64,000 nucleotides of DNA from Parabacteroides sp. PM6-13 (lineage in GTDB: Bacteria; Bacteroidota; Bacteroidia; Bacteroidales; Tannerellaceae): the NCBI RefSeq assembly GCF_029892605.1, contig NZ_JARXWF010000012.1:1-64000 (forward strand), written 5' to 3'. Every line of letters starts with the position of its first letter. Position 1 is the stretch's first letter. A model generated the notes under the pieces. The model searched no databases. It had not been told where the DNA came from and saw only the letters and a program-made list of their open reading frames with translations. Below are positions 1 to 64,000 of the stretch, one piece after another. The translations under genes and the position numbers were made by a program.

Positions 1-1
1 G

Positions 2-154
2 TTTATTTATTGGTGGTACAACAAATCTACGACATTAGGGGCGAATCCGAAAGGAGGAAGCCCCTTTACTCAAAATTTTAGTCGGTTAGTAGTGATTGAA
101 AAGAATGGATTAAGCATCAAAGATACAATACAGTGTCATTCTTCATCATTATAA
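2..154 (+). CDS. C-terminal end of an unidentified gene (5' partial)
   Basis: An open frame runs from the window edge to a TAA at 152-154 and encodes 50 residues beginning FIYWWYNKSTTL and ending QCHSSSL. It has no start codon inside the window, so it is probably the tail of a gene that begins upstream. I do not recognise a family. It is followed after 24 bases by the GIY-YIG gene on the same strand. It could also be a chance open frame. Confidence 0.4.
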   Translation, partial: FIYWWYNKSTTLGANPKGGSPFTQNFSRLVVIEKNGLSIKDTIQCHSSSL

Positions 155-178
155 GATCAACCTGAAATAAAATATATT

Positions 179-1039
179 ATGAGATTCGGTAAAACAATAA
201 AAATATTTCTAATCGATGGCGATCCAAATGGTCGAATGAGTTGTGAACTGTCCAACTGGTCTGGAAAGGCCTATAAAATTCCTAGAATAAAAATTAAAGA
301 CTGTATAGATCGAGATGATTTGACAAACACAGGTGTCTATCTCTTATTCGGGAAAAATGATGACGGAAAAGATCAAGTATACGTAGGGGAAGCAGAAACG
401 ATTTTGAAACGCCTAAATCAGCAATTAACTCAGAAAGACTTTTGGAATGAAGCAATTGTCTTTATTAGTAAAGATGATAACCTAAACAAGGCCCATATAA
501 AATATTTGGAGAATAGGCTTCATGAGATCGCAAAATTAACAAATCGTTATATTGTAGATAATTCTGTTATTCCGACACAATCCTCAATTTCAGAATCAGA
601 TAAAGCAGAAATGGAGGAATTTATAGAGTACATTAAAATGCTTGTGAATACGTTAGGTCATAAGGTTTTTGAAGAAAAGAGAGAATTTAAGCCTAAACAA
701 AAGCAAGCAACCTTTTTTATCAAAGCTGCTCGTGGAGCAAATGGGCAAGGTGAACCAACTTCAGATGGATTTGTGGTATTAAAAGGTTCTAAAGCTGCTG
801 CTTCAACTGTAAACTCAATCACCTCTAATTTTATTAATCTCAGACAACGGCTAGTTAACGAAGAAGTTCTTATTAATAAGGGGGATTACTTTGAATTTTC
901 TGACGATTATATTTTTAGTAGCCCATCAACTGCTGCGGCAATAATAATGGGGCGGAATGCAAATGGTCTAACAGAATGGAAAAATAAAGAGGGAAAAACA
1001 TTGAAAGAATTTGAGTCCAGTGATAAGGCGAAAATATAA
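179..1039 (+). CDS. GIY-YIG nuclease family protein with DUF4357 domain
   Basis: The protein (286 aa) has a GIY-YIG-like core: GVYLLFG at residues 52-58 followed by VYVGEA at 67-72, the spacing expected for the two strands that name the family. A C-terminal DUF4357 module lies at about residues 200-280, with the conserved GFVVLKGSKAA and a later FSSPSTAAAIIMGRNANG stretch. Proteins with this architecture are annotated as GIY-YIG nucleases of unknown role, often in accessory DNA. The gene stands alone. Nuclease activity is an inference from the fold; the usual catalytic Arg and Glu were not verified by alignment. Confidence 0.8.
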   Translation: MRFGKTIKIFLIDGDPNGRMSCELSNWSGKAYKIPRIKIKDCIDRDDLTNTGVYLLFGKNDDGKDQVYVGEAETILKRLNQQLTQKDFWNEAIVFISKDDNLNKAHIKYLENRLHEIAKLTNRYIVDNSVIPTQSSISESDKAEMEEFIEYIKMLVNTLGHKVFEEKREFKPKQKQATFFIKAARGANGQGEPTSDGFVVLKGSKAAASTVNSITSNFINLRQRLVNEEVLINKGDYFEFSDDYIFSSPSTAAAIIMGRNANGLTEWKNKEGKTLKEFESSDKAKI

Positions 1040-1433
1040 ACTTAGCCAAGTAATACAAACGAATTATGACTATATTTGCCCTTATTAACAAGGGAATTGA
1101 CCGAAAGTTGACCGAATTGTAATTTTAGAAAATCATATCTTTCTGATATTCAACACAAAAGAACAACTGACACAAATCCGCCAGAACCTCAACAACAAAC
1201 CGCTAAGCATCAATAAAACAGATATTTGGCGGTTTTTACTTTTGAGCAAAATTTGCAAAATGCAACCACAACAAGACTAAATAAGCTCCAATAAAGTTCA
1301 AAACAACTTCTAAGTCGCTAAAAAAGAGGCTTAACGCTTTTTATTTTCTATTATTTTTCCTATATTTGAGGAATACAGAATGCGTTTCAGCGGAACCAAA
1401 GCCAGCTGATTCCGCTTTTACTAGATCTAAGAC
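1040..1433 (+). other. Intergenic region with two -7 boxes, a possible gene remnant and a leader hairpin
   Basis: This 394-base gap contains a Bacteroidetes-like -7 box TATATTTG at 1071-1078 and another at 1361-1368; the second is the likely promoter of the PUR-like gene at 1434. The leader between that box and the start codon holds a 7-bp stem AGCGGAA / TTCCGCT at 1389-1416. Between 1160 and 1280 an open frame without a start codon reads KEQLTQIRQNLNNK... and ends PQQD; it looks protein-like and may be a decayed gene. No tRNA or att core was recognised. Confidence 0.4.
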
Positions 1434-1865
1434 ATGAACGAAATCGATAGCGATAAAATAACCAAAGGCTTACGAACATACTTTTTCGACATAAAGAAAA
1501 GTAGGAAAGGTGACCTATATCTAAACATTTCAGAAAAAAAGAAAACGGAAAACGGTTTTGAACATCATCGGATTATGGTTTTCGACGAAGACTTAAACGA
1601 TTTTATTGAGACATTAAAGAAATCACTACAAAAGTTTGAGAAGCATAAAAAACCCCAAAACAACAAAACCTATTCTGTAGAAAAAATAAGAGAAACATAC
1701 AAACAAGCTTATCATCCCTGGACAAAAGAGGATGACAATAGGTTAGAATTGCTATTTTGCCAAGGTAAAAAGATAGAAGAGCTCGCTTTAATTTTTGAAC
1801 GTAACGAAGGAGCCATTAAGGCACGGATAAAAAAACTTAAGCTTGAAGAAAAATACAGTATGTAA
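1434..1865 (+). CDS. DUF3276 (PUR-alpha-like) DNA/RNA-binding protein with Myb-like C-terminal domain
   Basis: The 143-aa protein starts with a PUR-like single repeat (about residues 8-70: GLRTYFFDIKKSRKGDLYL then HRIMVFDEDLNDFI), typical of the DUF3276 family of small Bacteroidetes nucleic-acid binding proteins. Residues about 92-140 (HPWTKEDDNRLELLFCQGK, then IFERNEGAIKARIKKL) form a SANT/Myb-like helix-turn-helix seen in related Bacteroidetes proteins. Binding to single-stranded DNA or RNA is known for PUR proteins and is inferred here. It has its own upstream -7 box at 1361-1368 and a 65-base leader. Confidence 0.8.
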   Translation: MNEIDSDKITKGLRTYFFDIKKSRKGDLYLNISEKKKTENGFEHHRIMVFDEDLNDFIETLKKSLQKFEKHKKPQNNKTYSVEKIRETYKQAYHPWTKEDDNRLELLFCQGKKIEELALIFERNEGAIKARIKKLKLEEKYSM

Positions 1866-1975
1866 TCACATCACCATTTCGGTTTACAATATTATATTTG
1901 TGGATGTGCACATATACGAGTCTGGAATCAGACAAGACACACAAGCCTAAAACAAAGCAACTTTATCAATCCAAT

Positions 1976-3367
1976 ATGAAAAATTTGATCATTCTAATTT
2001 CCCTTATGCTTTCGTTGAATGTCTTTGGGCAAAACAGTCAGTTGATTGAGAGTCCGAAAGTAGATAAAAGAGTTGAGCTCATAAGCATTGTCTTTCGGTT
2101 GGCCGGCAATGAAGAATACAGTGCAGAAGAGATAAAACCATATACCGGCAAGATAACGCAGCACTTTACTCCCTACAAGAATCATGAATTAATCCAATTT
2201 GCCAGAAAAATGCGAAACGAAAGCAGTATTTCTTTCGACGCCCCCATGTCGTTGGCTATCTTTTTAGATGACAACCTGGATCCCTTGAAAGAGTTAACCG
2301 ACAACTCATTGGATAGATGGAAGAAAGAGGATGCCATCGAATTTGTTAAGCTATTGAAGAGGTTTTATATAGAAGCTGATTGTGACTCATTTTTCAATGA
2401 TAACCAAGCACTATATGACGAAACAGTCTCCCGATTCACTTCCGTTTACGAGCATTTGGATTTAAACTGGTACACCAAGTTCTATGGCAATGAGCCTACC
2501 GAAAAGTTTAAGGTGGTAATTGCATTAGGTAATGGCGGAAGCTGTTACGGTCCTTCAATTGTCGACCCCAATGGACACAAAGAGGTTTATGCGGTCATGG
2601 GCGTTTGGGATATGGATGATCAAGGAATGCCCATATTTGATGTAGACACCTATCTTTCCATACTCATCCACGAGTTTAATCACTCATTCGTCAATCCCTT
2701 ATTAGAGAAAAACAAGGATATCTTCCAGAAAAATGGTGAGAAGATTTTTGAAGCGATGAAACAGGAAATGAACGCTCAGGCTTATGGAAACTGGGAAACC
2801 GTATTGAATGAAGCCTTAGTCAGAGCCTCTGTAATCAAATACTACAAAGATCATCATGCCGACCAGGCAACGATAGAAAATCTATACAAAACAGAGCTGC
2901 AATATGGGTTTTTATGGATAAGAGAACTTGTCGCCGAATTAGAAAAATATGATTTGAATAGAACAGCTTATCCGACATTAGAAAGTTATATGCCAAAACT
3001 GGCAGAAGCCTATCATATGTATGCCGATATTGTTGGGCAATATGATTCAAAAAGGCCAAAGGTAAGCTCTATCAAAGAGTTTGAAAACAATGACACAGAG
3101 GTGGATGCGGACATAAAAACAATCACGATACATTTCGACAGGCCATTAAAAGGTGCCGGATATTCTATCCATTTGGGAACAAAGGGAAAAGGAGCCTTTC
3201 CTCAAATCGAAGCAATCAATTATTCAATAGACAATGAGTCTATTGTCATGAATGTACAATTGGAACCCGGCAAAGAATATCAATTTATCTTAACAGGCAA
3301 AAACTTCAAGACTCCGGAAGGATTTCCGTTAAAAACGTATGAAGTAAATTTCAAGACGAAGGAATAG
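1976..3367 (+). CDS. Secreted DUF4932-type protein with HExxH metalloprotease motif
   Basis: I place the start at 1976 because the residues from there (MKNLIILISLMLSLNVFGQ) form a clean signal peptide; the longer open frame from 1898 adds 26 residues before it. The 463-aa protein resembles the DUF4932 family (LAIFLDDNLDPLKEL) and contains HEFNH at residues 232-236, a zinc-metalloprotease HExxH signature. The last 85 residues look like an Ig-like or Big_5 domain (IKTITIHFDRPLKG). It is probably exported to the periplasm or surface. A catalytic role is inferred from the motif only. Confidence 0.7.
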   Translation: MKNLIILISLMLSLNVFGQNSQLIESPKVDKRVELISIVFRLAGNEEYSAEEIKPYTGKITQHFTPYKNHELIQFARKMRNESSISFDAPMSLAIFLDDNLDPLKELTDNSLDRWKKEDAIEFVKLLKRFYIEADCDSFFNDNQALYDETVSRFTSVYEHLDLNWYTKFYGNEPTEKFKVVIALGNGGSCYGPSIVDPNGHKEVYAVMGVWDMDDQGMPIFDVDTYLSILIHEFNHSFVNPLLEKNKDIFQKNGEKIFEAMKQEMNAQAYGNWETVLNEALVRASVIKYYKDHHADQATIENLYKTELQYGFLWIRELVAELEKYDLNRTAYPTLESYMPKLAEAYHMYADIVGQYDSKRPKVSSIKEFENNDTEVDADIKTITIHFDRPLKGAGYSIHLGTKGKGAFPQIEAINYSIDNESIVMNVQLEPGKEYQFILTGKNFKTPEGFPLKTYEVNFKTKE

Positions 3368-3375
3368 CTGAATTT

Positions 3376-3495
3376 ATGCACGATGGAAACGACTACTCCA
3401 TATTGAAGTTTGAGTTCAACAAGGACCAGTATTATAGAACACCTTTGTGCAGAAGGTTTAGAAAGGATTACAGATTTAACAAGCCCATTTTGTAA
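3376..3495 (+). pseudogene. Partial duplicate of the Cys-motif gene at 4892-5308
   Basis: A 39-codon open frame contains DYSILKFEFNKDQYY, matching DYSTLKFEFNKEQYY near the C-terminus of the 138-aa protein encoded at 4892-5308. The match also holds at the DNA level (about 3391-3435 against 5228-5272), with only a few substitutions. The rest of the gene is missing on both sides, so this is a fragment left by duplication and deletion. Confidence 0.65.
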
Positions 3496-3510
3496 CTTTG
3501 CGGAGAATAA

Positions 3511-3639
3511 CCCGTATATTTACCGCAACTGGGAATAGAGTATGCAGGAATGGTTTACTCTAATCGAGATGTTGATGGTGTTGTAGAAATGATGCTGGAT
3601 GCTACACAGAATTATGAGTTAGAATGTGGCAAAGAGTAA
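3511..3639 (+). pseudogene. C-terminal fragment of an unidentified gene
   Basis: An open frame after a TAA at 3508-3510 reads PVYLPQLGIEYAGMVYSNRD and ends ELECGKE at a TAA at 3637-3639. It looks protein-like but has no start codon before an internal Met, and it overlaps the next gene's GTG start. With the neighbouring duplicate fragment it suggests local decay. No family recognised. Confidence 0.35.
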
Positions 3640-4099
3640 AACAAAAAAAGTATTCCGGTCACGCATTAGTGTGTTGCTACTCGTTTTCATATTGGCAGCA
3701 TTGGCACCTTGCATCATACCGATGATTACACATAAAATAATCCCAGGACTGTGGATCTTGGCTGTTACGGTCATTTTTATATCCTTTCTGTTTAGCGGAA
3801 TGCGTTACATTATATCAGATAATAAACTGTATATAAAATTATGGATGATTCCCATGGGTAGTGTGAACATATCGGATATTATCTCAACGGAACGTTCATA
3901 TAATCCTCTTTCATCGCCAGCCGCTTCGCTCAAAAGGTTGCATATTAGATTTTGGAACGGAGCAAAACAACCGTATATGCTGATTTCGCCTGTTAGAGAA
4001 AAAGAGTTTATTGAAGAATTAATAGCAGTCAATCCTGATATTTACATTCACATTCCTGACAAAAAAGGAAGATGGCGAATTCAAGACTGGGACATATAA
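3626..4099 (+). CDS. Bacterial PH domain membrane protein (DUF1200/bPH_6-like)
   Basis: The 157-aa protein begins with a GTG codon (VAKSKTKKVFRSR...), then two hydrophobic helices at about residues 13-33 and 37-57, and then a domain typical of small bacterial PH proteins: MRYIISDNKLYIKLWMIPMG, ISDIISTERSYNP and a final PVREKEFIEELIAVNPDI. This layout fits membrane-anchored PH proteins of unknown function. The start is uncertain because no good ATG lies upstream of the first helix. It follows two gene fragments. Confidence 0.65.
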   Translation: MAKSKTKKVFRSRISVLLLVFILAALAPCIIPMITHKIIPGLWILAVTVIFISFLFSGMRYIISDNKLYIKLWMIPMGSVNISDIISTERSYNPLSSPAASLKRLHIRFWNGAKQPYMLISPVREKEFIEELIAVNPDIYIHIPDKKGRWRIQDWDI

Positions 4100-4140
4100 T
4101 TATAGAAGACGTAAAACAGAATAAATAAAATCAATCCAAT

Positions 4141-4869
4141 ATGAAAAATAACATGTTTACTGAGACAAATGCAGAGCATGAAGAATATGTTGAGTTTGGA
4201 TTGGTAGCCGTTGAATATGAGAAACGTTTATCTCAGGTTCTCAGCGAATCATGGAAGATATTTAAATCACAATTCGTTAACAATCGGAATACCATTACGA
4301 ACGAAGCCCAATTTCAGCATCATTTTGCTCAAATCATAAGGAGTGTTGGCGATTTATACTCACTAAAAAGAAATGATTTGTTTAAAATTGACTTAGAAGT
4401 TCTTTATGAAGAAGAAAGTGTCAAACGTTCTAAGTATATAGACATTACTTGTGGTTTTTTCAAAAACTCATTCGATGAAAAGACCCGAAATTGCGCTATC
4501 GAATTAAAATTTAAAACGCAGAGCCAAGGTGCAATACCCCTTGGACGAATACAGGCCTACAAAGACTTAGAAACACTTGAAAAAGTCACAAAAGAGAAAT
4601 ATGACATGGGTAAGTTTTACATGATTACGGACAGTAAACTTTACCCCAACCCGGCAGACACTGACACAAAAGACGAATTTACCATGCGCAACGGACATAA
4701 AACAGTAAAAGAGGAGCTTAAAGTCCCTGAATGGAAAAACATCCGGAGAATCACTAAAGAGAATATCATTTTGAACAATAGTTATAACTTTGAATGGGAG
4801 AAGATCAACAAAGATGGAAAAGATTGGTATTTCCTTGAACTTACGGTAAATAAAGTAAAGAGTGTGTAA
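4141..4869 (+). CDS. Hypothetical protein with a possible PD-(D/E)XK nuclease core
   Basis: I do not recognise a named family for this 242-aa soluble protein. It contains D101 in KYIDITCG, then AIELKFKT with E121 and K123, then a helix beginning GRIQAYKDLETLEK. Acid, E-x-K and a following helix in this order match the PD-(D/E)XK nuclease fold seen in many restriction-like enzymes. The assignment is structural inference from a short motif. It is followed 22 bases later by the Cys-motif gene at 4892 on the same strand, so the two may be co-transcribed. Confidence 0.5.
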   Translation: MKNNMFTETNAEHEEYVEFGLVAVEYEKRLSQVLSESWKIFKSQFVNNRNTITNEAQFQHHFAQIIRSVGDLYSLKRNDLFKIDLEVLYEEESVKRSKYIDITCGFFKNSFDEKTRNCAIELKFKTQSQGAIPLGRIQAYKDLETLEKVTKEKYDMGKFYMITDSKLYPNPADTDTKDEFTMRNGHKTVKEELKVPEWKNIRRITKENIILNNSYNFEWEKINKDGKDWYFLELTVNKVKSV

Positions 4870-4891
4870 AATAACAATCCTGAAATAAGCT

Positions 4892-5308
4892 ATGGATACT
4901 ATCAAATTTGATATATATGACCGAAGGAAAAATGTGCTCGTAACAAAGGAACGAGTGACTATTCTGATTAATGGCGTTAATCTGGTGAAAATGATTCGTG
5001 ATATCGAATTTGAGGCAGCCAAAGGAGATAAAGACCTGATGGCGGATTACGGCAACATCTACATCTACGAACTGATAGAAGAACTTGACACATATAAGAA
5101 CCCTACTGTTCTTGGCTGTACTTGTGGGGTGAAAGATTGTTGTCCCCTCATGGTTGATGTACGTGAAACAGAAACAACAGTCTTATGGGAGAATTTTAAG
5201 CATTCCGCTAAACGAAGAAAGCCCGTAGATTATTCCACATTGAAGTTTGAGTTCAACAAGGAACAATATTATGAGGAGGTGAATGCTTTAAAACAGGTAA
5301 TACGTTGA
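4892..5308 (+). CDS. Hypothetical protein with a CxCG...CC motif
   Basis: The 138-aa protein has CTCGVKDCC at residues 76-84, a cluster that could bind metal, and ends with the segment DYSTLKFEFNKEQYYEEV that is duplicated upstream at 3376-3495. Similar small proteins of unknown function with a CxCG motif occur in many bacteria. It is soluble and shows no signal peptide. The function is unknown. Confidence 0.6.
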   Translation: MDTIKFDIYDRRKNVLVTKERVTILINGVNLVKMIRDIEFEAAKGDKDLMADYGNIYIYELIEELDTYKNPTVLGCTCGVKDCCPLMVDVRETETTVLWENFKHSAKRRKPVDYSTLKFEFNKEQYYEEVNALKQVIR

Positions 5309-5356
5309 CCATTAAGAGAAGAGCACAAAAAAGAGGATTCATAAGCAAAAAATAAA

Positions 5357-5364
5357 TATCTTTG
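5357..5364 (+). promoter_or_regulatory. -7 box for the PAS histidine kinase gene
   Basis: TATCTTTG matches the Bacteroidetes -7 consensus TAnnTTTG. Its last base is the G of an in-frame GTG that would otherwise be read as the start codon. The box therefore argues for the ATG at 5406 as the true start. No clear -33 TTTG was found. Confidence 0.45.
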
Positions 5365-5405
5365 TGGGTTTTATAACTGTTGATGCAAACGAAAAGTTGA
5401 CTAAA

Positions 5406-6920
5406 ATGACAAAGAGAGAAGTATCCGCCTTAAAATCGATAAAAAACGAATTATTACTCGATCTCATCTTTCAGAAGCTGCCTATTGCCGTAGAACTCTA
5501 TGATGAGCATGGTATACTGTCACAAATCAATAAAGCCGGCCTGAAATTATTCGGCATGCAACAAGAAAATGTCATAGGCATTTTAGATCTGTTTGCCAGC
5601 CCTATCATCCCGCAGGAGAAGAAAGAATTGATACGCAAAGGCATTGAAGTGGAGTTCGAGATGGATTACGACTTCCGGGTGGTCGCGGAGAAACAGTATT
5701 ACAAAAGCGAACATACCGATTTGTGCAAAAGAATGATTTGCACGATCATACCACTGAAGGATTCATTCGAGAACATATTCGGTTATATCTTTTTGGTTTA
5801 TGATATATCGGAAGACCATTCACAAAAAAAGCAACTCAAATATAACCTGACTAAGCTACGGATGGCGCTCGACACCGGAAAGGCTCTTATATGGGAATAT
5901 GATATTGAAACAAATAAGTTATCATACGATGAGACCATTTCGGGAGATATTAGCTCCTGGGTATCTATGCATGACGATAACACATCGATGTTCACAGCCG
6001 AAGGACAAATGCAAGGCATACATCCCGACGATACGGATCGATTCTACAAAGCGGTGATGCCTATCATGCATGGAGAGACCGACCAAGAGACAATCACCTA
6101 TCGCCAGTATATGAATGGGAAGTTAGAATGGCTCACCAGTAACTTCCGAAGCATGAAGAACGAAGGCAGTAATAAGCCCTCCAAGGTATTTTGCTACACC
6201 ATGATTGTGACCGAGCACCACAACACGGAGATCGAGTTGATCAAGATGAAGGAAGCCGATCGGCTTAAAACCGCGTTTATGGAGAACCTGAGTCATGAGA
6301 TTCGTACACCCCTGAATGCCATTGTCGGCTTCTCCACCATTTTGGCTGAATCCAACCCAAGTGAAGAGAATGAGGAGTTCATCCGACTGATCAACGAAAA
6401 CAACGAAGCGCTATTGAATTTAGTCACCAATCTACTCGACCTGTCCAAACTCGACGCCAACGAGGTAGAGTATGAATACAAAGACTTCAACATCAAAGCT
6501 CTTGGCGAAGACTTATGGCATACCTACCGGCAAAAGAAGTCTCACGACATCACCTTGACACACCATAACAACCTCCCTTTTGCCACCTTCTGTTCGGATG
6601 CGAAACGGATCAAACAGGTCATCTCGCTACTCTTAGATAATGCTTTGAAATTCACGGAAGAAGGGATGATCGATCTCACGTTTGATGTCGAAGGTGATCT
6701 ATTGAAAGTGATCGTTTCCGATACTGGCATAGGCATTTCCGAACAGGATTACCCGCATCTATTCAACCCATTCTATCAGAAAGATGCCTTTCAAAAAGGA
6801 ACCGGATTAGGTCTGCACATCTCCCAAAAGCTGGTTCAGGCACTGGGTGGCCATATAGGTTTCCATTCTGAAGAGGGCAAAGGTAGTCAGTTTTGGTTTA
6901 CCTTGCCCGCTAAACGGTAA
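5406..6920 (+). CDS. Soluble PAS-domain sensor histidine kinase
   Basis: From the ATG at 5406 the protein is 504 aa with no transmembrane segment. An N-terminal PAS-like domain (about residues 20-135) has AVELYDEHGILSQINKAGLK and is followed by a second PAS-like domain (about 140-280). The kinase core has the H-box [15 protein letters not shown] with H297, an N-box around LLLDNALKFTEEG, G1 VSDTGIGIS and G2 KGTGLGLHISQKL. No receiver domain is attached and no response regulator lies next to it, so its partner is elsewhere. Its 3' end overlaps the convergent radical SAM gene by 34 bases. Confidence 0.88.
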   Translation: MTKREVSALKSIKNELLLDLIFQKLPIAVELYDEHGILSQINKAGLKLFGMQQENVIGILDLFASPIIPQEKKELIRKGIEVEFEMDYDFRVVAEKQYYKSEHTDLCKRMICTIIPLKDSFENIFGYIFLVYDISEDHSQKKQLKYNLTKLRMALDTGKALIWEYDIETNKLSYDETISGDISSWVSMHDDNTSMFTAEGQMQGIHPDDTDRFYKAVMPIMHGETDQETITYRQYMNGKLEWLTSNFRSMKNEGSNKPSKVFCYTMIVTEHHNTEIELIKMKEADRLKTAFMENLSHEIRTPLNAIVGFSTILAESNPSEENEEFIRLINENNEALLNLVTNLLDLSKLDANEVEYEYKDFNIKALGEDLWHTYRQKKSHDITLTHHNNLPFATFCSDAKRIKQVISLLLDNALKFTEEGMIDLTFDVEGDLLKVIVSDTGIGISEQDYPHLFNPFYQKDAFQKGTGLGLHISQKLVQALGGHIGFHSEEGKGSQFWFTLPAKR

Positions 6921-8170
6921 AACAGGGAGAATACAGCGCCATAATACCGAAACCCCTTAGGCGTTATCGTAATACTTGTATCATCAAGTGTAGTATAACC
7001 ATGCGCCAAACAGAAGTCGACCTCTTCATTGAAACAACGGAGAAAGCATTGACCAAAAACACGATCGGCCACAGCAAGCCTAAACTGTCCGTAATAAGCA
7101 GATACTGCAATATACTTTGATAGTAATTCTTGCTTGGGTAGCTGATAAGTATCTTTTGAAGGATAGCTATTATATGCAAGGAGCTCTTTTTTATCTCCCC
7201 CTTGTTTTCCAACATTATAACTCACGCCTAAAGGCGACATACTCTGAGCAGACAAACCAAATCCCTTGTAAGGCATAAAGTCAATCATGCGGTGGCGCAA
7301 ATATGAAGAGAGCCCCAAATCAGATTCATTTTTCGTGAAAGTATTCTGCCCAAAGCGTGCCGAATAGCCTAAATCAATAAGACTCTTGTAAAGAGTGGCA
7401 TAGCATTGAAAGAGACGATCCTTGCTTGAGCTCTCCGCCATTTTGAGCATATTGGAGCGTAGTTCATAGAGTGTAACCTGTTCAGGAGAAAGCAGTTGAA
7501 TGACCTCCATATCTTTCTGTACATCAAGTAGGGTTTGCCCTTCCAAGCCATACATCAGATCCAAGTTTACTTTCTGAACGCCAACTGCGTATATCTCATT
7601 TAAAACGCTTTGCATACGCTCTACATCTGGATTGACACGGTCGTTATGTTGCTGCACATGATTCACGCTGGATTGTATCCCAAGTGAAATACGCTTTATG
7701 CCGGCTTCAGCAATCAAACGCAGTTTATTCGTAGTAACCGTCTGAAATGTAGCTTCTATGCTGGGTTCAAAATCAGCAGTCACCCCTACCCTACGGATAA
7801 CTCCTTTATATATATGCATAAGATACTCAAAATTCTCCTCATCCAAAGAGGTGGGCGTACCACCACCGATATCAAAACCCGATAACCTAATCGTTGGATA
7901 GGCATTTAAGAACTTCTCTATATCACCTTCTATACTTGCCAAGTAACTGTTTTGTATTTCTCTATTGGGAACATGAAATCGCGCGTACTCACAGAAGCGA
8001 CACAGATGCTGACAAAATGGGATATGAATGTAAAAGGAAAGCACTTCACAATGCGCGTAATCGAGCTCTCCCTCTACTCTGAATTGTTTCCAATCATCAG
8101 GACGAATAGGATACGATGTATTAAACAGCGCGTCATGCTTTCGTCGCAAAAAGAGTTTTTCAATGTCCAT
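6887..8170 (-). CDS. HemN/HemW-like radical SAM protein
   Basis: The 427-aa protein carries the radical SAM cluster motif CQHLCRFC (C53, C57, C60) directly after YIHIPF, the arrangement of the coproporphyrinogen III oxidase-like family. Further family signatures are FDIGGGTPTSLDEENF, an EATFQTV segment and KRISLGIQSSVNHVQQHNDR. The family includes true HemN, the heme chaperone HemW and many enzymes of unknown substrate, so heme synthesis should not be assumed. It is the last gene of a three-gene operon with a second radical SAM enzyme (2-base gap) and an unknown protein. Its stop lies inside the convergent histidine kinase gene. Confidence 0.82.
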   Translation of the reverse strand: MDIEKLFLRRKHDALFNTSYPIRPDDWKQFRVEGELDYAHCEVLSFYIHIPFCQHLCRFCEYARFHVPNREIQNSYLASIEGDIEKFLNAYPTIRLSGFDIGGGTPTSLDEENFEYLMHIYKGVIRRVGVTADFEPSIEATFQTVTTNKLRLIAEAGIKRISLGIQSSVNHVQQHNDRVNPDVERMQSVLNEIYAVGVQKVNLDLMYGLEGQTLLDVQKDMEVIQLLSPEQVTLYELRSNMLKMAESSSKDRLFQCYATLYKSLIDLGYSARFGQNTFTKNESDLGLSSYLRHRMIDFMPYKGFGLSAQSMSPLGVSYNVGKQGGDKKELLAYNSYPSKDTYQLPKQELLSKYIAVSAYYGQFRLAVADRVFGQCFLRCFNEEVDFCLAHGYTTLDDTSITITPKGFRYYGAVFSLFYRLAGKVNQN

Positions 8171-8172
8171 TT

Positions 8173-9063
8173 TTAGATAATTATACTGTCGTCATGAAAT
8201 CCCTGCCGCAAATGCTGCCCATCAAACATCAACGAGGAGTCACAATACAATGGGTTAGCGTAATGGCGCATATAAATATCAAGCACCCGAAGATTCTTAT
8301 TATACATATAGTTGGAACATTTGCAATCGGCACCTCTGTTTTTCGATTCGGTAAAATAGCAATGCGATATTTCATTCAGTTTCAACTCGTCTAAAGAAAC
8401 AAAGCGACTACGACTATACTCGTTAATCGGCATAAGCCCTACAAAGCCCAATCGTGTAAAGCCTTTTTCTAAACAAAAGTCCATCATTCGGTGAGCCTCC
8501 CCGGTAGAATCGATATATCCCTGAATCAGATTACAACTGGCATTCACCTTCATCATGTCGATACCCTCAAAACAAAGGGCTTGAGATGAAACGCGAGTGG
8601 AATAAATCTCCGAAAGCTTTTTCGGATCATAATGATGCAATGAGACAGAGATAGAGTCCCATCGAGGATGCCTCATAAGCTCTTGCGACTGTGCAAGTAA
8701 CCCATTTGTATTCAGGTGCACATGTATATCCTGGTACTTGCGTTCATCCATACGAGAGAGTATTTGCTCCACTCTGTTTGCCACGCAAGAGGGCTCGCCT
8801 CCGGTGATATTTATTCGATTGATGACAAGCTCTTTTTGCAGGGCTTCATCTATAACGCGAAAGAGTTTATCGATATCAAACCCGGTAGTGATCAGCTGAT
8901 TGGCGTTTGAACAAAAAGCACAATGCGCATTGCAACCATTGGTCACTTTCACGAAGAGGTTGACGCAAGGAGAAATGGGTTCTCCTTCGCAATCATCGTG
9001 ATGGCATGCATGGGTTTTAACAGCAATAGGCTTACCAAATAGAGAGATGGGGGCGTTATTCAT
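8173..9063 (-). CDS. Radical SAM protein
   Basis: The 296-aa enzyme has the canonical CNAHCAFC motif (C44, C48, C51) after LFVKVTNG, the strand-end GGEPS motif in INITGGEPSCVANR, and a later ISVSLHHYDP strand. Extra cysteines at 20, 25 and 33 and a CKC pair near the C-terminus (in RGADCKCSNYMY) could ligate an auxiliary cluster, though no full SPASM pattern is visible. Its substrate is unknown. Being packed between another radical SAM gene and an unknown gene suggests the three act on one substrate. Confidence 0.85.
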   Translation of the reverse strand: MNNAPISLFGKPIAVKTHACHHDDCEGEPISPCVNLFVKVTNGCNAHCAFCSNANQLITTGFDIDKLFRVIDEALQKELVINRINITGGEPSCVANRVEQILSRMDERKYQDIHVHLNTNGLLAQSQELMRHPRWDSISVSLHHYDPKKLSEIYSTRVSSQALCFEGIDMMKVNASCNLIQGYIDSTGEAHRMMDFCLEKGFTRLGFVGLMPINEYSRSRFVSLDELKLNEISHCYFTESKNRGADCKCSNYMYNKNLRVLDIYMRHYANPLYCDSSLMFDGQHLRQGFHDDSIII

Positions 9064-9075
9064 TCTAATTAAGTT

Positions 9076-10128
9076 TTAGAATCTTACACCGCGCCTTCGA
9101 CATCTTTCCCGCATTTCTTTGAGAAAGGCCTTCTTAGTCTCTTCTGAGTCAAAATTTATCCTATAGCCCGCACAGGTAAAAACAGGTAGTGTATCATCAT
9201 ATTTGGGAATGTAAGAATCATAATCATATTTATTATCACAAAACACATACTTCTCATCAGACTCCAACAGTCGTTGAATAAGACTGAATTCAAAGTAGTC
9301 TCTTACACTGTTAGGCCCCATACCCTCACCGCATGACTTTATGAAACGCCTATTTGAAGTACTCAGATTTACAGATGTAAAGAAAGGACTCTTTACATAG
9401 ACAGGAGCAGCCCCACCACGATAGGGAGCATACGCTTCTTTATGACAAGAATTTGGTTGAAAATTACGTTTGATAACGGCTTCCAATCCATATTTCTTTA
9501 CTCCTCTACTATGTCGACCAATCATAAAATCATAAAACGCCTCGTTATCAAGCGTTCCATGGACAGTCAATTCATCCCAAAATTTCGTAAGATAATGTTT
9601 AAGAAAATAATCAACATAATGAGAAAATGAAAAGTAGTAATTATCTTTATTGGGACCACAAGCATTCACACCGCCTGTGGCGTAAAGGAAGTCACTCATT
9701 AATTGATCAGGAGTTGTATAGCGACGGAAATCATTCAGATAAGCGATAAGCGTAATGGTCTTTTCGAACACATAGTCTTTATAAACCGCATCGATTCCGG
9801 CATAGAAATTATGCTGCTGCAGTTTAGATTCCAGCAGTTTCACATCTAAAGTTCCGTTCGGGAAGCATTGATCAGCAAACGCGTTGATGCTTCTCACACT
9901 ACAATTGAATGCGACCTCATCTCCATCTGTACGAAGATGCTCTAAGTGCCCCCAAAGATCTTTTAAGGCTTCTCCGGGCGAAGTATATCGGTTTCGTTTG
10001 TTCAATTCGATAAGCATATCGACCAAGGTGCGCGTCTGACCATGCACCTTCGTTTGTAAATAGTTAGGAAGTTGAGGGACTTCTCCGCCTCTTATTAGCT
10101 TTAGTATCTGCAATATGTATTTTTTCAT
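9076..10128 (-). CDS. Uncharacterised protein, first gene of the radical SAM operon
   Basis: I do not recognise this 350-aa soluble protein. It is rich in aromatic and charged residues, contains conserved-looking stretches such as IGRHSRGVKKYGLEA and YRGGAAPVYVKSPFF, and carries scattered cysteines (for example in RRFIKSCGEGMGPNS and YVFCDNKYDYD). It starts MKKYILQILKLIRGG with no cleavable signal. The strong promoter at 10175-10206 drives it, with the two radical SAM genes following at 12 and 2 bases. It could be a substrate-binding partner, a scaffold or the target of the two enzymes. Confidence 0.7.
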   Translation of the reverse strand: MKKYILQILKLIRGGEVPQLPNYLQTKVHGQTRTLVDMLIELNKRNRYTSPGEALKDLWGHLEHLRTDGDEVAFNCSVRSINAFADQCFPNGTLDVKLLESKLQQHNFYAGIDAVYKDYVFEKTITLIAYLNDFRRYTTPDQLMSDFLYATGGVNACGPNKDNYYFSFSHYVDYFLKHYLTKFWDELTVHGTLDNEAFYDFMIGRHSRGVKKYGLEAVIKRNFQPNSCHKEAYAPYRGGAAPVYVKSPFFTSVNLSTSNRRFIKSCGEGMGPNSVRDYFEFSLIQRLLESDEKYVFCDNKYDYDSYIPKYDDTLPVFTCAGYRINFDSEETKKAFLKEMRERCRRRGVRF

Positions 10129-10174
10129 TTTTTAACGAAAGTATATTTAAACACTATATGATATTGACATGACA

Positions 10175-10206
10175 CAAACATAATGCGTACTTTTTATACT
10201 CCCAAA
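10175..10206 (-). promoter_or_regulatory. Promoter of the radical SAM operon
   Basis: On the minus strand TTTG (10206-10203) and TATGTTTG (10182-10175) are separated by exactly 20 bases, a full match to the Bacteroidetes vegetative promoter. Transcription would start near 10168, about 40 bases before the first gene of the operon. Confidence 0.7.
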
Positions 10207-10234
10207 TCTTACAACATGTTTTTACGCTGTATGG

Positions 10235-10261
10235 TGTCAACTTTTATAGTAAAAAGTGACA
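10235..10261. promoter_or_regulatory. Imperfect palindrome, candidate operator
   Basis: TGTCAACTTTT (10235-10245) and AAAAAGTGACA (10251-10261) form an 11-bp near-perfect inverted repeat around a 5-base spacer. It lies about 29 bases upstream of the -33 box of the radical SAM operon and could bind a dimeric regulator. Function is inferred from position only. Confidence 0.35.
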
Positions 10262-10298
10262 ACTAATTTCAGGATAAGTCAGTCAACGCCTACCGGAC

Positions 10299-10398
10299 TA
10301 TTTGCTGGCCGAGCATAGTCGGCCAATTGGCTGACCATGCTCGACCAACTGGCTGAGCATGGTCGACCAGTTGGCTCACCATGCTCAGCCAGCAAATA
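10299..10398. repeat. Palindromic array of four 22-base units
   Basis: Units begin at 10311, 10333, 10355 and 10377 with the alternating cores GAGCATAGTC, GACCATGCTC, GAGCATGGTC and CACCATGCTC, so neighbouring units are near reverse complements of each other, joined by CCAACTGGCT-like linkers. The whole block is closed by outer arms TATTTGCTGGC and GCCAGCAAATA. It lies between divergent genes. It can fold into nested hairpins and may be a member of an intergenic palindrome family or a bidirectional regulatory element. Confidence 0.75.
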
Positions 10399-10479
10399 AG
10401 CCTGCGTCTTTATTATAACAATCCCTTTAGGTAGAGATCACACAAAATCCTATCTTTACAAGAGTAAAAACAATCGATC

Positions 10480-11298
10480 ATGAAACACACAGATATACAT
10501 ATTGTTTTTGGACAATCGGCAAAAGGCATGTTTGTTCACAGCGAGAAATTCGACTTAGATTCCGTTCTTTTGATTTGCTTAGAGGATTGTTTGAATGTCG
10601 GTCCTATTTGTGATTTAGATTCTTTCGAAGAAGTGGAAACGAGAAAACATTGGCTGTCTAACATATTCGATACTCCGACACACATAAACGATGAGGATTC
10701 TCTACTGTTTATCAACAAAGATATCGAAACGATAAAATCACTTGTTGAGAATTACAAGAATGAAAAAATCTATTTATGGACAGGCGTTTCTCCTTTAGAA
10801 ATCATTCAGACCGCAAGATTATTATACCATTTAAAACCGGACTGCGACAACGTTTTCGTCTTTAATTTCCACAATTTCTCCATGAGAAATGCATTTGGGG
10901 AGGTTGTATATCCAAGCTGTTTGGGGGCTACGGATTTGTCACGAGTTGATGATTTGGATAAACATTTTTACCAATCAACAGAAGAGGAATTGTCCGGATA
11001 CAGAAAGATATGGGAAAAAGTAAAGTTTAGCAACTCCTTGTTGTGGATTTTAGACGAGAACAAACAGCTTATTGCGAAAGACGAGACTTATTTTGATTCA
11101 TTTCTGTTATCACATTGCACAGACGAATATCAAAAACCGGCTCGAGTTATTGGGCATACGTTATGTGATACTGATTTCAATGTAGGAGATGCCTATTTGG
11201 CATACAGAATGAAACAATTGGTTTTAACGGGAAAATTGCAAATACGCGGAGAATTGAAAGAAATGCGAGATTATGAGGTAAAACTCAATAAAGAATAG
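10480..11298 (+). CDS. DUF1835 domain protein
   Basis: The 272-aa protein begins with the DUF1835 signature HIVFGQSAKGMF and continues with LYLW-type elements (EKIYLWTGVSPLEIIQTARL). The C-terminal part from about residue 185 fits the DUF3658 partner domain found in the same family (RVIGHTLCDTDFNVGDAYLAYRMKQLVL). The biochemical role of these proteins is unknown. A -7 box TATCTTTA at 10452-10459 precedes it. It is divergent from the radical SAM operon across the palindromic array. Confidence 0.75.
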   Translation: MKHTDIHIVFGQSAKGMFVHSEKFDLDSVLLICLEDCLNVGPICDLDSFEEVETRKHWLSNIFDTPTHINDEDSLLFINKDIETIKSLVENYKNEKIYLWTGVSPLEIIQTARLLYHLKPDCDNVFVFNFHNFSMRNAFGEVVYPSCLGATDLSRVDDLDKHFYQSTEEELSGYRKIWEKVKFSNSLLWILDENKQLIAKDETYFDSFLLSHCTDEYQKPARVIGHTLCDTDFNVGDAYLAYRMKQLVLTGKLQIRGELKEMRDYEVKLNKE

Positions 11299-11301
11299 CT
11301 A

Positions 11302-11333
11302 TTTGGCAGAGAAGAATACTTTTCTTATATTTG
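11302..11333 (+). promoter_or_regulatory. Promoter of the methyltransferase-protease pair
   Basis: TTTG at 11302-11305 and TATATTTG at 11326-11333 are 20 bases apart, a full match to the Bacteroidetes consensus. It rules out the GTG at 11335 as start codon, since transcription would begin near 11340. Confidence 0.7.
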
Positions 11334-11364
11334 AGTGATTAAAAAAGCAAAAGTACCAGAGGTT

Positions 11365-12117
11365 ATGCCTCACCCTAAAAGACAGACAATAATGCAACAA
11401 CCACACGACAATTGGGGAACATATTACGACTTTGTTTACGAACAGACTTTTGGAAGTTTTTACAGTAACCTGACTTTAGAAACCCTGAACGTAATTAATC
11501 AAATTTTACCTAAAGGGACAATCCTTGACTTTGGAGCAGGAACGGGCAGGCTTTCGCTTCCTTTAGCAGAACAAGGTTATAAATTAATTGCGGTTGAAAA
11601 AAGTATTGGAATGACAAATAATTTCAAAGGGAAACTATACAGACAAAATTCTGAAATAGAAATTCACAACTGTTCAATTTCGGAATACAAGAATGGGAAA
11701 GCAGATTTGGCAATCGCACTTTTCACCGTTATAAGTTACTCAATCACAGAAGAAGAGCTTTCTAAAAACATAGAAAATATTTGCAAGCACATCAACACAA
11801 ACGGATATTTCTTTTTTGATTTGCCCAATACTGTTTTTTTTAACACGGGTCGATTGACGAATATTGAGACAAAAACTTTTAAAAGAATTGTAGAATTAAC
11901 AAGTAACAACGAAAACAACGTCTATACATACAGGGAACAATGTAGTGGTATTTTCAACGGACAAGAATTCAGCTACGAAGACAAGTTCAAAATAAGATAT
12001 TGGGAAGTTAACACGCTCGACAAACTACTAAAAGAAAATGGGCTGAATGACACCTTGATATCGTTCCCACAATTCAACTCAACAGGTTCAACATACAAAC
12101 TATACAAAAAACAATGA
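11365..12117 (+). CDS. Class I SAM-dependent methyltransferase
   Basis: The protein has the SAM-binding motif I ILDFGAGTGRLSLPLAEQGY, the acidic strand-2 end in LIAVEKS, and a motif IV-like region ADLAIALFTVISYS. The upstream promoter excludes the GTG at 11335; ATGs at 11365 and 11392 are both possible, giving 250 or 241 aa. It resembles small-molecule methyltransferases, with no specific substrate visible. It overlaps the next gene by four bases (ATGA), so translation is coupled. The pair is strikingly AT-rich compared with the region after 14.5 kb, suggesting transfer. Confidence 0.8.
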   Translation: MPHPKRQTIMQQPHDNWGTYYDFVYEQTFGSFYSNLTLETLNVINQILPKGTILDFGAGTGRLSLPLAEQGYKLIAVEKSIGMTNNFKGKLYRQNSEIEIHNCSISEYKNGKADLAIALFTVISYSITEEELSKNIENICKHINTNGYFFFDLPNTVFFNTGRLTNIETKTFKRIVELTSNNENNVYTYREQCSGIFNGQEFSYEDKFKIRYWEVNTLDKLLKENGLNDTLISFPQFNSTGSTYKLYKKQ

Positions 12118-12788
12118 AGCAATTTCAAATGCAGCTATTCAATGGACACCCGATTATAGATGACGGTGAGAATAGAATACTAATTGACACGGGAGCATCC
12201 TCTACTATTCACACTTCAAACAGTTTAACTTTTTGTTCAGAAAGCTTCAACTGTTTAACAAACTATATGGGTTTGAGTATTTCAAACATTTCTGATATGC
12301 TTGGAACAGAAATAACAACTTTGCTTGGAGTCGATGTGTTATCAAACTACAAAATCCTTTTAGACTATCAAAATCTAGCAATCGGGTTTAGCAAACAGGA
12401 AATTGAGATTAACGGAAGTCTATCCAGCATTTCAACTTTTATGGGAATACCAATTATTGAAATGACAATTGACAACCAACGTCTTAAATTCTTTTTGGAC
12501 ACAGGAGCGAAACTGTCATATTTATCGAACACCTTGACTAATAGCTATAAAAGTATTGGAACTGATGAAGACTTTTATCCAGGAGTAGGTAAATTTCAAA
12601 CTGAATGCTTTGAAATTCCAACAGTTTTTGGAGAAAAAGAATTCGTCGTGAAATATGGGAACTTACCGACACTACTGCAGAAGGCATTGATGCTGAATGG
12701 GACAGACGGTATTATCGGTTTTGACTTTTTCAATAATTTCAAGGTTGCTCTTGACCTTAGAAACAACAAACTGAAATATGCAAAATAG
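12114..12788 (+). CDS. Retropepsin-like aspartic protease with two DTGA motifs
   Basis: The 224-aa protein contains two copies of the aspartic protease active-site motif: ILIDTGAS at residues 22-29 (D25) and FFLDTGAK at 126-133 (D129). Each is followed by a strand and a turn region as in retropepsins, and the two halves are of similar length, ending with LLGVDVLSNYKILLDYQN and GIIGFDFFNNFKVALDLRN. It therefore looks like a single-chain pseudo-dimer. There is no signal peptide, so it should be cytoplasmic. Translation is coupled to the upstream methyltransferase. Confidence 0.75.
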   Translation: MKQFQMQLFNGHPIIDDGENRILIDTGASSTIHTSNSLTFCSESFNCLTNYMGLSISNISDMLGTEITTLLGVDVLSNYKILLDYQNLAIGFSKQEIEINGSLSSISTFMGIPIIEMTIDNQRLKFFLDTGAKLSYLSNTLTNSYKSIGTDEDFYPGVGKFQTECFEIPTVFGEKEFVVKYGNLPTLLQKALMLNGTDGIIGFDFFNNFKVALDLRNNKLKYAK

Positions 12789-12856
12789 ATACACATATTT
12801 GAGGGCATTCTGCACAAAAGTTTCAAAAGCATTCTCACATCTCATCAAGCAATCAC

Positions 12857-13192
12857 ATGAAAACAAAGAGAATTAAAATCGGAATACTATTAGGTATGGC
12901 TGCTGGGATTTTAGACGTAATCCCGATGATTGTACAAAATCTAACCTGGGACGCTAACCTTTCGGCATTTACGATGTGGGTGGTGGTTGGATTTTTAATC
13001 GCTACGATCGATTTACATATCAATCCGATAGCGAAAGGAATACTTATAGCTTTCTTAGCATTAATACCAAGTGCCATTCTGATTGGCTGGCAAGAACCTA
13101 TTTCATTAATCCCAATCACTATTATGACCATCCTTTTAGGCGGATTGCTTGGGTTTGCGATAGAAAAAATAATGAAGAAGAAGGGAGAATGA
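12857..13192 (+). CDS. Small membrane protein of unknown function
   Basis: The 111-aa protein consists of about three hydrophobic segments (residues 5-25, 35-55 and 65-105) containing GILLGMAAGILDVIPMIVQ, AKGILIAFLALIPSAILI and ITIMTILLGGLLGFAIEK. It begins at an ATG after TCACATC. No family is recognised. It follows the AT-rich protease gene after 68 bases and may be part of the same accessory unit. Confidence 0.6.
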   Translation: MKTKRIKIGILLGMAAGILDVIPMIVQNLTWDANLSAFTMWVVVGFLIATIDLHINPIAKGILIAFLALIPSAILIGWQEPISLIPITIMTILLGGLLGFAIEKIMKKKGE

Positions 13193-13385
13193 AGCACCGG
13201 CTTTGACTCTTCTAAATGTAAGATTATGGCAAAAAGAAAGAAAACTGCGTGCTTAGCCCTTTTTACTATATTGGAACACGCATTGAAATCAAACCATAAT
13301 GCTTCTGTCTCGGATTTCACATATATTGTGAGGAAATTATACCTTTGTGCCCACATATTTATGTATGCATTTTTAATTTTCAAAA

Positions 13386-14489
13386 ATGAAAAAAATATTA
13401 TTCATCATTTTAATTGCACTAACCGCCTCGTGCGAGTTGGTTGCTCAGGAGTATAAGAAGAATTGGGCGGAAGGGAGATTGACCTGGGAGGACTTTATTG
13501 AAAGAGAAAATAGCCAGGGCGTTTCTGATTTAAAGTATTTCCTTGCCTATCAAACGGGGAAGCAGAAGTTTGCCGACACGACCGTTGTAAGAAATATAGC
13601 GGAAGCCTATATCGACCGGGAATCCTCCTGGATAAATCCTGCATATAAGACCGAGCAGTACCTAAGATACAATCAGGTTATTTTCGATATTGTTGAGATC
13701 TACAAACGAAGGTTACAGCTCGAGTTAGACCAGGCCGCCTCTGTCTTCGATGCCGAAAGCAAACTGTACGCCACGTATGCCTATTGTACGAAAGAGATAG
13801 AGCAGTTCCAGGTAGAATCGGCTGATGGCTTTAACCTGGAGGCGATCGAATTTTGGGAACAAATCGTGTCGAATGAATTGAACCGGTATACCGAAAAGTC
13901 AATACCTGAATTCAAGAACAGAAGCTTTGGGTATGGCATGCATGCGGGTCTCGGAGCAGGAACCTTTAGTGGTTCCATTGCGGACCATTTCAGTCCTACT
14001 TTTAACTTTATGTTCGGCTTCGACTTCGCATACAAACGATCTATCTTCTATTTGAATGCGACATTAGCAAGGGGCAAAGTAACCGAAACATATACTTACA
14101 ACGATTACTGGGAGAAGAATCGGTCGGTAGGATTAGCCGTTATGGATATCTCTTATGGCTACGCGTTTATTGACAACAGTAAATTCAAATTGGCACCATT
14201 CGCTGGCTTTGGAATCACCGAATTATCGTCGGGGAATGATAAAGACAAAGACAAGAACCTCCGGATGGTCGATTATAATGTCATTTTTGGCTTAAACGCC
14301 GACTACAAACTGCGCAAAAGAATCAATCTTGCCTACGGTTCCTTCTCGGGCATCAAAGAGAAAGTAGAAACATCCATCCGGGCAAGGCTTTATGTGACGC
14401 GAGCTAATTTTGACCCAAACCTCAAGGGGTATTCCATCAACTTAACAGTAGGATTTTGCGGGTTTGGGAATATGATACGGTTTCAATAA
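13386..14489 (+). CDS. Exported protein with C-terminal beta-barrel-like domain
   Basis: The 367-aa protein starts with a signal peptide (MKKILFIILIALTASCELVAQ) with a likely cleavage after VAQ; a weak lipobox TASC is also present. The N-terminal half is helical and rich in charged residues. From about residue 175 the sequence alternates polar and hydrophobic residues with glycine-rich turns (GYGMHAGLGAGTFSGS, ISYGYAFIDNSKFKLAPFAG), ending with an aromatic residue near the terminus as in outer-membrane barrels. No specific family is recognised. A bidirectional terminator follows. Confidence 0.6.
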   Translation: MKKILFIILIALTASCELVAQEYKKNWAEGRLTWEDFIERENSQGVSDLKYFLAYQTGKQKFADTTVVRNIAEAYIDRESSWINPAYKTEQYLRYNQVIFDIVEIYKRRLQLELDQAASVFDAESKLYATYAYCTKEIEQFQVESADGFNLEAIEFWEQIVSNELNRYTEKSIPEFKNRSFGYGMHAGLGAGTFSGSIADHFSPTFNFMFGFDFAYKRSIFYLNATLARGKVTETYTYNDYWEKNRSVGLAVMDISYGYAFIDNSKFKLAPFAGFGITELSSGNDKDKDKNLRMVDYNVIFGLNADYKLRKRINLAYGSFSGIKEKVETSIRARLYVTRANFDPNLKGYSINLTVGFCGFGNMIRFQ

Positions 14490-14507
14490 GCCAACTTTAT
14501 AAGCAAC

Positions 14508-14545
14508 AAGAAGGCGTCCCCTTTGTCAGGAGACGCCTTCTTTAT
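14508..14545. terminator. Bidirectional terminator
   Basis: An 11-bp perfect stem (AAGAAGGCGTC at 14508-14518, GACGCCTTCTT at 14532-14542) lies between convergent genes at 14489 and 14566, with A-rich and T-rich flanks that suit termination in both directions. Confidence 0.75.
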
Positions 14546-14565
14546 ATATCCGTAACACGCGATGG

Positions 14566-14907
14566 TTACTTCTCGTTCTCTACGATCTTGATCATCAAAT
14601 GATTCTTTCCAATCTTATCGCCTACATTGACATTGATATCCGTTACAATACCGCTGACAGGCGCCACTACACGATTCAACATTTTCATCGCTTCATGGAT
14701 AAGGAGCAACTGACCGGCTTCTACCTTTTCGCCCACCTTCACCTTGATCTGAATGATCGTACCGGGAAGATTCGACAATACGTCGCCGGGCTCCGGCTTA
14801 TTCCACTGAGGGCGATTGCTGAATTTCTTCGTCAAGCGGGTCTTATAGGTACCTGCCATCACAGAGAAATCAACATACTTTTTATCTATCTTTTCCATTA
14901 CTTTCAA
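14566..14907 (-). CDS. Biotin carboxyl carrier protein of an acyl-CoA carboxylase/decarboxylase
   Basis: The 113-aa protein has a biotinyl domain with the site EAMKM (K75) flanked by PGTIIQIKVKVGEKV and SGIVTDINVNVGDKI, the two halves of the beta-barrel. The N-terminal 40 residues are a linker region. It sits 11 bases after the carboxyltransferase gene and would carry the carboxyl group for it. An internal ATG at residue 4 could also be the start. Whether it serves methylmalonyl-CoA decarboxylation or propionyl-CoA carboxylation cannot be decided here. Confidence 0.88.
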   Translation of the reverse strand: MKVMEKIDKKYVDFSVMAGTYKTRLTKKFSNRPQWNKPEPGDVLSNLPGTIIQIKVKVGEKVEAGQLLLIHEAMKMLNRVVAPVSGIVTDINVNVGDKIGKNHLMIKIVENEK

Positions 14908-14918
14908 TTAATAACACA

Positions 14919-16466
14919 TCAAAATGGAGGCAAGCCATGTTTTCTCTCCGGACGACACTCTTCTTTCAAAGCAGAAAGCTTCAACGCATGCAAGATCTGT
15001 GTGCGTGTCTCTTTCGGTTCGATCACCGTATCAACAAAGCCTTTTGAGGCAGCCACATACGGATTGGCAAACTTCTCGATGTATTCGTTTACCTTTTCCT
15101 GGCGCATAGCCTCCTGGTCTTCTGCTTCCATAATCTCTTTGCGGAAGATGATATTGGCTGCTCCGTCGGGACCCATTACGGCGATTTCAGCCGTTGGCCA
15201 GGCGAACATGAAGTCAGCACCCAGGTGGCGCGAGTTCATGGCGATATAACCACCTCCGTATGCTTTACGCAAAATAACCGTTACCTTAGGCACCGTCGCT
15301 TCGGAATAGGCATACAATACCTTCGCACCATGACGGATCACCCCGGCATGCTCCTGGTCGACACCCGGCAGATAACCCGGCATATCTTCCAACGTAACAA
15401 TAGGAATATTAAAGGAGTCACAGAAACGGATAAAGCGAGCCGCTTTGTCGGCGCTGTCGCAGTCCAATACACCGGCCAGCACCATCGGCTGGTTGGCCAC
15501 GAAACCAACGGTTTCTCCGCCCATACGTCCGAAACCAATCACGATATTGGCAGCCCAGAGCTCCTGAATTTCCAGGAAGTCGGAGTCATCCACAATGCAA
15601 CGGATCACATCACGCACATCGTAAGGTTGCTTCGGATCGGAAGGAACGATTTCTTCGATATTCAATTTGGTCTTAGGCTCTTTGGCTTTCACGGCAGGAG
15701 CCTTCTGCTGATTGTTCCAGGGGATAAACTTCAACAGGTTCTTCACCTGCTCGAAACATTCCTCTTCGTTCAAGGCATAGAAATGTGCATTCCCTGTAAT
15801 CTCCGCATGTACACGGGCACCACCCAGATCCTCCATCGAGATATCTTCGCCCAGAACCGTTTTGATTACGTTCGGGCCGGTGATAAACATTTTAGAAATG
15901 CCTTCCACCACAAACACGAAGTCGGTCAAGGCAGGCGAGTAAACAGCTCCACCGGCGCAAGGACCTAAGATAAGTGAAAGCTGCGGAATCACACCCGAAG
16001 CAATCGTGTTCCGGTAGAAGATCTCACCATATCCCGCCAAGGCACTTACGCCTTCCTGAATACGGGCACCTCCCGAGTCGTTGATACCAATCACCGGACA
16101 TTTCATCTTCAGCGCGATATCCATCACTTTCGTGATCTTACGAGCATGTTGAAGTCCCAAAGATCCTCCGGCAACAGTAAAGTCCTGTGCATAAATACAT
16201 ACCGGCGCACCCCCTATAGTTCCTGTACCTGTTACCACACCGTCGGCTGCGAACTCCTTTTTGTCCATACCGAAGTCGCGGCCATCGTGTTTAACAAACA
16301 TATCGGTTTCATGAAACGAATTCTTATCCAGAATAGCCTGGATCCGTTCGCGGGCTGTTAATTTGCCCATGGCTACTTGTTTTTCGATCGCGGCTTCGCC
16401 ACCACCTTTTTCCACTATAGCCTTCTTCTCACGCAGTGTAAGAATGCTTTTCGTTAAATCTGCCAT
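14919..16466 (-). CDS. mmdA: Acyl-CoA carboxyltransferase subunit (methylmalonyl-CoA decarboxylase alpha or propionyl-CoA carboxylase beta)
   Basis: The 515-aa length and sequence fit the MmdA/PccB carboxyltransferase family: DFTVAGGSLGLQHARKITKV, INDSGGARIQEGVSALAGYG, LGPCAGGAVYSPALTDF in the N-terminal crotonase-like half, and DMPGYLPGVDQEHAGVIRHG and GGGYIAMNSRHLGADF in the C-terminal half. In Bacteroidales this enzyme acts in the succinate-propionate pathway on (S)-methylmalonyl-CoA and propionyl-CoA. The biotin carrier follows. No sodium-pump membrane subunit or biotin carboxylase gene lies nearby. The symbol is a best guess. Confidence 0.9.
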   Translation of the reverse strand: MADLTKSILTLREKKAIVEKGGGEAAIEKQVAMGKLTARERIQAILDKNSFHETDMFVKHDGRDFGMDKKEFAADGVVTGTGTIGGAPVCIYAQDFTVAGGSLGLQHARKITKVMDIALKMKCPVIGINDSGGARIQEGVSALAGYGEIFYRNTIASGVIPQLSLILGPCAGGAVYSPALTDFVFVVEGISKMFITGPNVIKTVLGEDISMEDLGGARVHAEITGNAHFYALNEEECFEQVKNLLKFIPWNNQQKAPAVKAKEPKTKLNIEEIVPSDPKQPYDVRDVIRCIVDDSDFLEIQELWAANIVIGFGRMGGETVGFVANQPMVLAGVLDCDSADKAARFIRFCDSFNIPIVTLEDMPGYLPGVDQEHAGVIRHGAKVLYAYSEATVPKVTVILRKAYGGGYIAMNSRHLGADFMFAWPTAEIAVMGPDGAANIIFRKEIMEAEDQEAMRQEKVNEYIEKFANPYVAASKGFVDTVIEPKETRTQILHALKLSALKEECRPERKHGLPPF

Positions 16467-16484
16467 ACTGTTTTGTATTTGTTT

Positions 16485-17042
16485 TTACTTACCAACAGCC
16501 TTCGTACGATACGACGCACGGGCTGTCCCTTTTACTATACCATTTAGTTTTCCTTTATTCATCTGACGACGTATGCCCGAGATATTATCGATAAACACAT
16601 GACCTCCCAGGTGTTCGTATTCATGCTGCACCACACGCGCAGCAAAACCTACGATCTCCTCGTCATGCTCCTGCCAGTTCTCATCGAAATAGCGCACACG
16701 TATCACTTTTGCCCGGGATACCTTCTCGTGGATACCGGGAAAGCTGAGACACCCCTCCTCCAATACGATCTCATCGTCGCTCTCTTCATAGATATCGGGG
16801 TTGATCATTACTTTCTTAAAATCTTTGCATTCGGGGCAGTCATCGCTTACCACATCCGCATCGATCACAAACAGTCGAAGAGACAAGCCAATCTGCGGAG
16901 CGGCTAAACCTACTCCATCCGCGTTGTACATAGTCTCAAACATATTCTCAACTAACTCTTTCAAATTGGGATAATCACGGGAAACATCTTCTGCTTCCTC
17001 GCGCAAAACCGGTTGCCCGTACAAATAGATAGGTAATATCAT
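16485..17042 (-). CDS. def: Peptide deformylase
   Basis: The 185-aa enzyme removes the formyl group from the initiator methionine of new proteins. All three metal-site motifs are visible: [20 protein letters not shown] with the cysteine ligand, and QHEYEH, an HExxH where the more usual HExDH has become HEYEH. The length is normal. It lies 14 bases after ruvX and 18 bases before the carboxyltransferase gene, so the four genes are likely co-transcribed. Confidence 0.95.
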
Positions 17043-17056
17043 TGTTCTGTTTTGTT

Positions 17057-17470
17057 TTACTTTCTACTCTCCATATAAGCCTGAAGGATAATAACAGCAC
17101 TAATCTCATCGACCAATGCTTTATCCTGACGCTTTTTTTTCTTTAGCCCGCCATCGCGCATGCTTTGCTGAGCCATGACCGAAGTAAACCGTTCATCGTA
17201 ATAAACGACCGGGATATCCGGCATCCTGCGTTGTAGATGGGTCACAAACGCTTTCACATATTTCATATTCTCGGATTCCTCGCCCGACATCTGCAGAGGA
17301 TATCCCACCACGAAAAGATCGACAGGCTCGCGCGCTACATAGTTACAGAGCCAATCGGCCAGTTCACCACTTGGAACGGTAGCCAAACCATTTGCAACCA
17401 ATTGGAGCGTATCCGTAGCAGCCAATCCGGTGCGTTTCCTTCCATAGTCAATCGCTACAATCCTTCCCAT
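17057..17470 (-). CDS. ruvX: RuvX/YqgF Holliday junction resolvase-like protein
   Basis: I place the start at 17470 ([20 protein letters not shown]), where the RNase H-like fold begins; a longer frame adds 16 hydrophobic residues that do not belong to the family. The 137-aa protein shows the first catalytic Asp in AIDYG and the later [14 protein letters not shown] motif. RuvX proteins act in pre-16S rRNA end processing and may resolve junctions. A -7 box TATCTTTG at 17477-17484 lies so close that the mRNA may be nearly leaderless. Confidence 0.9.
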
Positions 17471-17596
17471 CGCCTGCAAAGATAAAACAAAAAGATTAAA
17501 TATTACACATATTCGCAAAATGTGTGCAATCCCTTTGCTGGTTCATGTAAAGTATATGGAATGTAAATGAGGGCATTTGCCGGAAGGATAGTGGCA

Positions 17597-18994
17597 TTAA
17601 TAGGCATTCTTTTCACCTGTAAACATATTGACAATAGTCACGACAATAATCTTAAGATCGAGGAAGAAGGACCAGTTTTCGATATACCAAACATCACGTT
17701 TCACACGGCCTTCCATCTGTTCTAAGGTCCGGGTCTCTCCTCGGTAACCAGTCACCTGTGCCCATCCCGTCACACCGGGTTTCACCAAATGGCGCACCAT
17801 GTATTTATCGATAATAGCGGAATATTGCTCCGTATGCTTGAGCATGTGAGGACGCGGTCCCACGACCGACATATGCCCGGCCAATACGTTCATAAACTGT
17901 GGGAACTCATCGATATTGGTTCGCCGAAGGAAATCCCCGATCTTCGTCTTTCGCGGATCATCTTTCTGTGCCTGCTGGGTATCGGCCTCCTCATTCACCC
18001 GCATGGTGCGAAACTTATAGCAGAAAAATTCTTCACCATAAATGCCCGTTCGCTTTTGTCTGAACAGAATAGGACCGGGCGAACTCAATTTAATCAGTAT
18101 CCCAATCACAAGATACATAAGAGGGAATACCGTTATCAACACCCCCAAAGAAAAGGCAATATCAAAAGCTCGCTTAAGCAAGCGGTTATAGGCCGACTGC
18201 AACGGCTCGCGACGAATGGTCAACAAAGGCACCGTATCCATCATCTCCATCAATAGGCTCTTCTTCACGATCCGGTAGAATTCGGGAACGATATAGAAAC
18301 GGATCATATTCTTTTCCGCGAAATTCAGCATCCGAAGCATCTTCTGATCCTGCGTTCCGGGGAGCGTACAATAAATCTCATCCACACTATGCTGCTGACA
18401 ATAGCTCTCCACCTCATGCGTCATACCCAGGTAATTGGGCAACACATCTTTCAATGCCAGGTTGTCATCAAAAAAGCCCAACACATGGAACCCATAGGAC
18501 AGATCGTCCTTCATCACCCGGTATAACTCCATTCCGTTCTTTCCCGCGCCCACGATCACAACCGCTTTAAAATTATACCCCTTACGACGATATATCTTCA
18601 ATGAGATACGAACAATGACACGCCAAAACGAGAAAAAGACAACCAGGCAGATATAGTAGAGCAGCAAAAATGTCGCGAGCTGATCTCCTATATTCAAGAA
18701 CATAAGACAGGTAGCAAAAAGAATAATAAAAAAGGTAACCAACAAAAAAGCCCGCTGCACGATCTTCTCAAGGAAGATCACCGAAGCATGAAGCTGAATC
18801 GGCACAAAATAGACCGAGAAGAAGTAGCAGAAATTAAGGAGTAAGACCGCTTCGCGCAAATGAAGATTAAGGGCATGCGTATAGCCTTCTCCCATCAGGT
18901 AATAGACGGCAAAAAACAAGATATTGACAACCAACAGGTCACCAATACCAATGAACCATTGAATAAGATTACCCCTTTTCTTGTTAGACTCCAT
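17597..18994 (-). CDS. Undecaprenyl-phosphate glucose phosphotransferase (WcaJ-like)
   Basis: The 465-aa membrane enzyme would start a surface polysaccharide by transferring a hexose-1-phosphate to undecaprenyl phosphate. It has about four N-terminal transmembrane helices (residues 12-130), a Rossmann-like middle domain with VVIVGAGKNGMELYRV, and a C-terminal bacterial sugar transferase domain from about residue 265: FDIAFSLGVLITVFPLMYLV, FRQKRTGIYGEEFFCYKFRT, and GHMSVVGPRPHM. No polysaccharide gene cluster surrounds it apart from rfbA at 20565, so it may serve several loci. Its promoter lies at 19012-19042. Confidence 0.9.
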   Translation of the reverse strand: MESNKKRGNLIQWFIGIGDLLVVNILFFAVYYLMGEGYTHALNLHLREAVLLLNFCYFFSVYFVPIQLHASVIFLEKIVQRAFLLVTFFIILFATCLMFLNIGDQLATFLLLYYICLVVFFSFWRVIVRISLKIYRRKGYNFKAVVIVGAGKNGMELYRVMKDDLSYGFHVLGFFDDNLALKDVLPNYLGMTHEVESYCQQHSVDEIYCTLPGTQDQKMLRMLNFAEKNMIRFYIVPEFYRIVKKSLLMEMMDTVPLLTIRREPLQSAYNRLLKRAFDIAFSLGVLITVFPLMYLVIGILIKLSSPGPILFRQKRTGIYGEEFFCYKFRTMRVNEEADTQQAQKDDPRKTKIGDFLRRTNIDEFPQFMNVLAGHMSVVGPRPHMLKHTEQYSAIIDKYMVRHLVKPGVTGWAQVTGYRGETRTLEQMEGRVKRDVWYIENWSFFLDLKIIVVTIVNMFTGEKNAY

Positions 18995-19011
18995 TGCGTT
19001 TTAAAAACGTA

Positions 19012-19042
19012 CAAAAATAAGGAAATATTTCAACCCACCAAA
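19012..19042 (-). promoter_or_regulatory. Promoter of the WcaJ-like gene
   Basis: On the minus strand TTTG (19042-19039) and TATTTTTG (19019-19012) are 19 bases apart. The promoter abuts the terminator of the upstream ompA-type gene, so the two genes are separate units. Confidence 0.65.
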
Positions 19043-19045
19043 AAG

Positions 19046-19079
19046 AAAAAGAGCCATCCCGAAGGACGGCTCTTTTTTT
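19046..19079 (-). terminator. Terminator of the OmpA-family gene
   Basis: A 10-bp stem with one mismatch (AGAGCCATCC / GGACGGCTCT) around CGAA is followed on the minus strand by a T-rich run. It lies 20 bases after the OmpA-type stop codon. Confidence 0.8.
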
Positions 19080-19099
19080 GAAATATAAAAGCTGTTTTA

Positions 19100-20239
19100 T
19101 TAGTCGTTAGCACGCATAATAACAACACGGTTCCAGTTGTTAATGTCATACGGTTGTTCGTCTGAACCTCTCCATTCGATAGAGATCTGGTTAGAAGAAA
19201 TACCATATTTGTCAACCAATTGTTTTGCAACCGCTCTTGCACGTTTTTCTGACAACTGTTTGTTGTAGTTAGAAGAACCTGTCTTCACGTCAGCGTAACC
19301 GATCACCTTAATAGGTGTATTGTTTTCTTTCATGAATTCAGCAGTATTGAAGATGTTGATCTCCTGGTTCTTGTCGATCACATAGCTGTCAAGACGGAAG
19401 AATACTACATTGTCAATTGTATTGTTTTTAACAACGGTAGCTACTGGTTCCGGGCAATCCGGGCAAGAAACCGGACGTTTGCTCAATTCGTCATTAGCAG
19501 CACGCAACGAGTTGATCTGGTTGTTCAGGTCGTTCAACAGAGCGTAATCCATCGGTTCGATCACTTCGAAATCAGTTTTACCCAATTTGAATGTCAGACC
19601 AGCAGTAGCTGTAACGATTCCATCAGAAAGGTGTCCCATAAACTGACGGTTGAAATATTCATTCATCAAAGAACCTTGTACTTCCACGTTCAAATCAACA
19701 CGTTTGCTCAAACGGAAAGCTGTCAAGATACCAGCATTCAATGTAGGAGTTTCAGAACGAGGGAATCCCTGGTTTTTGAAACGCTGTGCATAACCCATAC
19801 CTAACCAAGGGATCAAACGGAACACTTTCGCTTCGTTATAAGGAGCCCAAAGATTGGTTACATCCCACATAATGTCTGCGTGAGCACCAACATATCTGTT
19901 GTGTTGCATAAACTCACCGTTCTGGCCGATAAATCCGTGGATCGCGCCACCATTCACCTGTACGCGAGCTCCCAAGATCGGGCTAAACCATTTACCTACA
20001 CCTAACTGAAGTGCCAGACTTGGACGATCTGCAAAATCAGCGTTTTTCGTTTCGTCAGCGATCAGGATGCTTGCACCACCACCAACAGAAATAAACCAGT
20101 TGTCACCTGCTTTATTCTTTTTAAAATTAGTCTTGTATCCAGCCTCATTGCTAAAACCTACCTGAGGTTTGTATTCCTGAGCCGTCGCTGAGATAACAAA
20201 TACTGACAACAATGCTAAAAGTAAAACTTTAGTCTTCAT
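19100..20239 (-). CDS. OmpA-family outer membrane protein
   Basis: From the ATG at 20239 (MKTKVLLLALLSVFVISATAQ) the protein has a signal peptide cut near TAQ and is 379 aa. Residues about 30-225 form a beta-barrel like the N-terminal domain of OmpA/OprF proteins. A short Cys-containing linker (SCPDCPEP) leads to a peptidoglycan-binding OmpA domain with VVFFRLDSYVIDKNQ, IKVIGYADVKTGSSNYNKQL and SEKRARAVAKQL. It anchors the outer membrane to the cell wall and is probably abundant. An ATG three codons upstream is an alternative start. Confidence 0.9.
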   Translation of the reverse strand: MKTKVLLLALLSVFVISATAQEYKPQVGFSNEAGYKTNFKKNKAGDNWFISVGGGASILIADETKNADFADRPSLALQLGVGKWFSPILGARVQVNGGAIHGFIGQNGEFMQHNRYVGAHADIMWDVTNLWAPYNEAKVFRLIPWLGMGYAQRFKNQGFPRSETPTLNAGILTAFRLSKRVDLNVEVQGSLMNEYFNRQFMGHLSDGIVTATAGLTFKLGKTDFEVIEPMDYALLNDLNNQINSLRAANDELSKRPVSCPDCPEPVATVVKNNTIDNVVFFRLDSYVIDKNQEINIFNTAEFMKENNTPIKVIGYADVKTGSSNYNKQLSEKRARAVAKQLVDKYGISSNQISIEWRGSDEQPYDINNWNRVVIMRAND

Positions 20240-20311
20240 ATTAATCAACTTTTAAATTAAACAATCATTTTTTATCTTTACATCTCTAAACAAAACATCT
20301 GAATTGCGCAA

Positions 20312-20342
20312 CAAAATTAACGCTTTTTGATTTTATAACAAG
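20312..20342 (-). promoter_or_regulatory. Promoter and long upstream region of the OmpA-family gene
   Basis: On the minus strand CTTG (20342-20339) and TAATTTTG (20319-20312) are 19 bases apart, leaving a 5' leader of roughly 65 bases. The rest of the 325-base gap (20240-20564) is AT-rich; it contains a small hairpin GGGGA / TCCCC at 20372-20386 and no further gene. Confidence 0.55.
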
Positions 20343-20564
20343 GTCTACTCCCGATTTGTTTCAAATAGTTCGGGGATTTATTCCCCAGATCGCACAAAAA
20401 GAGATTGTTTTTTAGTTATTTTAACGCTCTCCGTTTACACCTTGCTCTATCAAGTCTTTCAATAATAACCAGATTCGCGGCTCAAAAGTTCACGCAAGGT
20501 TGAAACAGTTGCTATGATTCGCTCTTTTTCTTGTCGATTTATGATCTTATCCTGTTGTTTAACT

Positions 20565-21437
20565 TCATTTTAACAATTGTAATAAATATTGCCCGTATTG
20601 GTTTTTCTGGAGCATACGTCCCATCTTTTTCAAGCGAGCGGCATCTATCCAGCCTTGGTTAAAAGCAATTTCTTCCAAACAAGCAATTTTCAATCCCTGT
20701 CGCTTTTCTACTACCTCTACAAAGGTGGCGGCTTCCGACAAAGAATCATGAGTTCCGGTATCCAACCAGGTGAAACCACGCCCTAAAAGCTGTACACCCA
20801 ATTTCTTTTCAGCGAGATAGAGCTGATTCACGGTCGTGATCTCCAGCTCGCCTCGTTCGGAGGGTTTGATCTGCTTGGCCACTTCTACCACCGAGTTCGG
20901 ATAAAAGTACAGACCCACCACGGCATAATTCGATTTTGGTTCTTTCGGCTTCTCTTCCAGGCTCAAGACATTCCCTGCCTCGTCAAACTCCGCTACTCCA
21001 TAGCGCTCCGGATCATTCACATAATAGCCGAACACGGTTGCTTTGTCGTTTTCTTCCGCAGCGCGGACAGCTTCCCGCAACATCCCCGTAAAACGCTGCC
21101 CATAAAAGATATTATCACCCAACACCAGGCAGACACTATCAGTCCCTATAAAATCAGCACCGATAATAAACGCCTGCGCCAGTCCATCCGGAGAGGGTTG
21201 TTCAGCATACTGAAAACAAACGCCGAAATCGGAGCCATCTCCCAAAAGGCGTTGGAACCCGGGCAAATCCTGCGGCGTGGAGATAATAAGGATATCCCGT
21301 ATGCCCGCCAGCATCAAGACCGACAACGGATAATAGATCATTGGCTTATCATAGATAGGCAACAACTGCTTCGATACACCTTTAGTAATTGGATATAAAC
21401 GGGTACCCGATCCACCGGCTAAAACAATACCTTTCAT
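20565..21437 (-). CDS. rfbA: Glucose-1-phosphate thymidylyltransferase
   Basis: The 290-aa enzyme makes dTDP-glucose from glucose-1-phosphate and dTTP, the first step to dTDP-rhamnose and related sugars. It has the nucleotidyltransferase signature [13 protein letters not shown] followed by [20 protein letters not shown], and [26 protein letters not shown] and [14 protein letters not shown]. Length is typical. The other rfb genes are not present. A -7 box TATATTTG lies at 21471-21478 on the minus strand. Confidence 0.95.
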
Positions 21438-21503
21438 TATTCTATTTGTTTAGGTTTCTTCTATATGGGGCAAATATAGATAAAATTACCGATCCTCCTC
21501 TTT

Positions 21504-22208
21504 TTATTCAAAAGATAGATAAGGTTCCATACGTTTCCGATCGTTTTCCGTAAACTCTTCCAATAGTTCCAGGTTATTCCACCCGGTCAGTCGCCCTTTC
21601 CGGTGAACCAATTGATTGATCACCCGTGCCTGCGGGTAATCAATATAGGGATGGCGCAACAGCGAATCCAGCGGCAGGACATTAACAGGCAGTTTCCGCA
21701 CTCTCTCCGGATTCACGCAAAACCAGTCTTTCAACGCTTCATACCGTTCCGCGTCTATCCCGTAGACCTCACCCAGCTGGTCTACACTATAAAAACCACC
21801 CAACAGATTGCGATAACGAACGATACGATTAGCAAACACACTCCCAATTCCCGGCACCCGCTTCAGAATGGTCGTATCGGCCGTATTCAGTTCAACCACC
21901 GTACCCACCGGATATTTATTTGTCCGATAAGTGTTTTCCGGCATCTTCCTCTCCGGAGCGGAGCGTGAAGAGGTCTTTTCAGCACGTTCCGTCGGCAGCT
22001 CCTTTGCGGGAGGAATCGTCGTTTCGTATGGCGGGAGTTGCGGAGCGTTGGGCGAATAGATGGTAATCGGATAAAAGGCCGTTTCCCTTCCGCCCCTATC
22101 ACGTCCGCGAATCAATTGAATCAAGAGGGAGAGGGAGATGATAAATAACAACAGGCCAATAGCCAGCCGTTCCCCCTTTGAGAAATAGAAAAAGTCTTTC
22201 CAGCTCAT
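21504..22208 (-). CDS. Membrane-anchored helix-hairpin-helix protein (ComEA-like)
   Basis: The 234-aa protein has one N-terminal membrane helix (GERLAIGLLLFIISLSLLIQ), a proline-rich linker, and a ComEA-type helix-hairpin-helix region starting VVELNTADTTILKRVPGIG and continuing ANRIVRYRNLLGGF. A second, weaker repeat lies near the C-terminus (HPYIDYPQARVINQLVHRKG). Such domains bind DNA without sequence specificity; the anchored form suggests a role in DNA uptake or envelope-linked DNA binding. A -7 box TATATTTG is at 22230-22237 on the minus strand. Confidence 0.85.
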   Translation of the reverse strand: MSWKDFFYFSKGERLAIGLLLFIISLSLLIQLIRGRDRGGRETAFYPITIYSPNAPQLPPYETTIPPAKELPTERAEKTSSRSAPERKMPENTYRTNKYPVGTVVELNTADTTILKRVPGIGSVFANRIVRYRNLLGGFYSVDQLGEVYGIDAERYEALKDWFCVNPERVRKLPVNVLPLDSLLRHPYIDYPQARVINQLVHRKGRLTGWNNLELLEEFTENDRKRMEPYLSFE

Positions 22209-22278
22209 AGTCGTAGGTATTGGTTTTCACAAATATAACAAAAAACCTTTACTACGAATGGAATCAGACTATCTATAA

Positions 22279-23403
22279 TTAGAATTTCTCCCTTGTTAAA
22301 GTCCAGAAGTTGCGAGCATTGGTCTCCTCATTAGGATTCTCTTTCAAGAAGTTATCACACCAGAGAATAAAATCACAGAGTCCCAAGGACAATGAGCGGA
22401 GCATATAGGGTGAATTGCCTACTTGAGGCAAATACTTTTCAAGACTAATACTATCTTCCCCCTTTTTTGTTGAAGTATGAACGGCTCCTCCGGTTTGAAA
22501 CACCGCTGCCTGTAACCAACCGGCAAGCTGTCGCGGCAATAAGGGTGAATTCGTATTACGCTTCACTTCTCCCCAAAAGCTACGCTCACCTCCTTCCACT
22601 TTCTCAAGATTTTCCGGTTGTTTAGATCCAAGAAAGAGGCTGCTCCAAGACAGATTAACGGAATCTTTCTTGTTTTTTGCAACAATATTTGGAGGCAATA
22701 CTCCTTTAGAAACCAAAAGACGGAATATATGCTCAAGTGCCTTGCGTAACTCTACATATCTGCGATTATAATCGTCATTGGACGTACCTTGAAAGTGGAT
22801 GGGTTCAAGCAAGAGCATCAGACTACCTCCTACCTCTGTCGTTAATGTCGCTAATTCAAGATTATCCAAAGATTTAAACACATCGGCATACAAGTTTTTC
22901 TCTATTTGAAGATCGTGGTCATAACGTATCACTTGCGTTCTAATTCGGTGAAATAAGAAACGGCGTTCGTGTTCCTCCTTATTTCCCAATATAACCTTTC
23001 CATTTTTAGAATAGAAACGGCGATTAACAAGCTTTTCCCAATCAGCATCCCAATCATTCACATCCGGGATAAGATCTCGAATATCATCTTCGCCTTGACC
23101 AGAAAGAACATACCACGGCAGAACACGACCTTTACGGTTTGCAAGAGATTGAATTCTCGGGAATACGTGGCTGAGAAACTTTTCGGCCTTGTCTGCATCA
23201 TTTTTGCGATAACGACATTTGGCATCCAAAAGAATAGCATCCCAACGATCATAATCTCTTTCCAGCTCAGCTTCCGCATCCTCCCAACAAGGGAAAGGAT
23301 GAAGTTCGAGTTCTTCGAACATCTCTGCTTCACGAGGATAAGCTTCGGTTATTTTCGGATCATCTTCAACCCAGAGAACCTGAATATTTTCATATTTGCG
23401 CAT
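22279..23403 (-). CDS. Receiver-domain-like protein, third gene of the WYL/methylase-kinase operon
   Basis: The 374-aa protein begins like a response regulator: VLWVEDDP (E13, D14, D15) forms the acidic pocket, D60 in WDAILLDAK is the likely phosphoacceptor, and YVLSGQG around residue 102 supplies the switch Ser. After the receiver (about 1-140) comes a long C-terminal part without a DNA-binding domain I can identify; it is mostly helical. It starts 11 bases after the stop of the kinase-fusion gene, so the kinase part of that protein is its natural partner. The C-terminal region may be an effector or a binding module. Confidence 0.7.
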   Translation of the reverse strand: MRKYENIQVLWVEDDPKITEAYPREAEMFEELELHPFPCWEDAEAELERDYDRWDAILLDAKCRYRKNDADKAEKFLSHVFPRIQSLANRKGRVLPWYVLSGQGEDDIRDLIPDVNDWDADWEKLVNRRFYSKNGKVILGNKEEHERRFLFHRIRTQVIRYDHDLQIEKNLYADVFKSLDNLELATLTTEVGGSLMLLLEPIHFQGTSNDDYNRRYVELRKALEHIFRLLVSKGVLPPNIVAKNKKDSVNLSWSSLFLGSKQPENLEKVEGGERSFWGEVKRNTNSPLLPRQLAGWLQAAVFQTGGAVHTSTKKGEDSISLEKYLPQVGNSPYMLRSLSLGLCDFILWCDNFLKENPNEETNARNFWTLTREKF

Positions 23404-23414
23404 ATCTTTTAATA

Positions 23415-26375
23415 TTAAAGGGTAAACAAAGTATTTGTTTTCTCAAAAACAAGCTTATAAATCACCGGGAACTCCGCATCAGGTTGTGAAATCACTTCCA
23501 CCGAGCCGAGACCTTCCATTAATGCTTTTATTTCGAACCCGCCTTGACCAGAATGCAGAGTACCATCAGCAGCGTTCTCATGGAGAGCTGTTGTAAAACC
23601 GCTCATAAGAACATCTTCGCCCGAAACACCACTCTTAAAAGGTAAACCATTATTGGCTATCGTTATCACGATATTACCATCTTCAGCCTTCCAGTCAAAT
23701 TTGATTTCGTTATCCGACTTCTCTGCAGAGAAACCATGCGCCATGGCATTGGTTACGATGTTATTGAAGATGCGCTCTAATAGCCTTTTCGGTGCATAAA
23801 AGACAAATGCCGCATCTGTATGTTCAACACTCAATTCACCTGTCTCATCATCCCAGCAAGGATAATCCGTCTGATTATCATTACCAACATTCAACATTCT
23901 CACAGTCGGAGTAGCGTGTGTAGCGACGTAAGTATTAATAAATTCATAAGGATTTATAGCCACCTCTTCACCCCAATCCGCTTTCTCAAACCGAAGAGAT
24001 TCTACCTGACGTTGAAGAGTAGAAATAGCATAATCTATACTTCCCATCAGATCTTTAACAGAAATAGGATTGATACGTCCAACTGTATCCAACAGACTCA
24101 GGCTTCCTCCTTTCTTTTGCGCAAACAGATTCAACTGCTCCCAATTGGACGAGAGCGCAGAAAGAGTCTGAATCATAGCATGACGAGTACTTCCTATTTC
24201 GCGTTTCTGCTTATCAAGCGCCTCTTGAAGCTCATCTTCAAGGTCACTCATCTCCGATAATAGCACCTCAGTAACAACGCGCTCTCGCTCTTCTATATTC
24301 TCGTGGCGCGGCACAGACACCAAAGATAGATCGATTGTGCTGAGTCGGGGGATAATAGTCCCGGAAGCTTGTGCTTTTATTTGGTCAGCAACTAATTTCG
24401 TCGAAAGAAGAGCCGATAAATATTTGGCACTCACCTCTTTTTGAGGCTGAAGAACTTTAACAAAACCACTGGGAAAAGCAATTACATCAAAGAAATTTTC
24501 CATATAAGCGGTACGGATACAACCATTTACAAGAGCAATGAGAACCGCGTCACCCGCCACCTGCACATAATTTTTAGCCGGCACCCTCTTGCCGTCGTAT
24601 TGTTTTGTGGGGACATAAGGCTTACGATGCATTGCTTCGGGAATAGAGGCTCCCGTGATAAAATAGTCAGAAGACACCTCTTTCCCACGCAATAGCGGTA
24701 GTTCGACCGCAAGTTCAGAGAGCAGAATACCGTCTTTGGGTTTTTCCGTAAGATAGATCGAAGGCGTAAGATCCAAACCAATCAGTTCTGTATATGCGAC
24801 CAATACTCCAATAGCAGATTCATCGAAAGCACAACCCTGCTCATTAAAGTAAACAACTGCTTTTTCAAGATCCTTGAGAAATAGCTCAGAATCGAAAGAG
24901 GAAGTACGATAATCATTCGCAGAGATACGTGTATAATCGGAGGCATCCGCAAACAAAATATCTTCATTTGACTTGCCTTTAGTAAGAATGATCGCTGCCT
25001 GTTCTAAGGATGTGCCTACAAAGATGTTTGAAGGCAACTTTATCACGGTATTAACAGCACGTTCCTCTATGAGCTGTTTGCGAACAGTAAGGATAGAACG
25101 ATTTTTTGAAAAAAGAAAGCTCACTGGTACGATACAGACCAATTTACCATCTTCATCCAACTTAGCATAAAGCTGATTGATAATATCAGAGACCTCACGC
25201 CCTTTTTCTTTCGAAAAGCAGGGAGTCGTTATGATAGCTTTATACACCGTATCTGAAGCTATCTTTTCAAACGAATCACCGAGCATCACACAGCTACCTT
25301 TTGCCACAGAATTAGCAAACAGACGAATCTGGGCAAGCGCCCATAGCACCTCATCTATTTCCTCTCCTACAACCTGATTTGGAAGAGCAACAGTGTATGC
25401 TGCAACACCGGCAAAAGGATTGTAAACAGTGACATCTTCCGGAAAAGCAGCAAGAGTACAAAGGAATTCGATCACCTCTTTAGGTTGCAAGGAAGCGATT
25501 GTTGAATGAAGTGAAATTTCATGGGGAGTTACCACTAACGTGAATAACTCTGCAAGATGCTGTTCCAAAAAAGACAATTCGCTTTCTGTTAGCACTTCAC
25601 GATTGAATTCCTCCAGTTTGAGTACCTCTAAGACACGACGATTTACAGAGCCACCAGCGCAACGGCGGTATAACTCAGCAAGAAGAGGGATATTATTAGT
25701 CCGAAATAATCCATCAACACGCCCAAAGTCTGTGTATCGAGATACAATATCTGCTACATTATATTGAGAGGTTGACAGCTCTGCTATTTTAGCAGCTTGC
25801 TTTTTAGCAGCTTCGACAAGCTCTTCTTGGGCAGAAATAGACGGCAAGCTTATTTTTCCTGCATTCCGAATAATGTCTTCCGGATCTATATACATCGCTT
25901 TTCCATGGCCATCAGATCCGGCAAACATACCAACACTACTCCAATCCAGCCCTGTTTCATAGGCGTCAATATTATTGACAATTCTGCGCCAAGCACCAAA
26001 CTGACACATATAATACACGTATTCAGTATTGAGTACAGGAGCAAGATAGAAAGCCATAAAATAGCCTTGTTCACCTTTCTCAAAAGCACCTGGAATATAA
26101 ACCGGTTCTTCCATCGAGGCAAGAATAAATACCATTGAATTACCATGTGACGATATTACAAGGGCTGAAGAGGTGAGTTTACGCATTCCTTTTACGACTT
26201 CTCCTGATTTGAGTTGATTTGGATGCAGATAAATCGATTCCCAATTTTTCGCAAAATCATCTTCTGCAAAAACTTTTCCTCGGGTAGGTGTTTTTACCGT
26301 CTCTACAGGAGCAGAGAAAAGAACGTTTGCGAGATCAAAAGACTGAGTAGCGGAAAGTGTGTGTGTGTTGAGCAT
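23415..26375 (-). CDS. Fusion of N-6 DNA methylase-like, HsdS-like and histidine-kinase ATPase domains
   Basis: The 986-aa protein has a type I methylase-like region: residues about 270-500 include VTVYNPFAGVAAYTVALP (motif I, about 315-330), LDEDGKLVCIVPVSFLF and IKLPSNIFVGTSLEQAAIIL. Motif IV, NPPF/Y in active enzymes, reads TTPCF near residue 383. Residues about 590-720 resemble an HsdS target-recognition half (AKYLSALLSTKLVADQIKAQ then GTIIPRLSTIDLSLVSVP). A helical segment follows with a candidate H-box, RHAMIQTL (H732). The end is a GHKL ATPase: N-box IFNNIVTNAMAHGF (N872, N876), G1 ANNGLPF and G2 SGQGGFEIKALMEGLG. The combination suggests a DNA- or protein-sensing kinase built on a restriction scaffold. 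No HsdR is present. Confidence 0.75.
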   Translation of the reverse strand: MLNTHTLSATQSFDLANVLFSAPVETVKTPTRGKVFAEDDFAKNWESIYLHPNQLKSGEVVKGMRKLTSSALVISSHGNSMVFILASMEEPVYIPGAFEKGEQGYFMAFYLAPVLNTEYVYYMCQFGAWRRIVNNIDAYETGLDWSSVGMFAGSDGHGKAMYIDPEDIIRNAGKISLPSISAQEELVEAAKKQAAKIAELSTSQYNVADIVSRYTDFGRVDGLFRTNNIPLLAELYRRCAGGSVNRRVLEVLKLEEFNREVLTESELSFLEQHLAELFTLVVTPHEISLHSTIASLQPKEVIEFLCTLAAFPEDVTVYNPFAGVAAYTVALPNQVVGEEIDEVLWALAQIRLFANSVAKGSCVMLGDSFEKIASDTVYKAIITTPCFSKEKGREVSDIINQLYAKLDEDGKLVCIVPVSFLFSKNRSILTVRKQLIEERAVNTVIKLPSNIFVGTSLEQAAIILTKGKSNEDILFADASDYTRISANDYRTSSFDSELFLKDLEKAVVYFNEQGCAFDESAIGVLVAYTELIGLDLTPSIYLTEKPKDGILLSELAVELPLLRGKEVSSDYFITGASIPEAMHRKPYVPTKQYDGKRVPAKNYVQVAGDAVLIALVNGCIRTAYMENFFDVIAFPSGFVKVLQPQKEVSAKYLSALLSTKLVADQIKAQASGTIIPRLSTIDLSLVSVPRHENIEERERVVTEVLLSEMSDLEDELQEALDKQKREIGSTRHAMIQTLSALSSNWEQLNLFAQKKGGSLSLLDTVGRINPISVKDLMGSIDYAISTLQRQVESLRFEKADWGEEVAINPYEFINTYVATHATPTVRMLNVGNDNQTDYPCWDDETGELSVEHTDAAFVFYAPKRLLERIFNNIVTNAMAHGFSAEKSDNEIKFDWKAEDGNIVITIANNGLPFKSGVSGEDVLMSGFTTALHENAADGTLHSGQGGFEIKALMEGLGSVEVISQPDAEFPVIYKLVFEKTNTLFTL

Positions 26376-26412
26376 AAGCTTACGTTTTTTGTTTTATTTT
26401 GATACCGCAAAT

Positions 26413-27438
26413 TTAGAGCGTACTTGTGCAGTCATTCTTCAAAAGTCCATAATTCTTGCAACACCCTGCTAAAACCGCCGCAATCTCACCTCTAAGCGAC
26501 TGAGGTTCTACAACTTCCACATCATCTCCAAAGCCAAGAATGGTAGCTATCAATTCTCGGTTAGGTATTAACGTTAATGTAACAATGCGCTCCTTATCGT
26601 CCTTTTGCTGGGTTGGGTGAATAGGCTTGGCGATAATATAAGGATAACGATGTTCACTAAATTTCAATACCACTCTTTCCGGCTTCCTCCCTTTGGGGAT
26701 AGTGACACCGATGACATCATAGAAGTAATCGTCAGGATTCTCTATTATAGAATCAGGTATAAATGTTCGTTTGACAGGCTCTACTCCTACTATTCTGTCT
26801 AAGGGTAATATCGAAATATCCTCATATTCACTATAAAAGCCCAACAGATACCATCGATTATTGTATTGCTTCAAAAAATAGGGATGGATAACCGCTTCAA
26901 AAGAGGGTGTATGAAATGGAGTATAGGTTATCTTTATTGGCTGTTCGTTTACAATATAGCCAAATAATTGTTTAAATCGTTCAATACCTTGCAAGTCGAT
27001 GTTTGAATCAAAAGAAAAAATGGTCTTATCGATCCCTTTCACTTTATATTTCTTTTTCAGCTTGTTTATAATATCAAGCATCCATTCAAATTGTGGCATT
27101 CCGCGAAATGAAGCAAGCATATTCACAGTCGTTTCCAACTCTGTCAGCTCTTCGTCTGTAAGGTCAACAATCGAAAAGCCCTCTCGATCGTATCGATAAT
27201 ATTTACGTTGACCATCCCAATAGGCTTCTATTGGCGCCTGCATATTGGGAGAGGTACGCATCTCTTCTATATCTGAATAGATTTGTCGTCTGCTTATCGT
27301 TTTGTATTCGCTTAATTGAGTTTTCAAATAATCACAAACAGCTTTTTGCAAATCCTCAATATAGAATTTACGCGAGAAATTACTAAAACACTTATCAAGT
27401 GCCTCGTAACGAAGACGAGCATTCTTATTTGTTGCCAT
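26413..27438 (-). CDS. WYL-domain transcriptional regulator
   Basis: The 341-aa protein has an N-terminal winged-helix region (residues about 10-90, with LQKAVCDYLKTQLSEYKTIS and RQIYSDIEEM) and a central WYL domain (IKITYTPFHTPSFEAVIHPY then WYLLGFYSEYEDISILPLDR). A WCX-like domain ends the protein (GDDVEVVEPQSLRGEIAAVL). WYL proteins often sense nucleic-acid or nucleotide ligands and commonly regulate phage-defence operons such as BREX and CBASS. It is the first gene of the co-directional set, 37 bases before the fusion gene, so it likely controls the unit. Confidence 0.88.
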   Translation of the reverse strand: MATNKNARLRYEALDKCFSNFSRKFYIEDLQKAVCDYLKTQLSEYKTISRRQIYSDIEEMRTSPNMQAPIEAYWDGQRKYYRYDREGFSIVDLTDEELTELETTVNMLASFRGMPQFEWMLDIINKLKKKYKVKGIDKTIFSFDSNIDLQGIERFKQLFGYIVNEQPIKITYTPFHTPSFEAVIHPYFLKQYNNRWYLLGFYSEYEDISILPLDRIVGVEPVKRTFIPDSIIENPDDYFYDVIGVTIPKGRKPERVVLKFSEHRYPYIIAKPIHPTQQKDDKERIVTLTLIPNRELIATILGFGDDVEVVEPQSLRGEIAAVLAGCCKNYGLLKNDCTSTL

Positions 27439-27521
27439 GAATATACTTCAATACTACTAATTAAGTCATTTCTTTAGTAAACAACTACATTTTCATAAAA
27501 AAATAGCTTTTTGCTGTTTCT

Positions 27522-27550
27522 GTCCTATGTCAACAATTTATTTTGGACAA
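27522..27550. promoter_or_regulatory. Candidate operator upstream of the WYL gene
   Basis: TGTCC (27522-27526) and GGACA (27546-27550) form a short inverted repeat around a 19-base AT-rich centre that includes TTGTTGACA on the minus strand. It lies in the 213-base gap between the WYL gene and dgt. The arms are short, so this is a weak call. No other feature was seen in the gap. Confidence 0.25.
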
Positions 27551-27651
27551 AACAACATAGCGCAAGATAGCAAAATATCGACTTACTCTACTTGTGCAAA
27601 GGATAAAGAAAACAGTAGAAAGAATATTTTTCCACTCCAATAGATAGAACA

Positions 27652-28980
27652 TCAAACAGCCGGCAAGCTCATGCCGGTGATTTTTCGGTAGAGATCGAGT
27701 GCGTAGACATCGGTCATGCCTGAAATATAATCGAGCACGCATTGTATTTTTCCGTAAGTCGTAGGCACATTCGTATCGTATTGGCTGGGGATGCGTTGCA
27801 GCAACAGCTGACTATAAGGCTGATCCTTGTTTATCAACGCGTTTGTAAAGATACTAATCAACCGGCTAAAGATGTGATGCCCGGCCAGTTCCACATCGAC
27901 CACCTCTTTGGCCTTGTAGATCTTCTCACAGGCCACCTTAGAACAAGCGGCATACGCCTTTTTAGCCGGATCGTTGATTCGCTCGATCAACGGACCCTTA
28001 TAATGCCCCGACAGGATATCCTCTTCGTGTTCAATAAAGACCTGTGAGCAGGCATCGACCAATAACCCGATAATGCTCGAGCGGAGATAGGCCAGTTGTT
28101 CGTTCTTATCGTCTACCATCCGCATCACCTCCTGACGGCGTTCGCGACGGTCTTCTTCAAAAAAGCCCAACAATAGTTCGATCGCCTCTTCATACGAAAG
28201 GATATGCAACTTGCAGGCATCCTCTATATCCATGATCTGATAACAGATATCATCGGCAGCTTCCACCAGGTAAACCAATGGGTAGCGAACATATTTCCCC
28301 TCCTCTTCCGGATCACGGCAAAGTCCTAACTCCTCAACAATCTTATTGAACGTCTCCTCTTCTGTCTGGAAGAAACCAAACTTTTTCTTCTTCTGTGCCA
28401 ATTCAGAGGAATACGGATATTTGATAATCGACGCCAGGGTGCTGTATGTCAAAGCGAATCCACCTTCTCGTCGCCCGGTAAACTGATGGGTCAACAGGCG
28501 GAGCGCATTCGCATTTCCTTCGAAATAGACAAAATCTTCCCAACGGCCTCCCTCCTCTTTCACCTGAGCTTCCCATTGTTTTCCCTCGCCCCCTTCGGTA
28601 AAAAAGGCGGATATGGCTCGCTCTCCCGAGTGCCCGAAAGGGGGATTACCCATATCATGCGCCAGGCAGGCAGCAGAAACAATAGAACCGATCTCCGAAA
28701 AATTGGCATCCATGCCGGGATACTTTTCCATCAACGCCCGGGCAACATTATTGCCCAACGAACGTCCCACGCAGGACACCTCCAGGCTATGTGTCAATCG
28801 GTTGTGCACGAAGATGCTTCCAGGAAGCGGGAACACCTGTGTCTTATTCTGCAAGCGGCGAAAGGCGGATGAAAAGATCAACCGGTCATAATCGCGTTGA
28901 AAATCCGTCCGATCATGCTTCCGGTTATTGTAGTCTTCCATCCCGAACCGTTTGTCGGAAAGTAGTTGGATCCAATTCAT
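27652..28980 (-). CDS. dgt: dGTP triphosphohydrolase
   Basis: The 442-aa enzyme cleaves dGTP to deoxyguanosine and triphosphate. The HD-domain signatures are clear: RRLQNKTQVFPLPG, HNRLTHSLEVSCVGR, CLAHDMGNPPFGHSGERA (HD and Mg site) and a later VEAADDICYQIMDIEDA. Length fits the Bacteroidales family. It is followed by the Sua5/YrdC gene upstream with a 5-base gap on the same strand, so the two may be co-transcribed. It looks like the housekeeping copy, though dGTPases can also act in phage defence. Confidence 0.93.
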   Translation of the reverse strand: MNWIQLLSDKRFGMEDYNNRKHDRTDFQRDYDRLIFSSAFRRLQNKTQVFPLPGSIFVHNRLTHSLEVSCVGRSLGNNVARALMEKYPGMDANFSEIGSIVSAACLAHDMGNPPFGHSGERAISAFFTEGGEGKQWEAQVKEEGGRWEDFVYFEGNANALRLLTHQFTGRREGGFALTYSTLASIIKYPYSSELAQKKKKFGFFQTEEETFNKIVEELGLCRDPEEEGKYVRYPLVYLVEAADDICYQIMDIEDACKLHILSYEEAIELLLGFFEEDRRERRQEVMRMVDDKNEQLAYLRSSIIGLLVDACSQVFIEHEEDILSGHYKGPLIERINDPAKKAYAACSKVACEKIYKAKEVVDVELAGHHIFSRLISIFTNALINKDQPYSQLLLQRIPSQYDTNVPTTYGKIQCVLDYISGMTDVYALDLYRKITGMSLPAV

Positions 28981-28985
28981 AGGTT

Positions 28986-29594
28986 TTACCAGATTAGTTC
29001 GCCTTTTCCCTCGCGGATAATTTCGAAATCATCCGTTGTACAATCCACAACAGTAGAGGGCTCCATCGTGCCGTAGCCGCCATCGATCACCAGATCCACC
29101 AGGTGGGCATATTTTTCATCAATCAGTTCCGGATCGGTCGAATACTCTATCACTTCGTCCTCATCATGCACCGACATGGTCAGAATCGGATTGCCTAACT
29201 CCCGCACCAGTTCGCGCACGATCGTATTGTCCGGCACACGGATTCCCACCTCTTTCCGGTGTTTGTATATCTTTGGCAGTTCGCCGCTGGTCGGCAATAT
29301 AAAGGTGAAAGGTCCCGGCAAATTCTTTTTCATCAGTTTGAATGCCGCGTTACTTACTTTGGCATATTCGCTGATATTCGACAGGTCGTAACAGATAATC
29401 GACAGGTTTGCTTTTTGCGGATTCACCCCTTTCATCTGGCATATTTTCTCCACCGCCCGTACATTCAGGGCGTTACATCCGATAGCGTAGACCGTATCTG
29501 TCGGATAAATAACCAAGCCGCCGTCCCGTAACACCGAAACAACCCGGCTTATCTCCCGTGGATTGGGGTTATCGGGGTAAATCCTAAGTAACAT
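28986..29594 (-). CDS. Sua5/YciO/YrdC family protein (threonylcarbamoyl-AMP synthase-like)
   Basis: The 202-aa protein has the YrdC fold signatures: GGLVIYPTDTVYAIGCNAL, KICQMKGVNPQKANLSIICY, LPGPFTFILP and VGIRVPDN. TsaC/Sua5 enzymes make threonylcarbamoyl-AMP for the t6A37 tRNA modification, while YciO paralogues have a less certain role. The KGxNPQKANLS variant of the KxR...SxN motif is closer to the YciO type, so I leave the symbol open. It is encoded just upstream of dgt. Confidence 0.8.
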   Translation of the reverse strand: MLLRIYPDNPNPREISRVVSVLRDGGLVIYPTDTVYAIGCNALNVRAVEKICQMKGVNPQKANLSIICYDLSNISEYAKVSNAAFKLMKKNLPGPFTFILPTSGELPKIYKHRKEVGIRVPDNTIVRELVRELGNPILTMSVHDEDEVIEYSTDPELIDEKYAHLVDLVIDGGYGTMEPSTVVDCTTDDFEIIREGKGELIW

Positions 29595-29616
29595 AGTGTT
29601 TCTGCTTACAGCAGAA

Positions 29617-29694
29617 AAATTATGAATTATGAATTATGAATTATGAAAAGAACAACGATCCTTCTCATAATTCATAATTCATAATTCATAATTT
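29617..29694. repeat. Perfect 30-bp inverted repeat built of tandem TGAATTA units
   Basis: The left arm (29617-29646) is four tandem copies of a 7-base unit, and the right arm (29665-29694) is its exact reverse complement; the loop is 18 bases. It sits between the YrdC-type gene and fabI, both on the minus strand, and may act as a terminator or mRNA-stabilising structure. Confidence 0.8.
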
Positions 29695-29701
29695 CCCTCG
29701 C

Positions 29702-30559
29702 TTATCCATATATTATCTTTCCATTCTCATCCGTGTACTCATCCAGTCCTTTGCTGTACTGATTCATCGCGCGGAGACTCATACCCATGCTCGAGAAGCC
29801 ACCATCGTGGAAAAGGTTCTGCATGGTTACCTTGCGTGTCAGATCCGAGAAGAGGGTCACACAATAGTCGGCACACTCTTCGGCTGTTGCATTACCCAGC
29901 GGACTCATCTTATCGGAGAAGTCCATCAGGCTCTCCATCCCTTTCACACCGCTCCCGGCTGTTGTCGCGGTCGGCGACTGAGAGATCGTATTGATACGCA
30001 CATTCTTCTCCCGTCCGTAGATATAACCGAAGCTACGCGTGATCGATTCCAACAGACTCTTGGCATCCGCCATATCGTTGTATCCGAAGAAGGTGCGTTG
30101 AGCCGCTACATAACTCAGGGCTACCACCGAACCATATTCGGCTATCGCATCCTGCTTCTTAGCCACCTGCAACATCTTATGGAAGGAGATCGCCGACACA
30201 TCCAATGTCTTCTCCAGCATATTATAATCCAGGTCGTCGTATGTACGTTTCTTCCTCACATTCGGACTCATACCGATGGAGTGAAGCACAAAGTCGATCT
30301 TTCCGCCCAGTATCTCCACCGATTTGGAGAATACCATGTCCAGGTCTTCCACACTGGTGGCATCCGCCGGAATCACCTCTGCATTTAGCTTTTTAGACAG
30401 TTCGTCCAACTCGCCCATACGCAGGGCCATCGGTGTATTACTTAGTGTAATGATTGCTCCCTCTTCGACCGCTTTCTCAGCGACTTTCCAGGCAATCGAC
30501 ATCTCATTCAGCGCACCGAAAATGATGCCCCGCTTGCCTTTCAATAAATTATGACTCAT
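29702..30559 (-). CDS. fabI: Enoyl-ACP reductase (NADH)
   Basis: The 285-aa enzyme carries out the last reduction of each fatty acid elongation cycle. It has the SDR-type start GKRGIIFGALNEMSIAWKVA, the HSIGMSPN segment, and the catalytic pair in FFGYNDMADAKSL (Tyr and Lys six residues apart). ARTISQSP-like INTISQSPTATTAGSG matches the FabI substrate loop. A likely promoter (ATTG-N20-TACTTTTG on the minus strand, -7 at 30585-30592) precedes it. Confidence 0.95.
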   Translation of the reverse strand: MSHNLLKGKRGIIFGALNEMSIAWKVAEKAVEEGAIITLSNTPMALRMGELDELSKKLNAEVIPADATSVEDLDMVFSKSVEILGGKIDFVLHSIGMSPNVRKKRTYDDLDYNMLEKTLDVSAISFHKMLQVAKKQDAIAEYGSVVALSYVAAQRTFFGYNDMADAKSLLESITRSFGYIYGREKNVRINTISQSPTATTAGSGVKGMESLMDFSDKMSPLGNATAEECADYCVTLFSDLTRKVTMQNLFHDGGFSSMGMSLRAMNQYSKGLDEYTDENGKIIYG

Positions 30560-30640
30560 ACCTATTTATATTTAATAACCGGGGCAAAAGTACACAATCT
30601 ACGGGAGATACGCAATTCAGCGGCGGATTCGCACCTCTTC

Positions 30641-32725
30641 CTACTCCTTCAGCCACTTATCCAGCCAGTTGAAGAAGACACGCTGGAACAAGACTCCGTT
30701 CTGTGGCTGCAATATCCAGTGGTTCTCATCCGGGAACACCAGCATCTCGGCCGGAACGCCTCTCAACTTAGCAGCATTAAACGCTGCCAGACCTTGTGAA
30801 ATAGGCACGCGGAAGTCCATTTCTCCATGCGTCACCAGGATAGGTGTATCCCATTTGTCAACAAAACGATGAGGCGAGTTGGCAAACGTGCGCTGCGCCA
30901 CCGGGTTGTTCTTATCCCAATACGGGCCGCCCATATCCCAATTAGCAAACCACATCTCTTCTGTTTCCAAGTATTGATGCTCCATATTGAACATACCGGC
31001 ATGAGCGATAAAGGCTTTGAAGCGCTTGTTGTGGTTGCCTGCCAGCCAGTATACGGAGAATCCGCCATAGCTTGCGCCAACAGCTCCCAGGTGGTTTTCA
31101 TCCACATAGGGTTCCTTAGCCACCGCGTCGATGGCTGCCAGGTAGTCTTTCATATTCTGGCCGCCATAGTCGCCACTGATCTGTTCCAGCCACTCCTGTC
31201 CGAAGCCGGGCAGTCCCCGTCGGTTAGGCGCTACAATAATATAATCGTTGGCCGCCATAATCTGGAAGTTCCAACGGAAGCTCCAATACTGGCTCACCAT
31301 ATTTTGCGGGCCACCCTGGCAATAGAGAAGTGCCGGATATTTCTTATTCGGATCGAAATGCGGGGGATAAATCACCCAGACAAGCATCTCTTTGTTGTCG
31401 GTGGTCTTTACCCAGCGAGGTTCGCTCTTGCCCATCGTCAGTTGATCGAGCAACGGTTTATTCTCAAAGCTGATCTCCATAGCAGCACCGCTCATCGGGT
31501 CGATGCGATAGAGCTCGGTCGGTTGCTCGTGCGACTGACGTTGTGCAACGATCTGTCCGGCAGCCGAATGAATCGAGAGGTAATTATATTGTCCGGTAGT
31601 TACCTGTCCGATCTGCTTATCCAGCGTAATGCCCCAGATATGCACCAATCCCTCTTTCGCGCCAAGGAAAGCAAGCATATTGCCATCAGGATGCCAGATA
31701 GGCGAATCGGCATTGTAGTCGAAATCTTCAGTCAGGTAGGTCTTTTTGCCGGTAACCATATCCATCACAAAGAGGCGGTGTTTGTCCGATTCATAGCCAT
31801 CGCGCTCCTGGCTGACCCAGGCCAATTTGCTGCCGTCGGGCGAGAACACCGGGTTGGTATCGTAACCCATCATGCCTTCCGTCAGGTTACGGGTCTCTTT
31901 CTTCGCCAGGTCATACAGATAAATATCCGAGTTGGTCGACAAAGATTTAGCCACCCCTGTTTTCTTCCGTGCCGCATAGGCCAATTGGGTTCCGTCGGGC
32001 GTCCACGACAATTCTTCCACACCTGCGAAGGGTTTCATCGGCACATCGTAAGGCTCACCCTCCACGATATCGGTCACCGCGCCCAATGTCCCGTTCCAGT
32101 CGATCGGTGCCCAATAGGTATGCGGAACAGTCTCTACCCATTCGTCCCAATGTTTATACATCAGGTCATCCACCATGCGCCCGGTTGCCTTCGGCAGGTC
32201 GGGAAAGGTTTTATGCGTATCGATGCCATAGGGGATCTGACTGATAAAGGCCACCTTTGTCTCATCCGGCGAAAGCAGGAAGCCATCGATGCCTCCGTCG
32301 TATTGACTAATCTGTCGGCGGTTGGAGCCATCGGCATCCATCACCCAGATCTGTCCGCCTGTAAGGAAAGCGATCTGCTTGCCTCCGTTTATCCACACCT
32401 CGTTGTTTTCGCTTTGAGGCGTATGGGTAATCTGCTGTTTGTTTTTGCCGTCGATATCGACAACAAAGAGTTCACGATTCCCCTTGTTCTGTTCAATACT
32501 TTGAAAACTCACGCCATACAATACCCTCTTCCCATCGGGAGAAACCTGGCCACCGCTCACGCGCGCCATGGAGTATAATACTTCGGGAGTGAGCCGTCCG
32601 TTCGGGATAGTCATTTCCGTGCGTCCGATCAGGGGCGCCTCGGGCGTTTTTTGTGTAGATTCCTGTGCGCATGCCCCTAATAACACGGTTGCTGACATGG
32701 CCATTGTTACGATAGATTTATTCAT
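30641..32725 (-). CDS. S9 family serine peptidase, lipoprotein
   Basis: The 694-aa protein begins with a lipoprotein signal ending LLGAC (C19), so it is membrane-anchored. Residues about 40-420 form a beta-propeller with TolB-like repeats (LSPDETKVAFISQI, FSPDGSKLAWVSQE). The C-terminal alpha/beta-hydrolase domain has the catalytic triad S552 in GASYGGFS, D637 in GEMDFRVP and H669 in DENHW. This is the prolyl oligopeptidase/dipeptidyl peptidase IV clan, and it probably trims peptides in the periplasm or at the surface. It is divergent from the SPOR gene. Confidence 0.93.
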   Translation of the reverse strand: MNKSIVTMAMSATVLLGACAQESTQKTPEAPLIGRTEMTIPNGRLTPEVLYSMARVSGGQVSPDGKRVLYGVSFQSIEQNKGNRELFVVDIDGKNKQQITHTPQSENNEVWINGGKQIAFLTGGQIWVMDADGSNRRQISQYDGGIDGFLLSPDETKVAFISQIPYGIDTHKTFPDLPKATGRMVDDLMYKHWDEWVETVPHTYWAPIDWNGTLGAVTDIVEGEPYDVPMKPFAGVEELSWTPDGTQLAYAARKKTGVAKSLSTNSDIYLYDLAKKETRNLTEGMMGYDTNPVFSPDGSKLAWVSQERDGYESDKHRLFVMDMVTGKKTYLTEDFDYNADSPIWHPDGNMLAFLGAKEGLVHIWGITLDKQIGQVTTGQYNYLSIHSAAGQIVAQRQSHEQPTELYRIDPMSGAAMEISFENKPLLDQLTMGKSEPRWVKTTDNKEMLVWVIYPPHFDPNKKYPALLYCQGGPQNMVSQYWSFRWNFQIMAANDYIIVAPNRRGLPGFGQEWLEQISGDYGGQNMKDYLAAIDAVAKEPYVDENHLGAVGASYGGFSVYWLAGNHNKRFKAFIAHAGMFNMEHQYLETEEMWFANWDMGGPYWDKNNPVAQRTFANSPHRFVDKWDTPILVTHGEMDFRVPISQGLAAFNAAKLRGVPAEMLVFPDENHWILQPQNGVLFQRVFFNWLDKWLKE

Positions 32726-32809
32726 TTGCGTTATGATATATTAAGTTATGCATGCGAAAATAGCTAAATTTATTCATATCTTTGCGCAAGTAATTAAATA
32801 TCTGACAAT

Positions 32810-33295
32810 ATGAAAAAGATTTGGTTATTTGGAGCCGCGATTTGTATGATTGTATCCCTGGGTTCATGTAAGCCCAAACAGAGTGCTTATAAGGCTGCGT
32901 ATGAGCAGGCCAAAGAGAGAGAGATGGACGCGCCGACAGATGTGGTGGTCGTTAACGATGATGTGGTCGATGTTGCCCCTGTTTCAAAACCGAAAGTAGC
33001 GGAAACAACCCGTACGGAAAAGATCAAACCCGCACAGGGAGAAGATCCGAACCGTTTGAAACGCTTCAGTGTGGTGATTGGTAGCTTCCGCAATAAAACA
33101 AATGCCTATTCCTTAAAAGAACGGATGGAAAACGATGGCTACTATGTGGTATTAGGAGAAAACGACGAAGGTATGCTACGCGTGATCGTATCCAGCTTCG
33201 ACGACAAGACACAGGCCGCCGCCAGCCGCGATGCTTTCAAACGCAAATATGCGCCCAACTTCCAGGACTCCTGGTTGCTGGAAAGAACGTATTGA
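32810..33295 (+). CDS. SPOR-domain lipoprotein
   Basis: The 161-aa protein has a lipoprotein signal ending SLGSC (C20), a charged linker with several Thr and Val residues, and a SPOR domain at about residues 82-158 (RFSVVIGSFRNKTNAYSLKE, YYVVLGENDEGMLRVIVSSF). SPOR domains bind denuded septal peptidoglycan, so a role in division or envelope linkage is likely. A -7 box TATCTTTG lies at 32777-32784. A terminator follows at 33324. Confidence 0.9.
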   Translation: MKKIWLFGAAICMIVSLGSCKPKQSAYKAAYEQAKEREMDAPTDVVVVNDDVVDVAPVSKPKVAETTRTEKIKPAQGEDPNRLKRFSVVIGSFRNKTNAYSLKERMENDGYYVVLGENDEGMLRVIVSSFDDKTQAAASRDAFKRKYAPNFQDSWLLERTY

Positions 33296-33323
33296 TTAAA
33301 AAACAACAGATATACACGTAAGA

Positions 33324-33351
33324 AAGGAAGGGAGTCCCCCTTCCTTTTTTT
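33324..33351 (+). terminator. Rho-independent terminator of the SPOR gene
   Basis: A 9-bp perfect stem AAGGAAGGG / CCCTTCCTT is followed by a run of T residues, 29 bases after the stop codon. Confidence 0.8.
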
Positions 33352-33354
33352 ATC

Positions 33355-33422
33355 CTCATGCGGGAGTAAAAAAATTCTCACGCGGGTGAGAATTTTTTCT
33401 CATGCGGGTGAGAATTTTTTTT
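33355..33422 (+). repeat. Three tandem 22-base units with internal hairpins
   Basis: Units at 33355, 33377 and 33399 each read CTCAYGCGGGWG followed by an AAATT-type run, and the second and third can each pair as AATTCTCA / TGAGAATT stem-loops with T-rich tails. They lie directly after the terminator and just before the transhydrogenase promoter. Confidence 0.65.
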
Positions 33423-33441
33423 CCGCTCAAAAAAAATGCTA

Positions 33442-33478
33442 AAATTGGAATACCAATTTGCTTTTATTACTACATTTG
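33442..33478 (+). promoter_or_regulatory. Palindrome and -7 box upstream of the transhydrogenase operon
   Basis: A perfect palindrome AAATTGG / CCAATTT (33442-33459, 4-base centre) lies just before the -7 box TACATTTG at 33471-33478. Its position suits an operator or activator site for the pnt genes, with a leader of about 85 bases. The -33 element is not clear. Confidence 0.4.
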
Positions 33479-33571
33479 AAAACATTTTGTAACCAACACC
33501 GCGTAAGAGTACGCCGTATTGGCCCGAAAACGTCTTAAATCACATAAAAATCATTCAAAAACACTATCATT

Positions 33572-34732
33572 ATGATTATTGGTATTCCAAAAGAGATCAT
33601 GCCTGGCGAAGCCCGCGTAGCCGCCAGCCCGGAGACAGTAAAAAAGTTTATCGCCGATGGCGCAACAGTTCTGGTTGAGCACAAAGCCGGAGAAGGTTCT
33701 TTCTACTTCGACGAAGCCTATACAGCCGCCGGTGCGGAGATCATCGCTTCTGCCGAAGAGCTTTTCAACAAAGCAGACCTGATCCTGAAAGTAAAAGAAC
33801 CGCTCTTCAACAACGAGTTCAACAAGCACGAAGTGGACCTGATGCATCCGGGACAATACCTTATCACATTTATACACCCGGCCTCTCCTGTCAACCATGA
33901 GATGGTGCGCCAATTAGCCGAAAGAGGTATTATCAGTATGACCCTGGACGGCATCCCACGTATCTCACGCGCTCAGAATATGGATGCCCTGACATCGATG
34001 AGTACCTGCGCCGGATACAAAGGTATGCTTTTGGCTGCCAATGCGATGCCTAAGTTTATGCCCCCCATGTTCACAGCCGTAGGTTCCATTCAACCCGCCA
34101 AGGTATTGGTGATTGGTGTGGGTGTAGGCGGTTTGCAGGCTTTGGCTACGGCCAAACGACTGGGTGCCGTTACCTACGCGACGGATATTCGTCCGGCAGC
34201 TATCGAACAGGCACAGAGCCTGGGCGCTAAGGTGGTTGACATGGGCATACCTGCCGAGATGGCGATTGCTGAAGGTGGTTACGCCAAGGATCTGCCCGAA
34301 GAATGGCTGGAAAAAGAGCGTGCAAAACTGCGTGAAGTTCTGAAAGATATGGACGTGGTGTTCTTAAGCGCATTGGTTCCGGGCAAGATCGCTCCTGTAC
34401 TGATCACGGAAGAGATGGTCAAAGAGATGCCAAACGGTTCGGTGATTGTCGATATCTCGATCGACCAGGGCGGTAACTGCGACATCACACCCGCGGGAAA
34501 AACAGAAGTAAAACACGGTGTCACACTGATAGGTATTAAGAATATACCGGGTATGCTGCCGACCAGCTCAACCTGGATGTTCTCCAACAATGTGTACAAT
34601 CTGGTGAAATACCTGGTAAAAGACGGAAAGATCGAATTAGACAGATCAGACGAAATCGTAGACTCTATCTTAGTGACTATCGACGGTAAAGTAGTACATA
34701 CAGGGGCTTTGGAAGCCATGAATAAAAAGTAA
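33572..34732 (+). CDS. pntA: Proton-translocating NAD(P) transhydrogenase, alpha subunit soluble part
   Basis: The 386-aa protein is the NAD(H)-binding domain I of the membrane-bound transhydrogenase. It starts MIIGIPKEIMPGEARVAASP, with the AlaDh/PNT fold; the NAD-binding loop VLVIGVGVGGLQALATAKRL and the segment DIRPAAIEQAQSLGAK are typical. The membrane part of the alpha chain is a separate gene (next), which is the three-gene arrangement seen in several bacteria. The complex couples hydride transfer between NADH and NADP+ to proton movement. Confidence 0.93.
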   Translation: MIIGIPKEIMPGEARVAASPETVKKFIADGATVLVEHKAGEGSFYFDEAYTAAGAEIIASAEELFNKADLILKVKEPLFNNEFNKHEVDLMHPGQYLITFIHPASPVNHEMVRQLAERGIISMTLDGIPRISRAQNMDALTSMSTCAGYKGMLLAANAMPKFMPPMFTAVGSIQPAKVLVIGVGVGGLQALATAKRLGAVTYATDIRPAAIEQAQSLGAKVVDMGIPAEMAIAEGGYAKDLPEEWLEKERAKLREVLKDMDVVFLSALVPGKIAPVLITEEMVKEMPNGSVIVDISIDQGGNCDITPAGKTEVKHGVTLIGIKNIPGMLPTSSTWMFSNNVYNLVKYLVKDGKIELDRSDEIVDSILVTIDGKVVHTGALEAMNKK

Positions 34733-34736
34733 GACA

Positions 34737-35048
34737 ATGAATCCGATATTTCTGGTACTGATATTTTTGGTATCCTCCATCGTTGGTTATTTCATTATCA
34801 AGAATGTGCCGAGCTTACTACATACACCCCTGATGACAGGGATGAATGCGCTGGCCGGTGTCTGCCTGTTGGGCGCGGTGATCACTGTCGGATATTCGTA
34901 TCAGGCGGGAGGAACAGGGCTCGTGATCGGGCAGATCTTCGGTGGAATAGCGGTTGTTCTGGCAACCGTGAATGTGGTAGCCGGCTTTGGTGTGACCCAT
35001 CGTATGCTCAAGATGTTTAATCCCAAGAAAAAAACGACTGACAAATGA
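34737..35048 (+). CDS. pntAB: Transhydrogenase alpha subunit, membrane part
   Basis: The 103-aa protein has three transmembrane helices, with LVSSIVGYFIIKNVPSLLHT and PLMTGMNALAGVCLLGAVIT matching the conserved start of transhydrogenase domain II, then GQIFGGIAVVLATVNVVAGF. It begins four bases after pntA and overlaps pntB by four bases, so the three are translated as a unit. Confidence 0.9.
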   Translation: MNPIFLVLIFLVSSIVGYFIIKNVPSLLHTPLMTGMNALAGVCLLGAVITVGYSYQAGGTGLVIGQIFGGIAVVLATVNVVAGFGVTHRMLKMFNPKKKTTDK

Positions 35049-37027
35049 TGACGGAAACATTCTATTATATTGTTTGTGTAGTTCTCTCGCTCCTCTCATT
35101 GCTCGGGATATCCATGATGAGCAAAGTCTCCTCTTCGGTTCGTGGTAACCTGTTATTATCGTTCTGTCTGTTGGCGGGAACGGTGGTGACCCTGTGGTAT
35201 TACCAGATCTTCGAAGTCGGGACAATCTACGCGTTTATACTGATCGGTAGCCTTATCGGGGCTGTCCTGGCCTATAAGGTGCAGATGATACAGATGCCAC
35301 AGACCGTGGCCATGCTGAACGGATTGGGCGGACTGGCCGGTGCTGTGGTGGGCGCTTTGACGCTTATCAACATTGGCGTAAAACCTTCCGACTATCCGTT
35401 GTTTGTCAACGTAACAGCCACCCTGGCTATTGTGGTCGGCATGGTAACCTTTGTCGGCAGTATGGTGGCGGCGGGTAAATTGCACCGGTTGCTTTCCCAG
35501 AAGCCTATTATCTGGAAAAACCATCAGTTGATCACCATTCTGTTGATGATCGGTTCCATCGCTTCGGTTGTTTTTGCCTTCTTCATCGGCAAAGACATGG
35601 GCATCCTGTCGAATATCTATTTCATCATGGCGGCAGCTGTGGTGTTCGGTTCGTTTTTCGGACTGGCATTTGCCATCCGGGTAGGTGGCGCTGATATGCC
35701 GATCACCATCTCCCTGTTGACATCCCTTGCCGGGATAGCAGCCGCGATTGCCGGTATGGCGATCGGTGACCTATTGGTTGTTTCTATCGGAGGTATCGTC
35801 GGTTCATCGGGACTGCTCCTGACACAGATCATGTGCCGGGCCATGAACCGGAGCCTGGCGGTTATCCTGATGGGGAAAACATCGGTAGATCCTGCTCCCG
35901 GAAACAGCGAGAAGCCTATTGAACCGGTAGCCGAAAAGGAAATGCCGAAGCCACAACCTCAAGAGAACTCGCCCGGCGAACGACTGAGATCTGCTAAGCG
36001 GGTGATCATTGTTCCGGGTTATGGTATGGCCTTGGCACAGGCGCAACACCAGGTTCGCCAGTTGGCCGATGCCCTGGAAGCACAGGGTACAGAGGTCAGA
36101 TACGCCATCCATCCGGTGGCCGGACGTATGCCGGGTCACATGAATGTGTTACTGGCGGAAGCCGATGTGGCCTACGACCAACTGTATGAGATGGATAATA
36201 TCAACGACGACTTCAAAGAGACAGATGTTGTCGTGGTGATCGGAGCCAATGATGTACTGAACCCGGCGGCCCGCGACGCCGAAGGGACTCCGATCTATGG
36301 CATGCCGGTATTGAATGTTGACGAGGCCAAATACATCATCATCTGCAACTTCGACCGCAAACCGGGCTATGCCGGCGTTCCCAATCCGCTGTATGAAATG
36401 GAGAAGGTGGCCTTGATGCTGGGTGATGCCAAAGAGTCATTGGCACAGGTGATGCGGGAGATGAACACGCAGAAGAGCGATGCCCCCGCTGCCGAGCCAC
36501 AGCAAACGACAGGCGCCAACACCGGAGAGGTACTGAAATCGGCCAAACGAGCGATTATCGTTCCGGGCTACGGCATGGCACTGGCACAGGCGCAACATCA
36601 GGTTCGCCAGCTTGCCAACGCGTTGGAAATGCAGGGCACAGAGGTCAGATACGCCATTCATCCGGTGGCGGGACGTATGCCGGGACATATGAATGTGCTG
36701 CTGGCGGAAGCCGATGTGGCCTACGACCAACTGTATGAAATGGATAATATCAACGATGACTTCAAGGATACGGATCTGGTCGTGGTGATCGGAGCCAACG
36801 ATGTATTGAACCCGGCCGCTCATGATGCGAAAGACACCCCTATTTACGGGATGCCCGTATTAAATGTAGAGCAGGCAAAACATATCATCATCTGCAACTT
36901 CGACCGCAAACCGGGTTATGCCGGCGTGCCGAACCCGCTGTATGATATGGAGGAGAAAGTCACCATGATGCTGGGGGATGCCAAAGAGTCATTATCCCAA
37001 CTATTGAGTATGTTGCATAATTCCTGA
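35045..37027 (+). CDS. pntB: Transhydrogenase beta subunit with duplicated NADP-binding domain
   Basis: Residues 1 to about 290 are the usual membrane domain II (MLNGLGGLAGAVVGALTLIN). The NADP-binding domain III then occurs twice: about residues 312-476 and 496-655, each with IIVPGYGMALAQAQHQVRQL, HPVAGRMPGHMNVLLAEADV, VVIGANDVLNPAA and RKPGYAGVPNPLY. I count roughly 17 differences over about 154 aligned residues. Normal PntB has one copy, near 460 aa; this one is 660 aa. The copies are joined by a linker rich in Ala, Gln and Pro. Both keep the NADP-binding motifs, so both may be functional. Confidence 0.92.
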   Translation: MMTETFYYIVCVVLSLLSLLGISMMSKVSSSVRGNLLLSFCLLAGTVVTLWYYQIFEVGTIYAFILIGSLIGAVLAYKVQMIQMPQTVAMLNGLGGLAGAVVGALTLINIGVKPSDYPLFVNVTATLAIVVGMVTFVGSMVAAGKLHRLLSQKPIIWKNHQLITILLMIGSIASVVFAFFIGKDMGILSNIYFIMAAAVVFGSFFGLAFAIRVGGADMPITISLLTSLAGIAAAIAGMAIGDLLVVSIGGIVGSSGLLLTQIMCRAMNRSLAVILMGKTSVDPAPGNSEKPIEPVAEKEMPKPQPQENSPGERLRSAKRVIIVPGYGMALAQAQHQVRQLADALEAQGTEVRYAIHPVAGRMPGHMNVLLAEADVAYDQLYEMDNINDDFKETDVVVVIGANDVLNPAARDAEGTPIYGMPVLNVDEAKYIIICNFDRKPGYAGVPNPLYEMEKVALMLGDAKESLAQVMREMNTQKSDAPAAEPQQTTGANTGEVLKSAKRAIIVPGYGMALAQAQHQVRQLANALEMQGTEVRYAIHPVAGRMPGHMNVLLAEADVAYDQLYEMDNINDDFKDTDLVVVIGANDVLNPAAHDAKDTPIYGMPVLNVEQAKHIIICNFDRKPGYAGVPNPLYDMEEKVTMMLGDAKESLSQLLSMLHNS

Positions 37028-37031
37028 CATA

Positions 37032-37108
37032 TTTTTGGCACAGATTACACAGATTTCACGGTCTTGTGTTGCATAAAACTGTGTAATCTGCGTAATCTGC
37101 GCCAAAAA
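37032..37108. repeat. 28-bp imperfect inverted repeat
   Basis: The arms at 37032-37059 and 37081-37108 pair with three mismatches and contain CAGATTAC elements in both arms. The hairpin lies just after pntB, before a second hairpin, and may help to end or stabilise the pnt transcript. Confidence 0.65.
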
Positions 37109-37111
37109 AAG

Positions 37112-37150
37112 AAAAGAGGCTGTCTGATATCACAGACAGCCTCTTTCTTT
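37112..37150. terminator. Bidirectional terminator between pntB and trxA
   Basis: A 14-bp perfect stem AAAGAGGCTGTCTG / CAGACAGCCTCTTT (37113-37126, 37133-37146) has A-rich and T-rich flanks and sits between convergent genes. Confidence 0.85.
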
Positions 37151-37168
37151 TTATCATAAATCCGCTTC

Positions 37169-37483
37169 TTACAGCAGTGCTTCAATCTTCTCAACAAATT
37201 TATCTTTCGTCGTAGCGCCAACCAGTTTGTCGACCATTTTACCATCTTTGAAAAACAATACGGTAGGGATATTGCGAATACCGAACTGACCTACTACGTC
37301 ATTGTTCTCATCCACATCCATTTTACCTATCGTCACACGTCCTTCATAGGCTTCTGCCAGTTCATCAATAATAGGAGCCACCATGCGGCAGGGGCCACAC
37401 CATTCTGCCCAGAAGTCAAGCACCATCGGCTTGCCTGAGTTTACTAATTCTTCGAAATTCGCATCTGTAATTTGTAGTGCCAT
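37169..37483 (-). CDS. trxA: Thioredoxin
   Basis: The 104-aa protein has the active site WAEWCGPCRMVAP (C29, C32), the cis-Pro segment IRNIPTVLFFKDGK, and the usual length. It has no signal peptide and acts in the cytoplasm as a general disulfide reductant. It stands alone between pntB and dnaE. Confidence 0.97.
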   Translation of the reverse strand: MALQITDANFEELVNSGKPMVLDFWAEWCGPCRMVAPIIDELAEAYEGRVTIGKMDVDENNDVVGQFGIRNIPTVLFFKDGKMVDKLVGATTKDKFVEKIEALL

Positions 37484-37565
37484 ACTTGTTTATATTTAAA
37501 TTTTGTAAGTTGATCATGCGTTTTGCGAGGCCAAAAGTAGTCATTCTTTTGCCCCCAGACAATAG

Positions 37566-40500
37566 CTATCCGTTTATTTTAAACTCGATTTCCTCATTGT
37601 TTTTCAGAAAATTGATCAGTTCAAGGGTTACTTCCAACTTAATCGTTTTGGAAGTAAAATCGAGCATCACATTATACTCCTTATCGATCATTTTGAAGTA
37701 TAACAAACTGTTTCCCGGATTGTTCTTGATCAACACAGAGAGTTCATTTATTATTTTGTCGTTTAGACAATGTATCGGGAGTGTGATCCTTAATGTTTCA
37801 ATCAGCGACTCTTTCACATCCTGTAATAATCCGATTGTTCCGATCTTAAACTCCACCTCTTCTTCGCGCCAACGACGAGGTTCCATTTTGCCACGAATCA
37901 ACAGATACATGCCCGGACGTCCATATTTTCCATATTCAATATAATCTTTCCCAAACAGCGGAATCTCAGCACTTCCCGTAAAGTCTTCTATCTTCAGAAT
38001 ACCATACTGATTACCCGTTTTGGTGGTCCCCTCGCGGAAGTCGGTCACAATCCCTCCCAGCATGATATCCCGGCCTTTCAACAGATCTTTATCATTCAAC
38101 TCAGCCACACCGGTATTACAAGCGTAGGTAAGGATCACCTGGTATTCGTCAAGCGGATGCGCCGACAGGTAGATACCCACCAACTCTTTCTCGCGGTTCA
38201 ACCGTTCCAGATCGCTCCACGACTCACAGGTCGGAATCGCCGGTTTCGATATCTCCACCACATTGTCCATACCGAACAGGGAATTGGCGGCCGACGCCTT
38301 ATCGATCTGGAATTTATTACCGTAGCGAATAAGCGTATCCAAAAACATCTCCCCATCCTTTTCGCCGGCAGCAAAGAACTGCTCGCGACGGATACCGAAA
38401 TTATCGAAAGCACCTGCCAATGCCAGGGATTCTATATTCTTCTTATTACACGTAGTAAGCGAAACACGTTCCACAAAATCGAACACGCTCTTGAAAGGCT
38501 CTTTCTTGCGCTCCTCGATGATATTGCGCACAGCACTCTCCCCTACTCCTTTCACCGCGCCCAGTCCGAAGCGGATATCCCCTTTTTTGTTGACGGAGAA
38601 TTTCAGGCTCGACTCATTGACATCCGGTCCAAGCACCTGGATATCCATCGCCTTGCACTCGTCCATAAACTTGGTAATTTCCGTAATATTCGATATATTC
38701 CGGCTCAACACCGCTGCCATGTATTCGGAGGGATAGTGCGCTTTCAGGTATGCCGTCTGATATGACACCCAGGAATAGCAGGTGGCATGGCTCTTATTGA
38801 AGGCGTAGGAGGCAAACTTCTCCCAGTCGCCCCATATTTTTAATAGGGTCTTCTCTTCATGTCCGTTCGCTTTCCCGCCACTGAGGAATTTCTCCTTCAG
38901 CGCGTTCATCTTATCGATAAGCTTTTTCCCCATCGCTTTACGCAACTCATCCGACTGTCCCCGGGTGAAGTTGGCCAATAAGCGCGACAGAAGCATGACC
39001 TGTTCCTGATACACCGTGATGCCATAGGTATCTTTCAGGTAGCGTTCCATGATGGGGATATCATACGCGATCTCTTCCCTGCCATGTTTACGGGCAATAA
39101 ACTGCGGGATATACTCCATCGGCCCCGGCCGGTAGAGGGCATTCATCGCGATCAGGTCCTCGAACTTCGTCGGCTGCAATTCGCGCAGGTACTTCTGCAT
39201 CCCGGCCGATTCAAACTGGAACGTACCGGTGGTCTTTCCCGCGCTATATAATTCATAGGTTTTCGCATCCTCAATATCGATCTTGTCGATGTCGATCTTT
39301 ACACCGGTGGTCTGCTCAATATTTTCGATCGCCTCCTTGATAATCGACAGGGTCTTCAGTCCCAGGAAGTCCATCTTGATCAGTCCCGTATCTTCAATGA
39401 CCGATCCTTCATACTGAGTCACCAGCATCTCTTCGCCCGTCTCTTTGTCTTTAGCCGTACTGACGGGCACCACATCCGAGATATCAGTCTTCCCGATGAT
39501 CACCCCGCAGGCATGCACGCCCGTGTTGCGCACATTTCCTTCAAGCATCTGCGCATACTTCAGCGTATCGCGCATCACCGGATCCGGCGAAGCAGCCGCC
39601 TCCCTGAGTTCAGGCACATGCTCGATCGCTGTTCGAAGGTTCACCTTTTTCCCATCGGGCAATTTATCCGGCACCAGCTTCGCCAGTCGGTTGGAATCCG
39701 CCAGCGGCAGTTTTTGCACACGCGCCACATCCTTGATAGCCGACTTGGTCGCCATGGTACCGTAGGTGATGATATGAGCCACCTTCTCTTTGCCATACTT
39801 ATCAGTCACCCATTCCAATACCCTACCACGGCCGTCATCGTCGAAATCGACATCGATATCAGGCATCGAGATACGGTCGGGATTCAGGAAACGCTCGAAC
39901 AGCAAGTCATATTTGACCGGGTCGATATCGGTAATCCCCAGACAATAGGCCACAGCGGAACCTGCCGCCGAACCACGTCCCGGCCCGACAGCCACGCCCA
40001 TCGCACGCGCCGCCGCGATAAAATCCTGCACAATCAAGAAGTATCCCGGGAATCCCATGCCTTTGATTGTATCCAACTCAAAGTCGATGCGTTCCCGTAT
40101 TTCATCGTTAAGCTGATCGCCATATTTCTTTTCCGCCCCCAGATAGGTCAGGTGGCGCAGGTATTCGTCGTCATTGTTAAACTCAGGAGGGATCGGGAAG
40201 TCGGGCATCAACGGCCCACTGTCGATCGAATAGAACTCGACCTTCTCGGCAATCTCGAGCGTATTGCGTAAGGCCTCCGGCACATCCTGGAACAAGGCGT
40301 TCATCTCCGCGGTCGTTTTCATCCATTCCTGCTTGCTATAACGCATACGGGAGGGATCGTCCAGGTCTTTCCCCGTGCTGAGACAGATCAGACGGTCGTG
40401 CGCTTCGGCATCTTCCGCGTTCACAAAATGCACATCGTTGGAGGCAATCAATTTGACATCATGCTTGCGCGCCAGTTCGATAAGCACCTTGTTGACCTCC

Positions 40501-41117
40501 TTTTGTAATGGATAGGTTTCGCAATTAGCATTCGGATCGTTTGTCGGATGCCGTTGCAATTCGATATAGAAATCTTCTCCAAAAAGATTTTTGAACCAGA
40601 GAACAGCCTCTTCCGCTTTGTCTATATTCCTGTTCTTGATCTGTTGAGGAATCTCCCCCCCCAGACAGGCCGAGGTGACGATCAGGTCTTCGTGGTATTT
40701 CTCCAACAATTCCTTGTCGATACGCGGACGCCCGTAAGAACCCTCCGTCCAGGCATAAGAAACCATCTTAATCAAGTTCTTATAGCCTTTCAGCGTCTTG
40801 GCCAATACAATCAAGTGCCAACCACCCAGGTCCTCCTTCCCGTTCTTATTGTGTCGTCCGTTTCGGGCACAGTAACACTCACAGCCAAGGATCGGCTTAA
40901 ATAGCTTATCCTCGTCCTCCGGTTTCCCTTTATACTTGGCGTTTCGTTTGTTTACCTTATTAAAAAATTCTTTGACACCAAACATATTACCATGATCGGT
41001 AATCGCAATCGCCCGCATGCCGTCATTTTGCGCTTTATCCAAAAGGGCATCGATCGATGCCTGCCCGTCAAGCATGGAGTATTGCGTATGTACGTGTAAA
41101 TGAACAAAAGGTTCCAT
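37566..41117 (-). CDS. dnaE: DNA polymerase III alpha subunit
   Basis: The 1183-aa replicative polymerase has an N-terminal PHP domain (VHLHVHTQYSMLDGQASIDA, then AITDHGNMFG), the catalytic aspartates in SMPDIDVDFDDDGRGRVLEW, the FNKSHATCYSWVSYQTAYLK finger region, and an OB-fold near residue 1000. Length is normal for Bacteroidetes DnaE. A -7 box TAACTTTG at 41147-41154 (minus strand) is likely its promoter. Confidence 0.97.
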   Translation of the reverse strand: MEPFVHLHVHTQYSMLDGQASIDALLDKAQNDGMRAIAITDHGNMFGVKEFFNKVNKRNAKYKGKPEDEDKLFKPILGCECYCARNGRHNKNGKEDLGGWHLIVLAKTLKGYKNLIKMVSYAWTEGSYGRPRIDKELLEKYHEDLIVTSACLGGEIPQQIKNRNIDKAEEAVLWFKNLFGEDFYIELQRHPTNDPNANCETYPLQKEVNKVLIELARKHDVKLIASNDVHFVNAEDAEAHDRLICLSTGKDLDDPSRMRYSKQEWMKTTAEMNALFQDVPEALRNTLEIAEKVEFYSIDSGPLMPDFPIPPEFNNDDEYLRHLTYLGAEKKYGDQLNDEIRERIDFELDTIKGMGFPGYFLIVQDFIAAARAMGVAVGPGRGSAAGSAVAYCLGITDIDPVKYDLLFERFLNPDRISMPDIDVDFDDDGRGRVLEWVTDKYGKEKVAHIITYGTMATKSAIKDVARVQKLPLADSNRLAKLVPDKLPDGKKVNLRTAIEHVPELREAAASPDPVMRDTLKYAQMLEGNVRNTGVHACGVIIGKTDISDVVPVSTAKDKETGEEMLVTQYEGSVIEDTGLIKMDFLGLKTLSIIKEAIENIEQTTGVKIDIDKIDIEDAKTYELYSAGKTTGTFQFESAGMQKYLRELQPTKFEDLIAMNALYRPGPMEYIPQFIARKHGREEIAYDIPIMERYLKDTYGITVYQEQVMLLSRLLANFTRGQSDELRKAMGKKLIDKMNALKEKFLSGGKANGHEEKTLLKIWGDWEKFASYAFNKSHATCYSWVSYQTAYLKAHYPSEYMAAVLSRNISNITEITKFMDECKAMDIQVLGPDVNESSLKFSVNKKGDIRFGLGAVKGVGESAVRNIIEERKKEPFKSVFDFVERVSLTTCNKKNIESLALAGAFDNFGIRREQFFAAGEKDGEMFLDTLIRYGNKFQIDKASAANSLFGMDNVVEISKPAIPTCESWSDLERLNREKELVGIYLSAHPLDEYQVILTYACNTGVAELNDKDLLKGRDIMLGGIVTDFREGTTKTGNQYGILKIEDFTGSAEIPLFGKDYIEYGKYGRPGMYLLIRGKMEPRRWREEEVEFKIGTIGLLQDVKESLIETLRITLPIHCLNDKIINELSVLIKNNPGNSLLYFKMIDKEYNVMLDFTSKTIKLEVTLELINFLKNNEEIEFKING

Positions 41118-41322
41118 ATCTATCTTTTTTTCCTGAAAAATTCCCTCAAAGTTACAAAAAGAAGATAGGCGACCCCGCCTATTGTTGATAACTTTGTGTT
41201 AAAATATGCGTCATGCCTGATTATCATGCCGGAAGGCAATCTTGCATTTTATAACGAAAGAATGACACGAAATCTACGGATGTGTTTATCTTTGTCTTCA
41301 AGTCCGGAACAAAGGAGAAACA

Positions 41323-41961
41323 ATGAAGAAAGCAGCCATAGTCGCCCTACTATTTGTATTGGCTTTTCCCGTTTGGGGACAAGTCACCTGGGGCGTGCGT
41401 GCCGGAGGTTCCTACTCCGCGCTGGTGCAAAAGATTGGCGACAAAAACGAGGCAGGCTCCCGCATGGGATTCAGCGTAGCAGCCCTGGCGAATATCCCGC
41501 TAAACGCTATCTATAAACGGCTCTCTATACGAACCGAATTAGGACTGATGAACCAGGGCGGTGCCTGGTACTCCGGACAAGACCTCGACGGCATGGCTTT
41601 CTACAACCGATGTCGATATAACTCACTCCATATTCCGGTCAACCTCGCTTGGACCTTCCCCTTTTATGACATGCGGATCAGCCTCTATGCCGGTCCCTCC
41701 TTCGACTTCTCTCTCTTTGGAGATATGACCAGCCGGAAGGAAAACCAACATTTACATTTCGGGCATACGGACGAAAAAGACCTGAAGCCTTTCGACCTGG
41801 GCGTCAACACCGGTTTCTCCGTCGCCTACCACGCCTACTTCCTCGCCGTCAACCTCAACGCCGGCACCCTCGACCGCCGCGCTACCCGTCGCCAAGGCGA
41901 GTCACCCGTCTACCAAAATAATATCACCTTCTCCTTGGGGTATTATTTCGAATGTAACTGA
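41323..41961 (+). CDS. Outer membrane beta-barrel protein (PorT/porin-like)
   Basis: The 212-aa protein has a signal peptide (MKKAAIVALLFVLAFPVWGQ) and then alternating strands typical of small Bacteroidetes barrels: VTWGVRAGGSYSALV, LSIRTELGLMNQGGAWY, ISLYAGPSFDFSLFGD, ending NITFSLGYYFECN. It probably lies in the outer membrane, function unknown. A -7 box TATCTTTG is at 41287-41294. The 212-bp palindromic element starts right after its stop codon. Confidence 0.8.
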   Translation: MKKAAIVALLFVLAFPVWGQVTWGVRAGGSYSALVQKIGDKNEAGSRMGFSVAALANIPLNAIYKRLSIRTELGLMNQGGAWYSGQDLDGMAFYNRCRYNSLHIPVNLAWTFPFYDMRISLYAGPSFDFSLFGDMTSRKENQHLHFGHTDEKDLKPFDLGVNTGFSVAYHAYFLAVNLNAGTLDRRATRRQGESPVYQNNITFSLGYYFECN

Positions 41962-41962
41962 T

Positions 41963-42174
41963 AGCGTCGAAGACGCTTGACGTTGATAAACCCCATGTGC
42001 AGCGTAGCGGAACATGGGGCCGAGATCACCTCATCCTCCTTCGGCCTCGAAGAGGTCGGGCGCAAAGGAATACATGTACCACCTCTTCGAGGCTGAGGAA
42101 GACACCTATAGCTGGCACCCCATGCTCCGCTACGCTACACATGGGGTTTATCAACGTCAAGCGTCTTCGACGCT
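41963..42174. repeat. Long near-perfect inverted repeat element with 57-bp arms
   Basis: The left arm (41963-42019) and right arm (42118-42174) are reverse complements with two mismatches. Each arm end is itself a short palindrome (AGCGTC / GACGCT). A further inner inverted repeat pairs GCCTCGAAGAGGT with ACCTCTTCGAGGC near 42045 and 42090. The element starts two bases after the barrel gene's stop. It looks like a mobile palindrome or a very strong transcription barrier. The 83-codon open frame inside it is not a gene. Confidence 0.85.
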
Positions 42175-42197
42175 TTCTAAAACGTAATCCCGGTTCA

Positions 42198-42216
42198 GAC
42201 AATTTTACAAATTGTC
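42198..42216. promoter_or_regulatory. Perfect palindrome upstream of the pigment operon
   Basis: GACAATTT and AAATTGTC form an 8-bp perfect inverted repeat around TAC, about 180 bases before the -33 box of the operon. It could be an operator or a weak hairpin. The rest of 42217-42397 shows no other feature. Confidence 0.3.
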
Positions 42217-42397
42217 AAAAACGCCTGAGAAAATTTCCAAAAACGTAGGGGTATTTTAAACTACCCGCAGGAGTAACACTTTTTAACGTATCATATTGTA
42301 AAGCAAAACGGCGATTTTGCTTACATTTTGTCATTTGAGGATTTTAAGGAATTTGATAGACTTTGAAACCCTCTCTACCCCCTTTTCTCAGCACATT

Positions 42398-42429
42398 TTT
42401 GGCTATGTAGACCAAAAAAAGTAATTTTG
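42398..42429 (+). promoter_or_regulatory. Promoter of the aryl-polyene-like operon
   Basis: TTTG at 42398-42401 and TAATTTTG at 42422-42429 are 20 bases apart. The predicted transcript begins near 42436, only about 15 bases before the ammonia-lyase start. The TTG at 42427 lies inside the -7 box and cannot be the start codon. Confidence 0.7.
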
Positions 42430-42450
42430 CACCATTTGAAAAAATTGAGA

Positions 42451-44001
42451 ATGAAGGGAACTACCATCTATCAGCCGGACGAGAAATTCACGATCGGCCA
42501 GATAGAAGCACTATTATTTGAAGACAAGGAATTGGAAATTGCCACGGAAGCGTTGGCTAAAGTGGAAACATGTTACTCTTTCCTACAGACTTTTGCGAAA
42601 GAAAAGGTGATCTACGGCATTAACACCGGATTTGGCCCGATGGCTCAATACCGGGTGGAAGATGATGTACTTCGCCAATTACAATATAATATCATCCGCA
42701 GTCATGCCACCGGAGCAGGCCGTCCGTTGCCACCGGTCTATGTGAAAGCGGCGATGATCGCCCGCCTGGCGACCTTCCTGCAGGGCTATTCGGGCGTGCA
42801 TACCGAACTGGTCGAACTATTGCGCCAATATATCAACCGGGGCATCTACCCCTTTATTCCCGAACATGGAAGCGTTGGTGCCAGCGGCGACCTGGTGCAA
42901 CTGGCGCATATCGCCCTGACACTGATCGGCGAAGGGGAAGTTTTCTACGAAGGAGCCTTGCGCCCTACCGCGGAGGTATTAAAAGAGACCGGACTACAGC
43001 CTATCGAAGTGCATATTCGGGAAGGGCTTTCGGTGACCAACGGCACGGCGGTGATGACCGGCATCGGCCTGGTCAACCTCATCTATGCGCGTCGCCTATT
43101 GCATTGGGGCATCGTGGCATCGGTTATGGTGAACGAGATCGCCTCCTCGTACGATGATTTTATGTCGCCAATACTCAACGGCGTAAAAGCACACGAAGGA
43201 CAGCAGAAAACGGCTGCCGCCATGCGTCGCTGGATCGAAGGAAGCCAGTCGATGCGCAAGCGGGAGCATGAACTCTTCGGGCAGAACGATGAAAAGATAT
43301 TCAACCACAAGGTGCAGCCCTACTACTCCCTCCGCTGCGTTCCGCAGGTGTTGGGGCCGGTGTGGGATGAACTGGATAATGCCGAGAAGGTACTACTTAA
43401 CGAAATCAATTCGGCCAACGACAACCCGATTGTCGACCCCGAATCACAATATGTATATCATGGCGGAAACTTCCACGGCGACTATGTTTCGTTCGAGATG
43501 GATAAGTTAAAAATCGCCCTGACCAAATTGACCATGCTGGCGGAACGACAATTAAACTATCTTTGTCATGACCGTATCAACGAGATATTGCCGCCGTTTG
43601 TGAATATGGGTGTATTGGGATTGAATTACGGATTGCAGGCTTCGCAGTTTACGGCTACTTCGACAACGGCTGAATGTCAGACCCTGTCGAACCCGATGTA
43701 TGTGCATAGCATTCCCAACAACAACGACAATCAGGATATTGTCAGCATGGGAACCAATTCGGCTCTGATCGCTAAAACCGTTGTGGAAAACGCTTTCCAG
43801 GTGATGTCCATTCATTTCATGGCCATCGTGCAGGCGGTCGACTGCCTGGAGATGAAAGAAAAACTATCGCCGCGCACGCGGAACATATATGATGAAGTAC
43901 GGGCTATCTTCCCTGTTTTTGTGGAAGACACGCCAAAATACAAAGAGATAGAGGCTGTTATGGCCTACCTGAAAGAAAAACGCATAGAGAAAGAAATATG
44001 A
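42451..44001 (+). CDS. Aromatic amino acid ammonia-lyase (tyrosine/histidine ammonia-lyase family)
   Basis: From the ATG at 42451 the enzyme is 516 aa. The MIO prosthetic group would form from A144-S145-G146 in GSVGASGDLVQLAH. VIYGINTGFGPMAQYRVEDD, KVQPYYSLRCVPQVLGPV and NEINSANDNPIVDPES are family hallmarks. The selectivity loop reads SHATGAG. Serine-His also occurs in histidine lyases, so substrate is not fixed by this; context and my recollection of the flavobacterial tyrosine lyase favour tyrosine to p-coumarate. It heads the operon and would make the aromatic starter. Its stop overlaps the next start (ATGA). Confidence 0.88.
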   Translation: MKGTTIYQPDEKFTIGQIEALLFEDKELEIATEALAKVETCYSFLQTFAKEKVIYGINTGFGPMAQYRVEDDVLRQLQYNIIRSHATGAGRPLPPVYVKAAMIARLATFLQGYSGVHTELVELLRQYINRGIYPFIPEHGSVGASGDLVQLAHIALTLIGEGEVFYEGALRPTAEVLKETGLQPIEVHIREGLSVTNGTAVMTGIGLVNLIYARRLLHWGIVASVMVNEIASSYDDFMSPILNGVKAHEGQQKTAAAMRRWIEGSQSMRKREHELFGQNDEKIFNHKVQPYYSLRCVPQVLGPVWDELDNAEKVLLNEINSANDNPIVDPESQYVYHGGNFHGDYVSFEMDKLKIALTKLTMLAERQLNYLCHDRINEILPPFVNMGVLGLNYGLQASQFTATSTTAECQTLSNPMYVHSIPNNNDNQDIVSMGTNSALIAKTVVENAFQVMSIHFMAIVQAVDCLEMKEKLSPRTRNIYDEVRAIFPVFVEDTPKYKEIEAVMAYLKEKRIEKEI

Positions 44002-44726
44002 AATACGCATTGGTTACAGGCGGAAGCCGCGGTATCGGACGGGCAGTCAGTGTGCAACTGGCCGAGATGGGTTATTATGTATTGGTTAATTACCAGAGCA
44101 ATCAAGCGGAAGCCTTGGAGACCTTGCGCTTGGTGCGCGAGAAGGGTTCCGATGGCGAATTGATGCCCTTCGACGTAACCAACCGGGAAGAGGCGGAATC
44201 TGTCCTGAACAAATGGATGGAAGCACATCCGGGTGAATACATCGAAGTATTGATCAACAATGCCGGCATCCGCAAGGACAACCTGATGTTGTGGATGGGC
44301 GGCGACGAATGGAATCGTGTGATCGATATCAGCCTGAACGGGTTCTATAACGTGACCCAACCATTACTGAAAAATATGTTGGTCAAGAAGCTGGGGCGTA
44401 TCGTCAATATGGTTTCGCTTTCCGGCCTCAAAGGCATGCCGGGGCAGGTGAACTATTCGGCTGCTAAAGGCGGCATGATTGCGGCGACCAAGGCATTGGC
44501 GCAGGAAACAGCCAAAAAGAATGTGACGGTAAACGCCGTAGCCCCCGGTTTTATCCGCACGGACATGACACAGGATCTGGACGAAAACGAACTGAAAAAA
44601 CAGGTGCCGGCAGGCCGTTTTGGCACGCCCGAAGAGGTGGCTGCGTTGGTAGGCTTCCTGGTTTCGCCGGCGGCGGCTTATATTACAGGAGAAGTTATCT
44701 CCATTAACGGAGGTTTATATACATAA
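43998..44726 (+). CDS. 3-oxoacyl-ACP reductase (FabG-type)
   Basis: The 242-aa SDR enzyme reduces the beta-keto group after each elongation. It has the cofactor site ALVTGGSRGIGRAV, the NNAG motif in VLINNAGIRKDN, the catalytic YSAAKGG, and the tail VISINGG. It overlaps the ammonia-lyase by four bases. A separate FabG for general fatty acid synthesis is expected elsewhere, so this copy is likely dedicated to the pigment. Confidence 0.92.
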   Translation: MKYALVTGGSRGIGRAVSVQLAEMGYYVLVNYQSNQAEALETLRLVREKGSDGELMPFDVTNREEAESVLNKWMEAHPGEYIEVLINNAGIRKDNLMLWMGGDEWNRVIDISLNGFYNVTQPLLKNMLVKKLGRIVNMVSLSGLKGMPGQVNYSAAKGGMIAATKALAQETAKKNVTVNAVAPGFIRTDMTQDLDENELKKQVPAGRFGTPEEVAALVGFLVSPAAAYITGEVISINGGLYT

Positions 44727-44735
44727 AAAAGTGCG

Positions 44736-45959
44736 ATGAACAGAGTTGTTATCACAGGCATGGGTATTTATTCCTGTATAGGGAAGAACCAAGAAGAGGT
44801 ATTGCATTCCTTATACAACGGGGTTTCCGGCATCGGCATCGATCCGGCACGCAAGGAATATGGCTACCGCTCAGCCCTGACCGGGATACTGGAACGCCCT
44901 GACCTGAAAGGCATATTGGACAGAAAGAAACGCAATGGACTTTGCGAACAGGGACAATATGCCTATGTGGCAACTTTGGAAGCGCTCCGCCAAGCAGGCA
45001 TCGACGAGGACTACCTGCAAAACAACGAGGTAGGCATCCTGTATGGCAACGACAGCAGCGCGGAGCCGGTGATCCAGGCGATCGATATCATCCGCGAAAA
45101 ACATAATACAACACTGGTAGGATCGGGATCGGTTTTTCAGAGTATGAACTCGACCGTAACGATGAACCTGGCGGTGATATTCAAACTCAAAGGAATCAAC
45201 TTTACGATCTCCGGTGCCTGCGCCAGCGGGTCACACGCCATTGGCATGGCACACACCCTGATCCGTACCGGCATGCAGGAGTGTATCGTTTGCGGAGGAG
45301 CCCAGGAGATGAATATCTATTCGGTAGGCAGCTTCGACGGACTCGAAGCCTTCTCCCGCAGGGAAGAGGAGCCAACGAAAGCCTCGCGCCCATTCGACAA
45401 GAACCGGGACGGATTGGTACCCAGCGGAGGAGCAGCCACCCTTATTCTCGAAAGCTACGAATCGGCAATGCGCCGCGGGGCAACGATCCTGGCGGAAGTG
45501 GCCGGTTATGGCTTCTCTTCGAATGGCGACCATCTCTCCGTGCCCAATGTGGAAGGGCCGGCACGCTCCTTAAAGAGAGCGTTGGAAAGCGCCCGGTTAT
45601 CCATACAGGACATACCATATATCAATGCACACGCGACCTCTACCCCGGTAGGCGACCAGAACGAAGCGAAAGCGATCCTGGAACTCCTGGGCGATTATCG
45701 CCCATATGTCACCTCCACCAAGTCGCAAACGGGACATGAGATGTGGATGGCGGGAGCCAGTGAAGTGGTTTATTCCATGTTGATGATGCAAAACGGTTTC
45801 ATCGCTCCGCATCTGAATCTGGAAGAACCCGACGAGGTATCTTCCAAACTGCTGATCCCAACAGAAAGGGTGGAGACGGAGTTTGATGCGTTCCTATCGA
45901 ATTCATTTGGCTTCGGAGGAACCAATTCGACACTGATTGTCCGGAAATTTACTGAATAA
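44736..45959 (+). CDS. Beta-ketoacyl-ACP synthase (FabF/FabB type)
   Basis: The 407-aa condensing enzyme has all catalytic residues: C162 in ISGACASGSHAIG, His in INAHATSTPVGDQ and His in KSQTGHEMWMAGASE. The last two are spaced as in active ketosynthases. It could extend the aromatic starter or the polyene chain. It lies between the reductase and an ACP gene in the same transcript. Confidence 0.9.
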   Translation: MNRVVITGMGIYSCIGKNQEEVLHSLYNGVSGIGIDPARKEYGYRSALTGILERPDLKGILDRKKRNGLCEQGQYAYVATLEALRQAGIDEDYLQNNEVGILYGNDSSAEPVIQAIDIIREKHNTTLVGSGSVFQSMNSTVTMNLAVIFKLKGINFTISGACASGSHAIGMAHTLIRTGMQECIVCGGAQEMNIYSVGSFDGLEAFSRREEEPTKASRPFDKNRDGLVPSGGAATLILESYESAMRRGATILAEVAGYGFSSNGDHLSVPNVEGPARSLKRALESARLSIQDIPYINAHATSTPVGDQNEAKAILELLGDYRPYVTSTKSQTGHEMWMAGASEVVYSMLMMQNGFIAPHLNLEEPDEVSSKLLIPTERVETEFDAFLSNSFGFGGTNSTLIVRKFTE

Positions 45960-45986
45960 AAACATTTATATATACGCTATACAAAA

Positions 45987-46241
45987 ATGGCAAACGCAGA
46001 ATTAATTGCAAAAATAAACGAGAGACTGGCCGACGAATTTGAGGTCGATATCGAACGAATGCAACCCGACGCACCTATGATGCAGACCCTGGAGCTCGAC
46101 AGCCTGGATCTGGTCGATATGGTGGTGCTGGTGGAGCAGGACTTCGGATTGGTATTGAAGGCACAGGACTTCGTTGGCATACAAACATTCCAGGATTTTT
46201 ACGATTTTATCGACGCGAGACTGAATGGCGCAAACGAATGA
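45987..46241 (+). CDS. Acyl carrier protein (first)
   Basis: The 84-aa protein has the phosphopantetheine site ELDSLDLVDMVV with S39. Its helices and acidic character fit a dedicated ACP. It overlaps the acyltransferase gene by 17 bases. A second ACP of different sequence lies at 50428, suggesting separate chain types or stages. Confidence 0.92.
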   Translation: MANAELIAKINERLADEFEVDIERMQPDAPMMQTLELDSLDLVDMVVLVEQDFGLVLKAQDFVGIQTFQDFYDFIDARLNGANE

Positions 46242-47130
46242 AAGCGAATGGAAAGGGAAAACCCGGGGAGGATCCTTCGGGTATCGCTTTTTTATTCTCT
46301 TGATCAAAGGGCTGGGGATACGAGCCGCCTATGCATTTCTCTGTCTGGTGGTCGTCTACTTCATACCGTTCGCACCCAAAGCAACGAAGGCAAGTTGGCA
46401 ATATGCGCGCCGCCGCTTACATTATAACCGTCTACGTTCCATCGGTTTTCTTTTTCGCAATTACTACCGGTTCGGACAGACATTGATCGACAAGGTAGCG
46501 ATCCGCTCCGGAAAGACAGATGATTATCACTTCGATTTCGGTACACATTATGAGGAGTTCCTGCAACTATTGAACAGCGAGCAGGGAGTCATCCTCATCG
46601 GTGCGCACGTGGGCAACTGGGAGATCGGCGCCCCCTTCTTCGACGATTACGGCAAACGAATGCATATCGTGATGTATGATGCGGAGTATCAAAAGATCAA
46701 AGAGATACTGGAACAAAACATGAAAGGCGGCGGTTACCAAGTGATTCCGGTCAATGAAGACAACCTGACGCATGTGTTCCGCATCAGCGACGCGCTCAAC
46801 CGGAAAGAATATGTTTGCTTTCAGGGCGACCGGTTCACGCAAGGGGCGCAAACCCTGCAGGCTCCTTTCCTGGGCGCAAACGCCTCTTTCCCGGCCGGGC
46901 CTTACCTATTGGCCTCCCGACTGCGGGTGCCCGTGGTCTTTTATTTCGCCCTGCGTGAAAAGGGAATGAGATATTCCTTTAACTTTGTATTGGCAGATGC
47001 GCCGCCTGCCGAAAATAAACGCGGGGAACGTGAAACGGCTTTATTAACACAATATATCGAAGCATTGGAAACCATACTGGAAAAGCATCCCGAGCAATGG
47101 TTCAATTATTACGACTTCTGGAAAGTATAA
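46225..47130 (+). CDS. Lipid A-type acyltransferase (LpxL/HtrB family)
   Basis: The 301-aa protein has an N-terminal membrane helix (IRAAYAFLCLVVVYFIPF) and the acyltransferase catalytic HxxxxE in GAHVGNWEIG (H128, E133), with later YVCFQGDRFTQGA and LASRLRVPVVFYF. The family transfers acyl chains from ACP to lipids on the inner face of the cytoplasmic membrane. In aryl-polyene clusters such enzymes attach the polyene to a lipid anchor; that role is inferred here. Confidence 0.88.
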   Translation: MAQTNESEWKGKTRGGSFGYRFFILLIKGLGIRAAYAFLCLVVVYFIPFAPKATKASWQYARRRLHYNRLRSIGFLFRNYYRFGQTLIDKVAIRSGKTDDYHFDFGTHYEEFLQLLNSEQGVILIGAHVGNWEIGAPFFDDYGKRMHIVMYDAEYQKIKEILEQNMKGGGYQVIPVNEDNLTHVFRISDALNRKEYVCFQGDRFTQGAQTLQAPFLGANASFPAGPYLLASRLRVPVVFYFALREKGMRYSFNFVLADAPPAENKRGERETALLTQYIEALETILEKHPEQWFNYYDFWKV

Positions 47131-47143
47131 ACAAAGAAAACAT

Positions 47144-48235
47144 ATGAAACTATCGTCTCCTCAAAAGGAAATATATAGTAAAGACCGGTTCACGGCAGCC
47201 GAAGCGCAACGGCTTGCGCAGGAGATTGCCTTCGGCCCGGTTGTCTTTCAGGTATCGCGCCTGATGCGTTCTTTCGGCATCTTCGAGATGTTGCGGAATG
47301 CCTCCGACGGATTAAGCCTGGAGGAGATTACGGAAAAGACCCAACTTTCGCGTTATGCCGTGCAGGTATTATTGGAATCCTCGCTGACCATCGGAACGAT
47401 CCTATTGAAAGAGGAGCGTTTCTATTTGGGCAAAGCCGGTTGGTTTCTGTTGACCGATGAGATGGCACGCGTGAATATGGACTTCAATCAGGATGTCAAT
47501 TACCTCGGACTCTTCCATCTGGAGGAGGCGTTGAAGGAAGGAAAACCGGCGGGACTACAGGTATTCGGCGAATGGCCGACAATCTATGAAGGACTGTCGC
47601 GCCTGCCCGAACAGGTACAAAAGAGCTGGTTTGCTTTCGATCATTTCTATTCGGACAACTCGTTCCAGCAAGCATTGGAGATTGTCTTCTCGCGTCCGAC
47701 GCGCACCTTGCTCGATGTCGGTGGCAATACCGGACGATGGGCAATGCAATGTGTGGCCTATTCACCCAATGTGAAGGTGACCATTATGGATCTTCCGCAG
47801 CAGTTGGAGATGATGCGTGAAGCGACCAAAGAACAGGAAGGGGCAGACCGTGTCGGAGGATTCCCGGCCAATCTATTGGATCCGGCGCAGGTGTTTCCCA
47901 AAGGCTTTGATGCTATCTGGATGAGCCAGTTCCTCGATTGCTTCGCTGAAGAAGAGGTATTGAGTATTCTTTCCCGGGCGGCCGTTTCGATGGAAGCCGA
48001 TAGTCGTCTTTATATTATGGAGACGTTCTGGGACAGACAGAAGTTCGAAACGGCCTCCTATTGCCTGGCGCAGACCAGTCTCTACTTCACAGCATTGGCA
48101 AACGGCAACAGCAAGATGTATTACTCCGCCGATATGGAGCGGTTGGTAGCCGAAGCCGGACTGGAGGTCGAACAAATGCACGACGGACTGGGCTTGGGGC
48201 ATACGATTATGCAATGTAAAAAGAAGAGAAGTTAA
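47144..48235 (+). CDS. SAM-dependent O-methyltransferase-like enzyme
   Basis: The 363-aa protein has an N-terminal winged-helix dimerisation region (LMRSFGIFEMLRNASDGLSL, then EITEKTQLSRYAVQVLLESS) and a C-terminal Rossmann domain with the SAM motif TLLDVGGNTGRWAM and the later FDAIWMSQFLDCF. This is the layout of plant-type O-methyltransferases (Methyltransf_2). It may methylate a ring hydroxyl of the aromatic head. No cofactor-binding residue is missing at this level. Confidence 0.82.
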   Translation: MKLSSPQKEIYSKDRFTAAEAQRLAQEIAFGPVVFQVSRLMRSFGIFEMLRNASDGLSLEEITEKTQLSRYAVQVLLESSLTIGTILLKEERFYLGKAGWFLLTDEMARVNMDFNQDVNYLGLFHLEEALKEGKPAGLQVFGEWPTIYEGLSRLPEQVQKSWFAFDHFYSDNSFQQALEIVFSRPTRTLLDVGGNTGRWAMQCVAYSPNVKVTIMDLPQQLEMMREATKEQEGADRVGGFPANLLDPAQVFPKGFDAIWMSQFLDCFAEEEVLSILSRAAVSMEADSRLYIMETFWDRQKFETASYCLAQTSLYFTALANGNSKMYYSADMERLVAEAGLEVEQMHDGLGLGHTIMQCKKKRS

Positions 48236-48238
48236 GAT

Positions 48239-48682
48239 ATGAAACGACATAAAAAACAGGAACCGGCATTGATCCATCGCACGACGACACGCGTACGCTT
48301 CAGCGAAGTGGACGCGATGAACGTAGTCTGGCATGGTTCGTATGTGCGCTACCTGGAAGATGGGCGGGAAGCCTTCGGCAGGGAGTACGCGATCGGTTAC
48401 TTCGATATTATGAAAGAGGGCTATGTGGTTCCGATCGTCGACCTGAACGTGCAATACAAACATTCCGTATTATACGGGGAGACGATCACCATCGAGACGC
48501 GTTATATCCCAAGCTCCGCGGCAAAGATCCTCTTTGAATATATCATCTATAAGGAAGACGGCGAGACGATTGCCGCTACGGGAAGCAGCACCCAGGTGTT
48601 TGTCTCTCGCGAAACCAATCAACTGGAACTGAATACCCCGGCTTTTTATAAGGCCTGGAAAGAGAAATGGAACATCGGGTAA
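48239..48682 (+). CDS. Hotdog-fold thioesterase (YbgC/4HBT-like)
   Basis: The 147-aa protein has the 4HBT signature VRFSEVDAMNVVWHGSYVRY followed by LEDGREAFGREY. It would hydrolyse acyl thioesters or release the finished chain. It overlaps the next gene by 16 bases, and its Asp in SEVDAMNV is in the place of the 4HBT catalytic Asp. Confidence 0.85.
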   Translation: MKRHKKQEPALIHRTTTRVRFSEVDAMNVVWHGSYVRYLEDGREAFGREYAIGYFDIMKEGYVVPIVDLNVQYKHSVLYGETITIETRYIPSSAAKILFEYIIYKEDGETIAATGSSTQVFVSRETNQLELNTPAFYKAWKEKWNIG

Positions 48683-50418
48683 AGACATACCTCACGGCAG
48701 ATACCATCCTGAGTGCTTTGGGTTTTTCTACGGAGGAAAACCTGGAAGCCGTGCGTACCTACCGGACAGGACTTGGGCTGATCAACGACACGACGATATA
48801 CGACCAGCCGTTTATCGGAGCAAGAATAGACCGGAAACGCCTGCAAGAGCAAATCGAAGAAGCCGGATTAGAGCAATATACTACGCTCGAACAATTGTTT
48901 ATCCTTGCCATCTCCGATGTGATACGCCAAAGCGATATAGACCCGGCGGATCCGAACTGCCTATTGATCCTCTCGACAACGAAAGGGAATATCGATTGTC
49001 TCGAAGCGGAAGGGCTGGCGGAAGAAGCCTATCTATCGGTGATGGCGGAGCGGATTGGTAATTATTTCCGCATGACGCATACCCCGTTGGTTCTATCTAC
49101 CGCTTGTATATCGGGCGTATCCTCGCTGATTGTGGCTTCGCGCCTGATCCGAAGTGGCGACTACAAACATATTATCGTAGCCGGTGGCGATCTATTGACC
49201 CGCTTTGTCACAACGGGTTTCCAGTCGTTTAAGTCGGTAAGTCCGGCTGTTTGCCTCCCTTACGACGAGCGGCGCGACGGACTCTCGCTCGGAGAAGCCT
49301 GTGCGGCATTGTTGGTTACCTCCGATCGTTCCCGCGTAAAAGAAACTATACCCATCCTATTAACAGGAGGCGGCATCAGCAATGATGCCAATCATATCTC
49401 CGGACCTTCGCGCACCGGCGACGGACTCCACCTGGCTATGGAGCAGGCGTTGCGTGAAAGCCATCTGGAAGCGGAAGAGATCTCTTTCGTAAATGCCCAT
49501 GGCACGGCAACACCCTATAATGACGAGATGGAGTCGAAGGCGATTCACCTCAGCCATCTCGACCACACTCCCCTGAACAGCCTGAAACCCTATTGGGGAC
49601 ATACCTTGGGTGCATCGGGGCTGTTGGAGACTATTGCCTGTATGTATCAGTTGCGCGAAGGGGAAGTGTACAGCACGTTGGGGTACGAATCGACCAATGT
49701 TTCCTACCCTTTGCAAGTCAGCGCCCAACACCAGGCAGTCGCTCCGATGAGGCATTGCCTGAAAACAGCCTCCGGATTCGGAGGATCCAACGCGGCGCTT
49801 GTATTGTCTGTCGCCGAAGAAATAGAAGATACCGACGGCCTTGTCCCGGCAGAGACAGAGGTGGTTAAACACTGTCTTATCCGTCAAGGGGAGATTTGGG
49901 TGGACAACCAATTGCGCTTTTCGGCAGATGAGGGCGATGATTTCCCTGCATTTATCCGCAAAGCCTACAAAGACTTAGCACTGGACGATCGGAAATTCTA
50001 CAAAATGGATGACCTCTGCAAGCTGGGATATATAGCTACTGCCTACTTACTGGAAGGCAAAGAGCTGTCCGACCAGTACCAACCGGAAGAGATTGGCCTT
50101 ATCTTATCGAACAAAGCTGCCTCGTTAGATACCGACCTGAAGCATCAACAGGAGATCGACACGAAAGGAGATCTGGGAGCCAGCCCGGCCATTTTTGTGT
50201 ACACCCTGCCAAACGTTGTCATGGGAGAATTGGCTATTCGTTATAAAATAAAGGGAGAAAACACTTTCTTTGTATCCGGGAACGACCCGGAAGCCTTCCT
50301 GCGCCACTACGCGAGCCTGGCAATGCAAAGCCAACAGATGCGGGCTTGCGTTGTAGGATGGTGCGAACTATTGGGCTCAGCCTACGAAGCCCGCTTTGAA
50401 TGGATAGAACGTAAATAA
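48667..50418 (+). CDS. Ketosynthase fused to a degenerate ketosynthase-like domain
   Basis: Of 583 residues, the first about 385 form a complete ketosynthase: C147 in STACISGVSSLIV, His in VNAHGTATPYNDEM and His in YWGHTLGASGLLE. The remaining about 195 residues (KFYKMDDLCKLGYIATAYLL, then ASPAIFVYTLPNVVMGELAI and FFVSGNDPEAFLRHYASLAM) look like the N-terminal half of a second thiolase-fold domain without an active-site Cys. In other clusters this short domain is a separate gene. The fusion probably fixes a heterodimer-like pairing. Confidence 0.82.
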   Translation: MEHRVKTYLTADTILSALGFSTEENLEAVRTYRTGLGLINDTTIYDQPFIGARIDRKRLQEQIEEAGLEQYTTLEQLFILAISDVIRQSDIDPADPNCLLILSTTKGNIDCLEAEGLAEEAYLSVMAERIGNYFRMTHTPLVLSTACISGVSSLIVASRLIRSGDYKHIIVAGGDLLTRFVTTGFQSFKSVSPAVCLPYDERRDGLSLGEACAALLVTSDRSRVKETIPILLTGGGISNDANHISGPSRTGDGLHLAMEQALRESHLEAEEISFVNAHGTATPYNDEMESKAIHLSHLDHTPLNSLKPYWGHTLGASGLLETIACMYQLREGEVYSTLGYESTNVSYPLQVSAQHQAVAPMRHCLKTASGFGGSNAALVLSVAEEIEDTDGLVPAETEVVKHCLIRQGEIWVDNQLRFSADEGDDFPAFIRKAYKDLALDDRKFYKMDDLCKLGYIATAYLLEGKELSDQYQPEEIGLILSNKAASLDTDLKHQQEIDTKGDLGASPAIFVYTLPNVVMGELAIRYKIKGENTFFVSGNDPEAFLRHYASLAMQSQQMRACVVGWCELLGSAYEARFEWIERK

Positions 50419-50427
50419 GTAAAACAT

Positions 50428-50688
50428 ATGGAACAATTAAAACAAGAACTCAAAGAAGCATTGATCGAAACATTGAACCTGGAGGATATGACTCCGGAGG
50501 AGATCGATAATGCTGCGCCACTATTCGGAGACGAGGGGTTAGGACTCGACTCCATCGACGCCCTGGAGATCATTCTGATCCTGGAGCGCAACTACGGAAT
50601 CCGTATCGAAAAGCCATCGGAAGGTAAAGAAATCTTCTATTCGGTCGACACCCTGGCTCAATTCATCACGGCTAACCGCACGAAATGA
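50428..50688 (+). CDS. Acyl carrier protein (second)
   Basis: The 86-aa protein has the phosphopantetheine site LGLDSIDALEIIL with S42, and begins with a helix rich in Glu and Lys. It overlaps the next ketosynthase by four bases, which ties this ACP to that enzyme. Confidence 0.92.
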   Translation: MEQLKQELKEALIETLNLEDMTPEEIDNAAPLFGDEGLGLDSIDALEIILILERNYGIRIEKPSEGKEIFYSVDTLAQFITANRTK

Positions 50689-51875
50689 AAGTCTTTATCA
50701 CAGGAATAGGAGCTATTTCCGGCATTGGACAAGGGGGTGAAGAGCATCTCGCCTCCTTTCGTTCCGGACAGCATGGCCTGGGAAAGATCACTCTTTTCCC
50801 GACACGCCATGATGTACCTGTTTCTGAGGTAAAAGCAACAAACGACAACCTAAAGGAGCGGTTAGGTATACCACGGCAACAAACCCTGTCGAGAACGGCT
50901 CTTTTAGGCATCACTGCCGCCCAGGAGGCCTGGCAGGATGCAGCAATTGCCACGACAAACGGCCTGCGCGTCGGGCTTATTTCAGCCAACTCCACCGGAG
51001 GAATGGATCTCTCCGAGCAGTTTTATCCCCTTTTTCGGGAAGACAACAGCCGGGGAAGGCTGCATCATGTTGCTTCGCACGATGCCGCAGACAGCACCGA
51101 ACGGATTGCATCCTACTTAGGCTTGACCGGTTTTCGCACCACCATCAGTACCGCCTGTTCGTCGGCCGCCAACGCCTTGATGTTGGGGGCGCGCATGATC
51201 CGACAGGGCCTATTGGACGTGGTGATTGCCGGTGGCACGGATGCCCTTTGTAAATTCACCCTGAATGGGTTTTCCTCCCTGATGATTGTCGACCGGGAGC
51301 CCTGTCGTCCGTTTGATGCCTCACGGGCGGGTCTGAACCTGGGGGAGGGCGCCGGATATGTGGTATTGCAATCCGAAAAGAGTCTACACAAGTCGCCCTA
51401 CGCGGAGTTATGCGGTTTTGCCAACAGCAACGATGCTTACCATCAAACCGCCTCCTCACCGGATGGAACGGGTGCCTGGCTGGCGATGAAGAACGCCTTG
51501 GAGATCGCCGGGATCAGCCCGGAAGAGGTGGACTATATCAATGCCCACGGCACAGGCACGCCCAACAACGACGCGTCGGAAAGCCAGGCGATCTATCGTC
51601 TTTTTGGAGACAGGATCCCTCCGTTTAGCTCCACCAAAGCTTTCACCGGCCATACCTTAGGCGCTGCCGGTGGATTGGAAGCGGTGTTTAGTGTATTGGC
51701 TATTCAGCGGGGCATCTACTACCCCAACCTGAACTTCACCACCCCTATCGAAGAGACCGGCCTGATGCCTGTAACCTCCTATAGCGAACAGAACCCCATC
51801 CGCACGGTGGTGTCCAACTCGTTTGGGTTCGGAGGCAACAATACCTCTTTAGTCTTTCGTCAGATAAACCGATAA
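50685..51875 (+). CDS. Beta-ketoacyl-ACP synthase (KS alpha-like)
   Basis: The 396-aa enzyme has C158 in ISTACSSAANALMLG, His in INAHGTGTPNNDASES and His in FTGHTLGAAGGLEA, so it should be active. Its sequence is distinct from the two earlier ketosynthases. It is followed after three bases by a chain-length-factor-like gene, an alpha/beta pairing as in polyene synthases. Confidence 0.9.
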   Translation: MKVFITGIGAISGIGQGGEEHLASFRSGQHGLGKITLFPTRHDVPVSEVKATNDNLKERLGIPRQQTLSRTALLGITAAQEAWQDAAIATTNGLRVGLISANSTGGMDLSEQFYPLFREDNSRGRLHHVASHDAADSTERIASYLGLTGFRTTISTACSSAANALMLGARMIRQGLLDVVIAGGTDALCKFTLNGFSSLMIVDREPCRPFDASRAGLNLGEGAGYVVLQSEKSLHKSPYAELCGFANSNDAYHQTASSPDGTGAWLAMKNALEIAGISPEEVDYINAHGTGTPNNDASESQAIYRLFGDRIPPFSSTKAFTGHTLGAAGGLEAVFSVLAIQRGIYYPNLNFTTPIEETGLMPVTSYSEQNPIRTVVSNSFGFGGNNTSLVFRQINR

Positions 51876-51878
51876 ATT

Positions 51879-52760
51879 ATGTTTGAAAAGGCTGTCTATA
51901 TCAACTCCATCGCCTCCATACACCCGCCTGTATCGGAACCGGCAGACCGGATCCCCGGCACACGACTGAAAGCCGAAGAGCCCGACTACAAGCAGTTGAT
52001 TCCGAACGCCGGTGCGCGTCGCCGCATGAGTCGCATCATCCGGATGGGTGTCGCTGCCGCTACGCGCTGCCTGCAAGAGGCCGGAGAGGCATGGCAACCC
52101 GATGCCATCCTGACGGCTACCGGGCTGGGCTGCCTGGAAGATACGGAGAAGTTTATGAATAGCTTCCTGGATAACGATGAAGGATTGCTCGCCCCTACGG
52201 CCTTTATCCAGTCGACCTTCAACACCATTGGCGGGCAAATCGCCCTGTTGTTGGGGAATCATGGCTACAACAATACCTACGTGCACCGGGGCTTCTCGTT
52301 GGAAAGCGCCCTCTTGGATGCAGCACTTTTATTGGCAGAAGGCAAGGCCAGCCGGGTATTGGCCGGATCGATCGACGAACTGACCGACACCTTATACGCT
52401 ATCCTGGCACGTTTCGGCTGTTGGAAAAACGCCATGGCCGGCGAGGGAGCCGCATTCTTCCTACTTTCCGATCAACCCTCCGCCGCTTCGGCGGTTCAAC
52501 TACAGGCGATCGATATGATCTCTTCTCCGGAAAAACCCGGAGAGGCGTATCTCCATGCGTTTCTGAAACGATATCACGCGGAAGAGGCAACCATCCTCTA
52601 TCCGGAGGAGTACAAACAATATAGTGGCGAATACCCTACAGCTATGGGCTTCGGGCTCTGGTATGCCTGCCATCAGATGAAAGAGAAAGGCCTACCGGCC
52701 ATCCTGCTCTGTAATTCATTTCTGGACAATCATTCATTGATCCTCCTAAAACAGGCATAA
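51879..52760 (+). CDS. Ketosynthase-like chain length factor
   Basis: The 293-aa protein matches the shorter, second-type ketosynthase family (Ketoacyl-synt_2): TATGLGCLEDTEKFMNSFLD, TFNTIGGQIALLLGNHGYNN. Where an active enzyme has Cys it reads TYVHRGFSLESALLDA, so it cannot condense. It is shorter than a full ketosynthase. It probably pairs with the preceding enzyme to set chain length. Confidence 0.8.
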   Translation: MFEKAVYINSIASIHPPVSEPADRIPGTRLKAEEPDYKQLIPNAGARRRMSRIIRMGVAAATRCLQEAGEAWQPDAILTATGLGCLEDTEKFMNSFLDNDEGLLAPTAFIQSTFNTIGGQIALLLGNHGYNNTYVHRGFSLESALLDAALLLAEGKASRVLAGSIDELTDTLYAILARFGCWKNAMAGEGAAFFLLSDQPSAASAVQLQAIDMISSPEKPGEAYLHAFLKRYHAEEATILYPEEYKQYSGEYPTAMGFGLWYACHQMKEKGLPAILLCNSFLDNHSLILLKQA

Positions 52761-52761
52761 T

Positions 52762-53454
52762 ATGGTGTGGGGACTACTCATAGTATGTATCCTGGCAATA
52801 GGATCTTTCCTGTTCTACGCCTCCTACAGTATCGCTTCAGGTGTTTACCTGAAAGCCTTTTGCCGGGCAAATACCCGGGAAAAAGTAGTGGCATTGACCT
52901 TCGACGACGGGCCTGATCCCATACAGTCACCCTTTGTACTTGATCTGCTTTCACGCTATCAGGCCAAGGCTTCCTTCTTCTGCATCGGGGAAAAAGCCGC
53001 GCAATATCCGGAAATTGTCCGGCGGATGTACCGCGAAGGCCACCTGGTCGGCAACCATTCGCTGCAACATAAAAACAGTTTCCCCCTCACACCCTACCGG
53101 GAGATGCTTGCTGATCTCACGCAAACCCAAGAGATATTGGAGGGAATCATCGAAGCACCCGTCACTTTTTTCCGCCCGCCCTTCGGGGTGACCAATCCAA
53201 CCGTTGGAAAAGCCGTCCGCACATTGGGGTATACCACCATCGGCTGGAGCGTCCGTTCGCTCGACACCCGGGGAGAGCCGGTCGACCGAATCATGAAACG
53301 AATCACAAAACAAATCCGTCCGGGCGCCGTTATACTCTTACACGACCGCCTGCCGGATAGTGTCGAACTGTTGACGGCACTGTTTGAATACCTTCAGGCT
53401 AACGAATACAAGGTGAAACGTGTTGATGAACTAATAAATAATTACGCCTTATGA
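52762..53454 (+). CDS. NodB-type polysaccharide deacetylase family protein
   Basis: The 230-aa protein has one N-terminal membrane helix and a NodB domain: VVALTFDDGPDP (motif 1), GHLVGNHSLQH (motif 2 with metal-binding His), FFRPPFG (motif 3) and GAVILLHDR (motif 5). Such enzymes deacetylate N-acetylglucosamine sugars; here it may act on a carbohydrate part of the lipid anchor. The last gene region overlaps lolA by four bases. Confidence 0.85.
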   Translation: MVWGLLIVCILAIGSFLFYASYSIASGVYLKAFCRANTREKVVALTFDDGPDPIQSPFVLDLLSRYQAKASFFCIGEKAAQYPEIVRRMYREGHLVGNHSLQHKNSFPLTPYREMLADLTQTQEILEGIIEAPVTFFRPPFGVTNPTVGKAVRTLGYTTIGWSVRSLDTRGEPVDRIMKRITKQIRPGAVILLHDRLPDSVELLTALFEYLQANEYKVKRVDELINNYAL

Positions 53455-54083
53455 AACAATTCTGTATAGTACTTTTCTTCCTTTTTACCGGGCAAGCCTT
53501 CGCGCAGGAAGCGGCTACACCCCTCGTCTCCTTAGAGGCTTTTCAGGAGCGTCTGAAAGAGGCATCCGGCAAGATTCAATCCATTGAAGCCGACTTCCGT
53601 CAGGATAAATACCTCGATGTCTTTGCCGAAACGATTGTTTCCAAAGGCCGCTTCGCCTACCGCAAAGAGGATAAGATCCGGCTGGAATACACCGATCCCC
53701 TCGCCTACCTGATGGTGATCAACGGTAGCCAGCTGAAAATCCTGTCGGATGGCAAAACGAATATCGTCTCTTTAGGCACCAACCCCATGATGCAAGAGAT
53801 GAAAACCCTGATTGCCGCCAGTATGATCGGTGACCTGGGCAGCCTATCCGCCGGTTATACGACCCATTTTTCGGAAAATGCCTCCTCTTACATTGCGCGG
53901 ATCGAACCCAAATCGGCCACCACCCGCCAATATATCCGGGAGATTACGATCACATTCAGTAAAACGGATATGTCGGTCACCACCCTGCGCCTGGCAGAGG
54001 CGGGAGAGGATTATACGGAATATCATTTTACCAACCGCCGGTATAACACGATCAACTCGGATGAATTGTTTGCGATACCTTAG
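53451..54083 (+). CDS. LolA-like outer membrane lipoprotein carrier protein
   Basis: The 210-aa protein has a signal peptide (MKQFCIVLFFLFTGQAFAQ) and the LolA fold (IQSIEADFRQDKYLDVFAET, KEDKIRLEYTDPLAYLMVIN). In lipid-anchored pigment clusters a LolA-type carrier is thought to move the product across the periplasm. It overlaps the lipoprotein gene by 23 bases. General LolA could also be encoded elsewhere, so I do not give the symbol. Confidence 0.85.
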   Translation: MKQFCIVLFFLFTGQAFAQEAATPLVSLEAFQERLKEASGKIQSIEADFRQDKYLDVFAETIVSKGRFAYRKEDKIRLEYTDPLAYLMVINGSQLKILSDGKTNIVSLGTNPMMQEMKTLIAASMIGDLGSLSAGYTTHFSENASSYIARIEPKSATTRQYIREITITFSKTDMSVTTLRLAEAGEDYTEYHFTNRRYNTINSDELFAIP

Positions 54084-54684
54084 CCTTTGCCTGTTATTAT
54101 TGGCTACCTCCTGTGCACCCTCCATCATTCGGGGATTGCATAAGGAAGGAGATCGCATGATCGAAAGGGAAGAGTTGATCCCCCCTCTGCAGACCAACGG
54201 GCAATTGCAACGCTATCACATGACCTTCGACCTGGGGAAACATCACTTCAGCGGTATATTCCTGATCAAAAAGACGGGGGAAGAGCGCCATCGAACCCTC
54301 TTCACCACCCATTTCGGACTCACGGTATTCGATTTTGAAATCAGCGAAGAAGAACTAACGGTCCACCATTGTATGGAGCCCCTGAACAAGCAACAATTAC
54401 TGGATCTCCTATATAATGACTTCGCCCTTCTTTTGGGTTTGCATTTTGAAGAAGTGAACCCTGCCATTCTTTACCGGTCGCCTACGGACTCCACGCAGGT
54501 CTACCGCCTCACCCAAAAGCCTTCCAAAGGGTATTACCGTACCCTTTCGCCCTCCACCCCTTTTGAAAAGATTCAAACAGGCCGCGGCATCACGAAACGC
54601 ACCCTGTGTGCTACGCCCGGAACGGTTGTGATTTGTCATCGTTTTCCCAACTTACAGATACGATTGGAAGAGATAAGACTTTAA
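54061..54684 (+). CDS. Lipoprotein, last gene of the pigment operon
   Basis: I place the start at 54061 (MNCLRYLSLCLLLLATSC, lipobox-like with C18), inside the end of lolA. The resulting 207-aa protein has MTFDLGKHHFSGIFLIKKTG and a FEEVNPAILYRSPTDSTQVY region. It resembles DUF3261-type outer-membrane lipoproteins that occur in aryl-polyene clusters, though the lipobox is not ideal. It probably receives or anchors the pigment lipid. Confidence 0.7.
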   Translation: MNCLRYLSLCLLLLATSCAPSIIRGLHKEGDRMIEREELIPPLQTNGQLQRYHMTFDLGKHHFSGIFLIKKTGEERHRTLFTTHFGLTVFDFEISEEELTVHHCMEPLNKQQLLDLLYNDFALLLGLHFEEVNPAILYRSPTDSTQVYRLTQKPSKGYYRTLSPSTPFEKIQTGRGITKRTLCATPGTVVICHRFPNLQIRLEEIRL

Positions 54685-54707
54685 GGACTTCAAGGTTTAT
54701 AAAGAAA

Positions 54708-57482
54708 TCAAGCAATAGGAAGTGTAAACCAAAAGCAGGAGCCTTTGCCCGGTTCGGAGTCGACACCGATGGTTCCGCCCATGCCTTCGATCAGGCTTTT
54801 GCAGATGGAAAGGCCTACGCCTGTACCCTGAGCAAACGAATCGATTTTTACAAAACGCTCAAAGATACTGTCGATATCCTCCGGTGAAATACCGATACCG
54901 GTATCTTTCACGTAGAACAACAGGGTGTCATCCTCCTGATGCTCGCAGCCTAAGGTGATAGAACCACGTTTCGTGAACTTAAGCGAATTGGTGACAAAGT
55001 TTTCCAATACCTGCTTCACCCTGTCCGCATCCGTATAGATCACATGATCCTCATACAAAGGTTCCATCTTCATCTCAATACCCGGTGGAATCTCTTTGGC
55101 ATTGAACAGTCGTACCACCTCTCCACACAGCTTGCGGACAGATACTTCGCGTTTCTCAAACACCATCGTTCCCGACTCTATATTAGAAAGATCCAATACG
55201 TCTGAAACAATTTTGAGAAGCAAATCATTGTTATGGCGGATAATAGAGATATATTCCCGCTTCTCATCTTCGTCTTGTGTTTCAACTAATAGGTCGGAAA
55301 AACCGATAATAGAATTGAGCGGTGTGCGAATCTCATGACTCATATTGGCCAGGAAGGCCGACTTAAGCCGGTCTAATGCCTCCGCTTTATCCTTGGCGAG
55401 GATCATCTCTTTCAATTCGGTAATATCATAACTCACTCCGATGAGTTCGATATGGCCATTGACCGGATCTTTCTTAGAGGTCAAGGTGCAACGGAGCCAT
55501 CTCACCTTGTTTTTCTCTATCACCCGTATCTCCTTTTCAAAGCTTTGGGTGCGACCCGACGCTGCCTTGTCGTAGAAATGTTTGATAGCTTCAAAATCCT
55601 CCGGATGCAGCTGGCTATACATATCCGCCAGGTCATCGGTCATCAGACTATTTGCCGGTTTGCCCAAGCTGGTAAACCACTGGCTGATGCCAAAGCCCTC
55701 CTTCGTGGTCAGGTTCCATTTGAAATAGCCCACTTTCGCCAGGTTGGCAATCATCGAGAAGTAGGCTTCAAACTCTTGAATCCGCTGATAGGCATTGGTA
55801 GTCTCCGTATTGTTTATATTGATGAACAGGTAATTCTGTATTTTCCTGTTTTCATCGAAGATGGGGACTATTTTAATCGTGAGGTTTTTCACCTCCATAG
55901 GCGGAAACTCCTTCTTATAATAATCGCCTACCAGACTGAAGTCATAAATAAGATTAAAGTCAGCCTTTTCGCCTTTCCGGATCTTCTTTTTCACCTCTTG
56001 GGGCAGACAAGGGTGATCGAACAGGTTTAACCCGATCACATTATCCTCCGCATCGAGTTCCAATATCTCCAGGTTCTTATCGTTCCGGTACAATAATCCT
56101 CCCTTCTCATCGTAGAGCTCAAGCCCTACCGGCAGGTTTTCATAAATGGTACGCAATAGCTTCTCGCTCTCGGCTACAGCCTTATGGGCATTGTGTACAT
56201 CGGTCACATCCAACACCAACGAGATCACTTCGTCTTTATGCAGAGAAAAGCGGATTACCCGGCAATGCCTGTCAAGTGAAGGCAGGGGGAAATCAAACTC
56301 AACATGCTTATCCGTATTGACCACCTCGAGCATAGATGACAAATCGTCTATCATGAAAAGATCCGACCCTTTCATGCCTATGATATTCTCCGGGGCGATA
56401 TCGATGATACGTCCCAGCTCGTCATTTGCCTCCGTATAGGTGAAGTCGACCGGTTGATCCTCGTCATAAAGTATCCGTACCGCCAAATAACCGATCGGCA
56501 TGCGTTTGTAGAGTTTCTGCAGGTATTCTTTGTCGTCCAGGATCTGTCCCTTCGACTTCTGTAACTCCACGCAGATATTGATAATATGCATCAGAGAAGA
56601 GAACCATTGGAAATCTTCTTCCGACCAATTACGCTGCTTGTCTACGACATCGATACCGGCATAGCCCCAGATCTGATTATCCTTCGACACGAAAGGCACG
56701 ACCATCAATGATTTTATGTTCTGCGATTCCAGGACATCGCGATCCACGAGATCCCATGTAGGCAGATCGTCTAAAGATGAAAGGATAATGGGTTGTTGAG
56801 TCAATATCTGCTGGTTCCACCAGGTATCGGGTTCAAAGAACATCTCAGTCAGATTCTCTATCTCTTCCAGGCCGGGGCGGCTGACAGCTTCATAGGTGCA
56901 GCTTTGGTTCATATCTTTCCAGTTATACTCGAAGATATAGGCTCGCTCGGCACTGAAATGTGTCACTAAGGTGGAAAGAATATGGTTCACCATATCATCG
57001 AAATTCTCCCGTTGCAGGAAAGAGAATAAAGACTTAGTGATACCATTCAATTGGTGTATCAGGTTCTTCACCGTTTCACGGGCTGTCTCCTGTGTGATTT
57101 TTTCTTCCGGTTCGTCAAACGTGATCATCACGCCCAGCAACCTATGCTCTCCCGTTTTTTTGAAACGAATAGTGATCCATTCCACCTTGTCGGAGATATA
57201 GATCGGAAAGAAATATTGGTGCGTATGCGTGCCGGAAGCAGCAAGAATAGCCTCTACGATTCGGGATCGATAATCCTCGCGAATCATCTTAAAAAAAAGC
57301 GGCGCGTCTATGGTGGTAATACCCAGGCCTAAGAGATTGGCCACGGAGGCAGAACAGGTCAGTTGGCTTTTTTGTATATCCAACTCCCACCAACCCAAGT
57401 CGAAGAGTGTTGAGACTTCTAAATACCTGTCACTCTCGGTCTGCCAATCTATCGGCAGTACACGGTTCTGCTCTTCTTTCAT
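54708..57482 (-). CDS. Large PAS/GAF sensor histidine kinase
   Basis: The 924-aa protein has several sensory modules: a PAS-like start ([20 protein letters not shown]), a GAF domain at about residues 165-310 ([18 protein letters not shown], then [20 protein letters not shown]), and three more PAS regions to about residue 700. The kinase core has the H-box [16 protein letters not shown] with H716, N-box [17 protein letters not shown]1 VKDTGIGIS and G2 [15 protein letters not shown]. No transmembrane segment or receiver is seen. It converges on the pigment operon end with 23 bases between stops. A -7 box TATCTTTA lies near 57514. Confidence 0.9.
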
Positions 57483-57557
57483 ATTCTTTCTCCTTACATA
57501 AAAGCGCTAAAGATAACCACAAAGAATCCTATCGGAAGAAAAACAAACGCTACTAAT

Positions 57558-57962
57558 TTACTCTGATAAGAAATAGGACGGTCTGTCAGCATTTTTCTTT
57601 TTCAACATGCTGCATGTACCATCAAACAAAGCATCCGGTTCCATTTCCAACGACTGGGCTGAAATGTCTCCTTGTATGCGGGCTGAGGATTTCACCTCCA
57701 ACGTTTCTGCCATCACAGAGCCTTCCACTTCGCCGAAGACCTCAACATACGAGGCAGACACCTTCCCTTTTACACGGGAGGTCTTCCCCAGTATCAACTT
57801 TTCGTTGCAGGCTATTTCACCATCGATCTCACCATCTACCCGGAAATCCGATTCCGTATAGACATTGCCAATGATGATTGTACCGGCAGATATGATATTC
57901 AGCATACCACTATTCCCGGTTGATACTGGAGGAGTTATCTCTTCATTCATTTTTTTCCCCAT
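57558..57962 (-). CDS. Bactofilin family cytoskeletal protein (third copy in the group)
   Basis: The 134-aa protein is built of the right-handed beta-helix repeats of bactofilins: NIISAGTIIIGNVYTESDFR, VDGEIDGEIACNEKLILG, KVSASYVEVFGEVEGSVMAE. These proteins polymerise without nucleotides and shape the cell or place envelope enzymes. It starts 12 bases after the previous bactofilin gene, so the pair is co-transcribed. Confidence 0.9.
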   Translation of the reverse strand: MGKKMNEEITPPVSTGNSGMLNIISAGTIIIGNVYTESDFRVDGEIDGEIACNEKLILGKTSRVKGKVSASYVEVFGEVEGSVMAETLEVKSSARIQGDISAQSLEMEPDALFDGTCSMLKKKNADRPSYFLSE

Positions 57963-57974
57963 AGAAAGGCTCCT

Positions 57975-58457
57975 TTAATCTATTTTTAAGTCATCATCCA
58001 ACAGGTCTGCCAACTCATCGTCTTCCAGATCCAGTTCGTCTTCCACCGTCTCTCCCTCTGTCAGGGGCGTAAAGGACTGGGGTACCTCGGGCATCTTAGG
58101 TAATTCACCCTCTTTGGACATCAAGCAGGTACCATTGAATTGAGCATCGTGTTCGATTTCAAGAGAACGGGCAGCAATATCACCCTGAATAACCGCCGTC
58201 GATTTGATGATCAGTTTTTCAGCGTAGATCTGTCCTTCGATCTCACCCAATACTTCGGTATAAGAAGCGGTGATTTTGCCTTTCACCTGTGCCTTTGGCC
58301 CGATAACCAGTTTTCCGTTACAGGCTATTTCGCCTTCTACTTTCCCGTCCAGACGGAAATCACTTTCGGTAATCACATTACCGATTATTGTTGTGCCGGC
58401 AGAAATGATGTTGTGTAAGCCATTAGGTGCCACATCGTCGTATAGTCTGTTTGCCAT
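57975..58457 (-). CDS. Bactofilin family cytoskeletal protein (second copy)
   Basis: The 160-aa protein has the same beta-helix core (NIISAGTTIIGNVITESDFR, ITASYTEVLGEIEGQIYAEK) followed by a longer acidic C-terminal tail (LTEGETVEDELDLEDDELAD). The tail may set partner binding or assembly. A promoter with -7 box TATATTTG at 58482-58489 precedes it. Confidence 0.92.
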   Translation of the reverse strand: MANRLYDDVAPNGLHNIISAGTTIIGNVITESDFRLDGKVEGEIACNGKLVIGPKAQVKGKITASYTEVLGEIEGQIYAEKLIIKSTAVIQGDIAARSLEIEHDAQFNGTCLMSKEGELPKMPEVPQSFTPLTEGETVEDELDLEDDELADLLDDDLKID

Positions 58458-58481
58458 TGTGATAGAAGATTTGATTTAGTA

Positions 58482-58511
58482 CAAATATAATTGATTATTC
58501 GATTCGACAAG
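58482..58511 (-). promoter_or_regulatory. Promoter of the second and third bactofilin genes
   Basis: On the minus strand CTTG (58511-58508) and TATATTTG (58489-58482) are 18 bases apart, close to the consensus. It starts a unit separate from the first bactofilin. Confidence 0.45.
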
Positions 58512-58519
58512 CGTATGTC

Positions 58520-58924
58520 TTACCATTTCACCTCGTCCAAAGAGGGGGTACTTGGCACCTCGGCATACTGCACACCGGCCTGCTTCTTCATCGAGAAGGT
58601 ACCGTTCACCTGTGCGTCGGGCTGTACCTCGAGCGACTGAGCGACAATATCACCATTGATAACCGCAGAAGATCTGACCACCAGAATCTCAGCAATGATC
58701 ATGCCTTCTATCTCACCTAACACCTCCGCGCTACGGGCATTGATAATGCCTTTTACCTTCGCCTTCGTTCCTATCACCAATTTTCCCTTACAAGAGATTT
58801 CACCTTCTACTCTTCCATCCAGACGGAAATCAGTCTCAGTAATGACATTCCCAATTATAGTCGTATCTACAGATATCGTATTGTATGAATTACCTGTTAC
58901 GACTTCTTCATATTGTTTTCCCAT
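58520..58924 (-). CDS. Bactofilin family cytoskeletal protein (first copy)
   Basis: The 134-aa protein shares the core repeats (TISVDTTIIGNVITETDFRL, INARSAEVLGEIEGMIIAEI) and has a short N-terminus (MGKQYEEVVTGNSYN). Its own -7 box TATATTTG lies at 58950-58957. It differs enough from the other two to suggest three distinct polymers or a mixed filament. Confidence 0.9.
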   Translation of the reverse strand: MGKQYEEVVTGNSYNTISVDTTIIGNVITETDFRLDGRVEGEISCKGKLVIGTKAKVKGIINARSAEVLGEIEGMIIAEILVVRSSAVINGDIVAQSLEVQPDAQVNGTFSMKKQAGVQYAEVPSTPSLDEVKW

Positions 58925-58949
58925 TTCAACTTTTTATATTAATGATAGA

Positions 58950-58957
58950 CAAATATA
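58950..58957 (-). promoter_or_regulatory. -7 box upstream of the first bactofilin gene
   Basis: TATATTTG on the minus strand fits the Bacteroidetes -7 consensus; no clear -33 was found at the expected distance. Confidence 0.4.
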
Positions 58958-59073
58958 TATTCTTTTTTCTGATTGAGCCACATTTTATTGTAATTTAGAA
59001 AAAAAGATAAACAGATTGTGACATTTTGAGTCGGCTATCGACTAACTAAGAAAAAACAAGTAATAAGGAAATT

Positions 59074-59541
59074 GTGGAGAAAGATTTTTTAGACATGATC
59101 AGGCAACATAATGGCATTATCTATAAGGTAGCGTCGTTTTATGCCGACAAAGAGAACGTGTTGGATGATTTGTATCAGGAGGTAGTACTCAACCTGTGGA
59201 AATCATTCCCGAACTTTCGGAAAGAGAGCACCTATTCGACCTGGATCTATCGGATTGCCCTCAACACCTGTATCTCTTTTTTCAGGAAAAGCAGTCGCAA
59301 ACCCATGTATGTGGAGCTTTCTCCCGATCTCAAAGTGCCTTCCGAAGACAACAGTCTTTATGTAAATGAATTGTATGCGCTGATCAATCAGCTCAACAAG
59401 TTAGAACGTGCGATTATCTTTCTGTATCTGGAGGACAGACCCTATAAGGAGATAGCAGATATTATGGGGATCACCTCTACCAATGTCTCCACGAAGATCA
59501 ATCGCATCAAAGAGAAACTAAAAAAAATGTCAAACAATTAA
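59074..59541 (+). CDS. ECF-type RNA polymerase sigma factor
   Basis: The 155-aa protein (GTG start, AAGGAA upstream) has sigma region 2 (VLDDLYQEVVLNLWKSFPNF, STYSTWIYRIALNTCISFFR) and region 4 (YKEIADIMGITSTNVSTKIN). Region 3 is absent, as in the ECF group. The next gene, 13 bases on, encodes a membrane protein that may be its anti-sigma partner. Confidence 0.92.
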   Translation: MEKDFLDMIRQHNGIIYKVASFYADKENVLDDLYQEVVLNLWKSFPNFRKESTYSTWIYRIALNTCISFFRKSSRKPMYVELSPDLKVPSEDNSLYVNELYALINQLNKLERAIIFLYLEDRPYKEIADIMGITSTNVSTKINRIKEKLKKMSNN

Positions 59542-59554
59542 AGCAACGTATACT

Positions 59555-60160
59555 ATGGACTTAGATACATTAAAAAGAGAGTGGCAAACAAACGAATCAT
59601 TTAAAAAAGAGGTAAAAGACAGTATGATCAAAGAGATGATAGCCAACCGCAATAAGGGGGCGTTCGAACGTATTAAGCGATATGAGAGAGAGGCCTTACG
59701 GATTCTTCCGATCACATCCATAGCCTTTGTTTTTGTGAGTGCATCCATCCTGATGCATGGAGATATCTTCGGAATATGCTGGGTATTGGCAATGCTCCCC
59801 ATTGGAGCCGGATTATGGTATTGGTCTTACTGGCTATGCGGCTTCCTGGATAAAATCGATATGAGCCGGATGACGGTCACAGAGGTTTCCCGATCTATCC
59901 TGAAATACAGAACCTATCTCATCAGGCACACCATTCTTGCCGGCATCCTGATGCCTACCTACCTGGGCGTTTGGCTCTATTGCTTTTTCAAAGCCAACCA
60001 CGGGTTAGATGGGGTCTACTCCGTTGAGTTCCTGGTGGTGTATTTATCGCTTGCCTTGGTATTCTTCTTTGTGATCATCTGGTTTCGCTACTTCCGTCAC
60101 ATCCGTGATATCCAGCGTAACCTCCGCGAACTGGAAGAGTTCGAACAGGATAATCAATAA
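59555..60160 (+). CDS. Membrane protein, possible partner of the sigma factor
   Basis: The 201-aa protein has a short cytoplasmic N-terminal region (LDTLKREWQTNESFKKEVKD) and four membrane helices, with cytoplasmic charged ends including RYFRHIRDIQRNLRELEEFE. No zinc anti-sigma motif is visible. Cotranscription with the sigma factor suggests control of it or a linked function. It is convergent with the Kelch lipoprotein. Confidence 0.65.
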   Translation: MDLDTLKREWQTNESFKKEVKDSMIKEMIANRNKGAFERIKRYEREALRILPITSIAFVFVSASILMHGDIFGICWVLAMLPIGAGLWYWSYWLCGFLDKIDMSRMTVTEVSRSILKYRTYLIRHTILAGILMPTYLGVWLYCFFKANHGLDGVYSVEFLVVYLSLALVFFFVIIWFRYFRHIRDIQRNLRELEEFEQDNQ

Positions 60161-60168
60161 GAGTCACC

Positions 60169-61530
60169 TTATTTGTCTTTGTCAGGTGTGTATTTCCAAA
60201 GTTCTTGCTGCGAGGTCGCAATATATCCTTCGCCGTTGTACCCGAAGCTGTGTGTTATCTCCGCTTTGTTGAGTGCTTCGAAGGAGGAGCAGACCTCCCA
60301 GCTATCTTCCGCCGGGTCATACACCCATAGGTCGTTCATGCGAACCAGCTCCCCATCCACCCTTTCCATACCATACCCGAAGTAAGCTTTCTCGCCAATG
60401 GCAAACCCGCGCATATCATAGCGCGCCCCACCGGGAAAGTCTTCGCGGATCAACCAGGTATCGCTCTCAGGCACATACTCCCAGAGACGATTGGAGAAGA
60501 CAGCATCGTCGTTGATACTATTTCGCCCACCAAGGATAAAAACACGATCACCGGCAACGACGGAGCAGGTGTTGATTTGTTTCTTTCCAGGAAAGTCCAT
60601 ACACTGGTTCCATTTGTTGGCAACAGGATCGTACACCATGACAAAAACCGGCAAGTACTCATCCATCTGAGGCATTCCGAGGTAATAAATAGACCCCTTA
60701 TGCAGGAAAATCGACATGGGATAGGCCACATAATAAGGTAAGGTTGCCTGTAGGCGTAATACTGATGCCTCCGGGAGATATTTCCACAAATCTCTTTGAT
60801 AATCATTCCCGGTTTTATCATTCGTCATATTACCGAAACCGTAGAACACATAGTTATTCAAGAAAAACACATGTGCCTGTGTGCGTTTGTTTCCTGCGAT
60901 TTGGGAGACAAACTGCCAGGACATCTGCGAAGGGGCGAATAGCCACACGCCTTGTTGAGTCAGCGGTGCGATGACCTCTTCTTTGGTTATCGATCCGGCC
61001 ATATAGACCGCATCCGATCCAACCACATGTACATGCGAGTACCAATCATTGACAAAAGGCATATCCGCGATCTTTTCCCAGGCCAGGCCTCCCTCCGTCG
61101 ACAAGCGGGTATTGAATTCAAGTGCCTGAGAATAAATATTTCCACGCACCGTTTCAATATACAGGCGACAGTAATAGCGTGTATTGGGACGTAAATCCGC
61201 CAGAGTGACGGTAACAGTCCCAGACTGATAGTATTCCATTAAATCTAAGCTGAGATCCGTCTTGTCGGGTATTTGATTAGTACGGCTATAGTACAAAGTG
61301 TATTTTTGTGGTTCGATCGCCTTCGATAAATCCAGTGAGATAGAGATAACAGCTTGTCGTTTAAACACCTCTTTTACCATGAAGGTGTTGATTGTCGGCG
61401 GTTGTAGATTTTCTTCCTCCGTATTGGGTACAGAGGGATCCGTCAGAGCACATGCCACCACCCCCCAAAGTGTAAACAACAGATAAAAGAGAACCCTCGT
61501 AGTCTTTTTTATTCGCCTAAGCATTTCCAT
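60169..61530 (-). CDS. Kelch-type beta-propeller lipoprotein (second copy)
   Basis: The 453-aa protein has a lipoprotein signal ending WGVVAC (C27), a fibronectin type III-like domain (residues about 45-145, with LRPNTRYYCRLYIETVRGNI), and Kelch-like repeats (DLWKYLPEASVLRL, NRLWEYVPESDTWLIREDFP, DLWVYDPAEDSWEVCSSFEA). Similar Bacteroidetes proteins are surface or periplasmic, with unknown ligand. Its start overlaps the end of the upstream homologue by 22 bases. Confidence 0.85.
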   Translation of the reverse strand: MEMLRRIKKTTRVLFYLLFTLWGVVACALTDPSVPNTEEENLQPPTINTFMVKEVFKRQAVISISLDLSKAIEPQKYTLYYSRTNQIPDKTDLSLDLMEYYQSGTVTVTLADLRPNTRYYCRLYIETVRGNIYSQALEFNTRLSTEGGLAWEKIADMPFVNDWYSHVHVVGSDAVYMAGSITKEEVIAPLTQQGVWLFAPSQMSWQFVSQIAGNKRTQAHVFFLNNYVFYGFGNMTNDKTGNDYQRDLWKYLPEASVLRLQATLPYYVAYPMSIFLHKGSIYYLGMPQMDEYLPVFVMVYDPVANKWNQCMDFPGKKQINTCSVVAGDRVFILGGRNSINDDAVFSNRLWEYVPESDTWLIREDFPGGARYDMRGFAIGEKAYFGYGMERVDGELVRMNDLWVYDPAEDSWEVCSSFEALNKAEITHSFGYNGEGYIATSQQELWKYTPDKDK

Positions 61531-62837
61531 AATCCTCCGTATTGCGCGCCTATGTATATGTCATTATCCACCACAAAACCATAATCGGGTACATGATTAA
61601 TTGTCCAACCGGTATAGGTATTACAAGCATACCATTCATCCTGTTCGGGTTCATACTGCCACCAGGTAGGATCACTATAGGAACCATTATGATTAGCGTT
61701 ATTTCTTTGTCCGAATCCGGCATAGCCAACCCCTCCCCTATTGAGACCAATAAGCTTCTCTAAGGTCTTGCTGGGAAAATCGTTTTTCCGAATCCACTGA
61801 TCCTGTATAATATCGTATTCCCATACCTCGGAGCGATAAAGCGGTGCATCATCTACCCATCCCCCCAGACCTCCTATGAAATAAGCTTTATCATTGAGTA
61901 CAAAGGTGGCAGAGCCAGTTGTTTTTTTTCCGATGAAATCATTTTTACTTATCCATTCATCGGTTTTCGTATTATAGGCCACCACATAGATCGGCACAGA
62001 GCTGTCGGTCATCGAGCGTGTGTAGACAGCATAAATAAACTCTTTATAAACGAAAGTGCCCATCACATTATATACATAGGTGTGCGGGATATCAGCTTTT
62101 CGTGTCCAACTATCAGTCGTCAGATCATAACACCACCAAGTGGTAGGAACCGATTCATTGATCTTTTCTCCAAAGCCAACGAAGAGTTTATCATCTAGGG
62201 TAATACAGATCGGATACAAATGCTTTTTTAGAGGTGTTTCTTTAGCGGGCAGCCATTTTTTAGTGATTAAGGAGTATTCCACCAAGTCACCTCCCGGCTG
62301 ATCCTCATCACAATAACTGGATAAAGCGAAAAACCGATTAGAGAGGGCAAATCCACCGGGCAGATAGAGCGATGGATGCGACAAATCACCTACATACTCC
62401 CACGACGTATCGCTCTTGGGTGTCTTGGTGATAAAGTATTGAAGCTTGCTGTAATCCTGGTTATCGCTGTTCTCCAGGTAGAGACGGTAGCTGTATTCGG
62501 TGGCGGCTTTGAGGTTCTCCAACGTGACCACCTGCGAGGCAGGGTTTTGCTGATACGCTGCATAAAGATCCACCACCCGATGAGTGGTATCGGCAGCGGT
62601 CGTGCCTTCGACATAACAGAGCTTCAGGCCGGTCAGCTCTGTATATTTGCCCGTTGTCAGACTGATTTCCAGCTGCACGTTTCTTTGATTCACTTCCACG
62701 ACTTCCGCCTTGACCTGCGGCAGCGTCTTCTCTATCTCCGGTACTTCGATGATCGGCACATCCGGATCGGTCTCCGAACAGGCACTGATGATCCCCCATA
62801 GAATAAGGAAAAACAATATCTTTTTAATACACATCAC
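61509..62837 (-). CDS. Kelch-type beta-propeller lipoprotein (first copy)
   Basis: The 442-aa protein has the same layout as its neighbour: lipoprotein signal ending IISAC (C20), fibronectin type III-like domain (LKAATEYSYRLYLENSDNQD) and Kelch repeats (WWCYDLTTDSWTRKADIPHT, SEVWEYDIIQDQWIRKNDFP). The two arose by tandem duplication but are now well diverged. Both genes are likely in one transcript. It is divergent from the membrane protein at 62959. Confidence 0.85.
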   Translation of the reverse strand: MMCIKKILFFLILWGIISACSETDPDVPIIEVPEIEKTLPQVKAEVVEVNQRNVQLEISLTTGKYTELTGLKLCYVEGTTAADTTHRVVDLYAAYQQNPASQVVTLENLKAATEYSYRLYLENSDNQDYSKLQYFITKTPKSDTSWEYVGDLSHPSLYLPGGFALSNRFFALSSYCDEDQPGGDLVEYSLITKKWLPAKETPLKKHLYPICITLDDKLFVGFGEKINESVPTTWWCYDLTTDSWTRKADIPHTYVYNVMGTFVYKEFIYAVYTRSMTDSSVPIYVVAYNTKTDEWISKNDFIGKKTTGSATFVLNDKAYFIGGLGGWVDDAPLYRSEVWEYDIIQDQWIRKNDFPSKTLEKLIGLNRGGVGYAGFGQRNNANHNGSYSDPTWWQYEPEQDEWYACNTYTGWTINHVPDYGFVVDNDIYIGAQYGGLWKCLGE

Positions 62838-62958
62838 ACCCCATAATTTAATAGATACTGCAAAGAAAGCTGTTTTTGGGAAAAGAACAAACCGCTTCTT
62901 AGTAGGGCAAATAGGAAAGCTGTTGAATTTCTTAATCTACATCAAGATTTCTTCGCTT

Positions 62959-63561
62959 ATGATAAAATACATTTGTAGCGTGTTGTGGGGAATAGGTCAT
63001 ATACTCTCATCTGTCTTCTTCGGGTGTCTCATCAGCCTGGTGCTGATGGGGGTGCTCTGTTTGTTGCCACGCTTAGTTGTTATGCGCTATCGCTGGGAGA
63101 TCACAGGCATCGGAGCGCTTGTCGTTTTCGTCTTATTCGCCTGGTTTCAAGCAACACTATTGGTCGGAGGCATCAAAGTCAAAGGATTAGTACCCACCAC
63201 TCAAGAGATCGAGCAACTGGTGAAAGCCCTCCCCGCCGGGATAAACGCTTCCTCCCCTCTCGATGCGAACCAATGGGCCGCAATCGAACAAGAGATAGAA
63301 AAACAGTTCCCGCTGGTCACCCCTTTCCTGGGCAGTGTTCGCAAGGAGCTGGAGGGCATCCGGCAAGGAGGCATGCAGCAAGGAGGCATACAGCTCGCGC
63401 GCTTTAGCCGGCAGATTCATCGGGCGATCAACTATTATATCCTGCGTCGGATATTGTGGCTATTGGGCGGTTTGCTGGTCGTAGGTGTTTTCCTCGGCCA
63501 CGATGCCACACGGCAAGGACGCCAGCAGCAGCGCCGGATGCAAATGGATTATTTCACGTAA
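62959..63561 (+). CDS. Membrane protein upstream of the tubulin-like gene
   Basis: I place the start at 62959 (MIKYICSVLWGIGHILSSVF); the longer frame from 62710 runs into the divergent gene's promoter region. The 200-aa protein has two N-terminal helices and one near the C-terminus (YILRRILWLLGGLLVVGVFL), with a soluble middle part (IEQLVKALPAGINASSPLDA). No family is recognised. It lies 45 bases before the tubulin-like gene and may anchor that system to the membrane. Confidence 0.65.
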   Translation: MIKYICSVLWGIGHILSSVFFGCLISLVLMGVLCLLPRLVVMRYRWEITGIGALVVFVLFAWFQATLLVGGIKVKGLVPTTQEIEQLVKALPAGINASSPLDANQWAAIEQEIEKQFPLVTPFLGSVRKELEGIRQGGMQQGGIQLARFSRQIHRAINYYILRRILWLLGGLLVVGVFLGHDATRQGRQQQRRMQMDYFT

Positions 63562-63606
63562 AAACGTATAACAAAAAGAGAAACATATAACAATAAATAA
63601 TACATT

Positions 63607-64000
63607 ATGAAACTAAACGAGAATCATATCCTGATCGGCGTAGGCGGAACAGGTGGGAAGATACTGAAAGCCTTCCGCAAACGAATTTTCCAAGAGTACA
63701 ACGAATCAGAGCGCAAGCAGTTGCCCGTAGGCTATGTCTATGTCGACTCCAGCCGAGAGATGATGACCCCGGGCAGCCCCGATTGGCGCGTACTGGGGCA
63801 AGATGCCTGCTTCCTGGAGGAGGAATTTGTATTTGTCAAAGGGGTCACCCCCGCAGCAGTGTTGCAAAACCCCGAAGGCTATCCGGGCTTGAAGGGATTC
63901 ACCAAAGGCGCCTTTGTCAGCAAAGCCCTCGGAGAGGTAGGTGCCGCCGCCGCACAGAAACGCCTGGCGGGCCGGATTCTCTTCGGCAGTTCAATCAACA
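63607..64000 (+). CDS. Tubulin-like protein, Tubulin_2 type (3' partial)
   Basis: The frame starts MKLNENHILIGVGGTGGKIL and stays open to the window end (131 codons). The GVGGTGG loop near the start and the following YVYVDSSREMM match the N-terminal nucleotide-binding region of the bacterial tubulin-like family (Tubulin_2). Members are large proteins found in uncharacterised gene clusters. The rest of the gene lies outside the window, so the T-loops for GTP binding cannot be checked fully. Confidence 0.75.
   Translation, partial: MKLNENHILIGVGGTGGKILKAFRKRIFQEYNESERKQLPVGYVYVDSSREMMTPGSPDWRVLGQDACFLEEEFVFVKGVTPAAVLQNPEGYPGLKGFTKGAFVSKALGEVGAAAAQKRLAGRILFGSSIN

Follow-up and report, generated by a model that had tools for sequence, protein, structure and literature searches.

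Classical membrane transhydrogenases, which pass hydride from NADH to NADP, have a single domain III (dIII) on each PntB chain. In the cycle described in a passage of PMC9529548, this domain occupies in turn a face-down, open state at domain II, a detached, occluded state, and a face-up state at domain I. Another passage of that source identifies K424-R425-S426 of E. coli PntB as the KRS motif of the NADPH site. As stated in part of PMC5742237, the domain I dimer binds a first dIII tightly, with a Kd below 60 nM, and a second one weakly (approximately 10^-5 M), and two dIIIs could not both be face-up without clashing. A long debate, framed in terms of division of labour and a swivelling dIII, concerns the way in which proton gating and hydride transfer are divided between the two dIIIs of a transhydrogenase dimer. 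No PntB with more than one dIII appeared among the papers listed by searches of open-licence PMC full text, although one could be reported elsewhere. An excerpt of PMC7614955 describes tandem nth genes, an increase in transhydrogenase copy number, in Porospora (Apicomplexa). Porospora repeats whole genes, whereas the locus described here repeats a domain within one protein.

We analyzed a 64,000-nucleotide stretch of DNA from Parabacteroides sp. PM6-13, referred to here as the window; all features described lie on its + strand. The pntB gene (35045..37027, 660 aa) overlaps at its start with the stop of pntA2, and pntA1 and pntA2 are intact and directly upstream, the pntA1-pntA2-pntB form of split-subunit bacteria. 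The pntA1 product (33572..34732, 386 aa) is the NAD(H)-binding domain I, with Pfam matches to AlaDh_PNT_N (1.2e-43) and AlaDh_PNT_C (1.9e-60), and motif comparison with other classes indicated that its NAD site is retained (the RAQNMDALTSM loop and the D of 'ATDIRP' ending beta-2). The pntA2 product (34737..35048, 103 aa) is the membrane part of domain II, alpha-2 (Pfam PNTB_4TM, 6e-26, and alignment). As in the classical NADH:NADP+ transhydrogenase, a domain I with an NAD site and domain II subunits adjoin pntB.

The pntB open frame, with zero stops, matched PF02233 twice, at profile positions 3-455 and 278-454, both above the curated cut-off; the whole protein scored 779.9 bits in two stretches (cut-off 31.7). 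Residues 1-276 (35045..35872) form membrane domain II by alignment with E. coli PntB chain 9l76_C, with predicted helices at 4-266. A Pro/Glu-rich tether (residues 277-312, 35873..35980), marked by its length and composition and by pLDDT <50 at 279-307, leads to dIII copy 1 (residues 313-472, 35981..36460; domain HMM bounds and predicted fold). A linker (residues 473-494, 36461..36526; pLDDT <50 at 477-491), of a type rich in S, A, E, T and P throughout the group, joins it to dIII copy 2 (residues 495-656, 36527..37012; PF02233 match, domain HMM bounds and predicted fold). The original prediction of two dIII copies in one PntB was therefore borne out, with both copies complete, and the linker, put at about 20 residues, was found to be about 22. 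The copies share 139 of their 160 aligned residues (86.9%), so that the approximately 17 differences first given become 21. At the DNA level, the repeat consists of a 300-nt block with 85% identity (35973-36272 / 36522-36821) and a second block of 42 nt with 88% identity. A genome search with PF02233 gave two matches, both inside pntB, making this frame the only PntB of the genome; a separate single-copy pntB in the same strain, which had been named as a possible sign of artefact, is absent.

The predicted model of window PntB has membrane helices, two dIIIs that share their element order, and disordered linkers; with a mean pLDDT of 75.9 and a pTM of 0.54, the relative placement of its domains carries no meaning. 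Its best match among solved structures was E. coli PntB 9l76 (TM-score 0.84 by target length). Domain order, fold and the glycine/HPVAGR/GAND/GMP residues are shared with PntB of E. coli (9l76), Thermus (4o9u) and sheep (ovine 6qti). Unlike classical PntB, the window protein has two dIIIs (its relatives have one to four) and longer tethers rich in Pro; N-F-D replaces K-R-S, and histidine is absent from the channel positions in TM9 and alpha-2 TM3. It scored 567 bits against NCBIfam PRK09444 (Re/Si-specific NAD(P)+ transhydrogenase subunit beta), below the 689 needed. By homology the protein is PntB; we stop short of classing it as an established NADH:NADP+ proton pump because the KRS motif, a single dIII and the channel histidine were each tested for and found lacking.

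On a domain II tree of 48 rows, 41 distinct proteins with an N-[YF]-D motif were split from 7 KR[SG] proteins at 100/100 support, and window PntB belongs to a distinct membrane transhydrogenase lineage, here named the NYD lineage. Identical proteins were counted once among the 41, L064 lacks its first residues at a contig edge, and loci truncated at a contig or locus end (L049, L050, L074, L085, L086, L088, L092, L102 and L108-L111) were left out before the count. Loci L148-L158 are in no tree.

A tethered domain in several copies

Our preferred reading, to which we give a probability of about 0.5 on the basis of sequence, a predicted model and analogy, is that dIII is a shuttle domain on a tether and has been multiplied, with the copies pipelining nucleotide exchange and hydride transfer in the manner of lipoyl domains in E2. 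Domain III would act as a mobile carrier of hydride and nucleotide on a flexible tether. In the classical enzyme, the lone dIII of each protomer would alternate between domain II, where it would be face-down and open, exchanging nucleotide and gating the proton channel, and domain I, where it would be face-up and occluded and hydride transfer would occur. A protomer with at least two dIIIs could have one of them at domain II and, at the same time, a second reacting at domain I, so that the steps would be pipelined rather than strictly alternating, with more loaded carriers per membrane unit. Both copies would be expected to bind nucleotide and to dock on both partners, the substrate would presumably still be NADP(H), and the gain from an extra dIII would probably be kinetic. 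Proton coupling is only assumed for the window enzyme, since the beta TM9 and alpha-2 TM3 histidines are both absent. The extra copies are not a necessity, given that single-dIII members are common (23/41). The suggestion in the original prediction that a second dIII could alter mechanism or stoichiometry keeps its conditional wording, the tandem dIII itself being real.

The tethers of the NYD lineage are consistent with this shuttle reading. The distance from MNR to PGYG had a median of 54 (range 44-121, n = 41) in NYD proteins compared to 47 (range 44-52, n = 63) in KR[SG] proteins, a difference whose test value of 5e-10 overstates significance because the rows are related. Proline made up 7-11% of the tether in NYD proteins versus 3% in KR[SG] proteins. 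There was no difference in tether length between single- and multi-dIII members of the lineage (p 0.23), and the linkers between dIIIs are S/A/E/T/P-rich. One protein with a single dIII, L087, has a 121-residue tether of Pro/Glu/Thr/Val-rich repeats.

In pyruvate dehydrogenase, the lipoyl domains of E2 sit on flexible linkers. Part of PMC8421416 describes them as a varying number of similar mobile carrier domains per polypeptide. The window protein and its relatives would resemble these arrays in having similar tandem domains on linkers of low pLDDT (in one model) and a number that varies among relatives. Unlike a lipoyl domain, dIII binds its nucleotide non-covalently and also gates a membrane channel, and the likeness would be one of working mode, not of homology.

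Copy number and history of the dIII copies

A survey of pntB across Parabacteroides, which the original prediction had proposed, found PF02233 matches in 3 of 5 genomes (own included), all three with two dIIIs; Parabacteroides sp. PF5-6 (G002) and PFB2-10 (G003) have the same layout as the window. In the family, 9 of 123 genomes matched (own included), 5 with two dIIIs and 4 with one. The order sample gave matches in 77 of 295 genomes, and beyond G000 and G002 it contained three dIIIs in G236 and G310 and, in G397, an array of at least three split over two contigs. Matches were found in 24 of 101 genomes of the Dysgonomonas hofstadii family (13 with one dIII, 9 with two or more, 2 incomplete), including four dIIIs in G513 and an array broken at contig ends in G459. 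Searched at 1e-20, the phylum to which an Acholeplasmataceae record belongs had matches in 15 of 392 genomes; 11 of these matches belong to the NYD lineage, 3 of them with several dIIIs (G675, G738 and G830), and 4 are KR[SG], the lineage being called by the dIII motif or by the TM3/TM9 reading where the motif was missing. The order of G675 gave matches in 4 of 8 genomes, all four multi-dIII, with G675 and G738 already counted above.

PF02233 matched 176 of 395 genomes in the Bacteroidota sample, and among the matches listed the window genome alone belongs to the NYD lineage; the other listed matches, at 38-47% identity, do not extend beyond query residue 501, approximately where copy 2 starts. 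No close PntB relative was found on plasmid records, where 294 matched and those listed (15 of the 294) were all below 60% identity. At least two dIIIs were present in 22 genomes (G000, G002, G003, G034, G036, G236, G310, G397, G414, G415, G457, G459, G460, G463, G465, G466, G513, G675, G738, G830, G1300 and G1302), in an uneven sample whose loci are the best-scoring of searches in two phyla. Two side observations concern individual genomes. G036 has two separate pntB loci (L052 and L053), each with a double dIII, and G513 has, besides its four-dIII PntB (L093), an extra dIII-only match on another contig (C170) in a 206-aa frame.

Copy numbers of one to four thus extend through a whole PntB lineage in two phyla, and multiple dIIIs co-occur with the N-[YF]-D motif change, neither of which was part of the original prediction. 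The 41 distinct NYD proteins have one dIII in 23 cases (one of them, L096, a minimum, as its 3' end is cut at a contig edge), two in 11, three in 6 and four in 1. A second dIII was found in none of the 63 classical KR[SG] PntB proteins, all with the 3' stop read. The link of multiple dIIIs with N-[YF]-D rests on one clade, that is, on one evolutionary event and not on a replicated association. Within the lineage, nature provides enzymes whose chains have one, two, three or four dIIIs on otherwise similar membrane domains, among them close relatives that differ in number, and this series makes both the need for alternation and the limiting step directly testable. It amounts to a natural experiment on how many dIII copies a transhydrogenase needs.

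The number of copies has not been stable. The domain II tree requires at least 7 changes between single and multiple dIIIs and at least 12 changes of number, and well-supported branches alone force 5 changes in the single-copy label; the extra copies would therefore have been gained and lost repeatedly, in agreement with the earlier warning of a risk of collapse. Such frequent change is also what one would expect of neutral copy-number drift, in which dIII plus linker is a recombination unit, tolerated by virtue of the flexible tether and giving little or no functional gain. We regard this alternative as possible but doubtful. It gains from the high frequency of single-dIII members noted above and from differences between close relatives, as L071 and L072 have two dIIIs and L073 has one, with domain II nearly identical in all three. 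The single dIII of L073 groups weakly with copy 2 of L071 and L072, as collapse predicts, and here a collapse in assembly is also possible.

Selection on the copies speaks against drift in most pairs. Window copies 1 and 2 differ with a dS of 0.93, a dN of 0.073 and an omega of 0.079, and from these substitution rates both copies are judged to be under purifying selection (omega approximately 0.08). In 35 within-protein comparisons of dIIIs, dS ranged from 0.04 to 1.54. Pairs with dS above 0.4, which include all six pairs of the four-copy L093, had an omega of 0.02-0.12, except for L101, whose copies had an omega of 0.36 and are what drift would predict. Constraint of such long standing argues against drift, under which an unused copy should decay, and so does the absence of the expansion from the 63 KR[SG] proteins. 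Copies 1 and 2 of L063 have identical protein sequences with a dS of 0.12.

The dIII tree also bears on drift, to which it lends some support: as read from the tree, 13 of 18 multi-dIII proteins have all their copies in a single clade, some of these clades being weakly supported. The copies thus usually appear closer to their partner in the same protein than to their orthologues. Exceptions were the window and L003, and L071 and L072, whose copies pair by position, and L070, with copies dispersed among near relatives. The original prediction had taken the similarity of the window copies as a sign of recent duplication or ongoing gene conversion. A recent duplication in the window strain is ruled out by the dS of 0.93, and much conversion since the split from PFB2-10 is ruled out by the site patterns, with 37 orthologous and 2 homogenized sites. 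The comparison with PF5-6 gave 9 orthologous and 40 homogenized sites, and that with D. hofstadii gave 1 and 52. Duplication, and most of any conversion, therefore came before the PFB2-10 split; re-making or homogenization of copies would have taken place on a longer time scale, with hardly any in the window strain after that split. A test for conversion tracts by the longest identical run, a weak test applied to 8 chosen pairs, gave p values of 0.04 for the window pair, 0.03-0.06 for L003, L004 and L070, 0.92 for L012, 0.95 for L047, and <0.002 for copies 3 and 4 of L093 and for L101.

The 2'-phosphate motif and the remaining alternatives

The original prediction described the NADP site motifs as intact in both copies, which does not hold for the 2'-phosphate motif. 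A gap-free alignment with the E. coli and Thermus chains places N-F-D at the KRS position, as N435-F-D-R-K-P in copy 1 (36347..36364) and N618-F-D-R-K-P in copy 2 (36896..36913). The solved chains that were matched by sequence and shown aligned have KR at the motif. In the NYD set of 73 dIIIs, which takes in copies of L049, L050 and L111, N was found in 73/73 and D in 72/73 (one gap), so that the NADP site is not fully intact anywhere in the lineage. The KR set had K in 61/61 and S or G in 61/61, the motif being caught by pattern in these 61 (L029 and L146, read by eye, bring the set to 63); its K count is circular and proves nothing alone because the set was chosen by the KR motif, and the independent split is that of the domain II tree. 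Single-copy members also have N-[YF]-D, and the motif change therefore predates the expansion or is separate from it. Elsewhere the domain is well kept: 41 positions are near-invariant (>=97%) over 134 dIIIs, including PGYG, HPVAGRxPGHMNVLLAE, GAND..N and GMP, and both window copies hold all 41.

Loss of K-R-S might mean a substrate other than NADP, and a rewritten 2'-phosphate motif in the very domain that sets NADP specificity questions the label 'NADP transhydrogenase' for genes of the NYD lineage. An acidic residue that replaces Ser at the 2'-phosphate usually signals a preference for NAD. Jackson and colleagues reportedly held that dIII can bind NAD(H) too and that this could cause slip, and an alternative built on this is that the N-[YF]-D dIII binds NAD(H), instead of or besides NADP(H); the enzyme, with its specificity relaxed, would then act as a regulated proton leak (or 'slip'), and the tandem copies would provide a dIII for each nucleotide. 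The near-uniform N and D, the replacement of Ser by an acidic D, and the fully supported split of the lineage on the domain II tree all point in this direction, as does a domain I that stays NAD-type in the 20 NYD rows read (D-x-R of the NAD site in 20/20, and RAQxMDALTSM or a similar loop in 19/20, L047 not being caught by the pattern). However, a dIII that took NAD(H) only would transfer hydride from NAD to NAD with zero net redox change. In addition, the nearby R438 and K439 could contact the 2'-phosphate (the relatives vary between R, L, T, A and K at the first and K, N, S and Q at the second), and the window copies share one motif and so are not split in specificity by it. We consider this alternative improbable. 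A related proposal joins changed nucleotide use to the arrays: the NYD transhydrogenase would be functionally different, its dIIIs accepting NAD(H), or a nucleotide of either kind, by virtue of a rewritten 2'-phosphate pocket, and each membrane unit would be served by a loaded pool of nucleotide carriers, tethered in arrays of two to four dIIIs. If true, the NYD enzyme would be a multi-carrier redox pump or leak that replaces strict two-state alternation, a proposal that we think somewhat unlikely.

An assembly or sequencing artefact is highly improbable for the window and is refuted for the lineage by diverged copies and many genomes, for although repeats break assemblies and arrays end at contig edges in G397, G738, G459 and G1300, the window copies differ by 21 residues at the dS given above, multi-dIII PntB occurs in 22 genomes (on contigs of at least 2.3, 2.4 and 3.7 Mb in G457, G465 and G466, and in G036, assembled in 9 contigs), and collapse of copies is likelier than their creation.

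Channel histidines

An excerpt of a review describes the central channel histidine as conserved, with its position shifted. In alignment with 9l76_C, window PntB has Asn92 at the position of E. coli His91 in TM9. Window pntA2 reads 'MNALAGV' in TM3, with Ala and no histidine where the Thermus-like class reads 'NAIHG', a site that we take to be the place of Thermus His42. The missing histidine was first suggested as a mark of the NYD lineage by comparison with two other classes, and was rejected as such since neither histidine is present in any of the 29 KR[SG] loci L119-L147. Other channel positions were inspected for histidine by eye only, in 6 of these 29 loci and in L104, L106 and L107, which read alike. 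The KR[SG] PntAB group across the Bacteroidota sample (L119-L147) has 'NAISG' in TM3 and Asn in TM9 in 29/29, an absence that conflicts with the review's statement.
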